Origin: Acholeplasmataceae bacterium
GTDB taxonomy: Bacteria; Bacillota_I; Bacilli_A; Acholeplasmatales; Acholeplasmataceae
Direction: 5' to 3'
NCBI GenBank assembly: GCA_030603805.1
Contig: JAUVXD010000003.1
Location: forward strand, 1 to 64,000
Length of the DNA stretch: 64,000 nucleotides
The position numbers and the translations under genes are program-made. Below the pieces are notes generated by a model that was not told where the DNA came from, made no database searches, and saw only the letters and a list, made by a program, of their open reading frames with translations. Positions 1 through 64,000 of the stretch are shown piece after piece (within the stretch, counting starts at the first letter, position 1; the number at the start of each line of letters is the position of its first letter).

Positions 1-126
1 AAATCGATTCAAACGAGCGCGCTTCAAAAACCACCGATGATGATAGATCTTCATAACCTATAAAGACCGCCATAAAAAGACATTTTCAAACCGTCATTTT
101 AATACATTTTCAAAACGCTATTGACA
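1..126. mobile_element. Possible end of an IS21-like element
   Basis: Read on the minus strand, this stretch begins at 126 with TGTCAATAG. It then carries two spaced copies of a TTTGAAAATG-type repeat (centred near 83-90 and 104-115). A TGTCAA-type tip with tandem internal repeats is typical of IS21-family ends as I remember them. Bases 2-40 (+) could encode the last dozen residues of a basic protein ending at a TGA, possibly IstB, but this is too short to prove. No transposase is inside the window. Confidence 0.33.
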
Positions 127-141
127 CCCATTAGATAGAGA

Positions 142-164
142 ATGACCTACTTTGATACAATTTT
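142..164 (+). repeat. Left copy of 23-bp inverted repeat
   Basis: These 23 bases match the reverse complement of 1289-1311 at 21 of 23 positions. The pair encloses the XRE regulator gene. A third, partial copy (14 of 17) lies in direct orientation at 1186-1202. These could be ends or end-remnants of a mobile element, or binding sites. Confidence 0.7.
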
Positions 165-278
165 AGTAGAATTTTAAAGTTCGTTACACGATTACATTTT
201 AAAATACACGATTTAAAACGAATTTACACGATTTCAGTAATTTAGCTTTTTAAGCGGTATAAACGGATAATATTATAT

Positions 279-306
279 TTGAATACAGTTGTTGAGATGG
301 TATAAT
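279..306 (+). promoter_or_regulatory. Promoter upstream of the XRE regulator
   Basis: A TTGAAT -35 (279-284) lies 16 bp before a TATAAT -10 (301-306), which is preceded by TGG (extended -10). Transcription would begin near 313, about 115 nt before the start codon. The 1-428 gap holds no gene apart from this and the IS-like and repeat sequences. Confidence 0.55.
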
Positions 307-428
307 AAATTAATTGAAAGTAATAAATGTATTATTTCAAATGTGCAAGTGATACTTGACAAAGGTTCAAAGTGAATTAGGTGGTTTTCTACCGAATTGT
401 CAAGTACCATTTTAATGAGGTGATTATT

Positions 429-1151
429 ATGGATTATGGAGAAAAACTTTATAAATTAAGAAAGCAAAAATTGCTATCTCAAGAAACTGTGGCGAATGAG
501 TTAAATGTATCAAGACAAAGTGTCAGTTTATGGGAGACTAACCAATCATCCCCATCAATGGAAAATTTGATTGCATTGGCAAAATTATATCAAGTTTCAT
601 TAGATGAGTTGGTAGGAATAAAAGACTTGAAAGACTATAAGGAAGAACCAATGTACTCATCAACATTTAAACTTGATAAAACAGCTATATATCGTAGAGA
701 TCACTATTACTTATATACAAAAAAAGATGCCAGCTTAGCGTTCTTAACTTTATTCTTTTTCATCTTCGCATTGACAAGCTTTATAGGGGCAATACAAGTA
801 AGAGATGCATTTCAACAGTATATACTAATTATGGGATTTGCTTCACTAATAATCGGCTACATGTTTTATCCGCTGAATATGATGAAAAATATGCTTAGAA
901 ATGGTAAGAATGGAAATATTACATTTGATTTCTTTGATGATCACATTGAAGTATTGAAGGATATTAATGGAAAAACAGAGATTCCTTATAACGATATAAG
1001 TTACTATGTTGCGAAGAAGGGATTTTACATTTTAATAAAAAAAGATAGAAATAGATTATATATAGAAAACCAGTTTTCTTCGGAGTTTAATGATTTCTTA
1101 ACAACAAAAATAGAAAAACGTAAGAAAATTAGACCTTTTTGGTTAATATAG
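429..1151 (+). CDS. XRE-family regulator with membrane domain
   Basis: A 240-residue protein with an N-terminal HTH_3 (XRE/Cro) DNA-binding domain at about residues 5-60 (SQETVANELNVSRQSVSLWE). Two hydrophobic segments follow at about 107-127 and 134-152. The tail of about 80 residues is beta-rich and resembles bacterial PH-like domains. This suggests a regulator held at the membrane, but the ligand and target genes are unknown. I place the start at 429, behind GAGGTG at 416-421, because the 16 upstream in-frame codons lie before this ribosome binding site. The gene stands alone, flanked by inverted repeats and an IS-like end, so it may have been acquired. Confidence 0.85.
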   Translation: MDYGEKLYKLRKQKLLSQETVANELNVSRQSVSLWETNQSSPSMENLIALAKLYQVSLDELVGIKDLKDYKEEPMYSSTFKLDKTAIYRRDHYYLYTKKDASLAFLTLFFFIFALTSFIGAIQVRDAFQQYILIMGFASLIIGYMFYPLNMMKNMLRNGKNGNITFDFFDDHIEVLKDINGKTEIPYNDISYYVAKKGFYILIKKDRNRLYIENQFSSEFNDFLTTKIEKRKKIRPFWLI

Positions 1152-1288
1152 GGTTCGATACCCAACAATAACTAGATTGTTGATTAACCTATTTTGACAC
1201 AAAGAAATTACTGCTTGCAAATTACTCAAAAATAAAAAGGCTAAACAAAGCCATAATTTAAGGGTGTAATTTTTTAGGGTGGGGGTGT

Positions 1289-1311
1289 AAAATTGTAGCA
1301 AAATAGGTCAT
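1289..1311 (-). repeat. Right copy of 23-bp inverted repeat
   Basis: Reverse-complement partner of 142-164 (21 of 23 identical). It sits just after a G-rich stretch with two GGGTGTAA copies (1262-1269, 1283-1290). The pair is about 1.17 kb apart, which is the size of a short mobile unit, yet no transposase lies between the copies. Confidence 0.7.
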
Positions 1312-1330
1312 ACAACCCATCGGATTTCTT

Positions 1331-1361
1331 AAACACAACCTGAAAAAGGAAGTGTTTTTTT
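1331..1361 (+). terminator. Rho-independent terminator
   Basis: AAACAC (1331-1336) pairs with GTGTTT, with an inner CCT/AGG step and a GAAAA loop, followed by a T-run. It would end transcription from the XRE gene before the next promoter at 1372. Confidence 0.55.
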
Positions 1362-1371
1362 GATTTTATTG

Positions 1372-1380
1372 TGGTATAAT
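1372..1380 (+). promoter_or_regulatory. Extended -10 promoter
   Basis: TGG followed by a perfect TATAAT (1375-1380), 35 nt upstream of the zinc ribbon gene start. There is no clear -35 box. Confidence 0.55.
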
Positions 1381-1414
1381 TTAGTCATTAAAATAATCGA
1401 TTGGGGGTATTAAT

Positions 1415-1642
1415 ATGTTATGTTCAAAATGTGGAAACGAAATGTCTAAAGGTAGTGTGCCTGTTCATCGCGGAAGACTGTATTGGACACCAGTTGAAAG
1501 AATACCTTGGAATGTTGCAAAACTACCTAAGGGAAGTGTATCGTTGTCTGAGTTAACACTTACTACTCCGAGAAAAGCTGTCGCTTTTTATTGTGAGTAT
1601 TGTGAAGTTGTTATAATACCTGTTAATAAAGAATTAAAATAA
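1415..1642 (+). CDS. Small zinc ribbon protein (DUF6487-like)
   Basis: A 75-residue protein with CSKC at residues 3-6 and CEYC at 59-62, a four-Cys zinc ribbon spread over the whole chain. The basic middle (HRGRLYWTP) resembles the DUF6487 (PF20097) family, whose role I do not know. The ribosome binding site is GGGGG before the ATG. It is a single-gene unit with its own extended -10 box, and no operon partner is visible. Confidence 0.75.
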   Translation: MLCSKCGNEMSKGSVPVHRGRLYWTPVERIPWNVAKLPKGSVSLSELTLTTPRKAVAFYCEYCEVVIIPVNKELK

Positions 1643-1730
1643 TCGACACTTACCATATTACAAATTATCTAATAACTTTTTCATTTTGATAAATAGTGTT
1701 ATATAAGGAAGAAGCAACTAAACATTTTTC

Positions 1731-1764
1731 AAAGGTTATGTTTAAGAATACCTTTCCTCCGCCA
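1731..1764 (+). pseudogene. Remnant of a tRNA 3' half
   Basis: This resembles a decayed T-arm (AAGGT at 1732-1736 pairing with ACCTT) followed by an acceptor-like TCCTCC and GCCA. The last 10 bases equal the 3' end of tRNA-Ser at 7592-7601. No 5' half is recognisable. Such remnants often mark integration sites, but no second boundary is evident. The gap 1643-2070 otherwise holds one terminator. Confidence 0.3.
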
Positions 1765-1776
1765 TCTAACTAGAAT

Positions 1777-1806
1777 AGGTCTGATACAATAATCAGACCT
1801 TTTTTT
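1777..1806 (+). terminator. Rho-independent terminator
   Basis: A perfect 9-bp stem, AGGTCTGAT (1777-1785) with ATCAGACCT (1792-1800), has a 6-nt loop and is followed by seven Ts. Confidence 0.85.
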
Positions 1807-2070
1807 GTCCTTTAATTAAGCCAAAACATCGGGAAAATGCCAATTATCAGTCGATTTTCATGCTTTTTAACATAACACCATCAATTTAAAACAATCAAAA
1901 TTTAGAAGCATTTGTGGTATAGATATCAGTTTCTAGAAGATATCAATGAGGAGTGCTAAAAATTGTATTAACCCACAATACCTTAGACATAATAAAACTT
2001 TTAGAGTGTAAATGAAAAAATATAGGATAATACTTAATAATGTTATATACTAGGTTGAGGAGACTATCTT

Positions 2071-2994
2071 ATGCGTACACTTGATATAACAACTTTTAAA
2101 AAAGCAATCAGCAAACATAAAATACTATCGTGTCTTGTACATTATGGAGATAATGAGGTGCTAAGATACTTTTCTAACAAAAAAACGGAAAATCAACTTC
2201 ATACAATCAACTCAGTAACAAAATCAATAGTTGGATTGCTTGTTGGTATTGCGCTTGAAGAAAAATTGATAGAAAGTATTGACATGCCTATCATCACATA
2301 TTTTCCAGAGTATATAAATCTATTCGATGATTCAAGAAAACAAGAAATTACTTTAAGACATCTTTTATCAATGACTGATGGTATGGATTGGCCCGAGTTT
2401 GGCAGTTGGAATTATTTCGCTCCGATGGTTTATCAATCAGATATTATTGCCTATATTCTATCAAGACCAATGGTGCATGCACCAGGCAAAATAATGAACT
2501 ATAATTCTGGATCCTCACACCTGATTGGTGCAATAATTCAAAAGGTTTCAAATCAAAAGATCCATGATTATGCAAAAAGAAAACTATTTCTGCCACTAGG
2601 AATACTTGAATCACATTGGCACGAAAAACAAGGTGTATCATTGGCATCCGATGGCTTAAAGCTAAAAATTGATGATATGCTTAAGATTGGTAAACTCATC
2701 TTAAATCATGGACAAAAAATTGTACCTGAAAATTGGATTAGAACAATGACAACACCATTTTTGAAGACATATGCTTCATTAGGACACTATGGCTATCATA
2801 TATGGATTGATGAGTACCGAGGTACTCGGTATCATTATGCACTAGGATATGGTGGTCAATTTTTGGTTATAGTGCCAAAGCATTGCTTGGTGATCGTTTT
2901 AACAAGTCGCTTATACAAGGATTCCATGTTTCCACTTTATTTAATAAAAGAGCATATTTTTGATCAATTAAATGGCTCTCAAGTAAATATTTAG
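2071..2994 (+). CDS. Serine hydrolase, beta-lactamase/class C fold
   Basis: A 307-residue protein of the PF00144 family (beta-lactamase-like esterases and peptidases). The SxxK nucleophile motif is S48-V-T-K51, the second motif is Y144-N-S, and the third region reads GYGGQ at 259-263 followed by a hydrophobic strand, as in 6-aminohexanoate-dimer-hydrolase-like members. No signal peptide is visible, so it is probably cytoplasmic. The substrate cannot be told; without a peptidoglycan wall a penicillin target is unlikely. The ribosome binding site is GAGGAG before ATG. It is monocistronic, with a terminator at 3061-3086. Confidence 0.85.
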   Translation: MRTLDITTFKKAISKHKILSCLVHYGDNEVLRYFSNKKTENQLHTINSVTKSIVGLLVGIALEEKLIESIDMPIITYFPEYINLFDDSRKQEITLRHLLSMTDGMDWPEFGSWNYFAPMVYQSDIIAYILSRPMVHAPGKIMNYNSGSSHLIGAIIQKVSNQKIHDYAKRKLFLPLGILESHWHEKQGVSLASDGLKLKIDDMLKIGKLILNHGQKIVPENWIRTMTTPFLKTYASLGHYGYHIWIDEYRGTRYHYALGYGGQFLVIVPKHCLVIVLTSRLYKDSMFPLYLIKEHIFDQLNGSQVNI

Positions 2995-3060
2995 GTTTAT
3001 AAAATATGATTTATTGGGTCAATACAACGTTCATTGTTCACTGTTTATGCTTTTAATGAG

Positions 3061-3086
3061 AAGAGCCATCAAAAATGATGGTTTTT
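3061..3086 (+). terminator. Rho-independent terminator
   Basis: CCATCA (3066-3071) pairs with TGATGG (3076-3081) over an AAAA loop. The stem is extended by A-T and G-T pairs to about 11 bp and a T-run follows. The rest of the 2995-3422 gap shows only the promoter at 3368. Confidence 0.65.
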
Positions 3087-3367
3087 CTTCTGATGTGGAC
3101 GTAAGCTTGTAATCTGTCGGCATTAAATATCTTGTTGTAGCATGTGGATATTTTCATTTTAGATGATGACATATTTCTCAATTCTATTTCTTAAGAGTTC
3201 ATAGCGATTCTACCCAGAACTTAATAATGCATTTTTAGAACTTTTTTAGGCCAAGAAGTTATAATAAGCAATATGTTGTATTTAAGCTCATTTTGATTAC
3301 ATAAAAACTTTGAAATATGGTATTCATATGATTAATCATAACTAAAATAGCCTCATCAATCCATTTA

Positions 3368-3376
3368 TGTTATACT
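3368..3376 (+). promoter_or_regulatory. Extended -10 promoter
   Basis: TGT followed by TATACT (3371-3376), 46 nt before the acetyltransferase start. No -35 match is seen. Confidence 0.45.
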
Positions 3377-3422
3377 AGCAACAAGTAAAATACATTTAAC
3401 AAAGTCATTTTTAGGGGAAGAC

Positions 3423-3920
3423 ATGATCAAGACAAGAAGACTAGAAATTGTAGAGTTCAAGGTAGAGATGGCAGAATCTGTCTCGTTACTCTCATTAGAT
3501 GAAGATAACAAAAGATTTATGCCAGATGAGGTATTTGAAACAAAGGAAATTGCTGAAACTGTTATTATGAGTTTAATCGAAGCATATCAATGTGAAAATG
3601 GACCTTTTGTATATCCTATTTTATTCAATAGAAAGCATATTGGGCATGTTGAATTAATTCGTATCGATAAGGGATATGAAGTAGGTTATCATATTGGAAA
3701 AGCGTATTGCGGATTAGGATATGCAACAGAAGCATTAATTGGTTTTTTAAATTATATATGTAAGGTAAAAAAGATTGACAAGGTTTATGGAATCTGTGAC
3801 TCAAAAAATGTTGCTTCACAAAAAGTATTGATTAAAGCAGGTTTTGTCCTTGAATATGAGGGTATGGGAAAGTATCATGGATCTGTAACTCATATTTGTA
3901 GATACCAAAAAGTTTTTTAA
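3423..3920 (+). CDS. GNAT-family N-acetyltransferase (RimJ/RimL-like)
   Basis: A 165-residue protein with the Acetyltransf_3 pattern. The opening MIKTRRLEIVEF strand is typical of RimJ/RimL-type enzymes. An acetyl-CoA pyrophosphate loop GLGYATEAL sits near residue 97, and NVASQKVLIKAGF near residue 127 is the usual closing helix and strand. It should transfer an acetyl group from acetyl-CoA to an amine; the substrate is not predictable. The start is behind GGGGAAG. It is monocistronic, with an extended -10 promoter. Confidence 0.85.
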   Translation: MIKTRRLEIVEFKVEMAESVSLLSLDEDNKRFMPDEVFETKEIAETVIMSLIEAYQCENGPFVYPILFNRKHIGHVELIRIDKGYEVGYHIGKAYCGLGYATEALIGFLNYICKVKKIDKVYGICDSKNVASQKVLIKAGFVLEYEGMGKYHGSVTHICRYQKVF

Positions 3921-4010
3921 AAAATGGTTGCTGTCATTATTCTTTTATCATTATCTATTCTACAAATACAGGGTATATCGCATAATTTTAAGCTGTGTTA
4001 TGTTAAAATA

Positions 4011-4019
4011 TCATCAAGT
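4011..4019 (+). promoter_or_regulatory. Extended -10 promoter
   Basis: TGT followed by TAAAAT (4014-4019), 27 nt before the membrane-protein gene at 4046. Confidence 0.4.
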
Positions 4020-4045
4020 GATGAATTAATCATTGAGGGGGAAAT

Positions 4046-4570
4046 ATGATTAAAATCGTAAAAATAATCTCTTTTATCGCTTTTTTAATCGCACTCATCT
4101 ATAGTGCAGTTGTTTATGTTTTATCTAGTATAATACTGAGCATGCATACCAATTATAAAACATTTGATGATTATCAAACATTTGAACATGAAATCGATAG
4201 CATCCTAATTGCAGAAGAAACAGTATACATTGATGATTATTTCCTAAGTCAAAAAAGTTTAGATGTTTTTCTTAGTAACCAAGGTCTTGACTTAATTAAA
4301 GAAGGAGATATCGTAACTCTATCTGTTGGACAAACTGGATGGGGAGATTCATTTATTGCACCAATCGTAATGATTGAAAAAGATGGTGTAATCTATTTGG
4401 ATTTTGAGACAGGGGTCAATCACTTGATAGATGCATATCAAGAGATGGTTAACACAGTATACAAAGCATTGATTTTACCAGTATCAATCGCTGTTGTCTC
4501 ACTTTCTCTTGGCATTGTCATAATCATTAAAGAAAGAAAGATTTCAAAGCATATTAAAGTGTTGAGTTAA
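4046..4570 (+). CDS. Small two-TM membrane protein, unknown
   Basis: A 174-residue protein I do not recognise. It has a hydrophobic segment at about 7-33, a soluble acidic middle of about 105 residues rich in beta-strand propensity, a second hydrophobic segment at about 144-162, and a basic tail (KERKISKHIK). The middle would lie outside the cell if the N-terminus is inside. The ribosome binding site is GAGGGGG. The next gene, also a small membrane protein, begins 13 bp later, so the two are likely co-transcribed. Confidence 0.75.
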   Translation: MIKIVKIISFIAFLIALIYSAVVYVLSSIILSMHTNYKTFDDYQTFEHEIDSILIAEETVYIDDYFLSQKSLDVFLSNQGLDLIKEGDIVTLSVGQTGWGDSFIAPIVMIEKDGVIYLDFETGVNHLIDAYQEMVNTVYKALILPVSIAVVSLSLGIVIIIKERKISKHIKVLS

Positions 4571-4582
4571 CAAGAAGAATAT

Positions 4583-5017
4583 ATGATGAAACCACTTGCT
4601 TATCGATATCAAAATAAAATACTTTATATGAGTTATGGGGGCGCATTACCACTCACTATGCTACTTTTTAGTGTTTTAGTCTTCATATATATTGAGATGA
4701 TTATCGTTCAAATCATCGCAATCATCATCGGCCTACTCGTTATCTTATACCTCATTAAAGAAATTAAAGAACATAGAAAACCTCATATCATACTATCATA
4801 CACTGATAAATGTATTTATTACCATACATCAAAAAAGAAGAATATCATAATTGACTTTCATGATATCCAATCTGTTACTGCACATCAAAGAAAGAAGAAC
4901 ATCCATTATGTTTATGGCAAACTAGACATAAAACTTAAAGAAAAAACACTCGTCATTTCAGATGTTTTAAATCCAGAAAATGTGCAAGATGAGATCTTAA
5001 AACGACTTAAAAATTGA
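4583..5017 (+). CDS. Membrane protein with PH-like tail (STM3941-like)
   Basis: A 144-residue protein with two adjacent hydrophobic segments (about 17-38 and 40-60) forming a hairpin. A basic beta-rich domain of about 80 residues follows (HIILSYTDKCIYYH onward), in the style of STM3941/YdbT-like bacterial PH domains. No function is known. The architecture resembles the C-terminal part of the XRE protein at 429-1151. It starts with tandem ATGs behind GAAGAA, in the same unit as the preceding membrane protein. Confidence 0.7.
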   Translation: MMKPLAYRYQNKILYMSYGGALPLTMLLFSVLVFIYIEMIIVQIIAIIIGLLVILYLIKEIKEHRKPHIILSYTDKCIYYHTSKKKNIIIDFHDIQSVTAHQRKKNIHYVYGKLDIKLKEKTLVISDVLNPENVQDEILKRLKN

Positions 5018-5095
5018 GATTTAGATTAGGCATAATAACTTCATAAAAATTCGTTAAAAATCGTCAGCAAAAATGAACACATTTTGAAATCTTCA

Positions 5096-5104
5096 TGCTA
5101 TAAT
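5096..5104 (+). promoter_or_regulatory. Extended -10 promoter of small ORF
   Basis: TGC followed by a perfect TATAAT (5099-5104). The ribosome binding site AAAGGAG begins 12 nt later and the ATG is at 5132. Confidence 0.65.
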
Positions 5105-5131
5105 TTCATCGTGTTAAAGGAGCTGAATACG

Positions 5132-5239
5132 ATGCAAAACATGCAAAAAAACTATAAGGGCAAACACTTAAAGAAAAACCAAATCAAAAGAGCTAAAATG
5201 AATGGCAAAAAGGTTGTCCGCAACAAGATTTACGATTGA
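5132..5239 (+). CDS. 35-residue highly basic small protein
   Basis: An ORF too short for routine calling but fully equipped. It has an extended -10 promoter (5096-5104), a strong AAAGGAG site 6 nt before ATG, a 35-residue product and a dedicated terminator (5254-5280). About one third of residues are Lys or Arg, and there is no hydrophobic segment. The C-terminal part (KRAKMNGKKVVRNK) recalls a ribosomal or RNA-binding tail, but I cannot assign a family. A nucleic-acid-binding role is an inference from composition alone. Confidence 0.65.
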   Translation: MQNMQKNYKGKHLKKNQIKRAKMNGKKVVRNKIYD

Positions 5240-5253
5240 TAACTTTAAGGTAT

Positions 5254-5280
5254 AAAAAAGACATGTCGATGTCTTTTTTT
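5254..5280 (+). terminator. Rho-independent terminator
   Basis: AAAAAAGACAT (5254-5264) pairs with ATGTCTTTTTT across a GTCG loop and ends in a T-run. It directly follows the 35-residue ORF. Confidence 0.85.
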
Positions 5281-5312
5281 ATTCTATGTAAACTTGGGTT
5301 GATCTCTTCTCA

Positions 5313-5341
5313 TTGACAGAACACTTGATGCGTTTTATAAT
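5313..5341 (+). promoter_or_regulatory. Consensus promoter of tRNA-Gln
   Basis: A perfect TTGACA (5313-5318) and a perfect TATAAT (5336-5341) with 17-bp spacing, about 19 nt before the tRNA. This is the only fully consensus promoter noticed in the window. Confidence 0.85.
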
Positions 5342-5359
5342 GTTGAGTGTAACATATAT

Positions 5360-5434
5360 TGGGCCATGGCCAAGTGGTTAAGGCATCGGACTCTGAATCC
5401 GAGACCGAGAGTTCGACTCTCTCTGGCCCTGCCA
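5360..5434 (+). tRNA. tRNA-Gln (anticodon CTG)
   Basis: The cloverleaf is clear. The acceptor GGGCCA pairs with TGGCCC, the anticodon stem TCGGA/TCCGA carries loop CTCTGAA (anticodon CTG), the T-arm is GAGAG/CTCTC with loop TTCGACT, and GCCA is encoded at the end. Position 1 would be a U-U mismatch, so the 5' end may be 5360 or 5361. It reads CAG codons. Confidence 0.9.
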
Positions 5435-5445
5435 CGCAAACAAAA

Positions 5446-5475
5446 AAAGGATTTCCATCATGGAAGTCCTTTATT
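5446..5475. terminator. Bidirectional terminator
   Basis: An 11-12 bp interrupted stem (AAAGGA-T-TTCCA with TGGAA-G-TCCTTT) has a TCA loop, As on the left and T-rich sequence on the right. It serves tRNA-Gln on the + strand and the redox operon on the - strand. Confidence 0.7.
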
Positions 5476-5480
5476 CATTG

Positions 5481-6122
5481 TTAGAGCTTTTCTAAAGTGT
5501 TTAAAAAGGCTTCAATAGGCTGATTGCCTAAGAGTTCATGCTTTTCATTGATGACAATTTTAGGAACTCCTGAAACTTGATACTTTTCAGATAAAGCATA
5601 AAATGTTTGTGCCTCAATCATTTCACCTTCGATGTTACTATTAAGCATCGCGAGGCGGTGTGCGCTTGATACTGCACCTGGGCAATGTGGACAACTTAAT
5701 GTCACAAAAACTTTGATATTGACAGGCTTATTAATCTTTTTGATTCGATTAATCGTTTCCTCGTCAAATCCAAAATCTGTCCCTGACATATCCAAGATGG
5801 CTGTTAAAAATGAGTTGATTTCATGTCCTGCGGGAATCCCATTAAACTTAACACCACGATACTTACCTTCATGGTCAAGCATCACAAAACTTGGAGTCAT
5901 TTCAATGCCATAGGTATCGGCATCAACAATGTCTTCTACTAGATCTTTTTCAATGAATGTGATCTTTGAGTTAAGTTCAGATACTTCCTTAAGAAGTTGT
6001 TTAGTTTCTGTGCATGTTTCACAAGGACTATCTTGAGTAAAGAGCACAATAGAAATCGGGTGAATCATTGGCGAAAGATACGCCTTAATTTGACTTTGTA
6101 ATTCGGTATTTAATAATTGCAT
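5481..6122 (-). CDS. Two-thioredoxin-fold protein, AhpF N-domain/PDO-like
   Basis: A 213-residue protein made of two thioredoxin folds. The first has C34-E-T-C37 with TPS (cis-Pro) near residue 76. The second has C144-P-H-C147 followed by PGAVSSAHRLAMLN, which closely recalls the CxxCP helix of the AhpF N-terminal domain, with GVPK as its cis-Pro loop. Classical AhpF N-domains keep only the second CxxC; having both resembles archaeal/thermophile protein disulfide oxidoreductases. It starts 2 bp after the reductase gene stop, with AGGAG inside that gene, so the two are coupled. It probably takes electrons from that flavoprotein and passes them to a peroxidase or disulfide substrate. No ahpC is in the window. 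Confidence 0.85.
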   Translation of the reverse strand: MQLLNTELQSQIKAYLSPMIHPISIVLFTQDSPCETCTETKQLLKEVSELNSKITFIEKDLVEDIVDADTYGIEMTPSFVMLDHEGKYRGVKFNGIPAGHEINSFLTAILDMSGTDFGFDEETINRIKKINKPVNIKVFVTLSCPHCPGAVSSAHRLAMLNSNIEGEMIEAQTFYALSEKYQVSGVPKIVINEKHELLGNQPIEAFLNTLEKL

Positions 6123-6124
6123 GG

Positions 6125-7102
6125 TTATTCTCCTTTATATATATGATTTAAGTATTGATTAATAGCAAGTGCAGCTTTTGCGCCTTCAGCTGCTGATATA
6201 ATAATTTGTTTATAAGGTTGGTTAGTAACATCGCCTGCAGCAAATATTCCTGGATGTGATGTCATCTGATTGGAATCAACTTCTATTTCACCAGATGTGT
6301 TTAAATCTACAAGATGTTTGACTAAGTTGGAATTAGGCACAGTTCCAATTTCAATAAACAAGCCATCTGCTTCAATGATATAGGATTCTTGTTTTTGTTT
6401 ATCAAAAACTTTAACACCTGTCATCTTTGAATCACCTATAACTTCAAGCATTTGTGTATCTAGATGGACTGTAAGTTGATTAACTTTTTGGTGTTTATCT
6501 AGAAGAACCTGATCTGCACGCCACTTGGACCTATGCACAACTGTAATCTTTTTTGCCCAGGGTACTAAATCTAAGACAGCTTCAGCTGCACTATTTCCAC
6601 CACCAGCAACGATCACGTGTTTATCTTTAAAGAAAGGAGCATCACAGGTTGTACAGTAGGATACACCTTTGTTTGAAAACTCAATTTCTCCAGGAATGCC
6701 AAGTTTTCTAGGTGAACCACCTGTGGTCATTAAAATCGTTTTTGCTTTAATAGTTTTCCCTTGAGAGAGCTTAATTATAAAATTTGGAGCAACTTCTTTA
6801 ATTTCTTCAACTTTCATATCTTTAAAGATAGGTATTTCAAGACTATTCACATGATTTAAGAATTCATTAGATAAATCTTTGCCCTCAATCCATTGAAAAC
6901 CTAAATAATTGTCTACTGTAGAAGTGTTATGAAGTTGTCCACCAATTTCTTTTGTGATGACACCGACCTTAAGTCCTTTTCGATGCGCATAGAGTGCACC
7001 ATTGAGACCTGCAGGTCCACCACCAATGACGATTAAATCCCATAGTTGGATCTCATCTAAAAGAGACGATGTTGTTGCTTTTTCTACGTTGAATTGAAAC
7101 AT
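6125..7102 (-). CDS. FAD disulfide reductase, thioredoxin reductase/AhpF C-domain type
   Basis: A 325-residue low-molecular-weight flavoprotein disulfide reductase. The FAD site is GGGPAG at 27-32, the redox pair is C150-T-T-C153 followed by DAPFF, the NAD(P) site is GGGNSAAEA, and the closing FAD motif is GIFAAGDVT. The NADPH-selective HRRxxxR motif is changed to HRSxxxR. The following RADQVLLDK stretch resembles AhpF rather than TrxB, so NADH use is possible. An extra N-terminus of about 20 residues precedes the FAD fold. It is the middle gene of a three-gene minus-strand operon with the CsoR-type repressor and the two-fold thioredoxin protein. Confidence 0.88.
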   Translation of the reverse strand: MFQFNVEKATTSSLLDEIQLWDLIVIGGGPAGLNGALYAHRKGLKVGVITKEIGGQLHNTSTVDNYLGFQWIEGKDLSNEFLNHVNSLEIPIFKDMKVEEIKEVAPNFIIKLSQGKTIKAKTILMTTGGSPRKLGIPGEIEFSNKGVSYCTTCDAPFFKDKHVIVAGGGNSAAEAVLDLVPWAKKITVVHRSKWRADQVLLDKHQKVNQLTVHLDTQMLEVIGDSKMTGVKVFDKQKQESYIIEADGLFIEIGTVPNSNLVKHLVDLNTSGEIEVDSNQMTSHPGIFAAGDVTNQPYKQIIISAAEGAKAALAINQYLNHIYKGE

Positions 7103-7112
7103 ACTTTTACCT

Positions 7113-7367
7113 CTATTTCATACCTTTCACAACCAAATGAACGGCTTCATCAATATTTTTGAGTTTAATATCATTAACTTGTTCAATGGTTTGTATTAAG
7201 TTATTTGTCGTCAAAATTCCAATGACGGTATCGATACTAGAACGTATCGCTTTGAGTTGTGTGACTAAATCCATACAGGCATGTTCTTGCTCCATCATGG
7301 ATAAAACGCCTTGCATTTGCCCTTGAGTCCTCTTAATTCTATTTTTGATACTTTCATCACATTTCAT
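7113..7367 (-). CDS. CsoR/RcnR-family repressor with atypical ligand set
   Basis: An 84-residue all-helical DUF156 protein with the RIKRTQGQMQGV DNA-contact signature at 10-21. Metal and persulfide sensors of this family use Cys, His and Cys at set places. Here the first is C31, but the later positions read N56 and T60, so the CsoR (C-H-C), FrmR (C-H) and CstR (C-C) sets are all missing. A second Cys at position 3 is the only other thiol. It may sense oxidants or reactive sulfur by thiol chemistry, which would suit the redox enzymes downstream; this is inference. The start follows GGAGG. A family-type operator overlaps its promoter, implying autoregulation. Confidence 0.88.
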   Translation of the reverse strand: MKCDESIKNRIKRTQGQMQGVLSMMEQEHACMDLVTQLKAIRSSIDTVIGILTTNNLIQTIEQVNDIKLKNIDEAVHLVVKGMK

Positions 7368-7399
7368 AAAAAAACCTCCAACTTCATCTATCCTTATCT

Positions 7400-7429
7400 A
7401 TCATACCCCGGGGGGTATATCTAAATCAA
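7400..7429 (-). promoter_or_regulatory. Redox operon promoter with CsoR-type operator
   Basis: On the minus strand, TTGATT (7429-7424) and TATGAT (7405-7400) are 18 bp apart. Between and overlapping them is the GC-rich palindrome ATACCCC-GG-GGGGTAT (7403-7418). The form TACCCC...GGGGTA is the classic two-tract operator of CsoR-family repressors and is striking in this AT-rich DNA. Binding would block RNA polymerase directly. Confidence 0.85.
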
Positions 7430-7507
7430 GTGAAATGCTTCATTTCATAAGCATGCATGACTATTTTTATTGATTAAGATGTATAATTAATTTTAGACAT
7501 ATTTGAC

Positions 7508-7601
7508 GGAGGATTACCCAAGTCCGGCTGAAGGGGCTCGTCTCGAAAGCGAGTAGTTCGTTAAAAGCGATGCAAGGGTTCAAATCCCTTATCCTCCGCC
7601 A
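7508..7601 (+). tRNA. tRNA-Ser (anticodon CGA)
   Basis: A 94-nt class II tRNA. The acceptor GGAGGAT pairs with ATCCTCC, the anticodon loop CTCGAAA gives CGA, a long variable arm follows, the T-arm is AAGGG/CCCTT with TTCAAAT, and GCCA is encoded. It reads UCG codons. A TATAAT at 7482-7487 lies upstream. Confidence 0.93.
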
Positions 7602-7622
7602 TTTATTTTCATTACTCCTGAG

Positions 7623-7631
7623 TGTTATAAT
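7623..7631 (+). promoter_or_regulatory. Extended -10 promoter of tRNA-Leu
   Basis: TGT followed by a perfect TATAAT (7626-7631), 11 nt before the tRNA. Confidence 0.6.
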
Positions 7632-7641
7632 ATGTATAGTT

Positions 7642-7725
7642 GCGGTCGTGGCGGAACGGCAGACGCGCTGTCTTCAGGCGGCAGTATCTAACGATGTGTG
7701 GGTTCAAATCCCATCGACCGCACCA
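7642..7725 (+). tRNA. tRNA-Leu (anticodon CAG)
   Basis: An 84-nt class II tRNA. The acceptor GCGGTCG pairs with CGACCGC, the anticodon stem CTGTC/GGCAG has loop TTCAGGC (anticodon CAG), the T-arm is TGGG/CCCA with TTCAAAT, and ACCA is encoded. It reads CUG codons. Confidence 0.93.
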
Positions 7726-7733
7726 TCGAGTTG

Positions 7734-7803
7734 TGAAATGACTCCAAAAAGTTGGAGAGAAGGTATAATATTGATACCTAATCTTGAACTCAGGAGTTTT
7801 TTT
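7734..7803 (+). repeat. Conserved 70-nt post-tRNA element, copy 1
   Basis: 63 of 70 bases match 54228-54298, which follows tRNA-Val. It contains a CTCCAA-AAAG-TTGGAG hairpin, an AGGTAT/ATACCT hairpin and a final GGAGT plus T-run. The GGAGT could pair with ACTCC of the first hairpin, so two exclusive folds exist. At minimum it is the tRNA terminator; it may also be a small RNA or attenuator. Confidence 0.7.
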
Positions 7804-7841
7804 AATGTGAGTAGGTCAACATAAGACGAAGCGATTTTAGA

Positions 7842-7850
7842 TGGTATAAT
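7842..7850 (+). promoter_or_regulatory. Extended -10 promoter
   Basis: TGG followed by a perfect TATAAT (7845-7850), only 25 nt before the peptidase E start. The leader is very short. Confidence 0.6.
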
Positions 7851-7875
7851 GATGATAGATATAAGGAGGACTGCA

Positions 7876-8535
7876 ATGAGATTATTACTTACTTCAGGTG
7901 GCATTACCAACGATAGTATCAAACATGCATTTTTAGAACTATTAGGCAAAAAAGTCGAAGATAGTACTGTATTATGCATCACAAGTGCTTCCTACACATT
8001 TAAGAATGGACCTTACATGGCTTATGGTTTCTTAACAGGTAAAATTGGAGCACCTATGGTCAACCTAGGATTTAAAAAAATCGGTTTATTGGAGGCAACT
8101 GCATTACCTCATATATCTGATCAAATTCTAGAAGAACAACTTAAACATGTTGATGCGATACTCGTGAACGGTGGAGACCCACTTTTCCTATATCATTTCT
8201 TTAATCAATCAAGATTAATGTCACATATTCTTGAGAAAAACATACTATATGTTGGATTAAGTGCTGGTAGTATGATTTTAACACCTGATATTGGAGATGA
8301 GTTCATTGGATGGAATCCAGAAAAGTTAACTTCAAGCACATTTGGTATCGTTGGTTTTTCTATTTTCCCACATTTATTCTATCCAGAATTACCAGATAAT
8401 AATTTAGAAAATGCAAAAAAATGGGCAGAAAAACTTAATCATCCTTGCTATGCTATTGATGATGAAACTGCATTCTTAGTTACGGATACGACTTTTGAAA
8501 TCATATCTGAAGGCAAATATTATAAACTTAAGTAG
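7876..8535 (+). CDS. Peptidase E-like (S51) family protein
   Basis: A 219-residue protein of the peptidase S51 family (PepE/cyanophycinase type; class I glutamine amidotransferase-like fold). The nucleophile elbow is GLSAGS with S129; NGGDP near 98-102 forms the oxyanion region, and FPHLFYPE holds the likely catalytic His. PepE cleaves dipeptides with N-terminal Asp; I infer that role here. I choose ATG 7876 behind AAGGAGG rather than the upstream in-frame codons. The RsmH gene starts 7 bp after its stop. Confidence 0.85.
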   Translation: MRLLLTSGGITNDSIKHAFLELLGKKVEDSTVLCITSASYTFKNGPYMAYGFLTGKIGAPMVNLGFKKIGLLEATALPHISDQILEEQLKHVDAILVNGGDPLFLYHFFNQSRLMSHILEKNILYVGLSAGSMILTPDIGDEFIGWNPEKLTSSTFGIVGFSIFPHLFYPELPDNNLENAKKWAEKLNHPCYAIDDETAFLVTDTTFEIISEGKYYKLK

Positions 8536-8542
8536 GATCAAT

Positions 8543-9592
8543 ATGGATAATTCAGAAAAAAAGCACCAAAGACGTATACGATACAAAGGCACACATCCAA
8601 AGACCTTTGAAGCCAAATATAAAGAACTACAACCAGATAAATATAGTGAAACCATTCAGAAGATTATCGGAAAAGGAATGACTCCAGCGGGTATGCACCG
8701 ACCTATCTGTGTAAATGAAATTCTGGATTTTTTAGATGTAAAACCAGGACAGATCGGTTTTGATGCAACCCTTGGATATGGTGGACATGCACAAGAAATA
8801 CTCAAACTTTTAAATGATCAAGGTCATTTATATGCAGTTGATCAAGACCCTATTGAACTACCTAAAACCAAAGAGAGATTAGAAAAACTAGGTTTCAAAG
8901 AAGAACTCTTAACAATCAATAACTTAAACTTTAAAGATATCGATTTAATAGCTTCAGTCTCTGGAAAATTTGATTTTGTGATTGCAGATTTAGGCGTATC
9001 TTCGATGCAAATCGATAATCCAGAAAGAGGGTTTTCATTTAAAACTGATGGACCTCTTGATTTAAGAATGAATCCTATGGTTGGAGTAAGTGCTGCAGAA
9101 CGCTTAAAAGAGATGAGTAAAGATGAAATTGAAGGGATGCTCATTGAAAATGCGGATGAACCTTATGCATCTGAGATTGCTGCAGCAATCGTGAATCATC
9201 TTCATAAGGGTCATGATATCACATTGACATCTGAACTACATCAAATCATTATCGATGCTTTAAAATTCATTCGCTCACCAAAAAGGGAAGAAGAGATTAA
9301 AAAATCTAGTCAACGTACATTTCAAGCTTTACGTATTGATATCAATCATGAGTACGAAGTTTTATATGAGTTTTTAGAAAAACTTCCTGAAGTCTTAAAG
9401 CCACAAGGCAAAGTTGCGATTTTAACCTTTCATTCTGGTGAAGATAGACTTGTTAAAAAATCATTTCAGTATTATTTTAGAAATGGGATATATCAAGAGG
9501 TATCTGATGGACCAATAAGACCATCCATGGATGAACAAAGCTCAAATAGTCGAGCTCGATCTGCAAAACTTAGATGGGCAATCAAAAAATAA
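8543..9592 (+). CDS. rsmH: 16S rRNA m4C1402 methyltransferase RsmH, long form
   Basis: A 349-residue SAM-dependent methyltransferase of the MraW/RsmH family, with SAM motif DATLGYGGHAQEIL and catalytic-region motifs DFVIADLGVSSMQID, RGFSFKTDGPLDLRMN and ILTFHSGEDR. RsmH N4-methylates C1402 in the 16S P-site region. It carries about 50 extra basic N-terminal residues (RRIRYKGTHP...) before the usual start of the fold. This recalls the second RsmH paralogue annotated in some clostridia and acholeplasmas. It is not next to mraZ or cell-division genes, supporting a second copy. It is weakly coupled to the S51 gene, with a terminator at 9597. Confidence 0.9.
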   Translation: MDNSEKKHQRRIRYKGTHPKTFEAKYKELQPDKYSETIQKIIGKGMTPAGMHRPICVNEILDFLDVKPGQIGFDATLGYGGHAQEILKLLNDQGHLYAVDQDPIELPKTKERLEKLGFKEELLTINNLNFKDIDLIASVSGKFDFVIADLGVSSMQIDNPERGFSFKTDGPLDLRMNPMVGVSAAERLKEMSKDEIEGMLIENADEPYASEIAAAIVNHLHKGHDITLTSELHQIIIDALKFIRSPKREEEIKKSSQRTFQALRIDINHEYEVLYEFLEKLPEVLKPQGKVAILTFHSGEDRLVKKSFQYYFRNGIYQEVSDGPIRPSMDEQSSNSRARSAKLRWAIKK

Positions 9593-9596
9593 TAAC

Positions 9597-9623
9597 AAAA
9601 GGCATTCACATGAATGCTTTTTT
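9597..9623 (+). terminator. Rho-independent terminator
   Basis: GCATTC (9602-9607) pairs with GAATGC (9612-9617) over an ACAT loop, with As before and a run of six Ts after. Confidence 0.85.
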
Positions 9624-9747
9624 GTATCAAATCATATGACTATCTTTTAAACATTTTTTATGAGTGTTTAAAATCTTATATTGAGATACCCATTTCTATG
9701 TTTCAATGATAAACTAGAAAGTAAGTGATTCATAAGGTGTGATAAAC

Positions 9748-10566
9748 ATGAGTTTTATTCAAGAGCATATCATTTCAATAGATTTAGGCTTATCAAAGAC
9801 ATATCATTTCATTCAAATCAATGATGTTCATGTCGTGACTTATAGTCAAGATATAGATGATTATATGGCGATTGAAAAAGCATTAAATCAAGAAAAAGTA
9901 TGGATGAAGCAAAGATTAGATTTTGCCCACAAATTTAAAGAGTCTTTTGATCCAAAATATATGCTACCATCCACTGAATGTTTGAATCAACTCATTGATT
10001 ATTCAAATCAAAACAATCCGGATTTAGTCTTATTATCTGGAGATTTGGTTGATTATTATAGTCTGTCTAATCTTGACTATCTTGAAAAGTCCTTAAAGAA
10101 ATTAAGAAAGCCTTATATTTTTTCATGTGGAAATCACGAATCACCCTCAGAACTATTTGTAAATATTTGTCAAGGAAATTGTGATTTTGGGTATGTTGAT
10201 TTAAATGAATTCATTGTTGTTTCCATGGATAATTCTAAAAGACAAATTAAGCCTTCTCAATTCGAAGCTTTGAAAAAGATTCATGACTTGAATAAGCCAA
10301 TCATACTGATGATGCATATTCCAATTATGACAAGACATAATGAAGATTTTTTCTCAAAGTTGGATGACTATTATTCGATGAAATATAATGCATCCGACGA
10401 AACCACAACAAATTTTATCCATTATATATCTTCAAGTAGTCAAATTAAAGCGATGTTTTGTGGCCACATCCATGGAGCGATAACTTCATTCATCGCTCCT
10501 AGTACTCCTCAGTATTGTTGCTCAAGTGGTCTAATTGGCCATGTAAACAAGATAATCATCAAATAG
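9748..10566 (+). CDS. Calcineurin-like metallophosphoesterase
   Basis: A 272-residue protein with the PF00149 metal-site motifs in order: DVH near residue 26, SGDLVDY near 97, GNHES near 128, a lone His in MMHIPIM and GHIHG near 235. These bind two metals for phosphoester hydrolysis; the substrate is unknown. There is no signal peptide. ATG 9748 is preferred because AAGGTG (9734-9739) is 8 nt upstream. It is followed at 26 bp by a histidine phosphatase, probably the same operon. Confidence 0.87.
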   Translation: MSFIQEHIISIDLGLSKTYHFIQINDVHVVTYSQDIDDYMAIEKALNQEKVWMKQRLDFAHKFKESFDPKYMLPSTECLNQLIDYSNQNNPDLVLLSGDLVDYYSLSNLDYLEKSLKKLRKPYIFSCGNHESPSELFVNICQGNCDFGYVDLNEFIVVSMDNSKRQIKPSQFEALKKIHDLNKPIILMMHIPIMTRHNEDFFSKLDDYYSMKYNASDETTTNFIHYISSSSQIKAMFCGHIHGAITSFIAPSTPQYCCSSGLIGHVNKIIIK

Positions 10567-10592
10567 AAAAATAAGTATTAGGGAGAATACAG

Positions 10593-11267
10593 ATGTTATT
10601 TATATATGTTAGGCACGGAGAACCAAATTACGAAATCGATACGTTAACAGAATTAGGATTGAAACAAGCAGAAGATGTTGCAGATTTTTTATCAGTTTAT
10701 GGTGTTGACCAAATCTTTTCATCGACAGCAAATAGAGCCATAAAAACAGCAATACCTACAGCAAATAGACTAGGCTTAAATATCACACCTGTAGATTTTG
10801 CACATGAAAAGTATCCGTGGAAAAATATGACCATCGAAACACCATCTGGGTTCGTATGGCCATATCAATCCAAAGAGGTCATCGACCTTTTTCATACAAA
10901 AGAAATCACTGATTTAGGGTCTCAATGGTATAAGCATCCTTTATTTTTCAAAGGGACATATCAAGAAGAAATGAATCGAATTCAAAATGAAAGTAATCGT
11001 TTCTTTCATGAATTAGGCTATCTTCATCTAGGTCACGGAAAGTATAAGGTTTTAAATGAACGTCATGATAAAGTCGCTATGTTTGCCCATCAAGGATTTG
11101 GTTATGCGTTTTTATCGCTTTTATTAAATATACCATATCCCACATTTTGTACACATTTTGAATTAGGGCTTGCTGAAATTACAATGATTGAATTTCAGAA
11201 TGATCGAGGATATTCATATCCTAGGGTTATCTCATTATCAAGCAATCATCATTTAAAAAGAAAATAG
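10593..11267 (+). CDS. Histidine phosphatase (phosphoglycerate mutase-like) family
   Basis: A 224-residue protein with the branch-1 histidine phosphatase signature VRHGE at residues 6-10, an Arg in SSTANRAIKTA and a second His in FAHQGFGYAF. The family includes phosphoglycerate mutases and small-molecule phosphatases; a 2,3-BPG mutase role is not supported here. It has a GGGAG site before ATG. It is likely co-transcribed with the metallophosphoesterase and ends at a shared bidirectional terminator. Confidence 0.85.
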   Translation: MLFIYVRHGEPNYEIDTLTELGLKQAEDVADFLSVYGVDQIFSSTANRAIKTAIPTANRLGLNITPVDFAHEKYPWKNMTIETPSGFVWPYQSKEVIDLFHTKEITDLGSQWYKHPLFFKGTYQEEMNRIQNESNRFFHELGYLHLGHGKYKVLNERHDKVAMFAHQGFGYAFLSLLLNIPYPTFCTHFELGLAEITMIEFQNDRGYSYPRVISLSSNHHLKRK

Positions 11268-11277
11268 TATATAAACT

Positions 11278-11303
11278 AAAAAAGTCTCGGGTTGAGACTT
11301 TTT
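11278..11303. terminator. Bidirectional terminator
   Basis: GTCTC (11284-11288) and GAGAC (11294-11298), flanked by six As and five Ts, form an extended stem. It separates the converging phosphatase and thioesterase genes. Confidence 0.85.
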
Positions 11304-11329
11304 ATCTTATGAGCTATATAGGCTAATCG

Positions 11330-11767
11330 TTATTCGTATATCTTAAAATAGAACTTTAGTTTATTTTTAGCTTCATCAGAAAGTTTTTGTGACTTTCTTG
11401 TGATGTCATTAGTTTGAACGAGAATCGATATAGCTGTTCCTACCAATTTCCCATTTTGAAATAAACCTTGAATGATTTTAAATGAGCTATTTCCAATATG
11501 AATAATACTTGTACCAATATCGACTTGACCTGGCCAGTAGATTTCATTAATCATATCAAGATTTAGACTTGCAATCACAAAACTACACCCCAAGTCACTT
11601 ACAGGATTATTGGGATTCCATAAAATTTCTACTCTACCTGTTTCTAAAAATGTAGAAAACAAAGAGTTATTGACATGACCTTGACGATCTGTGTCTCTGT
11701 ATCTTACTTTATCATATGTGATATAGCAATAATCACTTAACGACAAATCTTTCAAATTAATATCCAT
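11330..11767 (-). CDS. Acyl-CoA thioesterase, hotdog fold (4HBT-like)
   Basis: A 145-residue single hotdog domain with the 4-hydroxybenzoyl-CoA thioesterase signature RDTDRQGHVNNSLFSTFLETGR at about 24-45, which includes the catalytic Asp and the helix. These enzymes hydrolyse acyl-CoA or acyl-ACP thioesters in the cytoplasm. With a full fatty acid pathway in this window, a role in fatty acid release is plausible but unproven. The ribosome binding site is TTAGGAG on the minus strand, with a TATAAT at 11808-11803. It is a single gene, divergent from the CPBP protease. Confidence 0.85.
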   Translation of the reverse strand: MDINLKDLSLSDYCYITYDKVRYRDTDRQGHVNNSLFSTFLETGRVEILWNPNNPVSDLGCSFVIASLNLDMINEIYWPGQVDIGTSIIHIGNSSFKIIQGLFQNGKLVGTAISILVQTNDITRKSQKLSDEAKNKLKFYFKIYE

Positions 11768-11829
11768 GATTTAAATACTCCTAAAAGTTGTTCTTTATCT
11801 CCATTATACTGCATCTTAACAAAATTAAA

Positions 11830-11858
11830 TTGACTATCTATATTCAAACTGTTATGAT
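11830..11858 (+). promoter_or_regulatory. Promoter of CPBP protease unit
   Basis: TTGACT (11830-11835), 17-bp spacer, TATGAT (11853-11858), 34 nt before the start codon. Confidence 0.65.
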
Positions 11859-11892
11859 AGTAATAAAAAAATAAAGAAATAGAGGATATAAA

Positions 11893-12636
11893 ATGAAGAA
11901 AAAACTAAGAATAGGTTTTATTTTTGCTATCGTTGGACTTATAGGGGGCATCTTTGTTGGTCTTTACCAATTAAACACGCTCTCAGAAGAAATGATTGAG
12001 GAAGTGATTGGTCAATTGGGATCAATTGAGATGCTCATTGTTATTTCTGGCATTCAATCTGCACTCTTTGCTTTTATCTCTACAATTTTAGGGCTAATAT
12101 TTATGGAAAAACTTGGGTTTAGATTGCATACGAAATTTTCAAAATACTCACTGATACTTGCACTCGGTGTTGGTACAATATCTGCACTCTTTATTGTGTT
12201 ATCTGATCGATTTATCTTTCAATCACTCATCGGAAGTTCTGATGACTATCAAATCAGCATTTATTATCTTCTAGGCGGTATTCTTTATGGTGGTGTTGTA
12301 GAAGAACTTTTACTTAGATTGTTTGTTATGAGTGGATTGATTCTATTAATTTCTAAATTTGTGTTAAAGAATAAAACTGATGATACGCTAAAACCATGGG
12401 TCATTTGGACAGCGATTATCGTTTCTGCACTCTTATTTGGGGCACTTCATTTACCTGCAACATCTGTCATGTTTGATTTGTCATTAGGGATCATTTTAAG
12501 AGCACTCCTTTTAAATGGACTACCAGGCATTGCATTTGGTTATCTCTATTGGAAACATGGTTTATCTCATGCAATGATTGCCCATATGTTTGCCCATGTT
12601 GTGATGCAACTCATACTAATGCCTATCTTCTATTAA
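11893..12636 (+). CDS. CPBP-family intramembrane metalloprotease
   Basis: A 247-residue polytopic membrane protein with about seven hydrophobic segments and the CPBP (Abi/CAAX-type, PF02517) motifs: EExxxR as EELLLR, a His in FGALHLP, and the third-motif His in HMFAHV. These are glutamate/His intramembrane proteases linked to processing of prenylated or peptide substrates and bacteriocin self-immunity. The true substrate is unknown. It is followed after 6 bp by a second, divergent CPBP gene. Confidence 0.87.
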   Translation: MKKKLRIGFIFAIVGLIGGIFVGLYQLNTLSEEMIEEVIGQLGSIEMLIVISGIQSALFAFISTILGLIFMEKLGFRLHTKFSKYSLILALGVGTISALFIVLSDRFIFQSLIGSSDDYQISIYYLLGGILYGGVVEELLLRLFVMSGLILLISKFVLKNKTDDTLKPWVIWTAIIVSALLFGALHLPATSVMFDLSLGIILRALLLNGLPGIAFGYLYWKHGLSHAMIAHMFAHVVMQLILMPIFY

Positions 12637-12642
12637 AATATC

Positions 12643-13461
12643 ATGAAATTTTTAGTCCAAAAAAATAGAAAACACAAAAAGATAGTAGATTATATTCTAA
12701 TATCATTTGGGATATCCTGGGCTTTTTGGATACCTCTCATATGGATTAAAGAAGTTAATTTCATCTTTTCAGTTTTACATGCCTTGGGTGGATTTGGTCC
12801 TTTGATAGCTGCCTATTTCTTATTTGATCCTGAAGTCAAGAAAAATAGACTCAAGTATTATTTGATATCCATATTTGCTATTAAAGCTAAAATCAAAGAT
12901 TATTTGGTTGTCATCTTAACACCACTCATCATATTAGGGATTGCTCTTCTCATTCGAATGCTTTTTTTCCCAAACCTTCTAGGTGAACAAAGAAGTTTTT
13001 TGATGTATCCATTGTTCATGATATACATGATCTTTTTTGGAGGAGGACTAGAAGAACCTGGATGGAGAGGGTTCATGTTAAAAGAACTCTTGCTAAGAAA
13101 AGGACCCTTGCTTTCAAGTTTGATAGTAGGTATAGTATGGGTCATTTGGCATAGTCCGCTTTATTTTATTAGCACTTTAAGTTTAAGCCAAATGCCATTT
13201 CTTGAGTTTTTCATCAATGGACTTTTCCTGAGTATGATTATGACTCATGTTTACTTTTACACGTCAAGAAATACATGGTTAATGATTTTACTTCATGCTG
13301 GCTATAACACCATGTTCAATTTTTATCCAACGCCATTTCATCATGAGCAGGCATTTATACCTCTGTTACTTGCTACAATGATTATTGGAAGTATTTCAAG
13401 TGTCATCTTATGGATGACTCATAAAAAAGTCAAGGAGGAAGATTCATGCACGGAGACCTAA
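12643..13461 (+). CDS. Second CPBP-family intramembrane metalloprotease
   Basis: A 272-residue membrane protein with about seven or eight hydrophobic segments. The motifs are EEPGWRG (EExxxR), VIWHSPLYF (FxxxH-like) and LLHAGYN. It differs clearly from the preceding CPBP protein (EEPGWRG versus EELLLR types), so this is not a recent duplication. There is no good ribosome binding site in the 6-bp gap, so translation is probably coupled. Its end overlaps the VOC gene by 16 bp. Confidence 0.87.
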   Translation: MKFLVQKNRKHKKIVDYILISFGISWAFWIPLIWIKEVNFIFSVLHALGGFGPLIAAYFLFDPEVKKNRLKYYLISIFAIKAKIKDYLVVILTPLIILGIALLIRMLFFPNLLGEQRSFLMYPLFMIYMIFFGGGLEEPGWRGFMLKELLLRKGPLLSSLIVGIVWVIWHSPLYFISTLSLSQMPFLEFFINGLFLSMIMTHVYFYTSRNTWLMILLHAGYNTMFNFYPTPFHHEQAFIPLLLATMIIGSISSVILWMTHKKVKEEDSCTET

Positions 13462-13814
13462 CTTACTTAGAACTTGCTTTAACACACGAAAAAGAAACCA
13501 TTGATTTTTATCAAGATCTTTTTAATTGGACATTAACAGATAGTTTTATATCAAAACAACGCTACATCATGTTTGAAACACCAGGAAAAAGACTTTCAGG
13601 TGGCTTTGATTCCAATCTTAAGCCATCACAATCAGGTGTTCAAATCTATATTGAATGTAATGATATCAATCAAACAATTAAGAGGATTCAAGATGTCCAC
13701 AAAAAAGCTAAGGTATTAGTACCAAAAACTCTGATATCTAGTGACTATGGATATTTTGCTTTAGTTATAGATCCAAGCGGAAATCAAATTGGACTACAGG
13801 AAAATTTCAAATGA
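13446..13814 (+). CDS. VOC superfamily (glyoxalase-like) protein
   Basis: A 122-residue single-chain protein with two beta-alpha-beta-beta-beta modules of the vicinal oxygen chelate fold (LELALTHEKETIDFYQDLFNW at the N-terminus; VIDPSGNQIGLQE at the C-terminus). The family spans glyoxalase I, dioxygenases and antibiotic-binding proteins; metal ligands are not obvious, so no reaction is assigned. AAGGAGG upstream of ATG confirms the start inside the preceding gene. It overlaps the next gene by 4 bp. Confidence 0.85.
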   Translation: MHGDLTYLELALTHEKETIDFYQDLFNWTLTDSFISKQRYIMFETPGKRLSGGFDSNLKPSQSGVQIYIECNDINQTIKRIQDVHKKAKVLVPKTLISSDYGYFALVIDPSGNQIGLQENFK

Positions 13815-14263
13815 AAAACATCAACATCTTACCATTTCATCCATCTTTAAATCAAAATCTTGAAATTGCGTCCTTAATGAAAGCATATTTTGACGAAATT
13901 GAAAGTCCTAAATCAGTTTTTGAAATCAATCATACATTATCCATAATGAATACTAATCAATCAACAATTTTACTGATTGCATGTGACAATAACCTTCCGA
14001 TTGGATTTCTTTTTGGCAATCTAGGCTTTGGTATTCAATCAGGAGGACCATATTTTTGGCTGAATGACATCTATCTTGATCAAAGATATCGTCACCGTGG
14101 TGTTGCACAACTCCTGATTAATGAACTCGAGCAAAAATTAATTAAAGATAACATCCACTATATCGCAGCCATGACAGACCTTAAAAATCAGCAGTCTCAA
14201 ACGTTCTTTCGTAAACTCAAGTTTGACACAACACAAATCATTTGGATAGATAAATCTATATAA
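13811..14263 (+). CDS. GNAT-family N-acetyltransferase
   Basis: A 150-residue GNAT. Strand 4 (FWLNDIYLDQRYR) is followed by the acetyl-CoA loop RHRGVAQLL near residue 96, and then the late helix NQQSQTFFRKLKF. The substrate is not predictable. The ATGA overlap with the VOC gene shows an operon that starts with the CPBP pair. An A/T-rich gap with a new promoter separates it from the kinase. Confidence 0.85.
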   Translation: MKNINILPFHPSLNQNLEIASLMKAYFDEIESPKSVFEINHTLSIMNTNQSTILLIACDNNLPIGFLFGNLGFGIQSGGPYFWLNDIYLDQRYRHRGVAQLLINELEQKLIKDNIHYIAAMTDLKNQQSQTFFRKLKFDTTQIIWIDKSI

Positions 14264-14288
14264 ATTTTTTATCACCTAATATTCATTA

Positions 14289-14297
14289 TGATATAAT
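14289..14297 (+). promoter_or_regulatory. Extended -10 promoter
   Basis: TGA followed by a perfect TATAAT (14292-14297). The start codon at 14319 is only 21 nt downstream, so the mRNA leader would be about 15 nt. Confidence 0.6.
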
Positions 14298-14318
14298 GCG
14301 ATAGAGGATGTGAATCAT

Positions 14319-14870
14319 ATGATCGTTTTAGTTGGAGCAAGTGCCAGCGGTAAAACTGAATTAGCCAAACTTTTATATCAGACCTATGGCTATCATAAAT
14401 GTGTGACAACAACAACTAGAAGTCCAAGACACAACGAAAAAAATGGCGTAGATTACCATTTTTTAAGTCATGAAGCTTTTGATATGCTTATAAAAAAAGG
14501 TGACTTCCTCGAAGTGACAAGATATCAAGGTGAAAAATACGGCATCCAAAAAAAGGATGTAGATGTTCATGGTATCGTAATTGTTGATCCTGATGGGGCA
14601 AATACACTCGCCTATAAACTTAAAGAAGATGCCTATATCATTTATGTTGAAACCAGTGAATCCTTAAGATCATATCGTATGCATTTGCGGAAAGACCATC
14701 CTGATATGATAGAAAAAAGATTGGAATTTGATCGTAAAGTATTTCATAAAGAGCATTTCGTCAAGATTGATCTCATAGTTAATAATGAAGATAAACCCCT
14801 TGAAGATTTAGCTTTTTATGTACATCAAGCTTATCAGCTATATCTTAAAGCAGTCGTTAAGAAAGTTTAG
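14319..14870 (+). CDS. Guanylate kinase-like protein
   Basis: A 183-residue P-loop kinase with GASASGKTE at the N-terminus and the GMP-binding block TTTRSPRHNEKNGVDYHF near residue 30, as in guanylate kinase (GMP + ATP to GDP + ADP). It lacks parts of the usual C-terminal region and is somewhat short, so it may be a paralogue beside a canonical gmk elsewhere. The start is ATG 14319 with GAGG at 14304; a GTG at 14310 is too close to that site. It is followed after 8 bp by a GNAT gene. Confidence 0.82.
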   Translation: MIVLVGASASGKTELAKLLYQTYGYHKCVTTTTRSPRHNEKNGVDYHFLSHEAFDMLIKKGDFLEVTRYQGEKYGIQKKDVDVHGIVIVDPDGANTLAYKLKEDAYIIYVETSESLRSYRMHLRKDHPDMIEKRLEFDRKVFHKEHFVKIDLIVNNEDKPLEDLAFYVHQAYQLYLKAVVKKV

Positions 14871-14878
14871 GTGAACCT

Positions 14879-15373
14879 ATGATTATTCGAAGACTTTATT
14901 CATCAGATGCGAAAGGATATCAAGAACTTCGTTTAAAAGCACTCAAAAATCATCCTGAAGCCTACGGTTCTTCTTATGAAGAAGAGTCTGAATTTTCAAT
15001 CGAGGTTTTTGAACAAAGATTATCAAACCCTGACCATTTAACATGGGGTGCATATGTTGATGAACGTCTTGCAGGTGTGGTTACACTCATCACCAGCACA
15101 AGAAAGAAAACCATGCATAATGGAACCATAGTTGCGATGTATGTAGATGATTTATACAGACGACATGGCATAGGTAGTTATCTGTTGAAACATGCCATTA
15201 TTGAAGCAAAATCAAAATCAATATTAAATCTTTATTTAACCGTCACGACAACCAATCTCGTCGCTAAAAAACTTTATAGTTCATTCGGATTTGTTACGTA
15301 TGGCATTGAAAAGAACGGATTAAAAATTGATCAACAATATTTTGATAGTGAACTGATGGTACTCTACTTATAA
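14879..15373 (+). CDS. GNAT-family N-acetyltransferase
   Basis: A 164-residue GNAT with IIRRLYSSDAKGYQELRLKAL at the start (the usual substrate-site helix), YVDDLYRRHGIGSYLL as the acetyl-CoA motif near 90-105, and TTNLVAKKLYSSFGFVTYG near the end. This resembles the single-domain family often annotated PF00583, with unknown substrate. AGGTG overlaps the kinase stop and supports co-translation. Confidence 0.87.
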   Translation: MIIRRLYSSDAKGYQELRLKALKNHPEAYGSSYEEESEFSIEVFEQRLSNPDHLTWGAYVDERLAGVVTLITSTRKKTMHNGTIVAMYVDDLYRRHGIGSYLLKHAIIEAKSKSILNLYLTVTTTNLVAKKLYSSFGFVTYGIEKNGLKIDQQYFDSELMVLYL

Positions 15374-15375
15374 AA

Positions 15376-15401
15376 AAACACCAAGTTTGGTGTTATTTTT
15401 T
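15376..15401. terminator. Bidirectional terminator
   Basis: AACACCA pairs with TGGTGTT (about 15377-15394), flanked by seven As and nine Ts. It overlaps the stop codon of the converging minus-strand gene. Confidence 0.8.
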
Positions 15402-15905
15402 TTCTAAAAGTGAAGCAAGTTTTGGGATATTACCATGTTGAAGTCTAAAGATTGTCCATGCTTCTAAATGATCTGCGCCCATTTTTTTATAAAATTCAAT
15501 GGATGGTGTATTCCAATCCAAGCACCACCAATCTAAACGTTTACAACCTCGATCATGGGCTATTTTTGCTAGAGCAGCAAGCATATATTTACCATAACCT
15601 TTACCGCGATGGGTTTCTAAAACATAAAGGTCTTCTAAAAAAAGATTGGCCTGACCTAAAAAAGTGGAATAATTTGGATAAAAAAGAGCAAAAGCAACTG
15701 GTATACCTTTAGCCTCACCAATTATGACTTCAGCTTGTTTTAACTCAAAAAGAGTTTTCTCAATAGATGCTATCGTTGCAACCACTTGATCTTCCATATG
15801 CTCATAAATAGCAAGAGATGTAATAAAATCTAAAATGAGTTGAGAATCATCTTTTGTTGCATGCCTAATGATAAAATTTTCATCGGGTGTATTAATGGAT
15901 GTCAT
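15393..15905 (-). CDS. GNAT acetyltransferase, diamine/spermidine type
   Basis: A 170-residue GNAT with the pattern of diamine (SSAT-like) acetyltransferases: IRHATKDDSQLILDFI at the start, LFLEDLYVLETHRGKGYGKYML around the acetyl-CoA loop, and RLDWWCLDWNTPSIEFYKKMGA near the end. The DWNxxSxxFYxxxGA block is characteristic of that group, so a polyamine substrate is a fair guess. ATG 15905 with AAAGG upstream is preferred over an in-frame GTG at 15917. Confidence 0.85.
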   Translation of the reverse strand: MTSINTPDENFIIRHATKDDSQLILDFITSLAIYEHMEDQVVATIASIEKTLFELKQAEVIIGEAKGIPVAFALFYPNYSTFLGQANLFLEDLYVLETHRGKGYGKYMLAALAKIAHDRGCKRLDWWCLDWNTPSIEFYKKMGADHLEAWTIFRLQHGNIPKLASLLEKK

Positions 15906-15985
15906 AATAATAACCACCTTTCATTGTCATACTATAATGATAACATAACCCATTTCTTTTTTTTATCTTGTTCATTGAAAGATTA

Positions 15986-15994
15986 TGATATAAT
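15986..15994 (+). promoter_or_regulatory. Extended -10 promoter
   Basis: TGA followed by a perfect TATAAT (15989-15994), 29 nt before the GNAT start at 16024. Confidence 0.6.
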
Positions 15995-16023
15995 AATTCC
16001 AAATAAATAGAAGAAGGTATCCG

Positions 16024-16875
16024 ATGGCACTCGTATTTTATGATTCAGTAGATGATTTTTTAACACATCATGAATCTATGCTTCTCAAGCATGAAGCGAA
16101 ACATCAACTCATGTTAAGTAACGCTTATCGATTGAAGACAAATGCATCCAAACCCAATCATTTTATGGGCATCATTCATGAAAATCATGACATTAAAGTC
16201 ATCTTTTTGTATATGGCACCTTATAATCTTCTAGTAGATTCGTTTTCAGAAATTTCAACTGAAGATCTCTATGACTTTACCTTTGCGATTTATCAAAAAT
16301 GCCCAAGTTTACCCGGAATCAATGCCCCATTTTATATTGCTGAACCCTTTTGTGAGTTTTTTCATCAAATCTCAGGAAAATTCTACTACAAAAGATTGGG
16401 AATGGACATCATGGTACTTCATGAACTAGAATCCATTGATTTACCTAAAGGATCGATGAGGCTTGCAACATTGGATGACTTAAATCTCGTGAACCAATGG
16501 GTTTTATCCTTTCATCAAGAATCACTCAATGAGGCAGTCAAACTTGAAGATGTCGATAAGTCCAACAGACTTAGAATTGAACAATCCAGACTTTTTTTAT
16601 TTGAAAATGAACACCAAATGATTGTATCGATGGGTGCTATTGCAAGGACTTTACAAAAGGGATGTTCATTGTCTTTAATTTATTCAGATGCTTTAAAAAG
16701 AAATCAAGGGTATGGACTTGCCATTACACATTATCTATCAAAGCACATTTTAAGTTTAGGATATGAGTACGTCACGCTCTTCGTTGATCTATCAAATCCC
16801 ATATCCAATCGTGTGTATCAAAAGCTAGGATTTAAAGTGATTTCAAGTCAATATGACTTTCGTCTGATTGATTGA
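16024..16875 (+). CDS. Long GNAT-family acetyltransferase
   Basis: A 283-residue protein. The C-terminal half (about 140-283) is a GNAT domain with MGAIARTLQKGCSLSLIYS, RNQGYGLAITHYLSKHIL (acetyl-CoA loop) and LSNPISNRVYQKLGFK. The N-terminal half lacks a recognisable acetyl-CoA loop and may be a degenerate GNAT, as in FR47-like tandem proteins. The function is unknown. A GAAGG site precedes the ATG. A 12-bp terminator stem overlaps its last codons. Confidence 0.82.
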   Translation: MALVFYDSVDDFLTHHESMLLKHEAKHQLMLSNAYRLKTNASKPNHFMGIIHENHDIKVIFLYMAPYNLLVDSFSEISTEDLYDFTFAIYQKCPSLPGINAPFYIAEPFCEFFHQISGKFYYKRLGMDIMVLHELESIDLPKGSMRLATLDDLNLVNQWVLSFHQESLNEAVKLEDVDKSNRLRIEQSRLFLFENEHQMIVSMGAIARTLQKGCSLSLIYSDALKRNQGYGLAITHYLSKHILSLGYEYVTLFVDLSNPISNRVYQKLGFKVISSQYDFRLID

Positions 16876-16893
16876 TGACGAAAGTCATTTTAT
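16853..16893 (+). terminator. Terminator overlapping the CDS end
   Basis: ATGACTTTCGTC (16853-16864) pairs perfectly with GACGAAAGTCAT (16877-16888), followed by TTTTATTT. The left arm is coding sequence of the GNAT gene. Confidence 0.75.
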
Positions 16894-16932
16894 TTACTTT
16901 TAACTATTTTAATAGATATTTTGAATCTCAAA

Positions 16933-16941
16933 TGATATAAT
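16933..16941 (+). promoter_or_regulatory. Extended -10 promoter of fabV
   Basis: TGA followed by a perfect TATAAT (16936-16941), 42 nt before the fabV start. Confidence 0.6.
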
Positions 16942-16983
16942 GTTTAAGAACGTCTATTCAAGATTGATCAAGGAGAATTTCAT

Positions 16984-18177
16984 ATGCAAATCAAACCATC
17001 AATTCGCTCAAATATCTTTACCAACTCACATCCTTTTGGATGTAGACAAAATGTCTTAAATCAAATTAATGAAGCTAAAGCCTTTGAACCTTTCAAAGGA
17101 CCTAAAAATGTACTCATCATTGGAGGCTCCTCTGGATATGGACTCTCCTCAAGAATTGCTCTCACTTATGCATGCAAATCTAACACCATTAACGTTTCCT
17201 ATGAATCAGCACCTAAAGGCAATCGTCCAGGCTCTGCGGGATGGTGGAATAACATCTATTTTCAATCGTTAACCAAAGACACCAACCTCATCCATAAAGA
17301 TTTTGTTGGTGACGCTTTCTCATTAGAAATGAAACAAGAGATTGTGAGTTATGTCAAAAACACCTTCGGGAAACTTGATTTGGTCATCTATTCACTTGCA
17401 GCCGGTGCAAGAAGAGATGAAACAACTGGTGAAGCAGTTCGTTCACAAATCAAGACCATTGGAGAAGATGCTTTAGGTAAAACAATTGATCTCGCTGATT
17501 TAACCATTAAAGACTTACTTGTCACTCAAGCATCCGAACAAGATATTAAAGATACTGTCTTTGTGATGGGTGGCAGTGACTGGAAAGCATGGATTGATAT
17601 CTTAGATCAAAACAATCTATTAAATGAAGGATTTAAAACGATATCTTATACGTATATTGGTGGACCTACAACAGAACGCATTTATCGGGGTGGAACACTT
17701 GGCAAAGCCAAAGCTGACTTAGAAAATCAAGCTGCACTCATGAATGCGCATTTAAGTAAAACCCTCAAAGGTGAAGCATTAATATCCTCTTCAAAAGCGG
17801 TTGTGACAAAAGCGAGTGTATTTATTCCTCAAATGCCGCATTATGTTTCCTGTCTTTTTGAAGTCATGATGAAGCATGGTGTGCATGAGACCATCATCGA
17901 GCACAAATATAGACTTTTTAAAGATATGGTTTATGGAAATAAACGGATTATTGATGAAAAAAATCGAATTCGTTTAGATCATTTAGAAATGGATCCAAAA
18001 ATCCAAGAAGAAACCATCCATCTGATGACCTCTTTACCAGACGATGAGTTTTTCAAACTCAAAGGCACGAAGCAATTCTTAAAGGAAGTGTTTCAAATTC
18101 ATGGTTTTGATTATGATTCCATTGATTATGAAACTGAAATTGATATTGAAGCATTATCAGAATTAAAACCAGAATAA
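16984..18177 (+). CDS. fabV: Enoyl-ACP reductase FabV (trans-2-enoyl reductase)
   Basis: A 397-residue FabV/TER-type reductase. The opening IKPSIRSNIFTNSHPFGC is diagnostic, the NAD(H) site is GGSSGYGLSSR near 47-57, and the active-site series Y224, Y234 and K243 lies one residue off the Y225/Y235/K244 numbering I recall for Yersinia FabV. It reduces trans-2-enoyl-ACP (or -CoA) with NADH, the last step of each elongation cycle. The fatty acid operon at 34.6-42.4 kb has no fabI, fabK or fabL, so this gene probably completes that pathway. AAGGAG precedes ATG and a terminator follows at 18188. Confidence 0.95.
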   Translation: MQIKPSIRSNIFTNSHPFGCRQNVLNQINEAKAFEPFKGPKNVLIIGGSSGYGLSSRIALTYACKSNTINVSYESAPKGNRPGSAGWWNNIYFQSLTKDTNLIHKDFVGDAFSLEMKQEIVSYVKNTFGKLDLVIYSLAAGARRDETTGEAVRSQIKTIGEDALGKTIDLADLTIKDLLVTQASEQDIKDTVFVMGGSDWKAWIDILDQNNLLNEGFKTISYTYIGGPTTERIYRGGTLGKAKADLENQAALMNAHLSKTLKGEALISSSKAVVTKASVFIPQMPHYVSCLFEVMMKHGVHETIIEHKYRLFKDMVYGNKRIIDEKNRIRLDHLEMDPKIQEETIHLMTSLPDDEFFKLKGTKQFLKEVFQIHGFDYDSIDYETEIDIEALSELKPE

Positions 18178-18187
18178 GAAAATAATG

Positions 18188-18215
18188 AGTTAGGGTATGA
18201 TTCCTAACTTTTTTC
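18188..18215 (+). terminator. Rho-independent terminator
   Basis: AGTTAGG (18188-18194) pairs with CCTAACT (18203-18209) over an 8-nt loop, followed by a T-run. Confidence 0.85.
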
Positions 18216-18254
18216 TTAATTTGATAAGAATCGTCTTTTTTTATAGGATATCTA

Positions 18255-18263
18255 TGCTATATT
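18255..18263 (+). promoter_or_regulatory. Extended -10 promoter
   Basis: TGC followed by TATATT (18258-18263), 24 nt before the GTG start of the GGDEF gene. Confidence 0.5.
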
Positions 18264-18287
18264 TAAAATGAAAAGGAAGAGATATTC

Positions 18288-19211
18288 GTGCACAATAAGT
18301 ATCTAGATCAAGCAAAAAAGAAACTACAAGACCATTACAACATTGATTTAGTCAAAGACATCCTGCTTGGTAAAAGGGATCGTGTTTTACTTTTTGCTGA
18401 TGTCTCAAATCCTCAAGATGTTTGGCTCGAAGTCATTTCAAATACACTGCTGCTCATCGGTTTTCCTGATTATCAATCCATTTCTTTAAACATAATGCTT
18501 GAGAAAATTGATTATCAAAACAAATATGCAGAGGTCGCAGGCATGGTCGAATATAAAGATTATGTTTATGGTGAGTTGTTTCGATTTAATCAAGATATTG
18601 ATGTCACCATACCACTGAAAACCAATTTAGGAAAAACGTGGGTCAGATTCAACTCCTATCCAGTTAATGAACATCCAAACCTCATCACCTTATACTTATC
18701 TAACGTGACAGAGTTGATGGTCCACGAGGAAGAACTTTATGAAAAGACACATAAAGATCCACTCACGGGTTTATTTAATAAATACACCTTTGACTTTCAT
18801 TATGGAGAAAGATATTTAAAAGATCATTTGCATGTGATGTACTTGGATTTAGATAACTTTAAAGTCATTAACGATACCTATGGTCATCCAATTGGAAATT
18901 GGTACTTAGTCGAGTTTGCTCGTCTTCTAAAATCATTTGAAACCACGTATACGAAGTTTTATCGCATTGGTGGAGATGAATTTATTGGTCTCATTTTTGA
19001 AAACAGTGATACAGTGAAAGAAATGGCACAAACCATCATTGATAAAACACATTCAATTGTTCTAAAAGAACAAATTCAAACTTTATCGGTATCGATTGGA
19101 ATTATTCAATCCATATTTGGAGAAGATCTCGCTCGAAAGGCAGATGATGTACTCTATAAAGCTAAAAAGTCTGGAAAAAACAAGTACTTATTCGAAATCG
19201 AAAGTCGTTAA
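18288..19211 (+). CDS. Diguanylate cyclase with N-terminal sensor domain
   Basis: A 307-residue protein. Residues 1-145 form a PAS-like sensory region without membrane segments. Residues 155-305 are a GGDEF domain with DPLTGLFNK, DLDNFKVINDTYGH (D187 region) and an intact G228-G-D-E-F232. It should make c-di-GMP from two GTP. The inhibitory RxxD site usually found just upstream reads TTYT (219-222), so feedback control by that site is absent. It starts at GTG behind GGAAG. No EAL or HD-GYP phosphodiesterase lies in the window. Being soluble, it likely senses a cytoplasmic signal. Confidence 0.9.
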   Translation: MHNKYLDQAKKKLQDHYNIDLVKDILLGKRDRVLLFADVSNPQDVWLEVISNTLLLIGFPDYQSISLNIMLEKIDYQNKYAEVAGMVEYKDYVYGELFRFNQDIDVTIPLKTNLGKTWVRFNSYPVNEHPNLITLYLSNVTELMVHEEELYEKTHKDPLTGLFNKYTFDFHYGERYLKDHLHVMYLDLDNFKVINDTYGHPIGNWYLVEFARLLKSFETTYTKFYRIGGDEFIGLIFENSDTVKEMAQTIIDKTHSIVLKEQIQTLSVSIGIIQSIFGEDLARKADDVLYKAKKSGKNKYLFEIESR

Positions 19212-19212
19212 A

Positions 19213-19242
19213 AGAAAAAAATGAGCCAGGGCTCATTTTTCA
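19213..19242. terminator. Bidirectional terminator
   Basis: ATGAGC (19221-19226) and GCTCAT (19231-19236), flanked by As and Ts, lie between the converging GGDEF and copper chaperone genes. Confidence 0.8.
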
Positions 19243-19457
19243 TTGTTAGCCGGTACTGCACGATAGCCGAGTCTTCCAACTGTTTCAGCAACCATTTGAT
19301 CACTCACTTTAGATTCATCAAGTGTGATCACAAGTTTACTGTCACTTAGATAAACTTCTACATCCTCAATATCCTTATTTTTCTTAAGCAGCTTTGAAAT
19401 TGCAGAAGAGCAACTTACACAGTGCATACCGATGACATCGTACGTCTTTTTTTCCAT
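19233..19457 (-). CDS. copZ: Heavy-metal-associated (CopZ-like) chaperone
   Basis: A 74-residue single HMA domain with the metal site GMHCVSC at about 9-15, the usual length for CopZ. It carries Cu(I) in the cytoplasm to a CopA-type P1B ATPase or a sensor. I start it at 19457, where AAGGAGG precedes ATG; the longer frame to 19529 lacks a ribosome binding site. No copA or copY is adjacent, which is unusual. The divergent neighbour is an MFS pump and its link to copper is unclear. Confidence 0.85.
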   Translation of the reverse strand: MEKKTYDVIGMHCVSCSSAISKLLKKNKDIEDVEVYLSDSKLVITLDESKVSDQMVAETVGRLGYRAVPANNEK

Positions 19458-19590
19458 GACATTTACCTCCTTATGCACTTTCATTTCACCCTTTTTTAGT
19501 TCAAAAGTCAAATCAGACGCATTTGACACAAAATCTAATAGTATCTACAAAAAAATGAGTATAATAAGAGTAATGATTTTTGGAGGCATT

Positions 19591-20802
19591 ATGAAACGAA
19601 GAATCTATATCATCATTCTCTTTTTCTTCATTCAGGGGATTATTCATAATTTAGGACATCCTGTTACTCCCGCATTCGTCAGAGGTTTAGAGATTCCAGA
19701 TTATATGTTTGGTGTCTTTTTTTCTGCCATGAGTTTAGGACTTATGATCGGAGGTCCCATTTGGGGTGTTTTAGGTGATCGAGGACATCAAAGATTATAT
19801 GCTATGTTTGGTTTAACTATTTATAGTGTTGCTCAGTTCTTTTTTGGATATATTGGTTCAAGTTTTTGGATGGTCATTTTTAGACTCATTGCAGGGCTTG
19901 GTGTTGTCAGCGCTTTAACTATTATGACTGGACAGCTGATTGCATATTCGGATATTAAAGATCGTGCAAAACATTTAGCTTATGCTGCAGCAGCATCGAC
20001 ATTAGGAGCATCTTTAGGATATTTCTTAGGGGGATTTCTTTCGAAAAATCCGCACATGATCTCTTTACTTGGTACAAGTGATCTTAGAGTCATCTTTTTG
20101 ATTCAAGCGTTACTCAATATGGGCTATGTTGGACTCATCTTTTGGCTCTACCAAGAAGATACAATGGATCCTCAACATGCACTATCTAAAACATCTATGA
20201 TGGATAGCTTAAAGAATTTAACTAAAATCGATAAAAGCTTACTCATATTTTTAATTTCATTAACCTTTATGACAATTGGAAGTATCAACTTAAGTAAATA
20301 TATTGATGTTTATTTTGACGAACTTGGATATGATCCACAACAACTAGGAACCTACGTCATGGTCACAGGTATCGCCTCACTTCTTGCAAGCATCTTTTTA
20401 GTGCCTTTGTTTGCTAAAGTCAAAAGACAATTATCTTTTATTGGAATCTCTCATGTGATGGCTTCAATCATTATATTCTATGTTTTCAGAGGATCAAATT
20501 TTCTTTTGATGATGTATACTTTTTACATGGTTTATGTGGTGATTAAAACCATTTACACACCACTTGAACAAAGTTATATCGCTAAAAACATTTTACCAGG
20601 TCAATACGGTGCAACCATGGGCCTTAGACAATCCTTTGTCTCGTTTGGTATGGTCATTGGGCCATTAATTGGAGGTTTTGTCTATGACCAAAAACCCCTG
20701 TGGCTATTCGATTTTAGTGCCATCGCCTTTTTGATTGGCGTCTTACTGCTCTTTGGAGTTTACCTCCTAGAAACTGGGCTTACCAAAAAGCGAAGTAATT
20801 AA
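19591..20802 (+). CDS. MFS transporter, drug-efflux type
   Basis: A 403-residue protein with 12 hydrophobic segments. The MFS motif A between TM2 and TM3 reads GVLGDRGHQR and the N-half helix 4 carries the RLIAGLGVVSA pattern. This is typical of TetA/multidrug proton antiporters; the substrate is unknown. I choose ATG 19591 behind TTGGAGG rather than the long upstream frame. A TATAAT lies at 19560-19565 without a good -35. A strong terminator follows at 20814. Confidence 0.88.
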   Translation: MKRRIYIIILFFFIQGIIHNLGHPVTPAFVRGLEIPDYMFGVFFSAMSLGLMIGGPIWGVLGDRGHQRLYAMFGLTIYSVAQFFFGYIGSSFWMVIFRLIAGLGVVSALTIMTGQLIAYSDIKDRAKHLAYAAAASTLGASLGYFLGGFLSKNPHMISLLGTSDLRVIFLIQALLNMGYVGLIFWLYQEDTMDPQHALSKTSMMDSLKNLTKIDKSLLIFLISLTFMTIGSINLSKYIDVYFDELGYDPQQLGTYVMVTGIASLLASIFLVPLFAKVKRQLSFIGISHVMASIIIFYVFRGSNFLLMMYTFYMVYVVIKTIYTPLEQSYIAKNILPGQYGATMGLRQSFVSFGMVIGPLIGGFVYDQKPLWLFDFSAIAFLIGVLLLFGVYLLETGLTKKRSN

Positions 20803-20813
20803 GAAAAATATTT

Positions 20814-20842
20814 GACATGACACGACAAAGTGTCATGTTTTT
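20814..20842 (+). terminator. Rho-independent terminator
   Basis: CATGACAC (20816-20823) pairs with GTGTCATG (20830-20837) over a GACAAA loop, then five Ts. Confidence 0.88.
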
Positions 20843-20856
20843 GTTTTAAAACACTA

Positions 20857-20885
20857 TTGAAATAAAAGCGCTTTCATGATACAAT
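20857..20885 (+). promoter_or_regulatory. Promoter of the serine operon with cre-like site
   Basis: TTGAAA (20857-20862), 17-bp spacer, then TACAAT (20880-20885) preceded by TGA. The spacer contains TAAAAGCGCTTTCA (20863-20876), matching 13 of 14 bases of the palindrome TGAAAGCGCTTTCA, the optimal CcpA cre form. Binding there would block the promoter. Confidence 0.7.
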
Positions 20886-21066
20886 GGTTTTAGTTAAGAA
20901 AAGCACGTTTCTAGGTATACTTTTTTTATTTTTTAAGTCTTAAAACAGAGCAGTTATGAAATCTATGATGGAGAAAACAGCTTTGAATCAGAAAAAGGAT
21001 TTGACATTCATGTCAAAGAAAGAAAAAAGAATTAAATGAGCTCTCAAGAGAAAAGGAGTATTTTTT
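20886..21066 (+). other. Leader of the serine operon
   Basis: About 175 nt between the promoter and the DUF1015 start. It contains a TTTGACA/TGTCAAA hairpin around 21000-21018 without a T-run and no recognisable riboswitch. A 27-codon frame (20956-21039) has no ribosome binding site. Confidence 0.4.
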
Positions 21067-22317
21067 ATGTCGCAATTTGATCGAGGAAAGCCATTTCGCT
21101 TACCTCACATGCTATTGCCAAAAAAGCATGTAGATTTAACTAAATGGGCCGTTGTTGCCTGTGACCAGTTTACAAGTAATCCAAAGTATTGGAAAGATTT
21201 AAAACGTTTTATTGGTCAGGCACCTTCAACTTACAACATGATTTTACCCGAAGTTTATCTTGAAACGATGGATGAAAAAACCATTGATCAAATCAATCAA
21301 ACCATGTATCAATATCTTCATGATGATATTTTAGAAGATATAGGACCATCGATGATGCTTATTGAACGAACAGCTGAAATCGGGATGAATCGTTTGGGAT
21401 TGATGTTATCAATTGATTTAGAAGCTTATGCGTATCAAGAAGGCAGCAAACCTATGATTAGAACCACAGAAAAAACAATTATTGAACGAATACCACCACG
21501 GGTTAAAATAAGAAAAAACGCACCACTTGAGTTAACTCATGTCATGCTACTCATTAATGATCCAGTCAAACAAATCATTGAAAAATTGTATGAAAATCGA
21601 GATCATTTGATTCAAAAATATGATTTTGTCTTAAATATGTTTGGTGGACACTTAAGAGGTTATCAAATCACAGAATGTGACCAAATACTTAAAGAGCTAG
21701 AATCACTCATTGAAGATCAAGACGATCCTGTACTTGCTGTCGTTGGAGATGGTAATCACAGTTTGGCAACAGCCAAAGCACATTGGGAAAATATCAAACA
21801 AACTTTAAGTGATGAAGAACAACAAGATCATCCGGCAAGATTTGCCTTAGTTGAGGTCGTTAATATTTACGATCCAGGTTTAAATTTTGAAGGGATTCAT
21901 CGTGTGTTGTTTAATGCAGATCCAAAATTTCTAATTGATTTATTTCATGCTGTGGATAAAGAAGAAGAAACTTGGGTCTATACGCAAGACATTGGCAAGC
22001 AATCCTTTTATATCCCAAAAAGTACTGCAGAGGCTTATGAGCAAATTCAAACCTATATTGATGACTATTTAAGAAAGCATAAGGAAACATCGATTGACTA
22101 TATTCATGGCGAACATGAACTCATCCAAATATGTCAAAGTCATCCAGGTGCTATTGGCATTAAAATGCCAGCTTTAGAAAAGAAAGACCTTTTTCCATTT
22201 GTTCAATCTGGCAAAGTACTTCCCAGAAAATCATTTTCTATGGGTAGTGCAACAGCGAAGAGATATTATTTAGAAAGTCGTTATATTATGACACATACGA
22301 AAGGAGAAAAATTATGA
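21067..22317 (+). CDS. DUF1015 family protein of serine operon
   Basis: A 416-residue protein matching the DUF1015 (PF06245) pattern: KWAVVACDQFTSNP and YWKDL near the N-terminus, the central VVGDGNHSLATAKAHWE block, and a C-terminal GAIGIKMPALEKKDLFPFVQ followed by LPRKSFSMGSA. The HGEHE region recalls ParB-like/serine kinase folds; this relation is from memory. It starts behind AAAGGAG and overlaps serC by 4 bp. The constant linkage with serC and serA, together with the lack of serB here, suggests a role in phosphoserine metabolism. This is inference. Confidence 0.88.
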   Translation: MSQFDRGKPFRLPHMLLPKKHVDLTKWAVVACDQFTSNPKYWKDLKRFIGQAPSTYNMILPEVYLETMDEKTIDQINQTMYQYLHDDILEDIGPSMMLIERTAEIGMNRLGLMLSIDLEAYAYQEGSKPMIRTTEKTIIERIPPRVKIRKNAPLELTHVMLLINDPVKQIIEKLYENRDHLIQKYDFVLNMFGGHLRGYQITECDQILKELESLIEDQDDPVLAVVGDGNHSLATAKAHWENIKQTLSDEEQQDHPARFALVEVVNIYDPGLNFEGIHRVLFNADPKFLIDLFHAVDKEEETWVYTQDIGKQSFYIPKSTAEAYEQIQTYIDDYLRKHKETSIDYIHGEHELIQICQSHPGAIGIKMPALEKKDLFPFVQSGKVLPRKSFSMGSATAKRYYLESRYIMTHTKGEKL

Positions 22318-23405
22318 AACGTATTTACAATTTTTCAGCAGGACCTGCAATCTTACCTGAAGCGGTCTTAAAGGAAGCAGCAGATGAAATGCTCGATTAT
22401 CAAGGCAGTGGTATGTCAGTGATGGAAATGAGCCATCGCTCAAAGATTTACCAAGGCATTATTGATGAGGCAGAAAAAGATTTAAGAACACTTTTAAATA
22501 TTCCCTCAAACTATAAGGTTCTTTTCTTACAAGGCGGCGCTACAACCCAATTTTCTATGGTGCCAATGAATTTAATGAAGCATAAAGTAGCCGACTATAT
22601 TATTACAGGACAATGGGCAACAAAAGCAGCTGAAGAAGCAGAAAAATATGTTAAGGTCAACCGGGTTGCCTCATCAGAAGACAAAATGTTTTCCTATATT
22701 CCAGATGTTTCAAACTTAAACATTAGTGAAGATGCCGACTATGTTTATATGTGCGATAACAACACCATTTTTGGAACAAAATTCAAAGAGTTACCAAACA
22801 CAAAAGGAAAAGTTTTAGTTTCTGATGCATCCTCATGCTTCTTATCTGAGCCTATGGATGTCACTCAATATGGGATTATCTTTGCTGGTGCTCAAAAAAA
22901 TGTGGGACCAGCAGGAACAGTGATTGTCATCATTAGAGAAGATCTCATCACAAAGGATTTGGCATCCTATGTACCGATTATGCTCAGATATGATATCCAT
23001 GCAGAAAACCAATCGATGTATAATACACCACCAACCTATGGTATTTACTTATGTGGTAAAGTCTTTAAATGGTTACTTAATCTAGGTGGACTTGAAGCGA
23101 TTTATAAAATCAATCTTGAAAAAGCAAATCTATTATATGATTACTTAGATCAATCAAAGATGTTTTATGGCACAGTTGATAAGAAATCAAGATCACTTAT
23201 GAATGTTACATTTAAATCCATCTCAGAAGCTCTTGATGAAAAATTCATCAAAGAAGCTAAAGCGAATGGGTTTGATAATCTTAAAGGGTATCGTACAGTA
23301 GGTGGTATGAGAGCATCCATTTATAACGCCATGCCTATTGAAGGTGTTAGAGCACTTGTTGAGTTTATGAAAACTTTTGAAAAGGCGAATGAGGTATCTG
23401 TATGA
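22314..23405 (+). CDS. serC: Phosphoserine aminotransferase SerC
   Basis: A 363-residue class V PLP aminotransferase. The opening RIYNFSAGPAILPE and MSVMEMSHRSK are SerC signatures, and the PLP lysine lies in FAGAQKNVGPAG near residue 197. It converts 3-phosphohydroxypyruvate plus glutamate to phosphoserine plus 2-oxoglutarate in the cytoplasm. AAAGGAG lies at the end of the DUF1015 gene, and both ends overlap neighbours by 4 bp, so translation is coupled. Confidence 0.95.
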   Translation: MKRIYNFSAGPAILPEAVLKEAADEMLDYQGSGMSVMEMSHRSKIYQGIIDEAEKDLRTLLNIPSNYKVLFLQGGATTQFSMVPMNLMKHKVADYIITGQWATKAAEEAEKYVKVNRVASSEDKMFSYIPDVSNLNISEDADYVYMCDNNTIFGTKFKELPNTKGKVLVSDASSCFLSEPMDVTQYGIIFAGAQKNVGPAGTVIVIIREDLITKDLASYVPIMLRYDIHAENQSMYNTPPTYGIYLCGKVFKWLLNLGGLEAIYKINLEKANLLYDYLDQSKMFYGTVDKKSRSLMNVTFKSISEALDEKFIKEAKANGFDNLKGYRTVGGMRASIYNAMPIEGVRALVEFMKTFEKANEVSV

Positions 23406-24556
23406 GACGCATTTTTTGCTTAAATCCCATTTCAAAAGTTGGACTATTGACACTAAGTCCAAATTATGAAGTCACGGATACAATCGAGCAATCAGATGCA
23501 ATTTTAGTGCGCAGTGCTCAAATGCATGAGATGAAACTGCCTGAAAAGGTGTTTGCTGTTGCACGTGCAGGAGCAGGTGTCAATAATATTCCCCTTGATG
23601 CCTATGCGAAATCAGGTGTTGTCGTTTTTAATACACCTGGAGCGAATGCAAATGCAGTCAAAGAATTAACACTTGCAGGCATGTTTTTATCAGCAAGAGA
23701 TATCTTTGGCGGTATGACATGGCTTAGAAACAATCAAGCTGATCCTGAGATTTCAAAAACAGTAGAAAAAGAAAAAGGTAAGTTTGGCGGGACTGAAATT
23801 TCCGGAAAAACGATTGGAATTATCGGTTTAGGTGCCATTGGCGTGATGCTTGCTAAAGCATGCCATGCATTAGGATTAAAAGTTTATGGAACGAAAAGAA
23901 ACTTAGAATCCTTAAAGCATGAAGACTTACCTAAAGATATGATTTTAGTTAAAACGAAAGAAGAACTATTGCCGCACTGTGATTTTATCAGCTTAAATCT
24001 ACCGTTATCATCAGAAACCAAACATATGATGAACGAAGAAGCCTTCAAAAAGATGAAAGATGGTGTCATACTTCTCAACTTTGCTAGAGACCAACTTGTC
24101 AACGATGAAGACCTAAAACAAGCGCTTCTTTCTAAGAAGGTACGTGCATATGTTACTGATTTTCCTAACCCAGCAACTGTTCATATGCCAGGTGTCATTG
24201 CAATCCCTCACTTAGGTGCATCAACTGAGGAAGCTGAAGATAATTGTGCAGTGATGGCCATCGATCAAATCAAGGCATACATTGAACAAGGACACCTCAT
24301 CAATAGTGTCAATTACCCTAATTTAGATGCAGGTGAACAGAAAGGCAAATATCGGATGACTATCCTTTTTGAGTCCCGTTTAGATCTTTGTGAAAGTCTT
24401 CATCCCTATTTGGCTAAAAAAATAGTTGTTGGATCCATAGAACGCAAAAATGAATCTTATGGATATGCAGTCATTGATCTCAATTCAGAGATGAGTGATG
24501 AACTCATACACTCGATTGAAAAAATCGAAGGTATTCTTAAAGTACGTATGATTTAA
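23402..24556 (+). CDS. serA: D-3-phosphoglycerate dehydrogenase SerA
   Basis: A 384-residue D-isomer 2-hydroxyacid dehydrogenase with VARAGAGVNNIPLDAYAKSGVVVFNTPGAN near the start, NAD site GIIGLGAIGVMLA near residue 140, and catalytic Arg, Glu and His in NFARDQLV, the ATVHMP region and PHLGAST. It ends in a short ACT-like domain of about 70 residues rather than the long regulatory part of classic SerA. It oxidises 3-phosphoglycerate, the first serine step. It overlaps serC by 4 bp and is the last gene of the operon. Confidence 0.93.
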   Translation: MRRIFCLNPISKVGLLTLSPNYEVTDTIEQSDAILVRSAQMHEMKLPEKVFAVARAGAGVNNIPLDAYAKSGVVVFNTPGANANAVKELTLAGMFLSARDIFGGMTWLRNNQADPEISKTVEKEKGKFGGTEISGKTIGIIGLGAIGVMLAKACHALGLKVYGTKRNLESLKHEDLPKDMILVKTKEELLPHCDFISLNLPLSSETKHMMNEEAFKKMKDGVILLNFARDQLVNDEDLKQALLSKKVRAYVTDFPNPATVHMPGVIAIPHLGASTEEAEDNCAVMAIDQIKAYIEQGHLINSVNYPNLDAGEQKGKYRMTILFESRLDLCESLHPYLAKKIVVGSIERKNESYGYAVIDLNSEMSDELIHSIEKIEGILKVRMI

Positions 24557-24564
24557 TTTAAATA

Positions 24565-24605
24565 AACAGATGATTTCAGATAAGTTGAAGTCATCTGTTC
24601 TTGTT
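24565..24605 (+). terminator. Probable terminator of the serine operon
   Basis: AACAGATGA (24565-24573) pairs perfectly with TCATCTGTT (24591-24599), with inner pairing too, but the tail is only TTCTTGTT. Confidence 0.5.
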
Positions 24606-24623
24606 ATAAAACAAGATAAGTCG

Positions 24624-24631
24624 TGTATAAT
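24624..24631 (+). promoter_or_regulatory. Promoter -10 of degV
   Basis: TG directly followed by TATAAT (24626-24631), 37 nt before the degV start. The best -35 (TTGTTA, 24601-24606) is 19 bp away. Confidence 0.45.
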
Positions 24632-24668
24632 AAGTTTAATATACTCATTAAGAAAGGAACTAAATATC

Positions 24669-25532
24669 ATGATTTTTGTTACAGATTCTTGTTCAGATTT
24701 AACAGAACAACAAGTCAAAGAAATGGACTTAAAAATCATTCCACTAACCGTAGAAATTGATGGCACATCTTATGCCCATTATCCAGATGAAAGAGAACTC
24801 TCCATTAAAAAATTTTATGGACTTTTAAGGGATAAACAAGTTGCTAAAACCTCATTGATTAACGTAGGCACATTCATAGAGTTTTTTGAACATTTGCTTC
24901 AATCCAAAGAAGATATCTTATATCTATCTTTTTCATCGGCCTTATCAGGAACTTATCAGTCTGCAGTCTTGGCAAGTGATGAGCTTAAAGCTAAATATCC
25001 CGATCAAAAAATTATTTGTGTTGATTCAAAATCAGCATCCATGGGTCAAGGATTACTCGCTTATTTAACACATAAAAAGATTCAAGAGGGACTTGAGATC
25101 ACTGAAGTTGCAAAATGGATTGAAATGACGAGACTTCAAGTCATTCATCTATTTACAGTCGATGATTTAGGTACTTTAAAACGGGGTGGACGACTATCCG
25201 ATACACAAGCTTTTCTAGGGTCTCTATTAAAGATTAAACCCATTTTACATGTTTCAGATGAAGGTAAGCTCGTTCCTTTAAAAAAAGCAAGAGGACGAGA
25301 GTTCTCCCTTCAAACCATGATTGCTTTAGTTGGCAGTTATATTCAAAACCCAAAAGATCAAGTCATCTTTATTTCTCATGGGGATTGTCTAGAAGAAGCA
25401 CTTTTTGTGGGCAATCAAATTAAGGAAACCTATCAAGTTAAAGAAATAATCTATAATCATATTGGACCCATTATTGGTGCACACTCTGGACCAGGGACGA
25501 TTGCAATCTTTTTCATAGGAGAAAAACGATAA
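24669..25532 (+). CDS. DegV family fatty-acid-binding protein
   Basis: A 287-residue DegV/FakB-type protein. The N-terminal FVTDSCSDLT motif, the central SSALSGTYQSA and LGTLKRGGRLS motifs and the C-terminal SHGDC fit the family. Members bind a fatty acid and, with a FakA kinase, present it for phosphorylation to acyl-phosphate. No fakA is in the window. It fits the lipid genes nearby (FAS operon, PlsC, thioesterase). It starts at ATG 24669 behind AAAGGAA. Confidence 0.9.
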   Translation: MIFVTDSCSDLTEQQVKEMDLKIIPLTVEIDGTSYAHYPDERELSIKKFYGLLRDKQVAKTSLINVGTFIEFFEHLLQSKEDILYLSFSSALSGTYQSAVLASDELKAKYPDQKIICVDSKSASMGQGLLAYLTHKKIQEGLEITEVAKWIEMTRLQVIHLFTVDDLGTLKRGGRLSDTQAFLGSLLKIKPILHVSDEGKLVPLKKARGREFSLQTMIALVGSYIQNPKDQVIFISHGDCLEEALFVGNQIKETYQVKEIIYNHIGPIIGAHSGPGTIAIFFIGEKR

Positions 25533-25556
25533 AAAAAACCAGGTTTTCCTGGTTCA
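25531..25556 (-). terminator. Terminator for the minus-strand GH105 gene
   Basis: AACCAGG-TTTT-CCTGGTT with eight As on its left, which become a U-run in the minus-strand transcript. Confidence 0.75.
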
Positions 25557-25557
25557 G

Positions 25558-25583
25558 ATGAGGGGTAATCCCCTCATTTTTTT
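25558..25583 (+). terminator. Terminator for degV
   Basis: ATGAGGGG (25558-25565) pairs with CCCCTCAT (25570-25577) over a TAAT loop, followed by seven Ts. It overlaps the last codons of the converging GH105 gene. Confidence 0.85.
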
Positions 25584-26710
25584 ATGAGTTTTTTAACTTC
25601 AGTATAAGCCATAATGAGTGGTGCTACCCCTTTGGCATCATTTTCTACAATCGGTTCAGAAATATAATAAGCAAAGCTTCCATCTCTTCTTAAGTTGTTC
25701 TCTGGACCAAGACCGGCCACGAGGCAAATGCCTCCTAAATTTAAGTCCCCATCTTTTTCGGATAAATAGGTTTTAGTAATACCTTCAAAGATTTCAAGAC
25801 CAAAAGATACATAAGATGCATCTAATAAACCAAGTCTAACACCTTTTAAAATTGCATAAGCAAAAAGTGCACTTCCTGAAGCCTCTAAGTAATTTCCTCT
25901 TTCATCTTTGAGATCAACAACTTGATAAAAGAGTTTACTTGCTGGATCTTGGTATGACAATAATCCATCCACAATTTCTTTAAGTAGGGGTGAGAAGAAG
26001 GATGTTTTAACAGATTCATCATCCATATAACTCATCACGTCCACAATCGCAACCACATACCACCCCATCGCTCTTAGCCAAAAGTTTTTCGATAGCCCTG
26101 TTACAGGATCTGCCCAAAAAATGGATTTGCTCGAATCATAGCCATGATAATAGAGTTTTTTTAAAGGATTAAACATGAGGTTTCTCACGTTTTGAAATTG
26201 GTTGGTAATATCTTGATAATTTCTTTTTTGATTTCTTAACGTTTCATAACGCGTATAAAAAGGCTGAGCCATAAATAAACCATCTAACCAAACTTGATTA
26301 GGGTATATTTTCTTATGCCAAAAATTACCTTCTTTGGTTCTAGGTTGTTTTTTGATATGTGTATAAGTGAGTTCAATGGCTTTTAGATATTTTTCCTCTT
26401 TAAAAATCTCATATAAATCAAATAATACACGGCTTTCACATATATCATCTGTGCTAAAATTTTCGATTTGATAACCTCTGATTGTCCCATCTTCATAGAC
26501 ATAATAATCAATAAAAGTTTTAACAAAATTTAAATATTTAGGATCTTGAGTCTCATGGTAAAGCTCAAGAAGTGAAGTCATCATGCACCCATCAATATAG
26601 TTCCAATGTGCAGGTTTCCCGTGCTTCAATGCTTCGATATTCCAAATAGGACGCTCGGGTGTAGATTCAGTTATTAATTTGTCGATAAAGCGGTCAATCA
26701 ATAAATACAT
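25574..26710 (-). CDS. Unsaturated glucuronyl/rhamnogalacturonyl hydrolase (GH105/GH88-like)
   Basis: A 378-residue alpha/alpha-barrel protein. WNYIDGCMMTSLLELY and NQVWLDGLFMAQPFY hold the two Asp residues expected for GH88/GH105, and FWLRAMGWYVVAIVDV is the RANGWY-like motif. These enzymes remove the unsaturated uronic acid from oligosaccharides made by polysaccharide lyases (for example pectin fragments). No signal peptide is present, so it acts on imported sugars. It is a single gene with its own promoter and terminator; no lyase or sugar transporter is adjacent. GGAGG precedes ATG. Confidence 0.88.
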   Translation of the reverse strand: MYLLIDRFIDKLITESTPERPIWNIEALKHGKPAHWNYIDGCMMTSLLELYHETQDPKYLNFVKTFIDYYVYEDGTIRGYQIENFSTDDICESRVLFDLYEIFKEEKYLKAIELTYTHIKKQPRTKEGNFWHKKIYPNQVWLDGLFMAQPFYTRYETLRNQKRNYQDITNQFQNVRNLMFNPLKKLYYHGYDSSKSIFWADPVTGLSKNFWLRAMGWYVVAIVDVMSYMDDESVKTSFFSPLLKEIVDGLLSYQDPASKLFYQVVDLKDERGNYLEASGSALFAYAILKGVRLGLLDASYVSFGLEIFEGITKTYLSEKDGDLNLGGICLVAGLGPENNLRRDGSFAYYISEPIVENDAKGVAPLIMAYTEVKKLIKK

Positions 26711-26742
26711 CGGTCATTCCTCCATGTCTAAGATACTCCTCG

Positions 26743-26771
26743 ATTATACATGAAATGTATAGTAAATTCAA
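26743..26771 (-). promoter_or_regulatory. Promoter of the GH105 gene
   Basis: On the minus strand, TTGAAT (26771-26766), 17-bp spacer, TATAAT (26748-26743), 33 nt before the start codon. Confidence 0.7.
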
Positions 26772-26919
26772 TATTGAGTTCGGATGTCTCGATTGAGATA
26801 CTAAAGAAATCATGAAATCTAAAGCATAAAGACGTTTTCATACACTTAAGACCAAGATTTGAATGTGTCTTGTTTTTACGTGTGATTAAGGTGTGTTATC
26901 CTTGATACGAGGTGTTCAT

Positions 26920-27543
26920 ATGTCATTTGATCAAAAAAGAAAATTTAGTCTTAAAGAGCACGTTCCAATCACGTGGCGTGCAGGACTTGCATTTGCTTAT
27001 TTAAAGGCTTTAAAACGAAAAAAAGTTATGAATTTCAAGCTTAAGGAAAGAATCATGCTTGCAATAACAGAAGTTAATGGGTGTGTCTTATGTTCCTATG
27101 TTCATACCAAACTTGCTTTAAGTGGGGGTATGTCTGATCTTGAGATTAAGACACTTCTTGAAGGAGAACTAAAGCTCGTTCCTGCAGAAGAAAGTCTAGC
27201 TGTTTTATTTGCTAAAGATTATGCGTTTAATCATGAAACACTCGATCCCATCTACTATCGAAAAATCATAGACAGATATGGTATTGAGAAAGCTAAAGCT
27301 ATTTTATCAGTATCAGAAGTCATTACCATGACCAATAGCATGGGTATTTCATTAGGATTACTGAAGCAAACATTAACCTTTAAACATGTGAAAGGTAGTC
27401 AGATCTATAATGAAATACTTATTCCGATTTTAACGATGTTACTTTTTCCAATCAGTGTGATTGCAGGTTTATTTGTGCTACCATTTACTTTAAGAAACAA
27501 TCATTACTATAAAGCGTATCACAATCAAAAAGAGGCAATTTAG
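26920..27543 (+). CDS. AhpD-like carboxymuconolactone decarboxylase-family protein
   Basis: A 207-residue protein with a CMD/AhpD domain at about 30-120 bearing NGCVLCSYVHTKLA, the CxxC...H redox motif of AhpD-type disulfide reductases. A hydrophobic segment near 170-192 (ILTMLLFPISVIAGLFVLPF) suggests membrane anchoring, unusual for AhpD. It may serve peroxide or disulfide reduction; a link to the split AhpF at 5.5-7.1 kb is only a guess. It starts at ATG 26920 behind GAGGTG. Confidence 0.82.
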   Translation: MSFDQKRKFSLKEHVPITWRAGLAFAYLKALKRKKVMNFKLKERIMLAITEVNGCVLCSYVHTKLALSGGMSDLEIKTLLEGELKLVPAEESLAVLFAKDYAFNHETLDPIYYRKIIDRYGIEKAKAILSVSEVITMTNSMGISLGLLKQTLTFKHVKGSQIYNEILIPILTMLLFPISVIAGLFVLPFTLRNNHYYKAYHNQKEAI

Positions 27544-27556
27544 CCTCTTTTTTTTC
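27527..27556. terminator. Bidirectional terminator
   Basis: AGAGGC (27531-27536) and GCCTCT (27543-27548) with flanking As and Ts. It overlaps the last codons of the AhpD-like gene and ends the converging ggt gene. Confidence 0.82.
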
Positions 27557-27558
27557 AT

Positions 27559-29157
27559 TTAATACGCTGCTATTGTGCCATCTGCTCTTTTTTCGGTACC
27601 GCCGATATAAACGCCAGTGACTGGGTTTTTCCAAATGATTTGTCCCCGCCCAAATGAACCAATGTTAGAATCTACAACAACTTCATGACCTTTCTTCATT
27701 AAACCGTGAATGATTTTCTCAGGAAAATCAGGTTCCACTGTGATTTTCATGCCTTCAATCCATTGCCATCTTGGGGCATCTAAAGCTTGTTGAGGATCAT
27801 GACCAAAATCTAAAAGATTCATGATGACTTGAACATGTCCTTGAGGTTGCATAAAGCCACCCATAACACCAAATGGTCCAATCGGATCTCTACCTTTCGT
27901 GATAAAGCCAGGAATGATGGTATGATAAGGTTTTTTATTAGGGGCAAGCACATTATCTGATGTTATATCCAAACTGAAATTATGACCTCTATTATGGAGA
28001 GCAATCCCGGTATTCGGAACCACAAGACCTGAACCAAATCCCATATAGTTACTTTGAATCATGGAAACCATATGACCTTCTTGATCAGCAACAGCAAGAT
28101 ACACTGTACCGCTTCCAATCGGTTTACCTGCTTCAGGCATTTTTGCTTTAATGCCAATTTCTTTTGCACGCTTCCATCCGTAATTTTTGGAAAGCAATGA
28201 TGGAATGCTTGCTTTCATCGTTTTGGGATCACTGACATATTTTAAACCATCTGCAAATGCAAGTTTCATTGCTTCAATTTGCTTATGATACGTTGTGATG
28301 AGTTCTTTATCTTTAAATTCAAAATTTTCTAAAATATTTAAAGCCATTAAAGCAACTATACCTTGACCATTGGGGGGGATTTCCCAAATGTTATAACCAC
28401 GATATAAGGTTGAAATCGGTTCAACCCACTCGGGTTTAAATTTGGCTAAGTCGCTTTTTCTAATAAATCCACCATAGGCTTGTGAAAATTGATCGATTTG
28501 TTGTGCAATTCTACCCGAATAAAAGGAACCTCCGAGTGTTTCGCCAATTTCTTCAAGTGTATTTGCATGGTCTTTTAAAAACCAGACGTCACCTGCTTGT
28601 GGTGCTTTTAAATTCTTGGTAAACGTATCAAACCAATACCGATACATTTCGTGTTTAAATTGTTTTTGATAAATGGCATTTGCATTAGCCCAGTTTTGAG
28701 CGACAGTAGGTGAGACCACAAATCCATATCTGGCATAATCAATAGCAGGTTTTAAGACTTCTTTTAAGGATAAATTACCAAATTTTTTAGACATTTCTGC
28801 CCATCCTGCAACTGCTCCGGGTACCGTCACAGGAACAAATCCAAATCTAGGAATTTCTTTCAAGTTTAATTTTTTCAAATTAGTTAAATTAAAGAGTTCT
28901 GGTGCATGACCACTGCTATTTAAACCGTGAAGTTTGTTACCATGCCAGATGAGTGAAAAATTATCTCCACCTATCCCATTGGATGTCGGTTCAACAACAG
29001 TCAAACATGCAGCAACTGCAATTGCTGCATCTATAGCGTTGCCGCCACGTCTTAAAATATCTAAACCTGCTTGAGCAGCTTGAGGTTCTGTCGTAGCAAC
29101 CATACCATGCTTAGCATAGACAACGTGTTTTTGAGATTGATAACCAAATTTATCCAT
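27559..29157 (-). CDS. ggt: Gamma-glutamyltranspeptidase-like hydrolase
   Basis: A 532-residue Ntn-hydrolase of the GGT family. GMVATTEPQAAQAGLDILRRGGNAIDAA at the N-terminus and NGIGGDNF are family signatures. Autocleavage should occur before T351 in GSGTVYLAV, giving large and small subunits. Typical GGTs act on glutathione outside the cell, but no signal peptide is seen, so this one may be a cytoplasmic gamma-glutamyl amide or acylase-type hydrolase. It is a single gene with its own promoter. Confidence 0.9.
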   Translation of the reverse strand: MDKFGYQSQKHVVYAKHGMVATTEPQAAQAGLDILRRGGNAIDAAIAVAACLTVVEPTSNGIGGDNFSLIWHGNKLHGLNSSGHAPELFNLTNLKKLNLKEIPRFGFVPVTVPGAVAGWAEMSKKFGNLSLKEVLKPAIDYARYGFVVSPTVAQNWANANAIYQKQFKHEMYRYWFDTFTKNLKAPQAGDVWFLKDHANTLEEIGETLGGSFYSGRIAQQIDQFSQAYGGFIRKSDLAKFKPEWVEPISTLYRGYNIWEIPPNGQGIVALMALNILENFEFKDKELITTYHKQIEAMKLAFADGLKYVSDPKTMKASIPSLLSKNYGWKRAKEIGIKAKMPEAGKPIGSGTVYLAVADQEGHMVSMIQSNYMGFGSGLVVPNTGIALHNRGHNFSLDITSDNVLAPNKKPYHTIIPGFITKGRDPIGPFGVMGGFMQPQGHVQVIMNLLDFGHDPQQALDAPRWQWIEGMKITVEPDFPEKIIHGLMKKGHEVVVDSNIGSFGRGQIIWKNPVTGVYIGGTEKRADGTIAAY

Positions 29158-29184
29158 AAATTACCTCAGGTGATGTGTACATTC

Positions 29185-29213
29185 ATTTTAAACTGATTTT
29201 CTTCTTTAGTCAA
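29185..29213 (-). promoter_or_regulatory. Promoter of ggt
   Basis: On the minus strand, TTGACT (29213-29208), 17-bp spacer, TAAAAT (29190-29185), 27 nt before the start. Confidence 0.65.
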
Positions 29214-29289
29214 TCATGCAACATATAGGGTGATCAGATATAATTCTAAATTAAAAAAGTTCGAGATAACATGCTCATAAACAAGGTCA

Positions 29290-29298
29290 TGATATAAT
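29290..29298 (+). promoter_or_regulatory. Extended -10 promoter
   Basis: TGA followed by a perfect TATAAT (29293-29298), 21 nt before the TTG start of the glycosylase. Confidence 0.6.
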
Positions 29299-29319
29299 AT
29301 CATAAAAGGAAGTGATGAT

Positions 29320-29940
29320 TTGAACATACTCACCTATAAAAATGACTCAAAAGAAGTTAAACATCTCATTCAAAAGGATCCTCAATTGAAAGACTTGTTT
29401 TCCAATCGAAGCGAAATCACAGTCACTTTAGAAGATGATTATTTCGTTTCTTTAGCGGGAATCATTATTGCTCAGCAATTATCTTCTAAAGTCGCTAAAG
29501 TCATCTACAATCGTTTTGAACAACTTCTAGAAAAAGAGATGACACCAGAAAAGATTGAAAGCCTTTCAGATGAATCGATGCGTTCAATCGGTCTTTCTTA
29601 TCAAAAAATTAAGTATTTAAGATCCTTAGCACACTGTATCTTAAATCGGACAGTGGATTTAAATCATTTAGATCAACTCACCAATCAAGAAATAATTGAC
29701 ATGCTCATTCAAATCAAAGGTATTGGTGTATGGAGTGCAGAGATGTTTTTAATGTTTACATTAGGCAGAGAAGATGTTTTTTCAGTTCTTGATTTAGGTT
29801 TAAGAAATGCGGTAAAAAAAGTTTACAACAACCCAGAATTAACAGCAAAAGAAATTGAAACAATTAGCCAAAAATGGGCACCCTATCGTTCAATCGTCTC
29901 ACATTATTTGTGGCATGCTTGGGATAATGTGCCACTTTAA
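29320..29940 (+). CDS. DNA-3-methyladenine glycosylase, AlkA-like
   Basis: A 206-residue HhH-GPD glycosylase: IIIAQQLSSKVA near 48-59, hairpin IQIKGIGVWSAEMFLMF near 130-146 and catalytic D158 in VFSVLDLGLR. It excises alkylated purines during base excision repair. It begins at TTG 29320, with AAAGGAAG 8 nt upstream; no ATG exists in that frame nearby. It is the first gene of a run leading into the pentose phosphate genes. Confidence 0.9.
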   Translation: MNILTYKNDSKEVKHLIQKDPQLKDLFSNRSEITVTLEDDYFVSLAGIIIAQQLSSKVAKVIYNRFEQLLEKEMTPEKIESLSDESMRSIGLSYQKIKYLRSLAHCILNRTVDLNHLDQLTNQEIIDMLIQIKGIGVWSAEMFLMFTLGREDVFSVLDLGLRNAVKKVYNNPELTAKEIETISQKWAPYRSIVSHYLWHAWDNVPL

Positions 29941-29955
29941 AGGAGAAAAATATAT

Positions 29956-30855
29956 ATGAAAATACGTCTGATTGGTTTAGGCAAAATGGGATATAACATG
30001 GCGCTTAATTTAAGAGATCATCAACACGAGGTGATTGGTTATGATATTAGTGAGGTCGCTCGTAAAAATTTATCAAATCAAGGCATAGAAACAGCAGATA
30101 CACTATTTGAACTTTTTAAAAGAAATCAAGATGAACGTCTAATTATTTGGATTTTTGTCCCCAATCAAATTGTCGATCTTCTCATAGAGCAAATGATGCC
30201 TTACCTCAACAAAAAGGATATCATTATCGATGCTGGAAACTCAAATTTTAACATCTCAATTAAAAGATATCATCTCATGAAAGGTAAGGGTATCGATTTT
30301 ATTGATTTAGGCACAAGTGGTGGCATACAAGGTGCAAGACATGGCGCTTGTTTAATGGCGGGTGGCGATAAGGATGTCATCACTTATGTTGAGCAACTAT
30401 TTAAAGATGTATGCGTACCTAATGGTTATGCATATGTCGGTAAACCTGGCTCTGGTCATTTTGTTAAAATGGTACATAACGGGATTGAATATGGTATGAT
30501 GCAAGCCATTGGTGAGGGGTTTGATCTTTTAGAAGCATCCCCATTTGAACTTGACTACGAAAAAATTTCGCGTATGTGGAGTCATGGCTCACTCATTGAA
30601 TCAGCACTCATGAAATATGTCAACGAAGCATTCAAGCATGATCCAAAACTCGATCAAATTGAAGGCAGAGTCGATGATACAGGTGAAGGTATGTGGATGA
30701 TTGAAGAAGCACTCAAATACAAAGTTTCATTACCTGTCATCACACAATCACTTTATGCCAGATATAAATCAAAAGATGAAGACCTATTTGGTGAAAAAGT
30801 GGTTGCTGCTATTAGAAAGGAATTCGGCGGTCACGCTGTCTATAAGAAGCCATGA
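29956..30855 (+). CDS. gnd: 6-phosphogluconate dehydrogenase, decarboxylating (short type)
   Basis: A 299-residue short-form 6PGDH (GntZ/YqeC type, about 300 instead of 470 residues). The nucleotide site is GLGKMGYNMA, the substrate motif is DLGTSGGIQGARHGACLMAGG, and the catalytic Lys/Asn lie in FVKMVHNGIEYGMMQ. It oxidatively decarboxylates 6-phosphogluconate to ribulose 5-phosphate; short forms often prefer NAD. AAGGAG lies in the 15-bp gap after the glycosylase, and it overlaps zwf by 4 bp. Confidence 0.94.
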   Translation: MKIRLIGLGKMGYNMALNLRDHQHEVIGYDISEVARKNLSNQGIETADTLFELFKRNQDERLIIWIFVPNQIVDLLIEQMMPYLNKKDIIIDAGNSNFNISIKRYHLMKGKGIDFIDLGTSGGIQGARHGACLMAGGDKDVITYVEQLFKDVCVPNGYAYVGKPGSGHFVKMVHNGIEYGMMQAIGEGFDLLEASPFELDYEKISRMWSHGSLIESALMKYVNEAFKHDPKLDQIEGRVDDTGEGMWMIEEALKYKVSLPVITQSLYARYKSKDEDLFGEKVVAAIRKEFGGHAVYKKP

Positions 30856-32219
30856 AAAAAGACTTAATTATTACCATCTTTGGTGCAACCGGAGATTTAA
30901 CATCAAGAAAACTTTTACCCGCATTATCCAAATTATACCAAGATGAGCAAATATCCAAAAATACACTCATCATTGCATTAGGCAGAAGAGATTATGACTC
31001 AAAAACATTTCTTGCATATATGAAAGAGTCCTCTGCAGCTGCACTTGATACAAAACCTCTAGAATCATTAGTTATCTATCAAAAAATGGATATCTCTAAT
31101 CCCAAGGATTATCCAGCATTAGTTGAACTGATTCAAGCAAATAAACATGAAAAAACAAGAGAACTCTTTTATCTTGCTATTGCACCTGAACTCTTCCCTG
31201 ATGTCTCTTATCATATCAACACCTCTAAACTTGTTACGCAAGGTGATATCAATCAATCGATTGTATTTGAAAAACCTTTTGGACATGATTTAGAAAGTGC
31301 TAAAGCCATCAATGAAATGCTATGGCAATATTTCGATGAAAAACAGATTTATCGTATCGATCATTATTTAGGCAAAGAAATGATTCAAAACATTATGATG
31401 GTTCGCTTTGCCAATCGAATATTTGAAGAAATTTGGCATAATCGTTCGATTAAGAGTGTTAAAATCATTGCTAAAGAAGAAGAAGGCATATTAGGTCGTG
31501 CAGGATATTATGATTCATCTGGGGCACTCAAAGATATGGTGCAATCACATCTTCTTCAAATGCTATCTTTAATCGCGATGGAAGTCCCAATGAGTTATTT
31601 TTCTGATGATGTTAAAAATGAAAAAGTCAAAGTTATCAAGCACTTATCCTTTGATAAAGATTCACTGATTTTTGGTCAGTATAGAGGGTATCTTGAAGAA
31701 AAAAATATTCCTAAAGACTCAAAAACTGATACATTTGTCTTTTTGAAAACATATGTGAATACACCACGTTTTAAAGGTGTTCCTTTTTATCTGATGACAG
31801 GTAAAAAACTTGATGCCAAAGAATCCTTAATTATCATTGAGTTTGAGGAAACATCAGAACAAAGAAAATGGAATCTCCCACTATCGACCAACAAACTCTA
31901 TATAAAAATCGCACCACTTGATGGTGTAGGATTAATCTTAAACAGTAAAGTACCTGGATTAAGAGATGATGTTGAAACGGTGGAACTTGAGTATTGTATT
32001 GCATGTCATGCCGTAGGTAATATGTCAGAAGCATATCAAAAATTACTTCTAGATATTACAGAGCATCATAAGTCTTTATTCACGCGTTGGGATGAGATTG
32101 AAACTTCTTGGCATTTTATCGATCAAATTAAAAAACATCAAAAAGACCCCATCATCTATCAGTCTTATGAGGATTTAAAACCACTAATTTTTGAGTTGAC
32201 CAAAGAGGAAATGAAATGA
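30852..32219 (+). CDS. zwf: Glucose-6-phosphate 1-dehydrogenase
   Basis: A 455-residue protein with the NADP site IFGATGDLTSRKLLPAL at the N-terminus and the active-site signature RIDHYLGKE near residue 170. It oxidises glucose 6-phosphate to 6-phosphogluconolactone, feeding the oxidative pentose phosphate path and NADPH for fatty acid synthesis. It is coupled by 4-bp overlaps with gnd upstream and a cyclase-family gene downstream. No 6-phosphogluconolactonase (pgl) is recognisable between them; the cyclase-family protein could be tested for that role. Confidence 0.94.
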   Translation: MKKDLIITIFGATGDLTSRKLLPALSKLYQDEQISKNTLIIALGRRDYDSKTFLAYMKESSAAALDTKPLESLVIYQKMDISNPKDYPALVELIQANKHEKTRELFYLAIAPELFPDVSYHINTSKLVTQGDINQSIVFEKPFGHDLESAKAINEMLWQYFDEKQIYRIDHYLGKEMIQNIMMVRFANRIFEEIWHNRSIKSVKIIAKEEEGILGRAGYYDSSGALKDMVQSHLLQMLSLIAMEVPMSYFSDDVKNEKVKVIKHLSFDKDSLIFGQYRGYLEEKNIPKDSKTDTFVFLKTYVNTPRFKGVPFYLMTGKKLDAKESLIIIEFEETSEQRKWNLPLSTNKLYIKIAPLDGVGLILNSKVPGLRDDVETVELEYCIACHAVGNMSEAYQKLLLDITEHHKSLFTRWDEIETSWHFIDQIKKHQKDPIIYQSYEDLKPLIFELTKEEMK

Positions 32220-32845
32220 AAATTTATGATGTTTCAATGACCATCACCAAAGATATACAGGTCTATAAGAACAAAAAAGAAAAAAAACCAATCATCAAGG
32301 TTGTATCAAATTTTCAATCAGGCACATCACATGAAACCAGTCTAGAAATGAACTTGCATACAGGAACCCATATGGATTTTCCTTTGCATATGATTCCCAA
32401 TGGAAAAACATCGGATACACTGGATATAAAAAAACTGATTAGAACCGTTAAAGTCTTTGATATGACACATATCGAAGATGGGATTGATCATAAGGATTTG
32501 GTGGGTTTGAATATTTTGCCTCAGGACTTTGTTTTATTTAAAACAAGAAACTCCTTTGAAGAAACGTTTAATTTTAAATTTATCTATGTGAATGCATCTG
32601 CTGCATCTTATTTATCAAATTTGGGTGTTTTAGGTGTCGGTGTCGATGGATTAGGCATCGAAAGAGACCAAGTAGGTCATCCAACACATAAAACACTGAT
32701 GGAAAAAGATATCATTATTATTGAAGGTTTAAGATTAAAAGATGTTAAAGAGGGGTCTTATCAGATGTATGCACTACCACTTAAAGTAGAACACTCTGAT
32801 GCACTACCATTATCTGTCATCTTAATTGGGGAATCACATGATTAG
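32216..32845 (+). CDS. Cyclase/kynurenine-formamidase-like hydrolase
   Basis: A 209-residue protein of the PF04199 family. The metal-binding HTGTHMDFPLHM block near residue 48 is the HxGTHxDxPxH signature. Members hydrolyse N-formylkynurenine, isatin or similar amides and lactones; no tryptophan genes are nearby, so formamidase is unlikely. Its place after zwf raises the idea of lactone hydrolysis, but this is inference only. It overlaps zwf by 4 bp and the GNAT gene by 8 bp. Confidence 0.85.
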   Translation: MKIYDVSMTITKDIQVYKNKKEKKPIIKVVSNFQSGTSHETSLEMNLHTGTHMDFPLHMIPNGKTSDTLDIKKLIRTVKVFDMTHIEDGIDHKDLVGLNILPQDFVLFKTRNSFEETFNFKFIYVNASAASYLSNLGVLGVGVDGLGIERDQVGHPTHKTLMEKDIIIIEGLRLKDVKEGSYQMYALPLKVEHSDALPLSVILIGESHD

Positions 32846-33347
32846 ATTAGCTCAACTTTCTGATTTGCCTCAAATTTGGCAATTAAGAGAAGAAACAAAA
32901 AAACTACTACATGAACGAAGGATAGATCAATGGCAACACAGCAATCCATCCTACCAAACGATTGAAAAAGATATCCATCTTAAGGAATTTTATGTCTATG
33001 AATCAGAAGGTGTGATTTTAGGCATGATTGCTATAAAATCAGGTATCGAAAAGACCTATAACGTCATCTATGATGGTTCATGGGGTTATGATTTACCTTA
33101 TCTAACTATCCATAGATTAGCAGTTAAAAAGCACCTTTTAGGCCAAAAGATTTCTAATCTATTAATGACTTATGCAGAAGAGGTTGCATTATCAAATCAT
33201 ATCCACTATATTCGTATTGATACACACGAAACCAATCGCTATGCGATTCGTCTTTTTGAATCATTAGGGTATATCAAGCGGGGTTGGATTATGCTAGAAA
33301 ATGACCTTGGAGATTTAAAACGTCTTGCATTTGATAAAAAATTTTAG
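32838..33347 (+). CDS. GNAT-family N-acetyltransferase
   Basis: A 169-residue GNAT starting at ATG 32838 (GGGGAA upstream, inside the previous gene). The motifs are LTIHRLAVKKHLLGQKISNLLM (strand 4 and acetyl-CoA loop) and RIDTHETNRYAIRLFESLGYIKRG. The substrate is unknown. Embedded in the pentose phosphate operon by overlap, with no evident functional link. Confidence 0.85.
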   Translation: MIRLAQLSDLPQIWQLREETKKLLHERRIDQWQHSNPSYQTIEKDIHLKEFYVYESEGVILGMIAIKSGIEKTYNVIYDGSWGYDLPYLTIHRLAVKKHLLGQKISNLLMTYAEEVALSNHIHYIRIDTHETNRYAIRLFESLGYIKRGWIMLENDLGDLKRLAFDKKF

Positions 33348-33356
33348 GAGATCAAG

Positions 33357-34280
33357 ATGAAAATTTGGTTAGATCCATGGACGCTTAAAACGTCTCATAT
33401 CGACGACATGGTTTCAAGCTTTCCAGAAATATCCTTTTCAACGGTTCTTGAGGAAAGCTATGATGCGGATGCCATCATTTGCATGCCAGGCTATGCAAAA
33501 AAACATTATTTAGAAAAGTTTAATCAACTCAAATGGATTCAATTAATGACCGCTGGTTATGATGCTTGTGATGTCTCTTATATATTAGATAGAGACATTT
33601 TACTGACCTATGCCAAAGATGTTTTCAGTATTCAAATTGCAGAAGATGTTTTCTCTAAAATTTTATATTTCAACCGAAATATAGGCATTTATCATGAACA
33701 GATGAAGACCAAGTCTTGGCAACATACACCTGTTCGATATGAAATTGCGCATGCTACATTTGGTATCATTGGTGCTGGATCGATTGGTACAGAGGTTGCG
33801 ACAAGGGCTAAAGCATTTTTAGCGAAAACGATAGGTTACAAGCGTACACCAACCCATCATATCGTTTATGATGAACTCTATCATGACCGTAAAGGCTTAG
33901 AGCACCTGCTTAAAGTTAGCGATTATGTCATTGTTGCAATCCCTTTAAATGAGCAAACAAGACATATGATTGGGAAAACAGAATTATCTTTAATGAAACC
34001 ATCAGCACTTTTAATCAATGTAGCACGAGGAGACGTCATCGACCAAGATGCACTCATAGATGCACTTAATCATCAAATCATTCGCGGGGCTGGATTAGAT
34101 GTCACATCACCTGAACCTCTACCTCAAGATCACCCTTTATGGCAAACTCCACATGTATACATTACACCACACAACTCAAGTGCGAGTCCTTATATCCATC
34201 AAAGACTCGTTAATGAAATCAAAGAATCCATTCAAAGATATTTAAAAAGTCAACCTTGTGACAATCTAGTTAAGGTTTAG
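33357..34280 (+). CDS. D-isomer-specific 2-hydroxyacid dehydrogenase
   Basis: A 307-residue dehydrogenase with NAD site GIIGAGSIGTEVA near 137-149 and catalytic residues Arg (NVARGDVID), Glu (SPEPLPQ) and His (ITPHNSS). It is closest in style to the glyoxylate/hydroxypyruvate reductase-like group; the substrate is uncertain. AGGAG sits 9 bp after the GNAT stop. It is the last gene of the gnd-zwf operon, and a terminator overlaps its stop. Confidence 0.88.
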   Translation: MKIWLDPWTLKTSHIDDMVSSFPEISFSTVLEESYDADAIICMPGYAKKHYLEKFNQLKWIQLMTAGYDACDVSYILDRDILLTYAKDVFSIQIAEDVFSKILYFNRNIGIYHEQMKTKSWQHTPVRYEIAHATFGIIGAGSIGTEVATRAKAFLAKTIGYKRTPTHHIVYDELYHDRKGLEHLLKVSDYVIVAIPLNEQTRHMIGKTELSLMKPSALLINVARGDVIDQDALIDALNHQIIRGAGLDVTSPEPLPQDHPLWQTPHVYITPHNSSASPYIHQRLVNEIKESIQRYLKSQPCDNLVKV

Positions 34281-34306
34281 TCTATGCAATGCATAGGCTG
34301 TTTTTT
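34279..34306 (+). terminator. Rho-independent terminator
   Basis: AGTCTATGC (34279-34287) pairs with GCATAGGCT (34291-34299, one G-U) over AAT, followed by six Ts. It isolates the FAS operon from upstream genes. Confidence 0.85.
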
Positions 34307-34335
34307 CTTTAATACCGCTTACATATGAAAAAGAG

Positions 34336-34363
34336 TTGACATAATTTAAATATGTGATAGAAT
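34336..34363 (+). promoter_or_regulatory. Promoter of the fatty acid operon
   Basis: A perfect TTGACA (34336-34341), 16-bp spacer, TAGAAT (34358-34363) preceded by TGA. The start site would be near 34370, about 258 nt before accB. Confidence 0.7.
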
Positions 34364-34369
34364 AAACAC

Positions 34370-34627
34370 AGGCGTATATTTTGAATTTCAAAACATTTGA
34401 AATGCAAAGCGAAGGGAGTGTTGCCACGAACATTGGAATGGTAGTCGCTTGGTTGAAATTTAAACGAATTTCATGCAACACATTCGATGAAGCAACTGTC
34501 ATTTGAGCTTTAAAACATCTCAAGGATATCATGTTCTTTCAAGAAATATTTGGACAACGTAACGATAGACTTTTGATGCTGGAATGGTTTTAAAAAAATC
34601 TAAGGAAAATGAAAACGGTATAATATA
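34370..34627 (+). promoter_or_regulatory. Structured leader of the FAS operon, candidate riboswitch
   Basis: The long leader folds on paper into AATTTCAA (34384-34391) with TTGAAATT (34453-34460) as P1, a small CATT/AATG hairpin, GCAAAGC (34404-34410), AGTGTT/AACATT (34417-34422/34429-34434) and then ATGGTAG and GGTTG. GCAAAGC, ATGGTAG and GGTT also occur in that order in c-di-GMP-I (GEMM) aptamers, but the fit is imperfect. Downstream GCAACAC (34475-34481) and AATTTC (34467-34472) can capture aptamer strands, giving exclusive folds. There is no terminator. The class is unsettled. Confidence 0.45.
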
Positions 34628-35074
34628 ATGACAATTAAAGAAATTCAAAGCATCATCAAGGATTTTGAGAGTTCATCCTTGATGTCTCTTGAACTTGAAA
34701 TGGATAATTTTAAGTTGAGACTCTCCAAAAATAAGACGGATCAAGTCGTCGTTAAAGAAGATCGTAAAGAAGAAGCTAAGAAAGAAATTACTTATAAAGA
34801 TACTCCAGCACCACAACAATCCAATCACCAAATCATTAAGTCGCCACTCGTGGGGACCTTTTACGCATCGTCAACTCCAAATGGTAAGCCTTTTGTTGAA
34901 GTAGGACAACATGTGAAAAAAGGTCAGGTCGTGTGCATTATCGAAGCCATGAAAATTATGAACGAAATCACATCACCATACGATGGTGTAGTTAAAGAGA
35001 TTTTCGTCCGTAATTCAGATGTCGTCGGTTTCAATCACAACCTCATCCGTGTTGGTGATCCTCATGAAAAATAA
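34628..35074 (+). CDS. accB: Biotin carboxyl carrier protein AccB
   Basis: A 148-residue protein: an N-terminal oligomerisation region (MTIKEIQSIIKDF), an acidic/basic linker and a C-terminal biotinyl domain with EAMKIMNEI, where K109 carries biotin. It carries CO2 between AccC and AccDA in acetyl-CoA carboxylase. No Shine-Dalgarno site lies at the usual distance; AAGGA is about 21 nt upstream and a TATAAT abuts the ATG. It is the first gene of an 11-gene operon and overlaps accC by 11 bp. Confidence 0.95.
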   Translation: MTIKEIQSIIKDFESSSLMSLELEMDNFKLRLSKNKTDQVVVKEDRKEEAKKEITYKDTPAPQQSNHQIIKSPLVGTFYASSTPNGKPFVEVGQHVKKGQVVCIIEAMKIMNEITSPYDGVVKEIFVRNSDVVGFNHNLIRVGDPHEK

Positions 35075-36434
35075 AATCTTAATTGCCAACCGTGGTGAGA
35101 TTGCCATTCGTGTCATTCGCGCAGCAAAAGAACTTGGCATTGAAACAGTTGCTGTCTATTCGACAGCTGATGAACATAGTCTGCATGTTAAGCTTGCAGA
35201 TGAAGCCATTTGTATTGGTGGGAATCGCAGTAAAGAAAGCTATTTGAACATGAATAGCGTTTTATCTGCTGCCATTTCTACAGGATGTAATGCCATTCAC
35301 CCAGGCTATGGATTTTTATCAGAAAACAGCGACTTTGTTGAAATGGTTGAACGGTGCAACATCATCTTTATTGGACCTAAGTCTAAAACGATTGAAATGA
35401 TTGGTGATAAGGCATCGGCAAGAGAAATTGCGAAGGCTAATGGTGTACCCATTGTTGAAGGTAGTGACGGTATTATTGAAACAGCTCAAGAAGGACTAAA
35501 AATAGCTAAAAAAATTGGATATCCTGTGATGATTAAAGCCTCTTCAGGTGGCGGTGGTCGTGGGATTGCGATTGTGCGCTCAGATGAAGAGTTTTTGAGT
35601 GCTTTTGAGCGTACATCCATGGAAGCTGAAACCAGCTTTGGGGATCGCTCGCTTTATATTGAAAAGTTTATAGAATCACCTAGACATATCGAAATTCAAA
35701 TCATTGCAGATACTAAAGGTAATATTGTTCAACTCTTTGAGCGTGATTGTTCCATGCAAAGAAGAAATCAAAAAATGATTGAAGAAACACCTTCACCTGC
35801 ACCTGTGATGAATGAAATGCTTCGAAGAAAAATCGGTGCTGCTGCAATTAAACTTGCGAAAGCTATTGATTATGTCAATGCTGGAACGATGGAATTCTTA
35901 GTCGATTCTAAAGGAAATTTCTATTTTATAGAAATGAATACAAGAATTCAAGTGGAACACCCGATTACAGAAGCCATTACAGGTATTGATCTTGTCAAGG
36001 AACAAATTAAAATTGCTTATGGCAAAGAATTATCATTTAAACAGCGAGATGTCAAAATCAATGGCCACGCTATTGAATGTAGAATTAATGCAGAAAACGC
36101 CATGAAAGGGTTTATTCCAACACCAGGTAAAATTAATAACATCTTATTTCCAGGTGGCATTGGTGTCAGAATCGACACGCACATCTATCCAGGATATGAA
36201 GTACCACCTTTTTATGACTCCATGATTGCCAAACTCATTGTACATGCACCAACACGCAGAGAAGCTATAAAAAAAATGAGGGTTGCACTAGAACAATTCG
36301 TGGTTGAAGGTATTTCAACCAATATTGATTATCAATATATCATCATGCACAATCCTGATTTCATCAAAGGCCATTATGATACAGGCTTTATTGCACGTTT
36401 CAATGCCTTAGTGGAGGCTGAGAACCGTGAATGA
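35064..36434 (+). CDS. accC: Biotin carboxylase AccC
   Basis: A 456-residue ATP-grasp enzyme. The N-terminus KILIANRGEIAIRVIRAAKELG is diagnostic. The glycine-rich lid is SSGGGGRGIAI near 170, and EMNTRIQVEHPITE holds the catalytic Glu and Arg. It carboxylates the biotin of AccB using ATP and bicarbonate. It starts at ATG 35064 inside the accB end and overlaps accD by 8 bp, so translation is coupled. Confidence 0.97.
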   Translation: MKNKILIANRGEIAIRVIRAAKELGIETVAVYSTADEHSLHVKLADEAICIGGNRSKESYLNMNSVLSAAISTGCNAIHPGYGFLSENSDFVEMVERCNIIFIGPKSKTIEMIGDKASAREIAKANGVPIVEGSDGIIETAQEGLKIAKKIGYPVMIKASSGGGGRGIAIVRSDEEFLSAFERTSMEAETSFGDRSLYIEKFIESPRHIEIQIIADTKGNIVQLFERDCSMQRRNQKMIEETPSPAPVMNEMLRRKIGAAAIKLAKAIDYVNAGTMEFLVDSKGNFYFIEMNTRIQVEHPITEAITGIDLVKEQIKIAYGKELSFKQRDVKINGHAIECRINAENAMKGFIPTPGKINNILFPGGIGVRIDTHIYPGYEVPPFYDSMIAKLIVHAPTRREAIKKMRVALEQFVVEGISTNIDYQYIIMHNPDFIKGHYDTGFIARFNALVEAENRE

Positions 36435-37311
36435 TTTTTTAGATCAACGAAAGATAAAATTAGAAGATTTTAAGAAAAATGTCAGAAAAAAGACGACAGC
36501 CTATGAACCTATTGATATTCCTGATGGTCTTTTCATTAAGTGTGAGCAGTGTGGTGCTGCCATTTATGAAAAGAATTTGGAAGTCAATCATCAAATCTGT
36601 CCTTTTTGTGATTTTCATTTCAGAATGGGTGCTAGAAAAAGACTTGACTTAACGGTCGACCATGGTAGTTTTGTCGAACTTGATCAACTGCTCACATCAG
36701 CAAACCCACTCGGTATGCCTGATTATGAAGATAAACTTTCCAAAGGAAAGAAAATTAGCAAAATGGAAGAAGCATTTATTTCAGGGACTGCAGAAATTGT
36801 AGGTATTCCGGTTGCTATTGGTGTCTTAGATAGTAATTTTATGATGGGATCTATGGGCAGTGCAGTTGGTGAAAAAGTCACACGACTCATTGAACATGCA
36901 TTATCGAAAAAGCTTCCACTCATCATTTTTTCTGCATCGGGTGGTGCGAGAATGCAAGAAGGCATTTTATCTTTAATGCAAATGGCAAAAACCAGTGCAG
37001 CACTTCACTATTTTGATGAAAAGGGTCTTTTATACATCAGTATCATGACTAATCCAACAACCGGTGGCGTTGCAGCAAGTTTTGCATCACTCGGTGATAT
37101 TAACATAGCTGAAAAATCTTCCTTGATTGGTTTTGCAGGGGCAAGAGTCATTAAGCAAACCATTAGACAAGATTTACCTGAAGGCTTTCAAACGGATCAA
37201 TTCCAACTTGAGCATGGTCAAGTCGATTTAGTTGTTCATCGTAAAGACATGCGTAAGATGCTTTATAAACTCCTTCAATTCCACCAGAATCGAGGTGGTA
37301 AAGATGAGTGA
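36427..37311 (+). CDS. accD: Acetyl-CoA carboxylase carboxyltransferase beta, AccD
   Basis: A 294-residue protein with the four-Cys zinc ribbon CEQCGAAIYEKNL...CPFC near residues 38-60 that marks AccD, then the crotonase-fold carboxyltransferase region (FSASGGARMQEG, TNPTTGGVAASFA). With AccA it transfers the carboxyl group to acetyl-CoA, forming malonyl-CoA. It starts at GTG 36427 within the accC end and overlaps accA by 8 bp. Confidence 0.96.
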   Translation: MNDFLDQRKIKLEDFKKNVRKKTTAYEPIDIPDGLFIKCEQCGAAIYEKNLEVNHQICPFCDFHFRMGARKRLDLTVDHGSFVELDQLLTSANPLGMPDYEDKLSKGKKISKMEEAFISGTAEIVGIPVAIGVLDSNFMMGSMGSAVGEKVTRLIEHALSKKLPLIIFSASGGARMQEGILSLMQMAKTSAALHYFDEKGLLYISIMTNPTTGGVAASFASLGDINIAEKSSLIGFAGARVIKQTIRQDLPEGFQTDQFQLEHGQVDLVVHRKDMRKMLYKLLQFHQNRGGKDE

Positions 37312-38131
37312 TGTCATCAATAAAGCATGGGAAAAAGTCAAACTTGCAAGACATCCCAAAAGACCGACTGCAAGTTATCTCATTAAAGAGTTATTTCCAG
37401 ATTTTATCGAACTTCATGGGGATCGCCTGTTTTCAGATGATCGTGCCATCATTGGCGGTATTGGAACCTTAAATGGTATGTCAATGACGGTGATTGCAGA
37501 AGAAAAAGGTGTTTCAACCGATGAAAAAATTAAACATAACTTTGGCATGCCACATCCCGAGGGATATCGTAAAGCCATACGTCTCATGAAACAGGCGGAA
37601 AAGTTTAAGCGCCCTATTTTGTGTATCATCGATACGCCAGGTGCTTATCCTGGTATTGGTGCAGAAGAAAGAGGACAAGCACAAGCGATTGCTTATAACT
37701 TAAGAGAGATGATTGGATTAAAAACACCAATTATAGTCGTTGTCTTAAGTGAAGGCGGATCAGGTGGTGCACTTGCCATTGGTGTTGGAGACTATGTCAT
37801 GATGTTTGAAAACAGCATCTACGCCATTTTATCTCCGGAAGGATTTGCATCGATTATCTATAAGGATGCATCCAAAGCAGACCATGCAGCGAGTCTCATG
37901 AAATTAACAGCAGAAGACTTAAAGTCTCATCATATCATTGACCATATTATTCCAGAGCATCAAGGCTTGCATATCGAGCCAGATTTTGGCATTTCAGCAT
38001 TACGTAGTGAAATCATAAAAATGACCAAGAAACTCACTCAACTTTCTCAAACCAAGCTTTTAGATAAGCGTTATCAAAAGTATAGAAAAATGGGTGTTTT
38101 CCTGGAACAAGGAGAAAATCATGAAATTTAA
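37304..38131 (+). CDS. accA: Acetyl-CoA carboxylase carboxyltransferase alpha, AccA
   Basis: A 275-residue alpha subunit. RPTASYLIKELFPDFIELHGDRLFSDD at the start, IDTPGAYPGIGAEERGQAQAIA, and SEGGSGGALAIGVGD are family signatures. It is shorter than the roughly 315-residue enterobacterial form at the N-terminus. I start it at ATG 37304, behind GAGGTGG, inside accD. It overlaps fabH by 11 bp. It forms the carboxyltransferase with AccD. Confidence 0.96.
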   Translation: MSDVINKAWEKVKLARHPKRPTASYLIKELFPDFIELHGDRLFSDDRAIIGGIGTLNGMSMTVIAEEKGVSTDEKIKHNFGMPHPEGYRKAIRLMKQAEKFKRPILCIIDTPGAYPGIGAEERGQAQAIAYNLREMIGLKTPIIVVVLSEGGSGGALAIGVGDYVMMFENSIYAILSPEGFASIIYKDASKADHAASLMKLTAEDLKSHHIIDHIIPEHQGLHIEPDFGISALRSEIIKMTKKLTQLSQTKLLDKRYQKYRKMGVFLEQGENHEI

Positions 38132-39059
38132 CCATCCGATGATTAGAGTCATCTCAAGTGGCAAATATGCCCCACCAACACTCATTACCAATGAAGATTT
38201 AGAAAAACTTGTTGAAACTTCAGATGAATGGATCACAACAAGAACAGGCATTAAAACCAGACATAAAGCAACAGATGAACTTACCAGTGATATGGCCGTA
38301 AAAGCTGCGCTAAACGCGATTGAGCGTGTTAATTATGACGCATCTAAGATTGATTTAATCATTATGGCAACCATAACAGGTGATCAATCAACACCTTCCA
38401 CAGCTAACTTTATCCAAGCGAAACTTGGTCTTGTACACGAAGTGATGAGTTTTGATATTAATGCAGCCTGCACAGGCTTTGTTTATGGTTTAGAGGTTGC
38501 TGCATCGATGTTGCAAACAGGACGTTTTAGAGCTGCACTTGTTATTGGCGCAGAGACCTTGACTAAAGTCGTGGATTATACAGATCGTAACACATGTGTT
38601 CTTTTTGGAGACGGTGCTGGTGCTGTGATTATTGAACCTTCAACTTTAGATAGACATCAAGCCTATTTCTTTAATGCTGCAAAAGGTGATCTACATAACA
38701 CACTGACGGTAGTTAATAAAATCAAGATGGATGGAAAAAAAGTTTATCAGTTCGCAGTTGATGCGATGGAACAAGCCATTCGTAAAGTTTTAGAGGATGC
38801 TGCACTTTCACCAGAAGATATCGATATCATCATTCCTCATCAAGCTAATGAACGCATTATTCAGTCAGTTTCTAAATCCATGGGTATCCCAATGGAAAAA
38901 TTTATGTTAAACTTAAGTGAGTATGGTAATACTTCAGCTGCAAGTATTCCATTAACGATTTCTGAATATTTTGACCAAAATGACACCAAAAACAAGAAGA
39001 TTTTACTTGTTGGATTTGGCGGCGGTTTCACTTGGGGCAGTGCCATTTTGCAACTTTAA
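38121..39059 (+). CDS. fabH: 3-oxoacyl-ACP synthase III FabH
   Basis: A 312-residue KAS III with the triad C117 (NAACTGF), H240 (PHQANERI) and N270 (EYGNTSAAS). It condenses an acyl-CoA primer with malonyl-ACP to start chains; its primer choice sets straight or branched products. The start is ATG 38121 behind AAGGAG rather than the upstream frame. It lies within the FAS operon, 9 bp before fabD. Confidence 0.97.
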   Translation: MKFNHPMIRVISSGKYAPPTLITNEDLEKLVETSDEWITTRTGIKTRHKATDELTSDMAVKAALNAIERVNYDASKIDLIIMATITGDQSTPSTANFIQAKLGLVHEVMSFDINAACTGFVYGLEVAASMLQTGRFRAALVIGAETLTKVVDYTDRNTCVLFGDGAGAVIIEPSTLDRHQAYFFNAAKGDLHNTLTVVNKIKMDGKKVYQFAVDAMEQAIRKVLEDAALSPEDIDIIIPHQANERIIQSVSKSMGIPMEKFMLNLSEYGNTSAASIPLTISEYFDQNDTKNKKILLVGFGGGFTWGSAILQL

Positions 39060-39068
39060 GAGGTTATC

Positions 39069-40016
39069 ATGAACAAACTTGCATTTGTTTTTGCTGGACA
39101 AGGGAGTCAATATCCAAATATGGGACTCGATTACATCCAAGCAAACCAAGAATTTAAGAAGAAAGTAGAACTTGCATCAACTATTTTAGGCTATGATGTA
39201 GAACAAGTACTTTCATCACCAAATGGTGAGATTAACGATACAAAATATACACAACCTTTAATATTACTTTCCTCAATTTTTGCTTATGAGACTTTAATCT
39301 CAGAAACAGGGATTAAACCAGAGGCACATTTAGGATTTTCACTCGGTGAGTATACTGCACTTTATGCATCAGGTCTCTTTCATTTTGAAGATATCTTAAA
39401 AATCGTTAAGAAGAGATCTGAATTAATGAAGGAAGAAGCAGATATAAGACCTGGTAAAATGGCTGCCATTTTAGGGCTTTCTTCAAATCAAGTTGATGAA
39501 ATCTGCAAAGAAGCATCCACTCAAGGCATCGTGGTAAGCGCTAATTATAACTCACCTGTACAAATCGTTATTTCAGGGGAGGAACAAGCTGTACATAGAG
39601 CTTCTGAACTTGCCAAAATTCAAGGGGCAAAACGCGTCATGCCACTCAATGTGAGTGGTGCGTTCCATTCGCCATTAATGAAAGAAGCAGGGACGAAGCT
39701 GAGAAGCTATTTAAACGCATTTTCTCCTTTAGAACTAGAAACACCGATCTACATGAATACGACAGCAAAACCATTAACTAAGAAACATTTATTTGAAGAA
39801 ATGGAAAAACAAATACAAACTTCTGTCTATTTTGAACAATCGATTCATCACATGGTTTTAGACGGTTTTACCCATTTTATTGAAATTGGACCAGGCATGG
39901 TTCTATCGGGATTAATCAAAAAAATCAATCCTGATTTAGAAGTCTCGCATATCGACAAATTAAGTGATTTAGAATCATTGAAAGGATGGCTGAAAACATA
40001 TGAATTTATCCAATAA
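39069..40016 (+). CDS. fabD: Malonyl-CoA:ACP transacylase FabD
   Basis: A 315-residue acyltransferase. FVFAGQGSQYPNMG opens the fold, the nucleophile is S91 in GFSLGEYTAL, and the catalytic His lies in VSGAFHSPLM. It loads malonyl groups onto ACP. No acyl carrier protein gene is present in this operon, which is unusual since acpP often sits with fabD, fabG or fabF. It overlaps fabG by 17 bp. Confidence 0.96.
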   Translation: MNKLAFVFAGQGSQYPNMGLDYIQANQEFKKKVELASTILGYDVEQVLSSPNGEINDTKYTQPLILLSSIFAYETLISETGIKPEAHLGFSLGEYTALYASGLFHFEDILKIVKKRSELMKEEADIRPGKMAAILGLSSNQVDEICKEASTQGIVVSANYNSPVQIVISGEEQAVHRASELAKIQGAKRVMPLNVSGAFHSPLMKEAGTKLRSYLNAFSPLELETPIYMNTTAKPLTKKHLFEEMEKQIQTSVYFEQSIHHMVLDGFTHFIEIGPGMVLSGLIKKINPDLEVSHIDKLSDLESLKGWLKTYEFIQ

Positions 40017-40743
40017 AGTTGCAATCGTTACCGGAGGTGCTGCTGGTATCGGAAGAGCTATTTCCTTAGAACTTGCAAAACAAGGTGCAAAAATAGTCCT
40101 TAACTATAATCGCAGTCAAGATGCTGCCAACCTATTAGTTGAGGAAATCAAGTCCTTAGGTGGAGACGCAGTTGCCGTGCAAGCCGATGTCTCCAAATAC
40201 GATGATGCTGAACGCTTAGTTCAAAAAGCTATTGAAACCTATGGTACATTAAATATTGTCGTAAATAATGCTGGAATTACAGATGATGCACTGATCTTAC
40301 GTATGCAAGAATCTCAGTTTAATCGAGTCATTGACACGAATTTAAAAGGTGTATGGAATGTATCTAAGCATGCAGCAAAGCCATTACTTAAATCAGGTTA
40401 TGGGAGAATCATCAACATATCTTCAGTCTCTGGGGTGATGGGCAATGCTGGACAATCCAATTATAGTGCAGCTAAAGCTGGTGTCATTGGCTTAACGAAG
40501 GCATTAGCAAGAGAATTCGCATCCAGAGGTGTCACAGTCAATGCGATTGCTCCAGGGTTTATTGAAACCGAAATGACCAAGAAATTACCAGAAGATGTTG
40601 TCACTCAATGGCAAGCTCAAATCCCATTAAAACGATTTGGACAAGCGATTGAAGTTGCACATGCCGTTGTCTTTTTATCCAGTGAATTAGCAAGTTATAT
40701 CACAGGCCATACCTTAGAGGTTGATGGCGGAATTGTAATGTAG
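40000..40743 (+). CDS. fabG: 3-oxoacyl-ACP reductase FabG
   Basis: A 247-residue short-chain dehydrogenase. The nucleotide site is TGGAAGIGRA, NNAG lies near 89-92, and the catalytic set is S142, Y155 and K159 in ISSVSGVMGNAGQSNYSAAKAG, equivalent to the E. coli positions. It reduces 3-oxoacyl-ACP with NADPH. It starts inside fabD with AAAGGATGG upstream. Confidence 0.97.
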   Translation: MNLSNKVAIVTGGAAGIGRAISLELAKQGAKIVLNYNRSQDAANLLVEEIKSLGGDAVAVQADVSKYDDAERLVQKAIETYGTLNIVVNNAGITDDALILRMQESQFNRVIDTNLKGVWNVSKHAAKPLLKSGYGRIINISSVSGVMGNAGQSNYSAAKAGVIGLTKALAREFASRGVTVNAIAPGFIETEMTKKLPEDVVTQWQAQIPLKRFGQAIEVAHAVVFLSSELASYITGHTLEVDGGIVM

Positions 40744-40751
40744 GTGAAATG

Positions 40752-41987
40752 ATGAAACGTAGAGTTGTTGTTACAGGGATGGGGCTACTTAGTCCTGTTG
40801 GAAACACAGTTGAAGAGTCTTTCAAAAACTTAGTTGCCGGTAAAAATGGTATTGCTTTAATCACGCTTTCAGATCCAACTGATTGGAAAGTTAAAATTGC
40901 CGGTGAAGTCAAAAATCTCAATTTTGAAGATTTTATTGATAAAAAAGAAATTAAGCGTGCAGATCGTGTAACCAATTTAGCCATGGTTGCTGTTCAAGAA
41001 GCTATCAAGCAATCAAATTTTGAAAATCACACGTATAATCCTTATCGTATTGGAACTTTTGTTGGATCAGGCATTGGTGGTTTAAATACAATTTTTGAAG
41101 AAACGAAGACCAGTGTACTTCGTGGACAAGATCGAATTTCACCCTTCTTTATTCCTAATGCCATTATTAATTTAATCGGTGCTAAGATTGGTATCAAATA
41201 TCAAGCTAAGGGACCTAATATGCCACAAGTGACCGCTTGTTCTGCAGCCACCAACTCAATTGGTGAAGCTTTTAAAAATATCAGAGATGGTTATTTGGAT
41301 GCAGCGATTACCGGTGGTTCTGAAGCTCCAATCAATGAAATTGGTGTCGGCGGTTTCTCAAGTCTTAAAGCACTCAATTTTTCTAATGACCCGGACATAG
41401 CTTCTGTTCCTTTTGATACAAGAAGAAGTGGTTTCGTGATTGCTGAAGGTGCTGGTATTTTGATTTTAGAAGCTTATGATGAAGCCATCAAACGCGGTGC
41501 ACCGATTCTTGCAGAAATGGTTGGATATGGCACAACATCTGATGCTTTCCATATGACCGCACCCGATGATGAAGCAAACGGCATCACAGAGTGTATCAGA
41601 TTAGCTTTAGAAGATGCAAACATTCAACCAGAAGAACTCGGTTATATCAATGCACATGGTACGTCCACTGTTTTAAACGATAAATTAGAAACACTCGGTA
41701 TCAAAAAAGCTTTAGGTGATGCAGCCTATCAGGTCAACATCAGCTCAACCAAGTCCATGACAGGTCATGCGCTTGGTGCAGCGGGTGCGATTGAAACAAT
41801 TGCAACCATCAAAGCACTACAAACCGGAGATATTCCACCAACCATCCATTTGGACCAACCCGATCCAGAATGTGACTTAAACTACACACCCAATGTTTCT
41901 ATCCATCGGGATTTAAACTATGCCATGAATATCAATATCGGCTTTGGTGGTCAGAATGCAGCCATCATTTTTAAGAAGGTGACATAA
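40752..41987 (+). CDS. fabF: 3-oxoacyl-ACP synthase II FabF
   Basis: A 411-residue KAS II with C163 (TACSAATNS), H302 (NAHGTST) and H339 (MTGHALGAAG), within one residue of the E. coli FabF numbering. It performs chain elongation. There is no separate fabB, so it likely does all elongation steps. ATG 40752 is preferred over the adjacent ATG 40749 by spacing to AGGTG. Its stop overlaps the fabZ start (TAATG). Confidence 0.97.
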   Translation: MKRRVVVTGMGLLSPVGNTVEESFKNLVAGKNGIALITLSDPTDWKVKIAGEVKNLNFEDFIDKKEIKRADRVTNLAMVAVQEAIKQSNFENHTYNPYRIGTFVGSGIGGLNTIFEETKTSVLRGQDRISPFFIPNAIINLIGAKIGIKYQAKGPNMPQVTACSAATNSIGEAFKNIRDGYLDAAITGGSEAPINEIGVGGFSSLKALNFSNDPDIASVPFDTRRSGFVIAEGAGILILEAYDEAIKRGAPILAEMVGYGTTSDAFHMTAPDDEANGITECIRLALEDANIQPEELGYINAHGTSTVLNDKLETLGIKKALGDAAYQVNISSTKSMTGHALGAAGAIETIATIKALQTGDIPPTIHLDQPDPECDLNYTPNVSIHRDLNYAMNINIGFGGQNAAIIFKKVT

Positions 41988-42415
41988 TGAAGCTAACACA
42001 AGAAGAAATCAAAAACATCATTCCACATCGTGATCCTTTCTTATTTCTTGATGAAATCACAGAATTAGAGTCTCTTAAATATGGTATTGGTATTAAACAT
42101 GTAAAAGAATCTGATTATTTTTTCAAAGGTCATTTTCCTGGGAAACCAGTGATGCCTGGTGTTTTAATCATCGAATCACTTGCTCAAGTAGGGGCAGTCA
42201 TTTTACTATCACATGAAGATTACAAAGGGAAAATTGCCTATTTTACTGGAATATCGAATGCGAAATTTAGAAAAAGTGTTTTACCAGGGGATACATTAGA
42301 GCTTCATTGCACATTACATAAAATACGTCGTGGGTTTGGCTTTGGCACTGCATCTGCATATGTCAATGGTGAACTTGCTTGTGAAACTGAGTTATCCTTT
42401 GCGATTGGATCCTAA
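41987..42415 (+). CDS. fabZ: 3-hydroxyacyl-ACP dehydratase FabZ
   Basis: A 142-residue hotdog dehydratase with H49 in FKGHFPGKPVMPGVL and E63 in IIESLAQVG forming the active site. It dehydrates 3-hydroxyacyl-ACP to trans-2-enoyl-ACP, the substrate for FabV (16984-18177). It is linked to fabF and birA by TAATG overlaps. Confidence 0.97.
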   Translation: MKLTQEEIKNIIPHRDPFLFLDEITELESLKYGIGIKHVKESDYFFKGHFPGKPVMPGVLIIESLAQVGAVILLSHEDYKGKIAYFTGISNAKFRKSVLPGDTLELHCTLHKIRRGFGFGTASAYVNGELACETELSFAIGS

Positions 42416-42942
42416 TGATCAGTTATACTTTATTGGAGTTTGACAGTTTAAGCTCGACGTCAGATTTCCTCAAAGAAAATCAATCATATTTTCCTCACAT
42501 GACTTTCATTCGTGCCAATCACCAAACACAGGGTAGAGGCCAGTTTGATCGGATGTGGCAATCTGAAGCGAATCAGAATATTTTGTGTTCTATTTTGCTT
42601 AAAGAAATCAACATATCGAAAGCTTCACTAATCAAACTTTGGATAATGGAATCCTTAATTGGTTACTTACAACGTTTAGGCATTAATGCTATGTTTAAAG
42701 AACCTAATGATATTTATGTGGGCGATGATAAATTGTGTGGTATTTTAATTGAGACCAAATCAACTGAAAATGAGTTTGATTTTGTTGTGATTGGCATTGG
42801 TCTTAATGTCAATCAAATGACTTTTGAAAGAGCGAATGCAACATCTCTTAAAAAAATACTTCATCAAGAATTTGATTTAAACAAACTTTTCTCATCATTT
42901 CTAGATTATATGATCCAAGCCTATGAAAGGTACGATTTATGA
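42415..42942 (+). CDS. birA: Biotin-protein ligase BirA, catalytic domain only
   Basis: A 175-residue class I (HTH-less) biotin ligase. SSTSDFLKEN, QTQGRGQFDRMWQSE and KEPNDIYVGDDKLCGILIE are the biotin/ATP-binding segments. At 175 residues it lacks the DNA-binding N-terminus of bifunctional BirA and most of the C-terminal domain. It attaches biotin to AccB K109. Its place in the operon matches that job. It overlaps bioY by 4 bp. Confidence 0.93.
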   Translation: MISYTLLEFDSLSSTSDFLKENQSYFPHMTFIRANHQTQGRGQFDRMWQSEANQNILCSILLKEINISKASLIKLWIMESLIGYLQRLGINAMFKEPNDIYVGDDKLCGILIETKSTENEFDFVVIGIGLNVNQMTFERANATSLKKILHQEFDLNKLFSSFLDYMIQAYERYDL

Positions 42943-43466
42943 ACATTAAACGCATGATTCGAGTGTCACTGTTTGCAGCATTTTTAGCAGTGAGTGTGTA
43001 TTTGCTACCACCTATTTTGGTTCCTGTTATTGATGTTTCTGTAACTTTGCAGACGCTTTTTGTCATGCTTATTGGATATTTACTTTCACCGATAGAAGCC
43101 TTTCTATCGGTCTTTATCTATGTCTTACTTGGAGCAATAGGTCTACCTGTTTTTAGTGGATTGCGAGGGGGTATTCAACCCATCATTGGTCCAACAGGTG
43201 GCTTTATTATGCTATTTCCTGTTGTAGCTTACCTCATATCAAAGTTTAAATCTAAAGTGAGAAATAAGCCGTATGATTTATTCATCGGATTTATATTTGG
43301 CATTGTTATGCTGTATTTAGTTGCAACCTTGTGGCTATCATTTAGTTTGGGCATCAATTACTTTAGCGCACTTTTAGGTATGCTTATTTTTATCCCAGTG
43401 GATATCGTCAAATTGTTGATTGCTTACGCCATCTATTTAAGATTGCCAAAAGAAATCATTAGGTAA
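42939..43466 (+). CDS. bioY: Biotin transporter BioY (ECF S component)
   Basis: A 175-residue membrane protein with about six hydrophobic segments and the BioY motifs DVSVTLQTLFVMLIGYLL and GLRGGIQPIIGPTGGF. It binds biotin at the membrane and works with a shared EcfAT energizing unit, not found here. No biotin synthesis genes are in the window, consistent with biotin uptake feeding the carboxylase. It is the last gene of the FAS operon, 18 bp before the DUF1295 gene. Confidence 0.95.
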   Translation: MNIKRMIRVSLFAAFLAVSVYLLPPILVPVIDVSVTLQTLFVMLIGYLLSPIEAFLSVFIYVLLGAIGLPVFSGLRGGIQPIIGPTGGFIMLFPVVAYLISKFKSKVRNKPYDLFIGFIFGIVMLYLVATLWLSFSLGINYFSALLGMLIFIPVDIVKLLIAYAIYLRLPKEIIR

Positions 43467-43484
43467 CATTTTTAGGGGGTTTTT

Positions 43485-44378
43485 ATGTCACGCCGCACAA
43501 AATCATTTTTGATTATCGGTTTAGTTTATCTTTTAGCTATCATTATTGGAACTCTTATATTCTTAAACTTATCAAATCTATCACTATGGTTTCGAGTGCT
43601 TATAGCAGACATAAGTGCAACACTTTTCATTTGGGTGATGAGCTTGATTCTTAAGAATGCAAGTCTATATGATCCTTACTGGAGTGTAATACCTCCAGCG
43701 ATTTTGATTTTAGTCGGCTTCTATTTAAATGTTGCTTTGACACTACCTATCTTTTTACTATATGTTCCCATGCTATTATGGTCAATTCGGTTAACGTATA
43801 ACTGGGCGAGTCTATGGACTGGATTTGATGAAGTTGATTGGCGATATGAAAAAATTAGAAAAAGTGCACCTAAACTATATCCCTTGTCCAATCTATTAGG
43901 TATCCAATTATTTCCAACACTCATTGTCTATATTCAATTGCTTGCAGGAATTCTCTTTATATCTTCAAACCCAGAGCTTAATCTTTTAATGATTTTAGGC
44001 TCACTCATCATGACACTTGCTGTATTGATTCAACTCATATCAGATGAGCAAATGAAGGCATTTAAGAAGAAAAACAAAGGGCAAAAGCGTTGTATAGAAG
44101 AAGGACTATGGAAGTATTCTAGACATCCTAACTATTTTGGTGAGATTATGGTGTGGTGGGGATTATATTTACTCTATCTGTCACACGCTAAAACCATTGA
44201 TTTATATGTGTTAGCACCGATATTGATGACCGCCTTGTTTCTTTTCATTAGTATTCCTTGGATGGAAAAGAAAATCATTTCAACGCGTCCAGAGTATCAG
44301 GCATATCAAGAACGCGTTTCGATGTTGGTTCCATTTTTTAGAAAAGAAGCACTCGATGTTAAGACGAAAAATGCTTGA
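43485..44378 (+). CDS. DUF1295 membrane protein (steroid reductase/ICMT-like)
   Basis: A 297-residue protein with about seven hydrophobic segments. DPYWSVIPP, WRYEKIRK and the C-terminal RHPNYFGEIMVWWGLYL fit DUF1295 (PF06966), related to isoprenylcysteine methyltransferases and 3-oxo-5-alpha-steroid reductases. The RHPNYxGE motif binds the cofactor (SAM or NADPH) in relatives. The substrate is unknown; a lipid is likely. AGGGGG precedes ATG. It may be transcribed with the FAS operon, and its stop lies inside the next promoter. Confidence 0.85.
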   Translation: MSRRTKSFLIIGLVYLLAIIIGTLIFLNLSNLSLWFRVLIADISATLFIWVMSLILKNASLYDPYWSVIPPAILILVGFYLNVALTLPIFLLYVPMLLWSIRLTYNWASLWTGFDEVDWRYEKIRKSAPKLYPLSNLLGIQLFPTLIVYIQLLAGILFISSNPELNLLMILGSLIMTLAVLIQLISDEQMKAFKKKNKGQKRCIEEGLWKYSRHPNYFGEIMVWWGLYLLYLSHAKTIDLYVLAPILMTALFLFISIPWMEKKIISTRPEYQAYQERVSMLVPFFRKEALDVKTKNA

Positions 44379-44402
44379 CAAACGTTAAGTTCTAAATATA
44401 AT
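44375..44402 (+). promoter_or_regulatory. Promoter of riboswitch-controlled antiporter
   Basis: A perfect TTGACA (44375-44380), overlapping the DUF1295 stop, a 16-bp spacer and a perfect TATAAT (44397-44402). Confidence 0.8.
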
Positions 44403-44407
44403 AAAAA

Positions 44408-44493
44408 GAGGGAATGAACGTCTCCCCAAGTCTTTGACTTAAACCGCGAAAGCTGATGACTTCTGCAACTTTTTTGTTGTGGAGTCTTTTTTT
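44408..44493 (+). promoter_or_regulatory. Fluoride riboswitch (crcB motif) with terminator
   Basis: P1 is GGGA (44410-44413) with TCCC (44423-44426). The loop GAAcGTC (44416-44422) can form a pseudoknot with GACTTC (44458-44463). The conserved AACC-GC-GAAA-GC-TGATGAC block spans 44442-44460, as in fluoride aptamers. A small AAGTC/GACTT hairpin is inserted at 44428-44440. The terminator (GACTTC-T-GCAAC with GTTGT-GGAGTC, then Ts) reuses the pseudoknot strand. Ligand binding should therefore prevent termination and turn on the antiporter. Confidence 0.8.
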
Positions 44494-44505
44494 TAGGAGA
44501 AAACT

Positions 44506-45684
44506 ATGCTACTGAGTGTCGCTTTAATCATCACATCAAGTCTTTTACTATCTCAAGTTTTTAATAAACTGAGATTACCCTCTATCTTGGGAATGCTCAT
44601 TTCAGGCATTATTTTGGGTCCTTATGTTTTAAACTTAATTGATTCAGACATCTTAGATTTATCGACGGACTTAAGACAGATTGCATTAATTGTAATTTTA
44701 GTTAGAGCTGGATTATCTATCGATTTAGAAGATATCAAAAAAATTGGAAGACCTGCACTTTTTCTCGCTTTTATTCCAGCAACCATTGAAATGCTTGCCA
44801 TCACATTTTTAGCACCCCTTATTTTTGGAATCAGCTATTTAGAGGCTGCCATTATGGGGTCCATCGTTGCTGCCGTTTCACCTGCGATTGTTGTACCAAG
44901 AATGATTAAACTCATGGAATCTGGTCATGGTGCTAAAAGAAAAATACCTCATCTCATCTTAGCAGGTGCTTCGATTGATGATATCTATGTGATAGTAATC
45001 TTTATGTCTTTAATTCAAGCGTATCAAGGTCAAGGGTTCAATCTCATTCAAGTACTCTTGATTCCAGTATCGATTGCTTTAGGGATTCTTTTAGGGATTG
45101 TTGTTGGTTTTATACTGGTTTATTTGTTTAAGAAAATACATATGAGGGATACCATTAAAGTCCTTATTATTTTCTCAGTATCCTTTTTTATGGTTGTGTT
45201 AGAACATACGCTTGAATCTATCATCCCCATCTCAGGTCTCATTGGCGTCATGATTATAGGAGTAACCATCTTAAAACAGTATGACATCTTAGCCAAAAGA
45301 TTAGTAGGAAAGTTTGAAAAAATCTGGGTAATTGCAGAGATTATGCTTTTTGTCTTAGTCGGTGCTGCCGTCAATATTACGGTTTTAAAAACTGCAGGTT
45401 TAAGTGCGGTCTTCTTGATCTTAGTGGCTATGGTTATTAGATTAGGTGCTGTTTATCTATCTTTATTAAAAACATCATTGACAACAAAAGAGAAAATATT
45501 TGTTGGTATTTCTTATATGCCTAAGGCTACCGTTCAAGCAGCGATTGGATCAATACCACTCGCTTTAGGTATTCTCAATGGTCATTTGATCTTAACGGTT
45601 GCTGTTCTTGCCATTATGGTCACTGCGCCACTTGGTGCCATTCTCATGGATCGTACTTATAAGATCCTCCTTGAACAACACTAA
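44506..45684 (+). CDS. CPA2-type cation/proton antiporter under fluoride control
   Basis: A 392-residue Na_H_Exchanger (PF00999) protein with about 12 hydrophobic segments. LRLPSILGMLISGIILGPYVL near the start and VAAVSPAIVVPRMIKL and GASIDDIYVIVIFM mark the CPA2/KefB-like core with the ion-binding Asp pair region. It lacks the C-terminal TrkA domains of KefB/KefC. The upstream fluoride riboswitch implies induction by fluoride. Antiporters of this kind are among known riboswitch targets, alongside CrcB/Fluc and CLC-F. It may export fluoride-linked ions or counter acid stress caused by HF entry. A terminator at 45701 separates it from the K+ genes. Confidence 0.9.
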   Translation: MLLSVALIITSSLLLSQVFNKLRLPSILGMLISGIILGPYVLNLIDSDILDLSTDLRQIALIVILVRAGLSIDLEDIKKIGRPALFLAFIPATIEMLAITFLAPLIFGISYLEAAIMGSIVAAVSPAIVVPRMIKLMESGHGAKRKIPHLILAGASIDDIYVIVIFMSLIQAYQGQGFNLIQVLLIPVSIALGILLGIVVGFILVYLFKKIHMRDTIKVLIIFSVSFFMVVLEHTLESIIPISGLIGVMIIGVTILKQYDILAKRLVGKFEKIWVIAEIMLFVLVGAAVNITVLKTAGLSAVFLILVAMVIRLGAVYLSLLKTSLTTKEKIFVGISYMPKATVQAAIGSIPLALGILNGHLILTVAVLAIMVTAPLGAILMDRTYKILLEQH

Positions 45685-45700
45685 AAACTTCAAAAAACAT

Positions 45701-45740
45701 AAAAAAAGAGTACAATATACATAGAGTATTCTTTTTTTTT
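45701..45740 (+). terminator. Rho-independent terminator
   Basis: AAGAGTAC (45706-45713) pairs with GTATTCTT (45726-45733), followed by a long T-run. Confidence 0.7.
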
Positions 45741-45824
45741 GAGTACTTTAACCAAAAAAAATGATAAAATGATTAAGTGTTGGGTTCAGGTTTTGTTTTA
45801 GATCCTAATAAAGGAGAATCCTTG

Positions 45825-46244
45825 ATGAAAAGAAATAAATTTATCGTGATTGGCTCTGGTCGACTTGGAGCGAATATTGCGACCAAAATGTCAGAAATGG
45901 GAGAAGATGTCATCATTATTGATGCGACAGATGACTCATTTCGTAAACTGCAAGATACGTTTTCTGGTTATCAAGTTGTCGGTGATGCGACAGATTTATC
46001 TGTTTTAGAAAACTCATATATCAAACATGCAAAGACTGTTGTAATAACTACAGATAGCGATAATGTCAATATTTACTTGTCACATATTTGTTATTATGTT
46101 TATAATGTCCCAAAAATCTTTGTGAGACTTGCGGATACTGAAAAAGGTCGATTGCTTGAAGGTACCTACATTAAAGCAATTTACCCATTTACCCTCTCTT
46201 TAAATGAGTTTATGACGTTAAATGAAGAGGAGGATGACCTATGA
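45825..46244 (+). CDS. TrkA/KtrA-type RCK subunit, N-domain only
   Basis: A 139-residue protein consisting of one TrkA_N (RCK) Rossmann domain: VIGSGRLGANIATKM at the start, the acidic strand end IIDATD and VVGDATD. It lacks a TrkA_C domain. Such subunits gate K+ channels in response to nucleotides. It starts at ATG 45825 behind AAAGGAG (the upstream in-frame codons lack a site). It overlaps the next RCK gene by 4 bp; the pair probably forms a mixed gating ring for the TrkH protein. Confidence 0.88.
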   Translation: MKRNKFIVIGSGRLGANIATKMSEMGEDVIIIDATDDSFRKLQDTFSGYQVVGDATDLSVLENSYIKHAKTVVITTDSDNVNIYLSHICYYVYNVPKIFVRLADTEKGRLLEGTYIKAIYPFTLSLNEFMTLNEEEDDL

Positions 46245-46903
46245 AAATCGTGATTACTGGTGGTAAGCATGAAGCTGACTTTATTGTCAAAATGCTTAAA
46301 GAAGAACATCATCAACTGATTGTCATCAACCAAGACCGTGAATTTGCTGAATATATCAGCAGTCATAACGACATTCCAGTATTTCCTGGAGATGCAACTA
46401 AAGCCTATACATTATCTGATGCAGAAGCACAAAATGCTGATGTGCTTTTAGCATTATCAGATAATGATACGGATAACTATATCACATGTATCACTGCAAA
46501 AAGACTTTTTAACATTAAAAAAACAGTATCGAAAGTTAGAAACCCTAAAAATGTAGAGCTCTTTAAAAAACTTGGAATTGATAGTGTCATTTCATCAACC
46601 TATTTACTTGCACAAACTATCTTAAACGAATCATCAGTTGAAAAGATTATTAAAACACTTTCTATCGAAGATGAAAAAATTGTGATGATGGAACTTGGTA
46701 TCGATGAAGATTTCGCATTGGTTAATAAAAGACTGATGGACATCCATTTCCCTAAAAATATCAATATCAGTTGTATCTTTAGAGATCCCCATGTGATTAT
46801 TCCTAAAGGGGATACAGTCATCCGTTCCGGAGATAAACTGATTATTATCACCACACCGAACGAAGAAGATGAAATCATCGAATTCATACAGAAAAGAAGA
46901 TAA
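46241..46903 (+). CDS. TrkA-type K+ uptake subunit (TrkA_N plus TrkA_C)
   Basis: A 220-residue protein with TrkA_N at 1-125 (KIVITGGKHEADFIVKML, a variant of GxGxxG; PVFPGDATKAYTL) and TrkA_C at about 140-220 (VIPKGDTVIRSGDKLIIITTP). The first glycine motif is degenerate (TGGKHEA), so nucleotide binding may be shifted to the partner subunit. GAGGAGG in the previous gene supports the start. It is followed after 3 bp by the TrkH channel gene. Confidence 0.88.
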   Translation: MKIVITGGKHEADFIVKMLKEEHHQLIVINQDREFAEYISSHNDIPVFPGDATKAYTLSDAEAQNADVLLALSDNDTDNYITCITAKRLFNIKKTVSKVRNPKNVELFKKLGIDSVISSTYLLAQTILNESSVEKIIKTLSIEDEKIVMMELGIDEDFALVNKRLMDIHFPKNINISCIFRDPHVIIPKGDTVIRSGDKLIIITTPNEEDEIIEFIQKRR

Positions 46904-46906
46904 CTT

Positions 46907-48379
46907 ATGAACAGAAAGATACTTTCAGGATATCCATTAATCATCAATTATCTTGGTATTTTTTCCATTTTAATTGGACTTATCAACTTGATACCACTCA
47001 TATTAATTCCATTCCATATGGAATCGATGAGTGATGCATATCTTTTTCTATATCCTGGATTAGGAAGTATTTTATTAGGATCAATTATCGTTTTATTCTT
47101 TCGAAAATCTGAAAAAGGAAAACTTGAAAAACATCAAGATGCCATTTTGGTGGTCAGTATTTGGATTATTGCAATTTTAATTTCATCCATCCCTTTCATA
47201 CTTACTGGTAACTATACGTTAACTCAAGCTATATTTGAATCAACAAGTGGATATTCAACCACAGGTCTGACTGTAGTTAATGTTGAACAAGCACCTAAAT
47301 CATTACTTCTTTTTAGAAGCTTACTACAGTTTTTTGGTGGAATTGGTCTTGTGTTGGTTCTGACATCAGCCATTTCGGATAAGTTCGGCATGAGACTCTA
47401 TAGTGCGGAAGGACATAGTGACAAACTAGTTCCTAACCTCATCCGATCAGCTCGACTGATCTTATCTATTTACATTGGTTATATTATTGTTGGTGTTATT
47501 TTCTTCAGAATCTTTGGGATGGAGTTCTTTGATGCCGTTAATCATGCGATTAGTGCGGTTGCAACAGGAGGTTTTTCGACAAAAGCACTGAGTATTGGAC
47601 ATTATAATAGCTTAGCTATTGAGATAACAACTATGGTTTTAATGCTTTTAGGTGGAACCAATTTCTTTGTTCACTTAATGCTTCTTAGAGGAAAAATCAA
47701 AAATGTCATTTCACATGTGGAAATTAAATTATTGTTTGTGATGCTTTTGATTGGTATACCCTTGTTTACTTTTAATTTAGCAACATCTAATCAGGATAGT
47801 TTTGGTATGGCACTTCGTGTTGGATCTTTTCAATTCATCTCAGCAGTCACTGGAACAGGTTATCAAACTGTGACATCATTTACTGGAGTTGGCACACCGA
47901 GCTTATTTTTCTTTGGACTCATCATTCTCATGGTATTAGGTGCTGGTATGGGTTCAACAGCAGGTGGTATGAAGCAATATCGTGTTGCGCTTGCTTTTAA
48001 AAGTATGTATTGGAATATTAAGGACCAACTCACTCACAAAAAAACGATTAGAACTCATTTTATTAATAAGCTTGGAACAAAGACAATCATTGACAAAGAT
48101 GATGTGATACAAAACCATTCTTTCTTAATGGTCTATCTTATAGTGTTGATTATTGGAACGCTTGCATTTACTGCTTATGGTTTTCAACTCGAGCATGCAC
48201 TCTTTGAATTTGCCTCTGCCTTAGGAACAGTAGGATTATCTGTGGGTATAACTGGTGCACATGCCGCATCAGGTATCTTATGGATATCAACATTGGGAAT
48301 GTTCTTAGGACGTCTTGAGTTTTATGTCATCTTCGTTGCAATCGTTAAAGTGACAACAGATTTAACAAAGAAAAATTAA
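46907..48379 (+). CDS. TrkH/KtrB-type potassium channel subunit
   Basis: A 490-residue membrane protein of the Trk/Ktr/HKT superfamily. Four pore-loop segments are visible: STSGYSTTGL, AISAVATGGFSTK, SAVTGTGYQTV and ASALGTVGLS, each with the selectivity-filter Gly. It has the extra N-terminal helices of TrkH. It imports K+ driven by membrane potential, gated by the two RCK proteins encoded just upstream. A weak terminator follows. Confidence 0.93.
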   Translation: MNRKILSGYPLIINYLGIFSILIGLINLIPLILIPFHMESMSDAYLFLYPGLGSILLGSIIVLFFRKSEKGKLEKHQDAILVVSIWIIAILISSIPFILTGNYTLTQAIFESTSGYSTTGLTVVNVEQAPKSLLLFRSLLQFFGGIGLVLVLTSAISDKFGMRLYSAEGHSDKLVPNLIRSARLILSIYIGYIIVGVIFFRIFGMEFFDAVNHAISAVATGGFSTKALSIGHYNSLAIEITTMVLMLLGGTNFFVHLMLLRGKIKNVISHVEIKLLFVMLLIGIPLFTFNLATSNQDSFGMALRVGSFQFISAVTGTGYQTVTSFTGVGTPSLFFFGLIILMVLGAGMGSTAGGMKQYRVALAFKSMYWNIKDQLTHKKTIRTHFINKLGTKTIIDKDDVIQNHSFLMVYLIVLIIGTLAFTAYGFQLEHALFEFASALGTVGLSVGITGAHAASGILWISTLGMFLGRLEFYVIFVAIVKVTTDLTKKN

Positions 48380-48382
48380 ACG

Positions 48383-48413
48383 AGCTGAAATCCATTGGGT
48401 TTTGGCTTTTTCT
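48383..48413 (+). terminator. Probable terminator after trkH
   Basis: AGCTGAAATCC (48383-48393) pairs imperfectly with GGTTTTGGCT (48398-48407), followed by TTTTTC. Confidence 0.5.
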
Positions 48414-48554
48414 TTGAAAAGTTAACAAAAGAAAAGTCTAAGTGTGATAAAATATTGACAAACATGCAAGATATCATTTCCTGCATGCATCTCATCAAAA
48501 ATCACTTTTTTTATGTATAAGGTCATACTATACTGTAGATAGGAGGAACTCCTG

Positions 48555-49079
48555 ATGTTCAAAATCATTTGGAATAGGGAAGATTTCGAACGGATTGAAT
48601 CAAAGCTCAAAGAGACTTATGATCTCGTCCTGACAAATGATCCAAATGATGTGCCTCTAGATAAGGTTGGCATTGTCTTTGATGAATCCAATATGGATAA
48701 GATTAAACCCGTATTAGATCTCATGGCAAAAGAAAAATCTCAGCTCATGCTACAAACCATCTCAGGATGGATGCAAGTCTATGTGAATGAAATCACATAC
48801 CTTGAAGCATTTGGCGATGAGATTTATATGCATGTCGACCAACTTGAAAGTCAGATCATCAAACAACCACTTTATCAACTAGAACAACTGCTTAAGCCCT
48901 ATCATTTTGTAAGAATCGGTAAATCATTTATTGTCAATATGACAAAAATCAGATTTATTAGAACCGCATTCAATGCGAAACTTGATTTAGAGCTTGTAGA
49001 CGGTACACATCTTGAGGTTTCACGTTCCTTCGTCAAGGATTTTAAGAATGCATTAGGCATTCAAAAAAAGGAGGATTAG
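48555..49079 (+). CDS. LytTR-domain DNA-binding regulator
   Basis: A 174-residue protein with an N-terminal region of about 70 residues of unknown fold and a C-terminal LytTR domain (about 80-170): VNEITYLEAFGDEIYMHV, PLYQLEQLLKPYHFVRIGKSFIVNMTKI and LVDGTHLEVSRSFVKDFKNAL. There is no response-regulator receiver domain and no histidine kinase nearby. LytTR proteins bind paired direct repeats. It lies 1 bp before the beta-propeller gene, so it probably controls that operon. AGGAGG is 8 nt before ATG; a TATACT lies at 48529-48534. Confidence 0.9.
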   Translation: MFKIIWNREDFERIESKLKETYDLVLTNDPNDVPLDKVGIVFDESNMDKIKPVLDLMAKEKSQLMLQTISGWMQVYVNEITYLEAFGDEIYMHVDQLESQIIKQPLYQLEQLLKPYHFVRIGKSFIVNMTKIRFIRTAFNAKLDLELVDGTHLEVSRSFVKDFKNALGIQKKED

Positions 49080-49080
49080 C

Positions 49081-51102
49081 ATGACCGTATTCGGATGGAT
49101 TTTACTGTCGGGTTTATCCCTTTTTGCTGTATTTTTTGGTGTACAGCTTACAAGAGATATCTTATGGAACAAAAAACTTGCATCGTATCAAAAACATCAA
49201 GGTATTCGCATAGCAAAAAAAGCAACACTGTACTGGTTTAAACGTTCGTATGGATTAGTCTTAACATCACTTTTCGCAATTACCACAGTCTTTTCTGGGG
49301 TTTTTAGTGTGCCTAACTATTTAAATGATCGTCTTCTTTTAAATGCGATGCCAGTCGGTAGTGAGCAACAGTTAAGAAGCCTGCTTCAAAACAATCAGCA
49401 GTCTTCATTTTGGGATATGTTATTTACAGAAAGAATGATCACTAACGATATGGCACCTGGTGCTCCAGAAGCTGATTTTCAAGCTGCTGAAAGAGATTAT
49501 ATTGGGACAAATGTTCAAGTCCAAGGTGTGGATGAAGCGGATATCTTAAAGACAGATGGCAATACATTTTATTATGCAGCACGCTACTTTAACACCATTC
49601 GTGTAATGGATGTTGCACTTAATGGGGAAGTAACGGTCTTAGATGATCTTGATTTAGGGACACTTTATGTCGATGGTCTATATCTTACTGCAACTCAACT
49701 GATTGTCATTGGTTATAAATATGAAGTGATGCCTTATCGTGGCAATGCTGAAATTGACTTAATAGGCTGGGGATTTGTTTCATATCGAGGGTCTGTTAGA
49801 ATTTATGATCGTGAAACTCTTGAAATGGTCTATGAACTTGAAACGGATTCCAATTTTTATAATCACCGTTTGATCGATAATTCCCTGTTCTTAATTTCTA
49901 ATAAGTCACTCTACAATCAAGAAGAACTTAGACCAACTTTCGTTGAAACAACCTCTGATGATTCAACGACTACGAAACTTGACTATTCTGAAATCTATTA
50001 TTTTACAGGTGTTCCTGTTCAAGGCATGACGGTTGTTACAGGTATTAAACTGGATACCTATGATCGTAGTTCACAAGCATTCTTAGGATATGTTGATCAA
50101 ATTTATGCAGATGAAGACTCCCTATATACAACCTATAGTTTCTATGACTATAGAGGATTTAACTATAATCAATATGTTCAAATTATCAAATACGATTTAG
50201 ATACTATCAACGCAACCATTAATTATGTGGGTCAAAAGAAACTTCCAGGATATATCCAAAGCCAATACTGGATGGATGAATTTGAAGGCTATTTAAGAGT
50301 GGTCACTTCCTCATGGAACCCCATTAAAAATGAACTTCATATCTTAAAGGAAAATGCAACAACAGATGAACTTGATTTGGTTGGATCAATCACTGAAGGA
50401 TTAGGTAAAGAAAATGAGACTGTGAAATCTGTTCGATTTAATGGTGCTTTAGGTTATGTGGTAACATTTGTTAATATGGACCCACTTTACACTATTGATT
50501 TAGCAGATCCAACAAATCCTACCATTTTATTTTATGAAGAAGAACCAGGTTATTCGACATATCTTCATGTTTGGGGTCAAGATGATAGATTGATTGGTTT
50601 TGGTCTTGATGGCGATAATCAAACCTTGAAGATTAGTGCTTATGTGACAGGCACTGGTGCACCACTGGATACCTATTTCCTTAGAAATATGGATGATGAT
50701 ACCAACATGAGATATAGCTATTCAGAAGCACTTTGGAATCCAAAAGCGATTTTAGTCGATGCACAAAGAAATATCTTTGCTTTCCCTGTAATGAGTTATC
50801 AGTACCGTATGATCGCTGATGAATATGGCTGGCATTACCGGTTTATTTCTCAATATTATGTCTTTAGATTTAATTTTGATGCAGCAAATCCAGCAGATAT
50901 CATATCAGACCCCATCATTATTAGTCATGATGAACTCGGATTTTATACAGGTATTGATCGTGGTGAATACATAGATGGCATTATCTACACATTCTCCTAT
51001 CAACAAATGATTTCTTATGATTTATCTGTTCCTTTTGATATTAACAATGTAACGTATCGTCAAGTTATCAATTTTCCGATTGTAAACCCATACGCAAACT
51101 AA
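49081..51102 (+). CDS. Membrane-tethered beta-propeller protein (PF09826-like)
   Basis: A 673-residue protein with two hydrophobic segments near the N-terminus (about 4-24 and 57-80). A large domain follows, opening with YIGTNVQVQGVDEADILKTDG, the hallmark of the secreted C-terminal beta-propeller family. Repeated aromatic/Asp-rich blades (IRVMDVA, VRIYDRETL, IIKYDLDTI) follow. The domain is likely outside the membrane. Its function is unknown; coupling to the LytTR regulator (1-bp gap) suggests regulated surface expression. A terminator follows at 51120. Confidence 0.88.
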   Translation: MTVFGWILLSGLSLFAVFFGVQLTRDILWNKKLASYQKHQGIRIAKKATLYWFKRSYGLVLTSLFAITTVFSGVFSVPNYLNDRLLLNAMPVGSEQQLRSLLQNNQQSSFWDMLFTERMITNDMAPGAPEADFQAAERDYIGTNVQVQGVDEADILKTDGNTFYYAARYFNTIRVMDVALNGEVTVLDDLDLGTLYVDGLYLTATQLIVIGYKYEVMPYRGNAEIDLIGWGFVSYRGSVRIYDRETLEMVYELETDSNFYNHRLIDNSLFLISNKSLYNQEELRPTFVETTSDDSTTTKLDYSEIYYFTGVPVQGMTVVTGIKLDTYDRSSQAFLGYVDQIYADEDSLYTTYSFYDYRGFNYNQYVQIIKYDLDTINATINYVGQKKLPGYIQSQYWMDEFEGYLRVVTSSWNPIKNELHILKENATTDELDLVGSITEGLGKENETVKSVRFNGALGYVVTFVNMDPLYTIDLADPTNPTILFYEEEPGYSTYLHVWGQDDRLIGFGLDGDNQTLKISAYVTGTGAPLDTYFLRNMDDDTNMRYSYSEALWNPKAILVDAQRNIFAFPVMSYQYRMIADEYGWHYRFISQYYVFRFNFDAANPADIISDPIIISHDELGFYTGIDRGEYIDGIIYTFSYQQMISYDLSVPFDINNVTYRQVINFPIVNPYAN

Positions 51103-51119
51103 ATAAGGCAACGATACCT

Positions 51120-51150
51120 GAAAAGGCCGCAAGGCTTTTTCTTTTTTTAG
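51120..51150 (+). terminator. Rho-independent terminator
   Basis: AAAAGGCC-GCAA-GGCTTTTT (51121-51140, one G-U pair, GNRA loop), followed by CTTTTTTT. Confidence 0.75.
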
Positions 51151-51155
51151 TGACA

Positions 51156-51164
51156 TGATATAAT
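51156..51164 (+). promoter_or_regulatory. Extended -10 promoter
   Basis: TGA followed by a perfect TATAAT (51159-51164), 19 nt before the ATG at 51184. The leader is very short. Confidence 0.6.
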
Positions 51165-51183
51165 ATCATGAGAGGTGAAGTTT

Positions 51184-51609
51184 ATGAACTATAAAGTTTC
51201 ATTAACCATCGATGAATCACTGGATGTGGTCTCAAGTCTTTATATCGATCAAGAGGCGATGCTTATTTGGGAAAAAGGTCTCAAAAGAATTGAAGATCGA
51301 GAACTTTCTTTATTTCAAACTGGAAGTTCAGGTGTTCTTGTTTTTGGGTTTAACGAACAAGAGATGCATATGAAGGTATCGGTTGAAAAAAATGAACTCC
51401 CCAAAGCCATTGATTTGATTTATGAAGTCCCAGGAGCTTGGAACTTATGCAAGAATACCTTTCTTGCTCTTAATGACAAAAAAACTCTATGGACTATGGA
51501 TGTCGAATTTAGATTTGATCAACCGATGGGGCTCCAATTAGAGGCATTCATTAAAAAAACAGAAGATGCAATGAACATGTTTAAAGCATTTGTTGAACAT
51601 AGAAAGTGA
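51184..51609 (+). CDS. SRPBCC/START-like small protein
   Basis: A 141-residue protein with the helix-grip pattern of SRPBCC (Bet v1-like) proteins: an N-terminal strand, a long run of beta-strands (GVLVFGFNEQEMHMKVSV, KTLWTMDVEFRF) and a long C-terminal helix (LEAFIKKTEDAMNMFKAFVEH). These bind hydrophobic ligands; the ligand is unknown. ATG 51184 is chosen behind GAGAGGTG; an in-frame GTG at 51175 is part of that site. It is 4 bp before the CotH-like lipoprotein gene. Confidence 0.72.
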   Translation: MNYKVSLTIDESLDVVSSLYIDQEAMLIWEKGLKRIEDRELSLFQTGSSGVLVFGFNEQEMHMKVSVEKNELPKAIDLIYEVPGAWNLCKNTFLALNDKKTLWTMDVEFRFDQPMGLQLEAFIKKTEDAMNMFKAFVEHRK

Positions 51610-51613
51610 ACGC

Positions 51614-53089
51614 ATGAAGAAGATATTACTTGGCTTGATGATAGTTTGTTTCATCTTTTTACTTGCTGGATGTGACTACGAATTAACACCAAAGCCCACT
51701 GAAGAAGAACCACCACTAGAAACTGAATTCATACCAAAAACTCCCTCATCAAATATTGAATCTTTTGATCGACTTTTTAATGATGAGGTATTTAAGCGTA
51801 TCACCATAAAAATTTCGAAACAATCGTGGGATCATTTAGATAACCAAATGATTTCCTATCATCAACAGTTTGGCAATTATCGAACAGATGTTTATGCAAG
51901 AGCAGATATGGTCTTTGAAGATCATCAAGGATCTGTTGAAATTAAAGATATTGGATTTCGAACCAGAGGTAATCTTTCAAGAGTTAGAATACAAAATAGT
52001 GATGGCAGTTTAAATTTATCTCATTTTAAAATCTCATTTAAAGAAGATTTTGGATTAAGTGAACTCATAGATAATCAGAGTCGTACAGCTTTTGAAATTG
52101 AAGAAATCGATATGAAATTTAACCGAAATGTAGATCCAACCTATTTGACTGAAAAATATGCAATGGACTTATTTCAAGCATTTGACGTTTATGCTGCAAC
52201 GACAACCCTTGCTCAGATTATCATTGAAATTGATGGGACACCTTATGTGTATGGGATATATACACTTTTTGAACCCATTGATAAGCTCTTTTTTGAAAGA
52301 AGATTACCCAAAAATGAAGCAGATGGCGATTTATATAAATCCTTATGGCAGCAGTTCGGTCCTGCATCACTTCTAGATAATTATCCAGATCGTGCCATTG
52401 GTATCAAAGACGCATCAATAAATTACCGTCCTGCTTATGACTTAAAAAATAATAAAAAAACCAGTGACCATTCAGCGCTTAAATCCTTTATAACCCAGAT
52501 TAATCAGTTAAATGGCGAAGCTTTTAAAACCTATATTGAAGCAAACCTTGATTTAGATATGTTTTTAAGATATCTTGCAGTTGGAGTGCTTTTAGGTAAT
52601 CCTGATGACTATCGAAGCAATGGCAATAATTATTTTCTTTTTCAAAACGATGTCACCAAGAAATGGATGATGCTTCCTTATGATTATGATCATGGTTTAG
52701 GTCAAGGATGGAATGGTGCACCGGTTTTTGAAAATTGGTCTGTCAATCAAGATATTTATCGTTGGGGAAATTATAGTGCTCATGCACTTGGAAGGTCAAA
52801 TCCCAATATCTTATCAGATAAAATCCTATCCATTCGATCATATCAAGAGCAGTATGAACTCTATCTTGCTGAATTGATCAGTCAACCTCATCTTTTCAAT
52901 CATCAAGCTTTTCTTAATCTCTATGAATCTCAAAAAGTGATTTATGACGATTACACTCAAGATTCGCATTTTATTCAGCCACATTTTGGACTTAGAAATA
53001 CAATGTGGTATTTTCAATCAAAACAAAACAGCGTTTCAAGCCAAATTCAATACTATCAAACCCATCCGAATATGAGATCAGTCTATTAA
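51614..53089 (+). CDS. CotH-like kinase-fold lipoprotein
   Basis: A 491-residue protein with a lipoprotein signal peptide (MKKILLGLMIVCFIFLLAGC, lipid on C20), then a CotH domain: RTRGNLSR near 120, the NPDDYRSNGNNYFLF block and LPYDYDHGLG with the metal-binding Asp residues. CotH proteins are atypical protein kinases first known from spore coats; lipoprotein versions occur in many non-sporulating bacteria, often for surface structures. It is therefore exposed on the outer face of the membrane. ATG 51614 is preferred so that the signal peptide starts correctly. The ribosome binding site is weak. Confidence 0.9.
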   Translation: MKKILLGLMIVCFIFLLAGCDYELTPKPTEEEPPLETEFIPKTPSSNIESFDRLFNDEVFKRITIKISKQSWDHLDNQMISYHQQFGNYRTDVYARADMVFEDHQGSVEIKDIGFRTRGNLSRVRIQNSDGSLNLSHFKISFKEDFGLSELIDNQSRTAFEIEEIDMKFNRNVDPTYLTEKYAMDLFQAFDVYAATTTLAQIIIEIDGTPYVYGIYTLFEPIDKLFFERRLPKNEADGDLYKSLWQQFGPASLLDNYPDRAIGIKDASINYRPAYDLKNNKKTSDHSALKSFITQINQLNGEAFKTYIEANLDLDMFLRYLAVGVLLGNPDDYRSNGNNYFLFQNDVTKKWMMLPYDYDHGLGQGWNGAPVFENWSVNQDIYRWGNYSAHALGRSNPNILSDKILSIRSYQEQYELYLAELISQPHLFNHQAFLNLYESQKVIYDDYTQDSHFIQPHFGLRNTMWYFQSKQNSVSSQIQYYQTHPNMRSVY

Positions 53090-53110
53090 TCATATGCAAA
53101 GGAGAAACTT

Positions 53111-53482
53111 ATGGATGCCCAAGTTTTTAAGAAAATGAGATTGAAACAAGGCATGAAAGGCAAATATTTTAATGCGCCAGAGGCCTATATTCAAATGACT
53201 TTAAATCAAGACTATATTGACTTTAGTGCAGAAAAAAATTTTGATTTCATCCATTTATTTGTCACTTCAAAACAGGAATATCAAACTTGGATTGATCCCT
53301 TTTTAAGTCATGCAGGTGAACAAACAAAGATTTGGATTTCCTATTTAAAATCAACATCTAAGCAAACATATGACATCAATAGAGATTCATTTTTTATCTT
53401 TGCTAAAGAAAAAAATCTCATCCCAAATGCCAATGTTGCACTTGATGAAAACTGGTCTTGTGTCGGTTTTAAAAAGAAGTAG
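53111..53482 (+). CDS. DUF3052-like small protein
   Basis: A 123-residue protein. The pattern of FDFIHLFVTSKQEY, then KIWISYLKSTSKQTYDINRD and a final DENWSCVGFKK resembles the DUF3052/YdeI-type family (KxSSK motif and a terminal WS-x-x-F). The role is unknown. AAAGGAG precedes ATG. It follows cotH by 21 bp and may be part of the same unit. Confidence 0.72.
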   Translation: MDAQVFKKMRLKQGMKGKYFNAPEAYIQMTLNQDYIDFSAEKNFDFIHLFVTSKQEYQTWIDPFLSHAGEQTKIWISYLKSTSKQTYDINRDSFFIFAKEKNLIPNANVALDENWSCVGFKKK

Positions 53483-53490
53483 ATTTCGAC

Positions 53491-53518
53491 TTGATATTTA
53501 CATAATCAATGCTATAAT
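53491..53518 (+). promoter_or_regulatory. Promoter of UPF0316 gene
   Basis: TTGATA (53491-53496), 16-bp spacer, a perfect TATAAT (53513-53518) preceded by TGC. The ATG is 16 nt downstream. Confidence 0.65.
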
Positions 53519-53534
53519 GATTGAGGTGATATAA

Positions 53535-54098
53535 ATGTTTCAATCTTTCTTAAACTTTTTAACCTCTGTTCCACTTTGGGAACTTGCACTGATTTTGTTT
53601 TCTAAAATCATTGAAGTCACCATTGGTACCATGCGCGTCATTTTAATAACCAAAGGTTATCGCAAGCCCGGAACAATTCTGGCGATTTTTGAAATCTTGC
53701 TTTGGGTCTTCATTGCTTCACGTGTCATCATGGGCATTACAGAATATCCTATGAAGGGTATAATATATAGCTTTGGTTTTGCCATTGGTATTTATTTTGG
53801 TTCTATGCTTGAAAATCGAGTTGCGGTGGGTAAGATATTAATCCATGTGATTGCATCTAAACCTTCAGCTGAGACGATTACTCAAGTTCTTAGATCCTCA
53901 GGTCACGGTGTCACTTCACTCGATGCACATGGTAAAGATTCTGATCGTACAGTATTGATGATTTTCGCCAATCGAAAGAACAAACAGACCATCATCGATC
54001 TCATTGAATCCATGGATTGTAAAGCAGTGATTGTATCGAATGAAGTATCGATTGTTCAAGGTGGCTATGTCAGTCCATGGCGTAGAATTGCGAAGTAA
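53535..54098 (+). CDS. UPF0316 membrane protein (DUF5698/DUF2179)
   Basis: A 187-residue protein: three hydrophobic segments at about 15-35, 45-65 and 72-92 with the family motif IEVTIGTMRVILITKGYRKPG, then a soluble DUF2179 domain (about 105-180; GHGVTSLDAHGKDSDRTVLMIF). The length fits UPF0316. The function is unknown. GAGGTG precedes ATG. It is a single gene upstream of tRNA-Val. Confidence 0.9.
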   Translation: MFQSFLNFLTSVPLWELALILFSKIIEVTIGTMRVILITKGYRKPGTILAIFEILLWVFIASRVIMGITEYPMKGIIYSFGFAIGIYFGSMLENRVAVGKILIHVIASKPSAETITQVLRSSGHGVTSLDAHGKDSDRTVLMIFANRKNKQTIIDLIESMDCKAVIVSNEVSIVQGGYVSPWRRIAK

Positions 54099-54106
54099 TT
54101 TTTTGC

Positions 54107-54134
54107 TTGATTATATCTTAATTTCGTGTATAAT
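54107..54134 (+). promoter_or_regulatory. Promoter of tRNA-Val
   Basis: TTGATT (54107-54112), 16-bp spacer, a perfect TATAAT (54129-54134), 10 nt before the tRNA. Confidence 0.65.
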
Positions 54135-54144
54135 AGAAATGGTC

Positions 54145-54219
54145 GGAGATATAGCTCAGCGGGAGAGCACTTCCTTGACGTGGAAGGGGTCGTAGGTTCA
54201 ATCCCTACTATCTTCACCA
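54145..54219 (+). tRNA. tRNA-Val (anticodon GAC)
   Basis: The acceptor GGAGATA pairs with TATCTTC (one G-U). The D-arm contains AGCTCAGCGGGAGAGC, the anticodon stem CTTCC/GGAAG has loop TTGACGT (GAC), the T-arm is GTAGG/CCTAC with TTCAATC-type loop, and ACCA is encoded. Confidence 0.93.
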
Positions 54220-54227
54220 TCTTATAA

Positions 54228-54298
54228 TGAAATGACTCCAAAAAGTTGGGATGAAGGTATAATATTGATACCTGATCTTAAACTAAGGAGTCTTTTTT
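54228..54298 (+). repeat. Conserved 70-nt post-tRNA element, copy 2
   Basis: 63 of 70 bases match 7734-7803. The AGGTATAATATTGATACCT core is identical. The first hairpin is reduced to CCAA/TTGG, while the ACTCC...GGAGT pairing and T-run are kept, so the long-range terminator stem is the better conserved fold. Confidence 0.7.
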
Positions 54299-54315
54299 AT
54301 TTTTATCAAAGATAT

Positions 54316-54344
54316 TTGATTATCAAAGTATCTTATGATATTCT
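54316..54344 (+). promoter_or_regulatory. Promoter of GltS-like gene
   Basis: TTGATT (54316-54321), 17-bp spacer, TATTCT (54339-54344) preceded by TGA. Confidence 0.55.
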
Positions 54345-54380
54345 AAACATAACACATTTTAAAAATGAGGAGACAATATT

Positions 54381-55778
54381 ATGCAGTTTTGGAACAATGA
54401 TTACTGGAGCGGGTTGAATCAAATCGCTTTTTTAGCCATCGTCTTACTTCTGGCTAATGTGATTAGACGAAAAGTTGGATTTTTAAGAAAGACATTATTA
54501 CCAACGGCTGTTTTTGGAGGTTTTATTGTTTTACTCGTTAAAGAACTCAATATCTTTCCAACAGGCTTTTTTAGTGTCCAATTGATGGAAGTTATCACCT
54601 TTCATATGCTTGCGATTGGTTTCATATCACTAGCATTAAAATCTTTAAATGATCAGAAAAAACAAAACAAGATAGTAGCTGTTGAAAGTGGACTTGTGAT
54701 TGTGGGTACTTACGTGATTCAAGCTGTTGTTGGTTTAATCATTACCATTACACTGGCACTCACTTTATTTGGTGATAAATTAATTCCTGGAGCAGGTATG
54801 CTCCTGCCTATGGCATTTGGCCAAGGACCAGGACCTGCTGGTAATATGGGCACTGTTTATGCAGAAAATTCAATTTTTGTTGGTGGTAAAGCATTTGGTC
54901 TATCGATGGCATCACTTGGATTTATCTGGGCATGTATTGGTGGGGTCTTGTATCTCAATTATTTGGTGAGAAAAGACAAACTTGTGGTTCATGAAAATCA
55001 AGTTGTCAATCAAGAAGTTTCATCGCACATGATCGAAGAAGAAGATGAAATTCCACTATCTGAAGCAATTGATAAATTTACGATTCAAGTTTGTTTGGTA
55101 CTTTTAGTTTATTTTGCGACATTCATGTTTATGAAGGGCATTGATTGGCTCATCTTGCAAGGTGTTTTCGGTGAGTTTGGTACAGGATCGATGCGTCCAC
55201 TCATTTGGGGATTCAATTTTATTTGGGCAACACTATTTGCGTTATTATTTAAAAAGATTTTTGCAAAACTTAGACAAATCAATATCATGCAACGTCGATA
55301 TCCAAATGATTACATGTTAAACCGTATTGCTGGTACCGCATTTGATTTCATGATTATCGCTTCGATTGCAGCCATTAATATTGGTGATCTTCAAGGTTTA
55401 TGGATTCCATTTATTTTAGTCACGACTGCAGGCGGTCTGATTACTTTCGTTTATTTAAGATACTTATGCAAACGCATCTACCCAGATTATGATCTAGAAG
55501 CTTTCATCTCGATGTTTGGAATGCTTACAGGAACTGCATCAACAGGGATTGCTTTATTAAGAGAAGTCGACCCACATTTTAAAACCCCTGCAGCAAACAA
55601 CTTAGTCCTTGGTGCAAGCAGTGCAATTCTCTTCGGATTTCCTCTTTTAATGTTGGTAGGGATTGCGTATCAAAGCACGCAACTTGCGATTATAACACTC
55701 ATCATTACCATGATCGCATTTTGTGCAATTAATCTCTTTTTACTTAGAAAGCAATTTTTTAAAAAAGCACAAGTTTGA
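54381..55778 (+). CDS. GltS-like sodium:glutamate symporter
   Basis: A 465-residue membrane protein with about 12 hydrophobic segments in two inverted halves. The motifs MAFGQGPGPAGNMG (first re-entrant loop) and FGMLTGTASTGIALLREVDP (second) are typical of the ESS/GltS family. It would import glutamate or a related anion with Na+. A hydrophilic acidic stretch of about 30 residues near 205-235 separates the halves. GAGGAG precedes ATG, and a terminator follows at 55794. Na+ use would tie in with the Mrp-type module downstream; the cation is inferred. Confidence 0.88.
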   Translation: MQFWNNDYWSGLNQIAFLAIVLLLANVIRRKVGFLRKTLLPTAVFGGFIVLLVKELNIFPTGFFSVQLMEVITFHMLAIGFISLALKSLNDQKKQNKIVAVESGLVIVGTYVIQAVVGLIITITLALTLFGDKLIPGAGMLLPMAFGQGPGPAGNMGTVYAENSIFVGGKAFGLSMASLGFIWACIGGVLYLNYLVRKDKLVVHENQVVNQEVSSHMIEEEDEIPLSEAIDKFTIQVCLVLLVYFATFMFMKGIDWLILQGVFGEFGTGSMRPLIWGFNFIWATLFALLFKKIFAKLRQINIMQRRYPNDYMLNRIAGTAFDFMIIASIAAINIGDLQGLWIPFILVTTAGGLITFVYLRYLCKRIYPDYDLEAFISMFGMLTGTASTGIALLREVDPHFKTPAANNLVLGASSAILFGFPLLMLVGIAYQSTQLAIITLIITMIAFCAINLFLLRKQFFKKAQV

Positions 55779-55793
55779 AAACCATAAAATTCA

Positions 55794-55818
55794 AGAAGGT
55801 ATATACCTTCTTTTTTTT
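55794..55818 (+). terminator. Rho-independent terminator
   Basis: AGAAGGT (55794-55800) pairs with ACCTTCT (55805-55811) over ATAT, followed by eight Ts. Confidence 0.85.
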
Positions 55819-55827
55819 CATAATATT

Positions 55828-55855
55828 TTGATTTAACTTTGAACTATGATATTCT
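55828..55855 (+). promoter_or_regulatory. Promoter of plsC
   Basis: TTGATT (55828-55833), 16-bp spacer, TATTCT (55850-55855) preceded by TGA. It has the same -10 sequence as the GltS-like promoter. Confidence 0.55.
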
Positions 55856-55884
55856 AATGCTATATTTTTGATGTGAGGTATCCA

Positions 55885-56667
55885 ATGGCAACAATCATTT
55901 TTCTTTTAAGCTTTGTGCTATTAACTTTTTATTTAACATCTATAACAGCACTTTATTTCTTACCTTTATGGATTGTCTTAAGCTATGGACTTGCATTTGT
56001 TGTTGTCCTACTTTTTTACATGTTAAACTTTCCATTGGTTTTAATCCTACCTGCAAAACATCCATATAAAGCGTATTTAATGAAAAGTATATCTCGACTG
56101 CTCAATCGTTTTATTTTAGGACTCAAAGTTGAGGTCACTGGAATCAAGCATATACCCATGACTGGACCACTGGTTGTCTATGCAAATCATAAGTCTTATA
56201 CCGATGGTTTTTCTGTACTTGATTTTTTCCCAAGACCTTTAACACTTGCTCCAAAAAAGTCAGTCTTAAGTATTCCTTTGCTCAAAGGATGGTTAAGAGC
56301 ATATGATGTCTTTCCCATCAATCGGTCTAATCCAAGAGAAACAGCAAAGGATTTAGATAAGGCAGTAGAAACTGTTAAAAATGGACATGCACTAATCATT
56401 TTCCCAGAAGGACAGATCAAAAATAGATTAAAAGATGAAGTTGAAGCAATGAAGCCAGGTGCATTTAAGGTTGCACTTCGTGCAGAGGCACAAATCCTAA
56501 TCATTAGACTGGATGGCAATGACTTAGTGAGAAAAAGATTTCCTTGGAAAAGAAGTTATCGAAAACTAACCATTTTAGAGCCTATTGCTTATGATGTTTA
56601 CAAAGATATGACCACACAAGAATTGTCACAATTTGTGATGGATAAAATCAATTTCAAAGAAAATTAA
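55885..56667 (+). CDS. plsC: 1-acyl-sn-glycerol-3-phosphate acyltransferase PlsC
   Basis: A 260-residue membrane acyltransferase. Two hydrophobic segments (about 1-52) precede the catalytic domain with NHKSYTD (HX4D motif, near 101-107), PINRSNPRETAKDLD (motif II) and FPEGQIK (motif III). It acylates lysophosphatidic acid to phosphatidic acid, the second step of phospholipid synthesis, using products of the FAS operon. ATG 55885 follows GAGGTA at 55875. It is a single gene. Confidence 0.93.
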   Translation: MATIIFLLSFVLLTFYLTSITALYFLPLWIVLSYGLAFVVVLLFYMLNFPLVLILPAKHPYKAYLMKSISRLLNRFILGLKVEVTGIKHIPMTGPLVVYANHKSYTDGFSVLDFFPRPLTLAPKKSVLSIPLLKGWLRAYDVFPINRSNPRETAKDLDKAVETVKNGHALIIFPEGQIKNRLKDEVEAMKPGAFKVALRAEAQILIIRLDGNDLVRKRFPWKRSYRKLTILEPIAYDVYKDMTTQELSQFVMDKINFKEN

Positions 56668-56672
56668 TACCT

Positions 56673-56700
56673 AGGAGTGCGATGCACTTCTTTCTTTTTT
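56673..56700 (+). terminator. Rho-independent terminator
   Basis: AGGAGTGC (56673-56680) pairs with GCACTTCT (56684-56691, one G-U) over GAT, followed by a T-rich tail. Confidence 0.75.
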
Positions 56701-56757
56701 ATAAATTTTGGCAAGTACAAAAAATCAAAAAATAGCCTGTCCTATCATGGTTTGTTA

Positions 56758-56766
56758 TGCTATAAT
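56758..56766 (+). promoter_or_regulatory. Extended -10 promoter of the Mrp operon
   Basis: TGC followed by a perfect TATAAT (56761-56766), 56 nt before mnhE. Confidence 0.6.
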
Positions 56767-56822
56767 ACATATGGAATAAACAATACATTGTTTAAATTGA
56801 ATATGAAAGGTTTGAGTAAGGT

Positions 56823-57323
56823 ATGACAAAAAAGCATGGAGCTGTTTTTCTATATTTGTTGCTTTTCCTATTTTGGCTTATACTCTCCGCAACACTTGAT
56901 TTAGTCATCATAGTTACAGGGTTACTAGCATCGCTTTTAGTCGTCTTTTATAATTATGATCTGATTTTTAATCCATTGGAAGCAACACGTTTGACATTGA
57001 AAACGATCAAACGTCTTATCGTCCTTTTTTTTGTTTTAATCATGAATATTGTCAAATCGAATATTGAAGTCGCTAAAATTGTACTAAGCCCGAAAATGAA
57101 AATTGATCCAGGATTCGTATCGATTAGGCAACCTTTAAAAAAAGAGCTCAATCAAGCATTTTATGCCAATGCGATTACATTAACCCCAGGAACACTCTCA
57201 ATCGATTGTTCAAACAATGAAATTATTGTTCATGGCTTGGTTCAATCTCAAGTCAAAGGTATTGAAGGAAGTTCATTAGAAAAAGTGTTTATCGATTTTG
57301 AAGACGAAGGAGGACAAAAATGA
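56823..57323 (+). CDS. mnhE: Mrp antiporter subunit E (MnhE)
   Basis: A 166-residue protein with two or three N-terminal hydrophobic segments and the MnhE pattern FWLILSATLDLVIIVTGLLASLLVV, followed by ANAITLTPGTLSIDCSNNEIIVHGL. It is an accessory subunit of the multi-subunit Na+/H+ antiporter. It is the first gene of a nine-gene antiporter module whose genes mostly overlap by ATGA. Confidence 0.92.
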   Translation: MTKKHGAVFLYLLLFLFWLILSATLDLVIIVTGLLASLLVVFYNYDLIFNPLEATRLTLKTIKRLIVLFFVLIMNIVKSNIEVAKIVLSPKMKIDPGFVSIRQPLKKELNQAFYANAITLTPGTLSIDCSNNEIIVHGLVQSQVKGIEGSSLEKVFIDFEDEGGQK

Positions 57324-57589
57324 TCACTTCACTTGTTTTAATAGCAACCATTATCTTAGTCCTTTTAACCTTTATTGGATTATACCGTGCTTCGGTAGGT
57401 CCAACAGCTGCTGATCGTATTGTAGCAATCAACATGATTTCAACGAAAGTCACCACCATCATCGTGATGATTGCACTCATCACAGCTCAAGAATCCTATG
57501 TTAATGTTGCACTTGTTTATGCACTTTTAGGTTTTCTTGCAACGATTGGTTTAGCTAAACTGCTCTTGAAAGGTAGATTAGATCAATGA
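57320..57589 (+). CDS. mnhF: Mrp antiporter subunit F (MnhF)
   Basis: An 89-residue protein with three hydrophobic segments; YRASVGPTAADRIVAINMISTK is the MnhF signature. It is a small membrane subunit of the Mrp complex. It overlaps mnhE and mnhG by 4 bp each. Confidence 0.93.
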   Translation: MITSLVLIATIILVLLTFIGLYRASVGPTAADRIVAINMISTKVTTIIVMIALITAQESYVNVALVYALLGFLATIGLAKLLLKGRLDQ

Positions 57590-57903
57590 ACATTTTCGAA
57601 ATACTCATTCAAATCATCATTATCTTTTTCCTTGTTGGAGGACTCTTTTTCTATGCAGTTGGTGTGATTGGACTCATTCGTATGCCAGACGTATTTACGA
57701 GAATGCATGCGACAACGAAATGTGACACCATGGGTGCTGGCATGATTTTTATTGCCCTAATCATTTGGCAGGGCATGAGTTTTATTTCTCTAAATATTTT
57801 AGTTATTTTAATTTTTATTTGGCTTACGAACCCAACAGCCGCACATTATATTGCAAAAAGTGCTTATTATAAACTTAAAATGCATCTCGAGGAGGATCAA
57901 TGA
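57586..57903 (+). CDS. mnhG: Mrp antiporter subunit G (MnhG)
   Basis: A 105-residue protein with three hydrophobic segments. GVIGLIRMPDVFTRMHATTKCDTMGAGM and LTNPTAAHYIAKSAYY are characteristic of MnhG. It overlaps mnhF by 4 bp and is followed by the small MbhD-like gene. Confidence 0.94.
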   Translation: MNIFEILIQIIIIFFLVGGLFFYAVGVIGLIRMPDVFTRMHATTKCDTMGAGMIFIALIIWQGMSFISLNILVILIFIWLTNPTAAHYIAKSAYYKLKMHLEEDQ

Positions 57904-57904
57904 T

Positions 57905-58144
57905 ATGGAGATTCTTAATGTGATTATCGTTATCTTCTTGATCGTTTGTGCGCTTTCTGTTGAAAAGACTAAAGATTTGTTAGGCGCAGTCATTATTTTT
58001 TCTGCTTTTTCACTCATGATGTCGGTATTATGGTTAATTTTAAAAACACCTGATGTCGCTTTAACAGAAGCAGCGATTGGTGCAGGTGTCACCTCGGTGC
58101 TCTTTTTTGCAGTTATCAGTAAGACTGAGAGGTACGAAAAATGA
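57905..58144 (+). CDS. MbhD-like/MrpA C-terminal small subunit (DUF4040)
   Basis: A 79-residue protein with two or three hydrophobic segments. DLLGAVIIFSAFSLMMSVLWLILKTPDVALTEAAIGAGV matches the DUF4040/MbhD region, which is fused to the C-terminus of MrpA in typical seven-subunit Mrp. Here it is separate, as in membrane-bound hydrogenase-type Mrp modules. The start is at ATG 57905 behind GAGGAGG. It overlaps the next gene by 4 bp. Confidence 0.88.
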   Translation: MEILNVIIVIFLIVCALSVEKTKDLLGAVIIFSAFSLMMSVLWLILKTPDVALTEAAIGAGVTSVLFFAVISKTERYEK

Positions 58145-58443
58145 AGCGTATCCTAACTTTTGGTCTTTTTGTGACTTTGTTTGTCATTTTGGTTATCGCC
58201 ATCATTGATATGCCAACCATGCCAACAACCGATGCACCAGCTTATAATGATAGCATTGATTACTACTTGGAAAATGCACTCGATGAAACAGGTGCAACCA
58301 ACATTATTGCAGCAATCCTTGCCGATTATCGCGGATTTGATACACTAGGTGAAACCATTGTTCTTTTTACCTCAATCGTCGCTGTAGCTTCAGTCCTTAG
58401 AACCACAAAGAAAGAGAAAAAGGAGGACAATAAAGATGCATGA
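58141..58443 (+). CDS. MbhE-like/MrpA C-terminal small subunit
   Basis: A 100-residue protein with an N-terminal hydrophobic helix, a soluble stretch, and a C-terminal block ADYRGFDTLGETIVLFTSIVAVASVL typical of MbhE and of the extreme C-terminus of MrpA. Together with the MbhD-like gene it replaces the MrpA tail. It is overlapped by mnhB, whose AGGAGG lies in its end. Confidence 0.87.
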   Translation: MKRILTFGLFVTLFVILVIAIIDMPTMPTTDAPAYNDSIDYYLENALDETGATNIIAAILADYRGFDTLGETIVLFTSIVAVASVLRTTKKEKKEDNKDA

Positions 58444-58864
58444 CACCATTGTTAAATCAATGACTCGTATTGTCGTTCCTTTTGTTCAACTTTATGGCAT
58501 TTTCATTATCTTAAACGGCCATGTTTCTCCAGGTGGAGGATTTTCTGGAGGTGCTTTGATTGGGACAAGTTTAATTTTATATACACTTGTCTTTGGATTA
58601 GATCGTGCGAAACAAAAATTCTCTCATCGTGCTTCTGAATTTGCAGAATCAGGCGGTATTATTTTATTCATTATGATTGGTCTCATTGGGCTTGCATTTG
58701 GCGGTACGTTTTTAACTAATATTCAAGCTGGATTTCCTAAAGGTACTGCAGGAAGTCTTTTATCAGCTGGTATGATTCCACTTTTAATGATAGGTATTGG
58801 TATTAAAGTGGCATCAACGATGATTACGCTCTTCCACATTTTAATTGAGGAGGAAGACAAATGA
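58436..58864 (+). CDS. mnhB: Mrp antiporter subunit B (MnhB)
   Basis: A 142-residue protein with four hydrophobic segments. PFVQLYGIFIILNGHVSPGGGFSGG is the MnhB signature. It is a membrane subunit of the Na+/H+ antiporter. It overlaps both neighbours. Confidence 0.94.
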   Translation: MHDTIVKSMTRIVVPFVQLYGIFIILNGHVSPGGGFSGGALIGTSLILYTLVFGLDRAKQKFSHRASEFAESGGIILFIMIGLIGLAFGGTFLTNIQAGFPKGTAGSLLSAGMIPLLMIGIGIKVASTMITLFHILIEEEDK

Positions 58865-59244
58865 GTTTTTTACAAGCTATCTTAGATAACATCAACTATA
58901 TTGGTGGTGTTGCCCTCTTTTTAATTGGCTTACATACTGTTGTCACACACAGCAATTTGATCAAACGAATTATGGGTGTTAATATTATGGGTTCAGGTGT
59001 ATTCTTATTTTTCATTGCGATTGGCAATGTTAAAGATGGTGAACCGCCTATTATTCGGATTGGAGAAGATGTTTTTATATATATAAACCCACTCCCTTCA
59101 GTCTTAATTTTGACAGGGATCGTCGTTGTTGTATCGATTACCGTCTATTCGTTAGCTTTAGCGATTCGTATTTATCAAACTTACGGGACAATTGATCAAA
59201 AAGAAATTTCTCGTATCATCAGTGAGGAAAGCGATGAATATTGA
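58861..59244 (+). CDS. mnhC: Mrp antiporter subunit C (MnhC, NuoK-like)
   Basis: A 127-residue NuoK homologue with three hydrophobic segments; IGLHTVVTHSNLIKRIMGVNIMGSGVFLFFIAIG is the conserved core. It helps link ion channels in the membrane arm. Its last 11 bp contain the mnhD start. Confidence 0.93.
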   Translation: MSFLQAILDNINYIGGVALFLIGLHTVVTHSNLIKRIMGVNIMGSGVFLFFIAIGNVKDGEPPIIRIGEDVFIYINPLPSVLILTGIVVVVSITVYSLALAIRIYQTYGTIDQKEISRIISEESDEY

Positions 59245-60721
59245 ACAACTGCCCATCATAAATTTACTCCTATTTATGGGCATGGCTTTAGCCATACCGC
59301 TCTTTAGAAGAAGACATTTTAATCGTACACTGTTGATTGGTTTTATTGTCCTAGTTCTTGTGATTATCTCCTCAGCATTTATTTTGAATCATGTGCATAC
59401 GGTTGGACCTATTGTTTATCGTTTTGGAGGACATGCATCACGTTTAGGTATTGAGTTTGTTGTGGATCCCTTTTCTGCATTTTTTACGACCTTTGTTGTG
59501 ATTTTGGCAACCATTGTTTATGCGTATTCCTGTGGAGATGCAACAGAAGGCATTGAAGAAAAAGAGTATGGCAGATATTATATATTACTCTTTATCTTGT
59601 TAATGTCCATGTTTGGGATTCTTTATACCAACGATTTATTTAATACGTATGTCTTTATCGAAATTTTATCAATTACCACATGTAGTATCATTTCTATTAA
59701 GAGAAAAAAAGAAACGTATACCGCTGCATTTAGATATGTGATGCTCAATGAAATTGGTTCATTATCCTATCTTTTTGGGGTTGCATTGATTTATATGGCA
59801 ACAGGCTACACCAATATCACTTTAGTTGGAGCAGCCTTAGAAAACGTCTGGGCACTTTATCCAACCAATATCCTAATAGCACTTGGTTTCATGATTGTAG
59901 GCATTGGTATTAAAGCAGCTATCTTTCCTTTTCACATTTGGCTTCCAGATGCGCATTCAAGTGCACCATCCACATCGAGTGCGATTTTGTCGGCGATTGT
60001 GGTCAAAGTTTACATTTTAGTCTTTGCAAAACTCTTATTTAGAGTTTATGGTATCGATATTTTAAATGAACTCAATATCCCACTTATTTTAGGTATTGTT
60101 GCAGGTGTAGGCATGGTTATGGGTTCAGTCTTTGCAATTGCACAAAAGGATGTCAAACGCATGCTTGGGTATTCATCTGTTGCCCAAGTAGGTTACATTC
60201 TTTTAGGAATAAGTTTAGTCAGTATATCTGGACTTTATGCAGCATTTTTCCATATCATCTCCCATGGCTTAATGAAAACTGCACTTTTCTTATCTGTAGG
60301 TGCAATCATCTATTATAAAAAAACACGTAAAGTGAATGACTTTGATGGTCTTGGTTTTATCATGCCGGTTGCGATGGGTGTATTTTCAATAGCAGCCTTA
60401 GGGATGATTGGTATTCCACTCACCAGTGGTTTTATTTCAAAACTTAATTTAGGTATCGCTGTATTGGATAAAGGTCAAGTGATCTTTTTGATCGTTTTAA
60501 TCATCAGTAGTCTACTTAACGTCATTTATTACTTACCCATTATCATTTTAGCGTTCCTAAAAAATGAGAAGTATAAATATCGTTTACAAACCATCGAAAA
60601 AACACCAAAAATGATGCTTATTCCATTGATTGTTTTAGGGTTATTCATTCTTGGCTTGGGTGTGTTTCCCAATATGCTAAAAGAACTCATTGATGCTGCT
60701 GTCGCAAGCTTAATCGGATAG
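59234..60721 (+). CDS. mnhD: Mrp antiporter subunit D (NuoN/NuoM-like)
   Basis: A 495-residue proton-conducting membrane transporter (PF00361) with about 14 hydrophobic segments. The conserved Glu lies in FIEILSITTCSIIS (TM5), and Lys residues in GIKAAIFPFHIWLPDAH and KRMLGYSSVAQVGY form the proton path. The start is ATG 59234 behind GAGGAAAG inside mnhC. It is followed directly by a longer paralogue. Confidence 0.93.
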   Translation: MNIEQLPIINLLLFMGMALAIPLFRRRHFNRTLLIGFIVLVLVIISSAFILNHVHTVGPIVYRFGGHASRLGIEFVVDPFSAFFTTFVVILATIVYAYSCGDATEGIEEKEYGRYYILLFILLMSMFGILYTNDLFNTYVFIEILSITTCSIISIKRKKETYTAAFRYVMLNEIGSLSYLFGVALIYMATGYTNITLVGAALENVWALYPTNILIALGFMIVGIGIKAAIFPFHIWLPDAHSSAPSTSSAILSAIVVKVYILVFAKLLFRVYGIDILNELNIPLILGIVAGVGMVMGSVFAIAQKDVKRMLGYSSVAQVGYILLGISLVSISGLYAAFFHIISHGLMKTALFLSVGAIIYYKKTRKVNDFDGLGFIMPVAMGVFSIAALGMIGIPLTSGFISKLNLGIAVLDKGQVIFLIVLIISSLLNVIYYLPIIILAFLKNEKYKYRLQTIEKTPKMMLIPLIVLGLFILGLGVFPNMLKELIDAAVASLIG

Positions 60722-60730
60722 GTGGACTTT

Positions 60731-62872
60731 ATGGATGATCAAAAAATAACATACAATCCCAATAAAATACATATTTTTGATAAGCTTGCACTATTAAATT
60801 CAGTCATTGTGATTTCATCACTTGTCTTGCTTTTTGTGTTTGTATCTTATACACAAAATTGGTTTGGACTCTCGTCATTAATTGAACAAAGTGAACGGTT
60901 TAATGCCTTTCTTTATGATTTAACACACTTAAAATATGCGCCACTTTTAGTGATTTTTGTGCCTATAATAGGTGCTGCAATTCAACTTTTTTATGGTCAA
61001 GCGTATGCTCAAAAAAGAGATAAAATCATCATCTACATGACTTATTTGACCATTGTTTTAATTATGCTGATGTATCCTTCAGCTAAAGATGGTACGCTTC
61101 ATTTAGAAATTCCAGGTGTGCTAGGCCTTGGACTCAGTTTTCATGTCGATATGCTGGGCTATACAGTTTTATTTGTTTCTGCATTTATTTGGTTTTTTGT
61201 GATGGTTTATGCCCATGAATATATGAACAAAGAAAAGCATGGAACAAGATTTTTCTTCTTTTTAGCAGTCACATACGCATCTGTCTTAGGCACCATTATG
61301 TCAGGTGATTTACTCACAATGTTTCTCTTTTTTGAGATTATGACTATTACCTCTTATATGCTTGTTATTCATGGTCAAAAAGAAGAATCCTACAAAGCAG
61401 GATTTAACTATATCATGATGGGACTCATTGGCGGGTTTTTAATCTTAACAGCATTACTCCTCATTTATTTTTATATTGGTGATCTTAAGTTTACATCAGC
61501 AATTGTACGCTTAGGTGAACTTGGGTCGATGAAGTATTGGATTATGGGGTTACTCGTTTTCGGGTTTGGTATAAAAGCAGGGATGGCACCAGTTCACGTT
61601 TGGTTACCTAGAGCACATCCTGTCGCACCAACACCTGCCAGCGCTCTACTTTCAGGGATTATGATTAAAGTCGGTGCGTTTGGTATTTTACGGGTTGCTA
61701 CCAGTTATTATTTTCCAAGCAAAGAAAGTGTAACAGATTATTTAGATCCTATATGGCTTACCACTGAAATGATTGGGGCTGTCATTATATGGATGGGCAT
61801 TATTACCATGGCGATTGGTGTCTTTTTAGCACTTCAGCAATCCAACATGAAAAAGATGCTCGCCTATCATTCAGTCAGTCAAATGGGGTATATCGTTTTA
61901 GGCATTGGTGTGGCTTTATATCTTGGATATCGTGGAGCTATGGGTTATGCAGGTGCACTTTATCATATCCTCAATCATGCGCTCTTTAAATCATTACTTT
62001 TCATGGTTGCTGGTGTTGTTTATCATCATACGAAAGAAAATGACATGTATAAGCTTGGAGGACTTTGGAAGAAGTTACCTCTGACAACCATCGTATGCTT
62101 GATTGCAGCCATGGGTATTAGTGGCATTCCTTTCTTTAATGGATTTGTCTCAAAATCATTACTGCATCATGGTATTGTAGAAGCTTATCAGTATGGGCAT
62201 GCTTCCTTCTTTTATGCAGAACTTATGTTTATCATAGTTTCAGCTGGAACCGCATGTTCATTCATTAAACTCTTTTATTATGTTTTCTTAAGAAAAACGG
62301 ATCAAACTTATCCAAGCTTAAAAAGAGATTACTCGAGTTTGGATGTTGCTTTGGTTGGTATAGCATTATTAATTATATTGATTGGTCTATTTCCTCATTT
62401 CATTTTAGATCATTTTATTATTCCACAACTCAACCTCACAACTTATGATCCATATTTCATTAACAAATATATTGTCGATATTAAGTTTTTCACAGGTTCC
62501 GAGTTTTTAATGACACTGCTTGTTATTTCCTTAGGTTTTATCATCTTTTTCGTAGGAAAGAAGTTTGATCTTTTTCATCTACATTTACCCAAATGGCTAT
62601 CGATTGAGTATTTGTTTTTCTTACCTGCATATATTGTGATGAAAAATGCATGCTGGATGATGTATGGGGATCAATGTCCCATCAATCATGAAGATTTTGC
62701 AAAATTATCCAATAAAGATAGTAACCAAATTGGGTTTGTTGATCGTTTCGTCATTACACTTAATGTATTCAATAGAAGATATGAGTCAAGTATCATTAAA
62801 AGTGATGCTTTAATCTATACCGGATTTATAACATTTATTTTGGTTTATATGTTTATTGTTAGATTTTTATAA
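60731..62872 (+). CDS. Second proton-conducting subunit (NuoL/MrpA-like, long)
   Basis: A 713-residue PF00361 protein with about 16 hydrophobic segments. FFEIMTITSYMLVIHGQKEESYKAG, GFGIKAGMAPVHVWLPRAHPVAPTPASALLSG and KKMLAYHSVSQMGYIVLGIG mark the antiporter core. It is longer than MrpD, with an extended C-terminus that includes a soluble loop and a last hydrophobic helix, but lacks the MrpA tail, which is encoded separately upstream. ATG 60731 is chosen over GTG 60722 by spacing to AGGTGG. It probably acts as the MrpA/MbhH'-type subunit. Confidence 0.9.
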   Translation: MDDQKITYNPNKIHIFDKLALLNSVIVISSLVLLFVFVSYTQNWFGLSSLIEQSERFNAFLYDLTHLKYAPLLVIFVPIIGAAIQLFYGQAYAQKRDKIIIYMTYLTIVLIMLMYPSAKDGTLHLEIPGVLGLGLSFHVDMLGYTVLFVSAFIWFFVMVYAHEYMNKEKHGTRFFFFLAVTYASVLGTIMSGDLLTMFLFFEIMTITSYMLVIHGQKEESYKAGFNYIMMGLIGGFLILTALLLIYFYIGDLKFTSAIVRLGELGSMKYWIMGLLVFGFGIKAGMAPVHVWLPRAHPVAPTPASALLSGIMIKVGAFGILRVATSYYFPSKESVTDYLDPIWLTTEMIGAVIIWMGIITMAIGVFLALQQSNMKKMLAYHSVSQMGYIVLGIGVALYLGYRGAMGYAGALYHILNHALFKSLLFMVAGVVYHHTKENDMYKLGGLWKKLPLTTIVCLIAAMGISGIPFFNGFVSKSLLHHGIVEAYQYGHASFFYAELMFIIVSAGTACSFIKLFYYVFLRKTDQTYPSLKRDYSSLDVALVGIALLIILIGLFPHFILDHFIIPQLNLTTYDPYFINKYIVDIKFFTGSEFLMTLLVISLGFIIFFVGKKFDLFHLHLPKWLSIEYLFFLPAYIVMKNACWMMYGDQCPINHEDFAKLSNKDSNQIGFVDRFVITLNVFNRRYESSIIKSDALIYTGFITFILVYMFIVRFL

Positions 62873-62901
62873 TGACGCATGTTTTATAGAAAAGAGGATT
62901 C

Positions 62902-63744
62902 ATGATGTATCCAATCATCGAAAAGAAAATATTAACGCCTTATGTGTCCTTAATGAGGATTTTTGCACCTGAGGTGACCAAACATGCATTGCCTGGGCAA
63001 TTTATCATGCTACGCGTCACAGATGAAGGCGAGCGTATACCTTTGACCATCGCAGATGTCAATCACGAAGACCAAACCATAACCATTATCTTTCAAGTTG
63101 CTGGTGCAACCACCTATCAGTTAAATCAACTTAAAGAAAATGAATCTATAACGGATTTTGTTGGACCCTTAGGAAAACCTACAGATTTAAGTCAAGTACA
63201 TAAAGCTTTAGTCATTGGCGGTGGTGTCGGTTGCGCCATTGCATATCCATTGGTCAAAGCACTATATCAAAAAAAGGTAGTTGTGGATACAATCATTGGA
63301 TTTAGAAGTCAAGAATTTGTTTTTTTAAGTCAAGAATTTAAAAAGGTCAGTCGACATCTTCATTTAGTGACTGATGATGGTTCATTAGGCACAAAGGGAT
63401 TTGTTACAGATGTCTTAAGAGAACTTCTAAAAGTTGAAGATTATGATCATATTTTTTGTATTGGACCACTCCCCATGATGAAGGTTGTTTCTATGATGAC
63501 CAAAGAGAAAAAGATTAAAACCATTGTCAGTATGAACCCCATCATGATTGATGGTACAGGTATGTGTGGCGGATGCCGTGTAACAGTTGATGGAAAGATT
63601 TATTTTGCATGTGTCGATGGTCCTGAGTTTGATGGACATTTGGTGGATTTTGATGAAGCCATCGTACGTAGTAAAATGTATCAATCCTTTGAAAAAGAAG
63701 CTTATCCACATCGATGCAAGTTAAAAGAAGGTGAAAAATCATGA
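62902..63744 (+). CDS. NfnA/SudB-type FAD, [2Fe-2S] oxidoreductase subunit
   Basis: A 280-residue protein of the ferredoxin-NADP reductase-like group (DHOD electron transfer/NfnA/SudB). The FAD motif is RIPLTIADV near 45-53, the NAD site is GGGVGCAIAYPL near 107-118, and the C-terminal iron-sulfur ligands are C222, C225 and C237 with nearby Asp (D217, D229/D239). With the GltD-like partner downstream it would form an electron-bifurcating NADH/ferredoxin-NADP+ enzyme or a sulfide/glutamate synthase-type pair. It starts at ATG 62902 or 62905 (GAGG upstream). It is 29 bp after the Mrp-type genes. Confidence 0.9.
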   Translation: MMYPIIEKKILTPYVSLMRIFAPEVTKHALPGQFIMLRVTDEGERIPLTIADVNHEDQTITIIFQVAGATTYQLNQLKENESITDFVGPLGKPTDLSQVHKALVIGGGVGCAIAYPLVKALYQKKVVVDTIIGFRSQEFVFLSQEFKKVSRHLHLVTDDGSLGTKGFVTDVLRELLKVEDYDHIFCIGPLPMMKVVSMMTKEKKIKTIVSMNPIMIDGTGMCGGCRVTVDGKIYFACVDGPEFDGHLVDFDEAIVRSKMYQSFEKEAYPHRCKLKEGEKS

Positions 63745-64000
63745 ACCGTTCTTTGATTCAAGAAGTCATGCCCCTTCAAGATTGTAATCAACGTATCAAA
63801 AATTTTGATGAAGTTGCCTTAGGCTATACCGCTGATCAAGCCATTATGGAAGCGCATCGTTGTTTAGAGTGCAAAACCAAACCTTGCGTCTCAGGATGTC
63901 CTGTAGCGATTGATATACCAGCATTTATCCATGAAATTAAAGCTTCAAGATTTGAAGAAGCCTATCAAATCATTGAAAAATCAAGTTTACTACCTGCAGT
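63741..64000 (+). CDS. NfnB/GltD-type large subunit, partial
   Basis: This frame runs off the right edge; 86 codons are visible. The N-terminus has CLECKTKPCVSGCPV, the Cys motif for [4Fe-4S] clusters in the GltD/NfnB/DPYD N-terminal domain, with the ADQAIMEAHRC helix before it. It overlaps the NfnA-type gene by 4 bp (ATGA), confirming a two-subunit enzyme. The FAD and NADPH domains must lie beyond the window, so NfnB cannot be told from glutamate synthase small subunit by this part alone. Confidence 0.88.
   Translation, partial: MNRSLIQEVMPLQDCNQRIKNFDEVALGYTADQAIMEAHRCLECKTKPCVSGCPVAIDIPAFIHEIKASRFEEAYQIIEKSSLLPA

Follow-up and report, generated by a model that had tools for sequence, protein, structure and literature searches.

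A fluoride riboswitch lies directly ahead of a gene for an NHA2/SLC9B-like cation/proton antiporter in the window (the whole 64,000-nucleotide stretch of an Acholeplasmataceae contig analyzed here), in a genome in which no gene for CrcB or CLC was found. We favor, with moderate confidence, the explanation that the RNA is a fluoride-sensing ON switch acting by transcription antitermination, and that the one gene under its control corrects the acid and ion load imposed by fluoride. The pairing of fluoride riboswitches with Na+/H+ antiporters is already known. In frequency, such antiporters rank second only to the exporters among the gene classes linked to these riboswitches (2024 review PMC11139923, citing Baker et al. 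2012), and CD0656-7 of Clostridioides difficile places a CLC and an NhaP-type antiporter behind one switch (PMC11477304). The regulatory logic and, at the level of the broad class, the transporter are the same in the window, but its antiporter stands alone behind the switch. In the literature searched, no paper joined a fluoride riboswitch with Acholeplasma, and neither the NHA2 identity, nor its standing alone in exporter-less genomes, nor the avoidance of CrcB by the antiporter family was found there. As far as searched, the near-constant pairing (70/73), the CrcB-less order, the CLC-less genus, and the avoidance of CrcB in Clostridia are new.

The crcB covariance model (RF01734), a check proposed in the preliminary description of this DNA, matched the forward strand over its full length (positions 1 to 64) with 37.2 bits, compared with a gathering score of 34 bits and with an E value of 1.1e-6 for 64 kb and 4,227 families. 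This site is also the sole match in the 2.06-Mb, 99.9% complete genome (genome-wide E value, 8.7e-9). The hallmarks recognized earlier from the sequence (P1, its loop pairing with GACTTC, and the AACC core) were all located within the match, and the pseudoknot and the ACCGC/GCTGATGAC core of the family are both present (Table 1). In the alignment of relatives, 90% of the cells of the pseudoknot helix (helix 2) are paired, and columns 18 and 71 change on both sides in 18 sequences. Two-sided changes amount to 122 cells across the helices and pseudoknot of the whole structure, and the covariation score is 0.288, compared with 0.08 in shuffles and no more than 0.05 with the partner slid. The aptamer is genuine and, judged from its sequence, would bind fluoride.

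Table 1. Features of the riboswitch-antiporter locus (window coordinates).
Feature	Position	Strand	Basis or remark
Sigma-70 type promoter TTGACA-16-TATAAT	44375..44402	+	12/12 consensus match
Fluoride riboswitch aptamer (RF01734)	44401..44472	+	Covariance model; P1 starts at 44410
P1 hairpin	44410-44413/44423-44426 (44410..44426)	+	Loop 44416-44422 makes the pseudoknot
Pseudoknot, GAA(C)GUC with GACUUC	44416-44422 with 44458-44463	+	P1 loop with 3' strand
Inserted hairpin AAGTC-TTT-GACTT	44428-44432/44436-44440 (44428..44440)	+	Between P1 and the AACCGC core
Conserved core AACCGC...GCTGATGAC	44442-44447...44452-44460 (44442..44460)	+	Covariance model, alignment
Short P3	44446-44447/44452-44453	+	Inside the AACCGC...GCTGATGAC core
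GACTTC switch element	44458..44463	+	Pseudoknot 3' strand; first six bases of the terminator 5' arm
Intrinsic terminator	Stem 44458-44486, eight T 44487-44494 (44458..44494)	+	Folding
Gene for NHA2/SLC9B-like cation/proton antiporter (PF00999), 392 aa	44506..45684	+	ORF, Pfam; AGGAG ribosome-binding site 44495-44499
A/T-rich terminator-like hairpin after the antiporter gene	45700..45738	+	z = -3.2

The window switch agrees with RF01734 in its full-length match, core, P1, P3, pseudoknot, and terminator-type expression platform, and differs in having a variable, covarying hairpin inserted after P1 and ahead of the core, a trait shared with most of its relatives in the order and in Clostridia. 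This AAGTC/GACTT hairpin had been described as absent from compact examples. It is borne out by two-sided changes at five of the six alignment pairs and by covariation across 59 relatives, but it is not rare, since a hairpin occupies this position in almost every relative in the order and in the majority of the versions from Clostridia. The insert is an ordinary optional covarying element, and its reading as an unusual feature is ruled out.

The upstream promoter, called perfect in the preliminary description, is indeed so. Its -35 box shares bases with the stop codon of the preceding ORF, P1 begins just past the -10 box, and a 12/12 promoter occurs at the same place in 22 of 73 relatives. The expression platform lies downstream of the aptamer and upstream of the gene, in the form of the terminator GACUUCUGCAAC-UUUUUU-GUUGUGGAGUC, which folds with -12.7 kcal/mol (z = -5.5) and as well as which none of 200 shuffles folds. 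As had been proposed from the letters, the terminator reuses the pseudoknot strand, and this sharing is kept in 67 of the 73 relatives; the terminator of several family-f2 genomes extends farther back, into the GCTGATGAC core. Since GACTTC makes up the first six bases of the terminator, the aptamer and terminator are mutually exclusive, and fluoride should therefore switch transcription ON. Without fluoride, GACTTC would join the terminator hairpin and transcription would stop ahead of the antiporter gene; with fluoride, bound as Mg-fluoride, the P1 loop would keep GACTTC in the pseudoknot, so that the terminator is blocked and the antiporter is made.

PF00999 is the sole domain in the antiporter (E value, 2.9e-48). 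The Pfam search found no TrkA-N (KTN), PF02537 (CrcB), or PF00654 (CLC) domain in the protein, and separate trkA genes lie downstream. The earlier assignment to a TrkA-less CPA2-type antiporter thus stands and can be given more exactly as NHA2/SLC9B-like. A profile of 16 orthologues compared with solved structures matched SLC9B2/NHA2 best (E value, 5.6e-70), and NapA followed at 4.5e-11. The AlphaFold2 model of the antiporter (pLDDT 83.8) aligned with human NHA2 with a Z score of 43.5 and an rmsd of 2.8 over 388 residues. Other Na+/H+ antiporters scored close behind, so the fold alone does not settle the NHA2 identity and sequence decides. Residues E95, D158, D159, R312, and K340 correspond in the profile alignment to E215, D278, D279, R432, and K460 of NHA2, which supplies the two aspartates, an arginine in place of the lysine, and the glutamate specific to the NHA2 type. 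In human NHA2, ions are bound by the aspartates D278 and D279, R432, E215, and K460 form a charge network (PMC12072577), and the E215-R432 pair is thought to render NHA2 electroneutral (PMC6181914). Among 151 family members, E95 and R312 are invariant, K340 is kept in 150, and D158 and D159 are kept in 148 and 147, respectively.

Human and bison SLC9B2/NHA2 are the closest solved structures by both sequence and fold, with about 29 to 31% identity, whereas the window antiporter has a shorter N terminus, is bacterial, and stands under a fluoride switch. KefC/NapA-type CPA2 antiporters have the Pfam family and fold in common with it, but the window protein has R rather than K at position 312, has the added E95, is without TrkA-N, and matches them far more weakly than NHA2. 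KefC-like potassium efflux was ruled out by the missing TrkA-N domain and the much closer match to NHA2. The protein is predicted to exchange Na+ (or Li+/K+) for H+.

The terminator-like hairpin after the antiporter gene suggests that the gene is probably transcribed singly. Beyond it lies a trkA_N-trkA-trkH-LytTR block (window positions 45825 to 49079) that is kept in almost every genome of the window's genus and also in some sister genera (L045, L048, L053, and L065, among others). With the hairpin between them, it is unlikely that the switch drives the trk genes as part of the same operon.

The pairing of switch and antiporter is close to constant in the order. Of 160 genomes, 73 have the riboswitch, and an antiporter orthologue (39 to 70% identity) is the first gene after 70 of the 73 sites, a count that leaves out three weak matches and in which one exception is a contig end. 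Good fluoride riboswitches without the antiporter directly downstream were seen at L046 (G104) and L072 (G094), the former genome having another copy with it, and the riboswitch-linked antiporter gene at L064 (G078; contig positions 10007 to 11054) is broken by a frameshift or stops. The best 80 relatives in the public genome collection span Clostridia, Erysipelotrichia, Negativicutes, Spirochaetota, Bacteroidota, and Fibrobacterota, and the riboswitch is present at 55 of their 72 decidable loci. The pairing was seen in Clostridia, Erysipelotrichia, Negativicutes, Brachyspira, and Bacteroidota in differing gene surroundings. Of 393 Clostridia genomes sampled evenly, 66 have the antiporter family, with the riboswitch at 26 of the 30 best loci and at 8 of the 12 lower-scoring loci fetched, including the four most divergent. 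Phyla are interleaved in the antiporter tree (FastTree only), the pattern expected if the cassette moves horizontally. At two Clostridia loci, L128 (about 3060 to 4950) and L157 (about 2730 to 4990), about 2 kb separates the fluoride riboswitch from the antiporter downstream of it, and the switch precedes a gene pair that we take to resemble an iron-sulfur scaffold protein and a GGGtGRT-type protein. A universal-stress-like gene stands between this pair and the antiporter at L157, where the riboswitch heads an operon ending with the antiporter, and which is counted among the 55.

The preliminary description held that the switch drives an antiporter instead of CrcB or CLC-F, and the gene content agrees: neither CrcB (PF02537) nor CLC (PF00654) was detected in the window's genome. 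CrcB did not exceed the cut-off in any of the 160 genomes of the order, nor in any of 50 other genomes in which riboswitch and antiporter are paired. CLC occurs in 24 of the 160 genomes, none of them in the window's genus; the five order CLC proteins inspected all lack the CLC-F signature, and hidden fluoride exporters among these genes were rejected on these grounds. Among the 50 other pair genomes, 29 have a CLC of some kind and about five have the CLC-F signature. Across the 393 Clostridia, the antiporter family (threshold set in a wide gap between E values of 1e-84 and 1e-32) occurs in 66 and CrcB in 84, with both in 2 compared with 14.1 expected, at a p value (1e-5) that is optimistic because the test counts genomes as independent, uncorrected for phylogeny. 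CrcB is found in 3% of the genomes with the antiporter family, in 29% (56/194) of those with other CPA2 paralogues only, and in 20% (26/133) of those without a CPA2 match. Coexistence is possible, since G526 and G581 have CrcB together with a riboswitch-fronted antiporter, and the family is present in two of the six CLC-F genomes of the Clostridia sample. Fluc/CrcB and CLC-F exporters are governed by the same RNA but belong to protein families unrelated to the antiporter. Fluc and CLC-F are seldom together in one genome (PMC11139923), and CLC-F is like the antiporter family in rarely accompanying CrcB. One group of Clostridial CLCs, marked by GREGA and GEIVP-like motifs (L191, L193, L196, L197, L198, L201, L203, L204, L205, and L207) matches neither the chloride type nor the signature of CLC-F; it was considered as a CLC-F variant but not counted as one, since it shows no avoidance of CrcB (20 genomes versus 19.7 expected).

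In the explanation that we favor, fluoride would enter as HF, dissociate, and release protons, and the antiporter would correct the resulting acid and ion load, most probably by driving protons out in exchange for sodium. Proton expulsion by Na+/H+ exchange has been proposed to serve pH homeostasis (PMC11139923), and deletion of NHX1, a yeast Na+/H+ exchanger, is among 32 uniquely fluoride-sensitive deletions (PMC7329995); both independently support a part for Na+/H+ exchange in tolerating fluoride. Proton/sodium homeostasis standing in for a fluoride exporter is most likely the response, and direct export of fluoride by the antiporter is less likely. The ten antiporter orthologues in the order that are without a riboswitch speak against this explanation. 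Further, the family avoids CrcB, though a pure pH helper should adjoin an exporter, which hints at a more central role than help with pH balance, and the useful direction of transport is not obvious because proton extrusion alone raises the internal pH and traps more fluoride.

A possible but tentative proposal is that fluoride-riboswitch-linked NHA2-like antiporters form a third, exporter-replacing route by which bacteria resist fluoride, whether they carry F- themselves or collapse the pH difference responsible for its trapping. If true, it would explain how fluoride is handled in a large set of Acholeplasmatales and Clostridia without Fluc or CLC-F. Taken by itself, collapse of the pH difference seems to us unlikely. 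The riboswitch would act just as in the favored explanation, but protons would be let in against Na+ or K+, and HF would no longer be trapped as F-. How far a weak acid accumulates F- is governed by the pH difference, and lowering that difference would make an exporter unnecessary, which fits the avoidance of CrcB and explains a gene that replaces an exporter rather than joining one. Fluoride adaptation in yeast has been linked to tolerance of a lower internal pH (PMC11139923). The trkA-trkH genes for K+ uptake adjoin the antiporter in the window's family, but they appear to form a separate transcript.

More doubtful is a third bacterial exporter class beside Fluc/CrcB and CLC-F, in which the antiporter itself would export fluoride, for example by F- exchange via an NhaA-type fold. 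The antiporter is the sole fluoride-riboswitch gene of its nearly complete genome, and the absence of CrcB from the order and the other pair genomes, its scarcity beside the family in Clostridia, and its undiminished frequency with other CPA2 paralogues all point in this direction. However, the NHA2 cation site is kept in nearly all members, no feature favoring an anion was seen in them, the avoidance profile is uncorrected for phylogeny, and the genomes noted above combine the antiporter with CrcB or CLC-F. We find it improbable that an unrecognized exporter elsewhere in the genome makes the antiporter a plain accessory: antiporters are known as exporter companions in riboswitch operons, as in C. 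difficile (PMC11477304), but here the genome has a single fluoride riboswitch, a seemingly monocistronic antiporter, and no CrcB or CLC homologue found. A chance motif or dead riboswitch in a merely inherited gene order can be dismissed, for although the score is just 3 bits over gathering, the RF01734 match, its genome-wide E value, and covariation rule out chance, and the conserved terminator overlap and the recurrence of this gene behind the switch in several phyla, with differing neighborhoods, also oppose it.

Fluoride exporters are said to be missing, as a tendency, from bacteria of the Tenericutes group (PMC11139923). Many of them nonetheless keep the fluoride sensor, which almost always drives the antiporter, and the near absence of CrcB beside the antiporter family in two genome sets points to an additional means of coping with fluoride. 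In two Clostridia, an M-box magnesium riboswitch is located no more than 2 kb from a fluoride-riboswitch antiporter (L251, 554 to 715; L259, 944 to 1103). This closeness may or may not be due to chance; fluoride binds its own switch together with magnesium.
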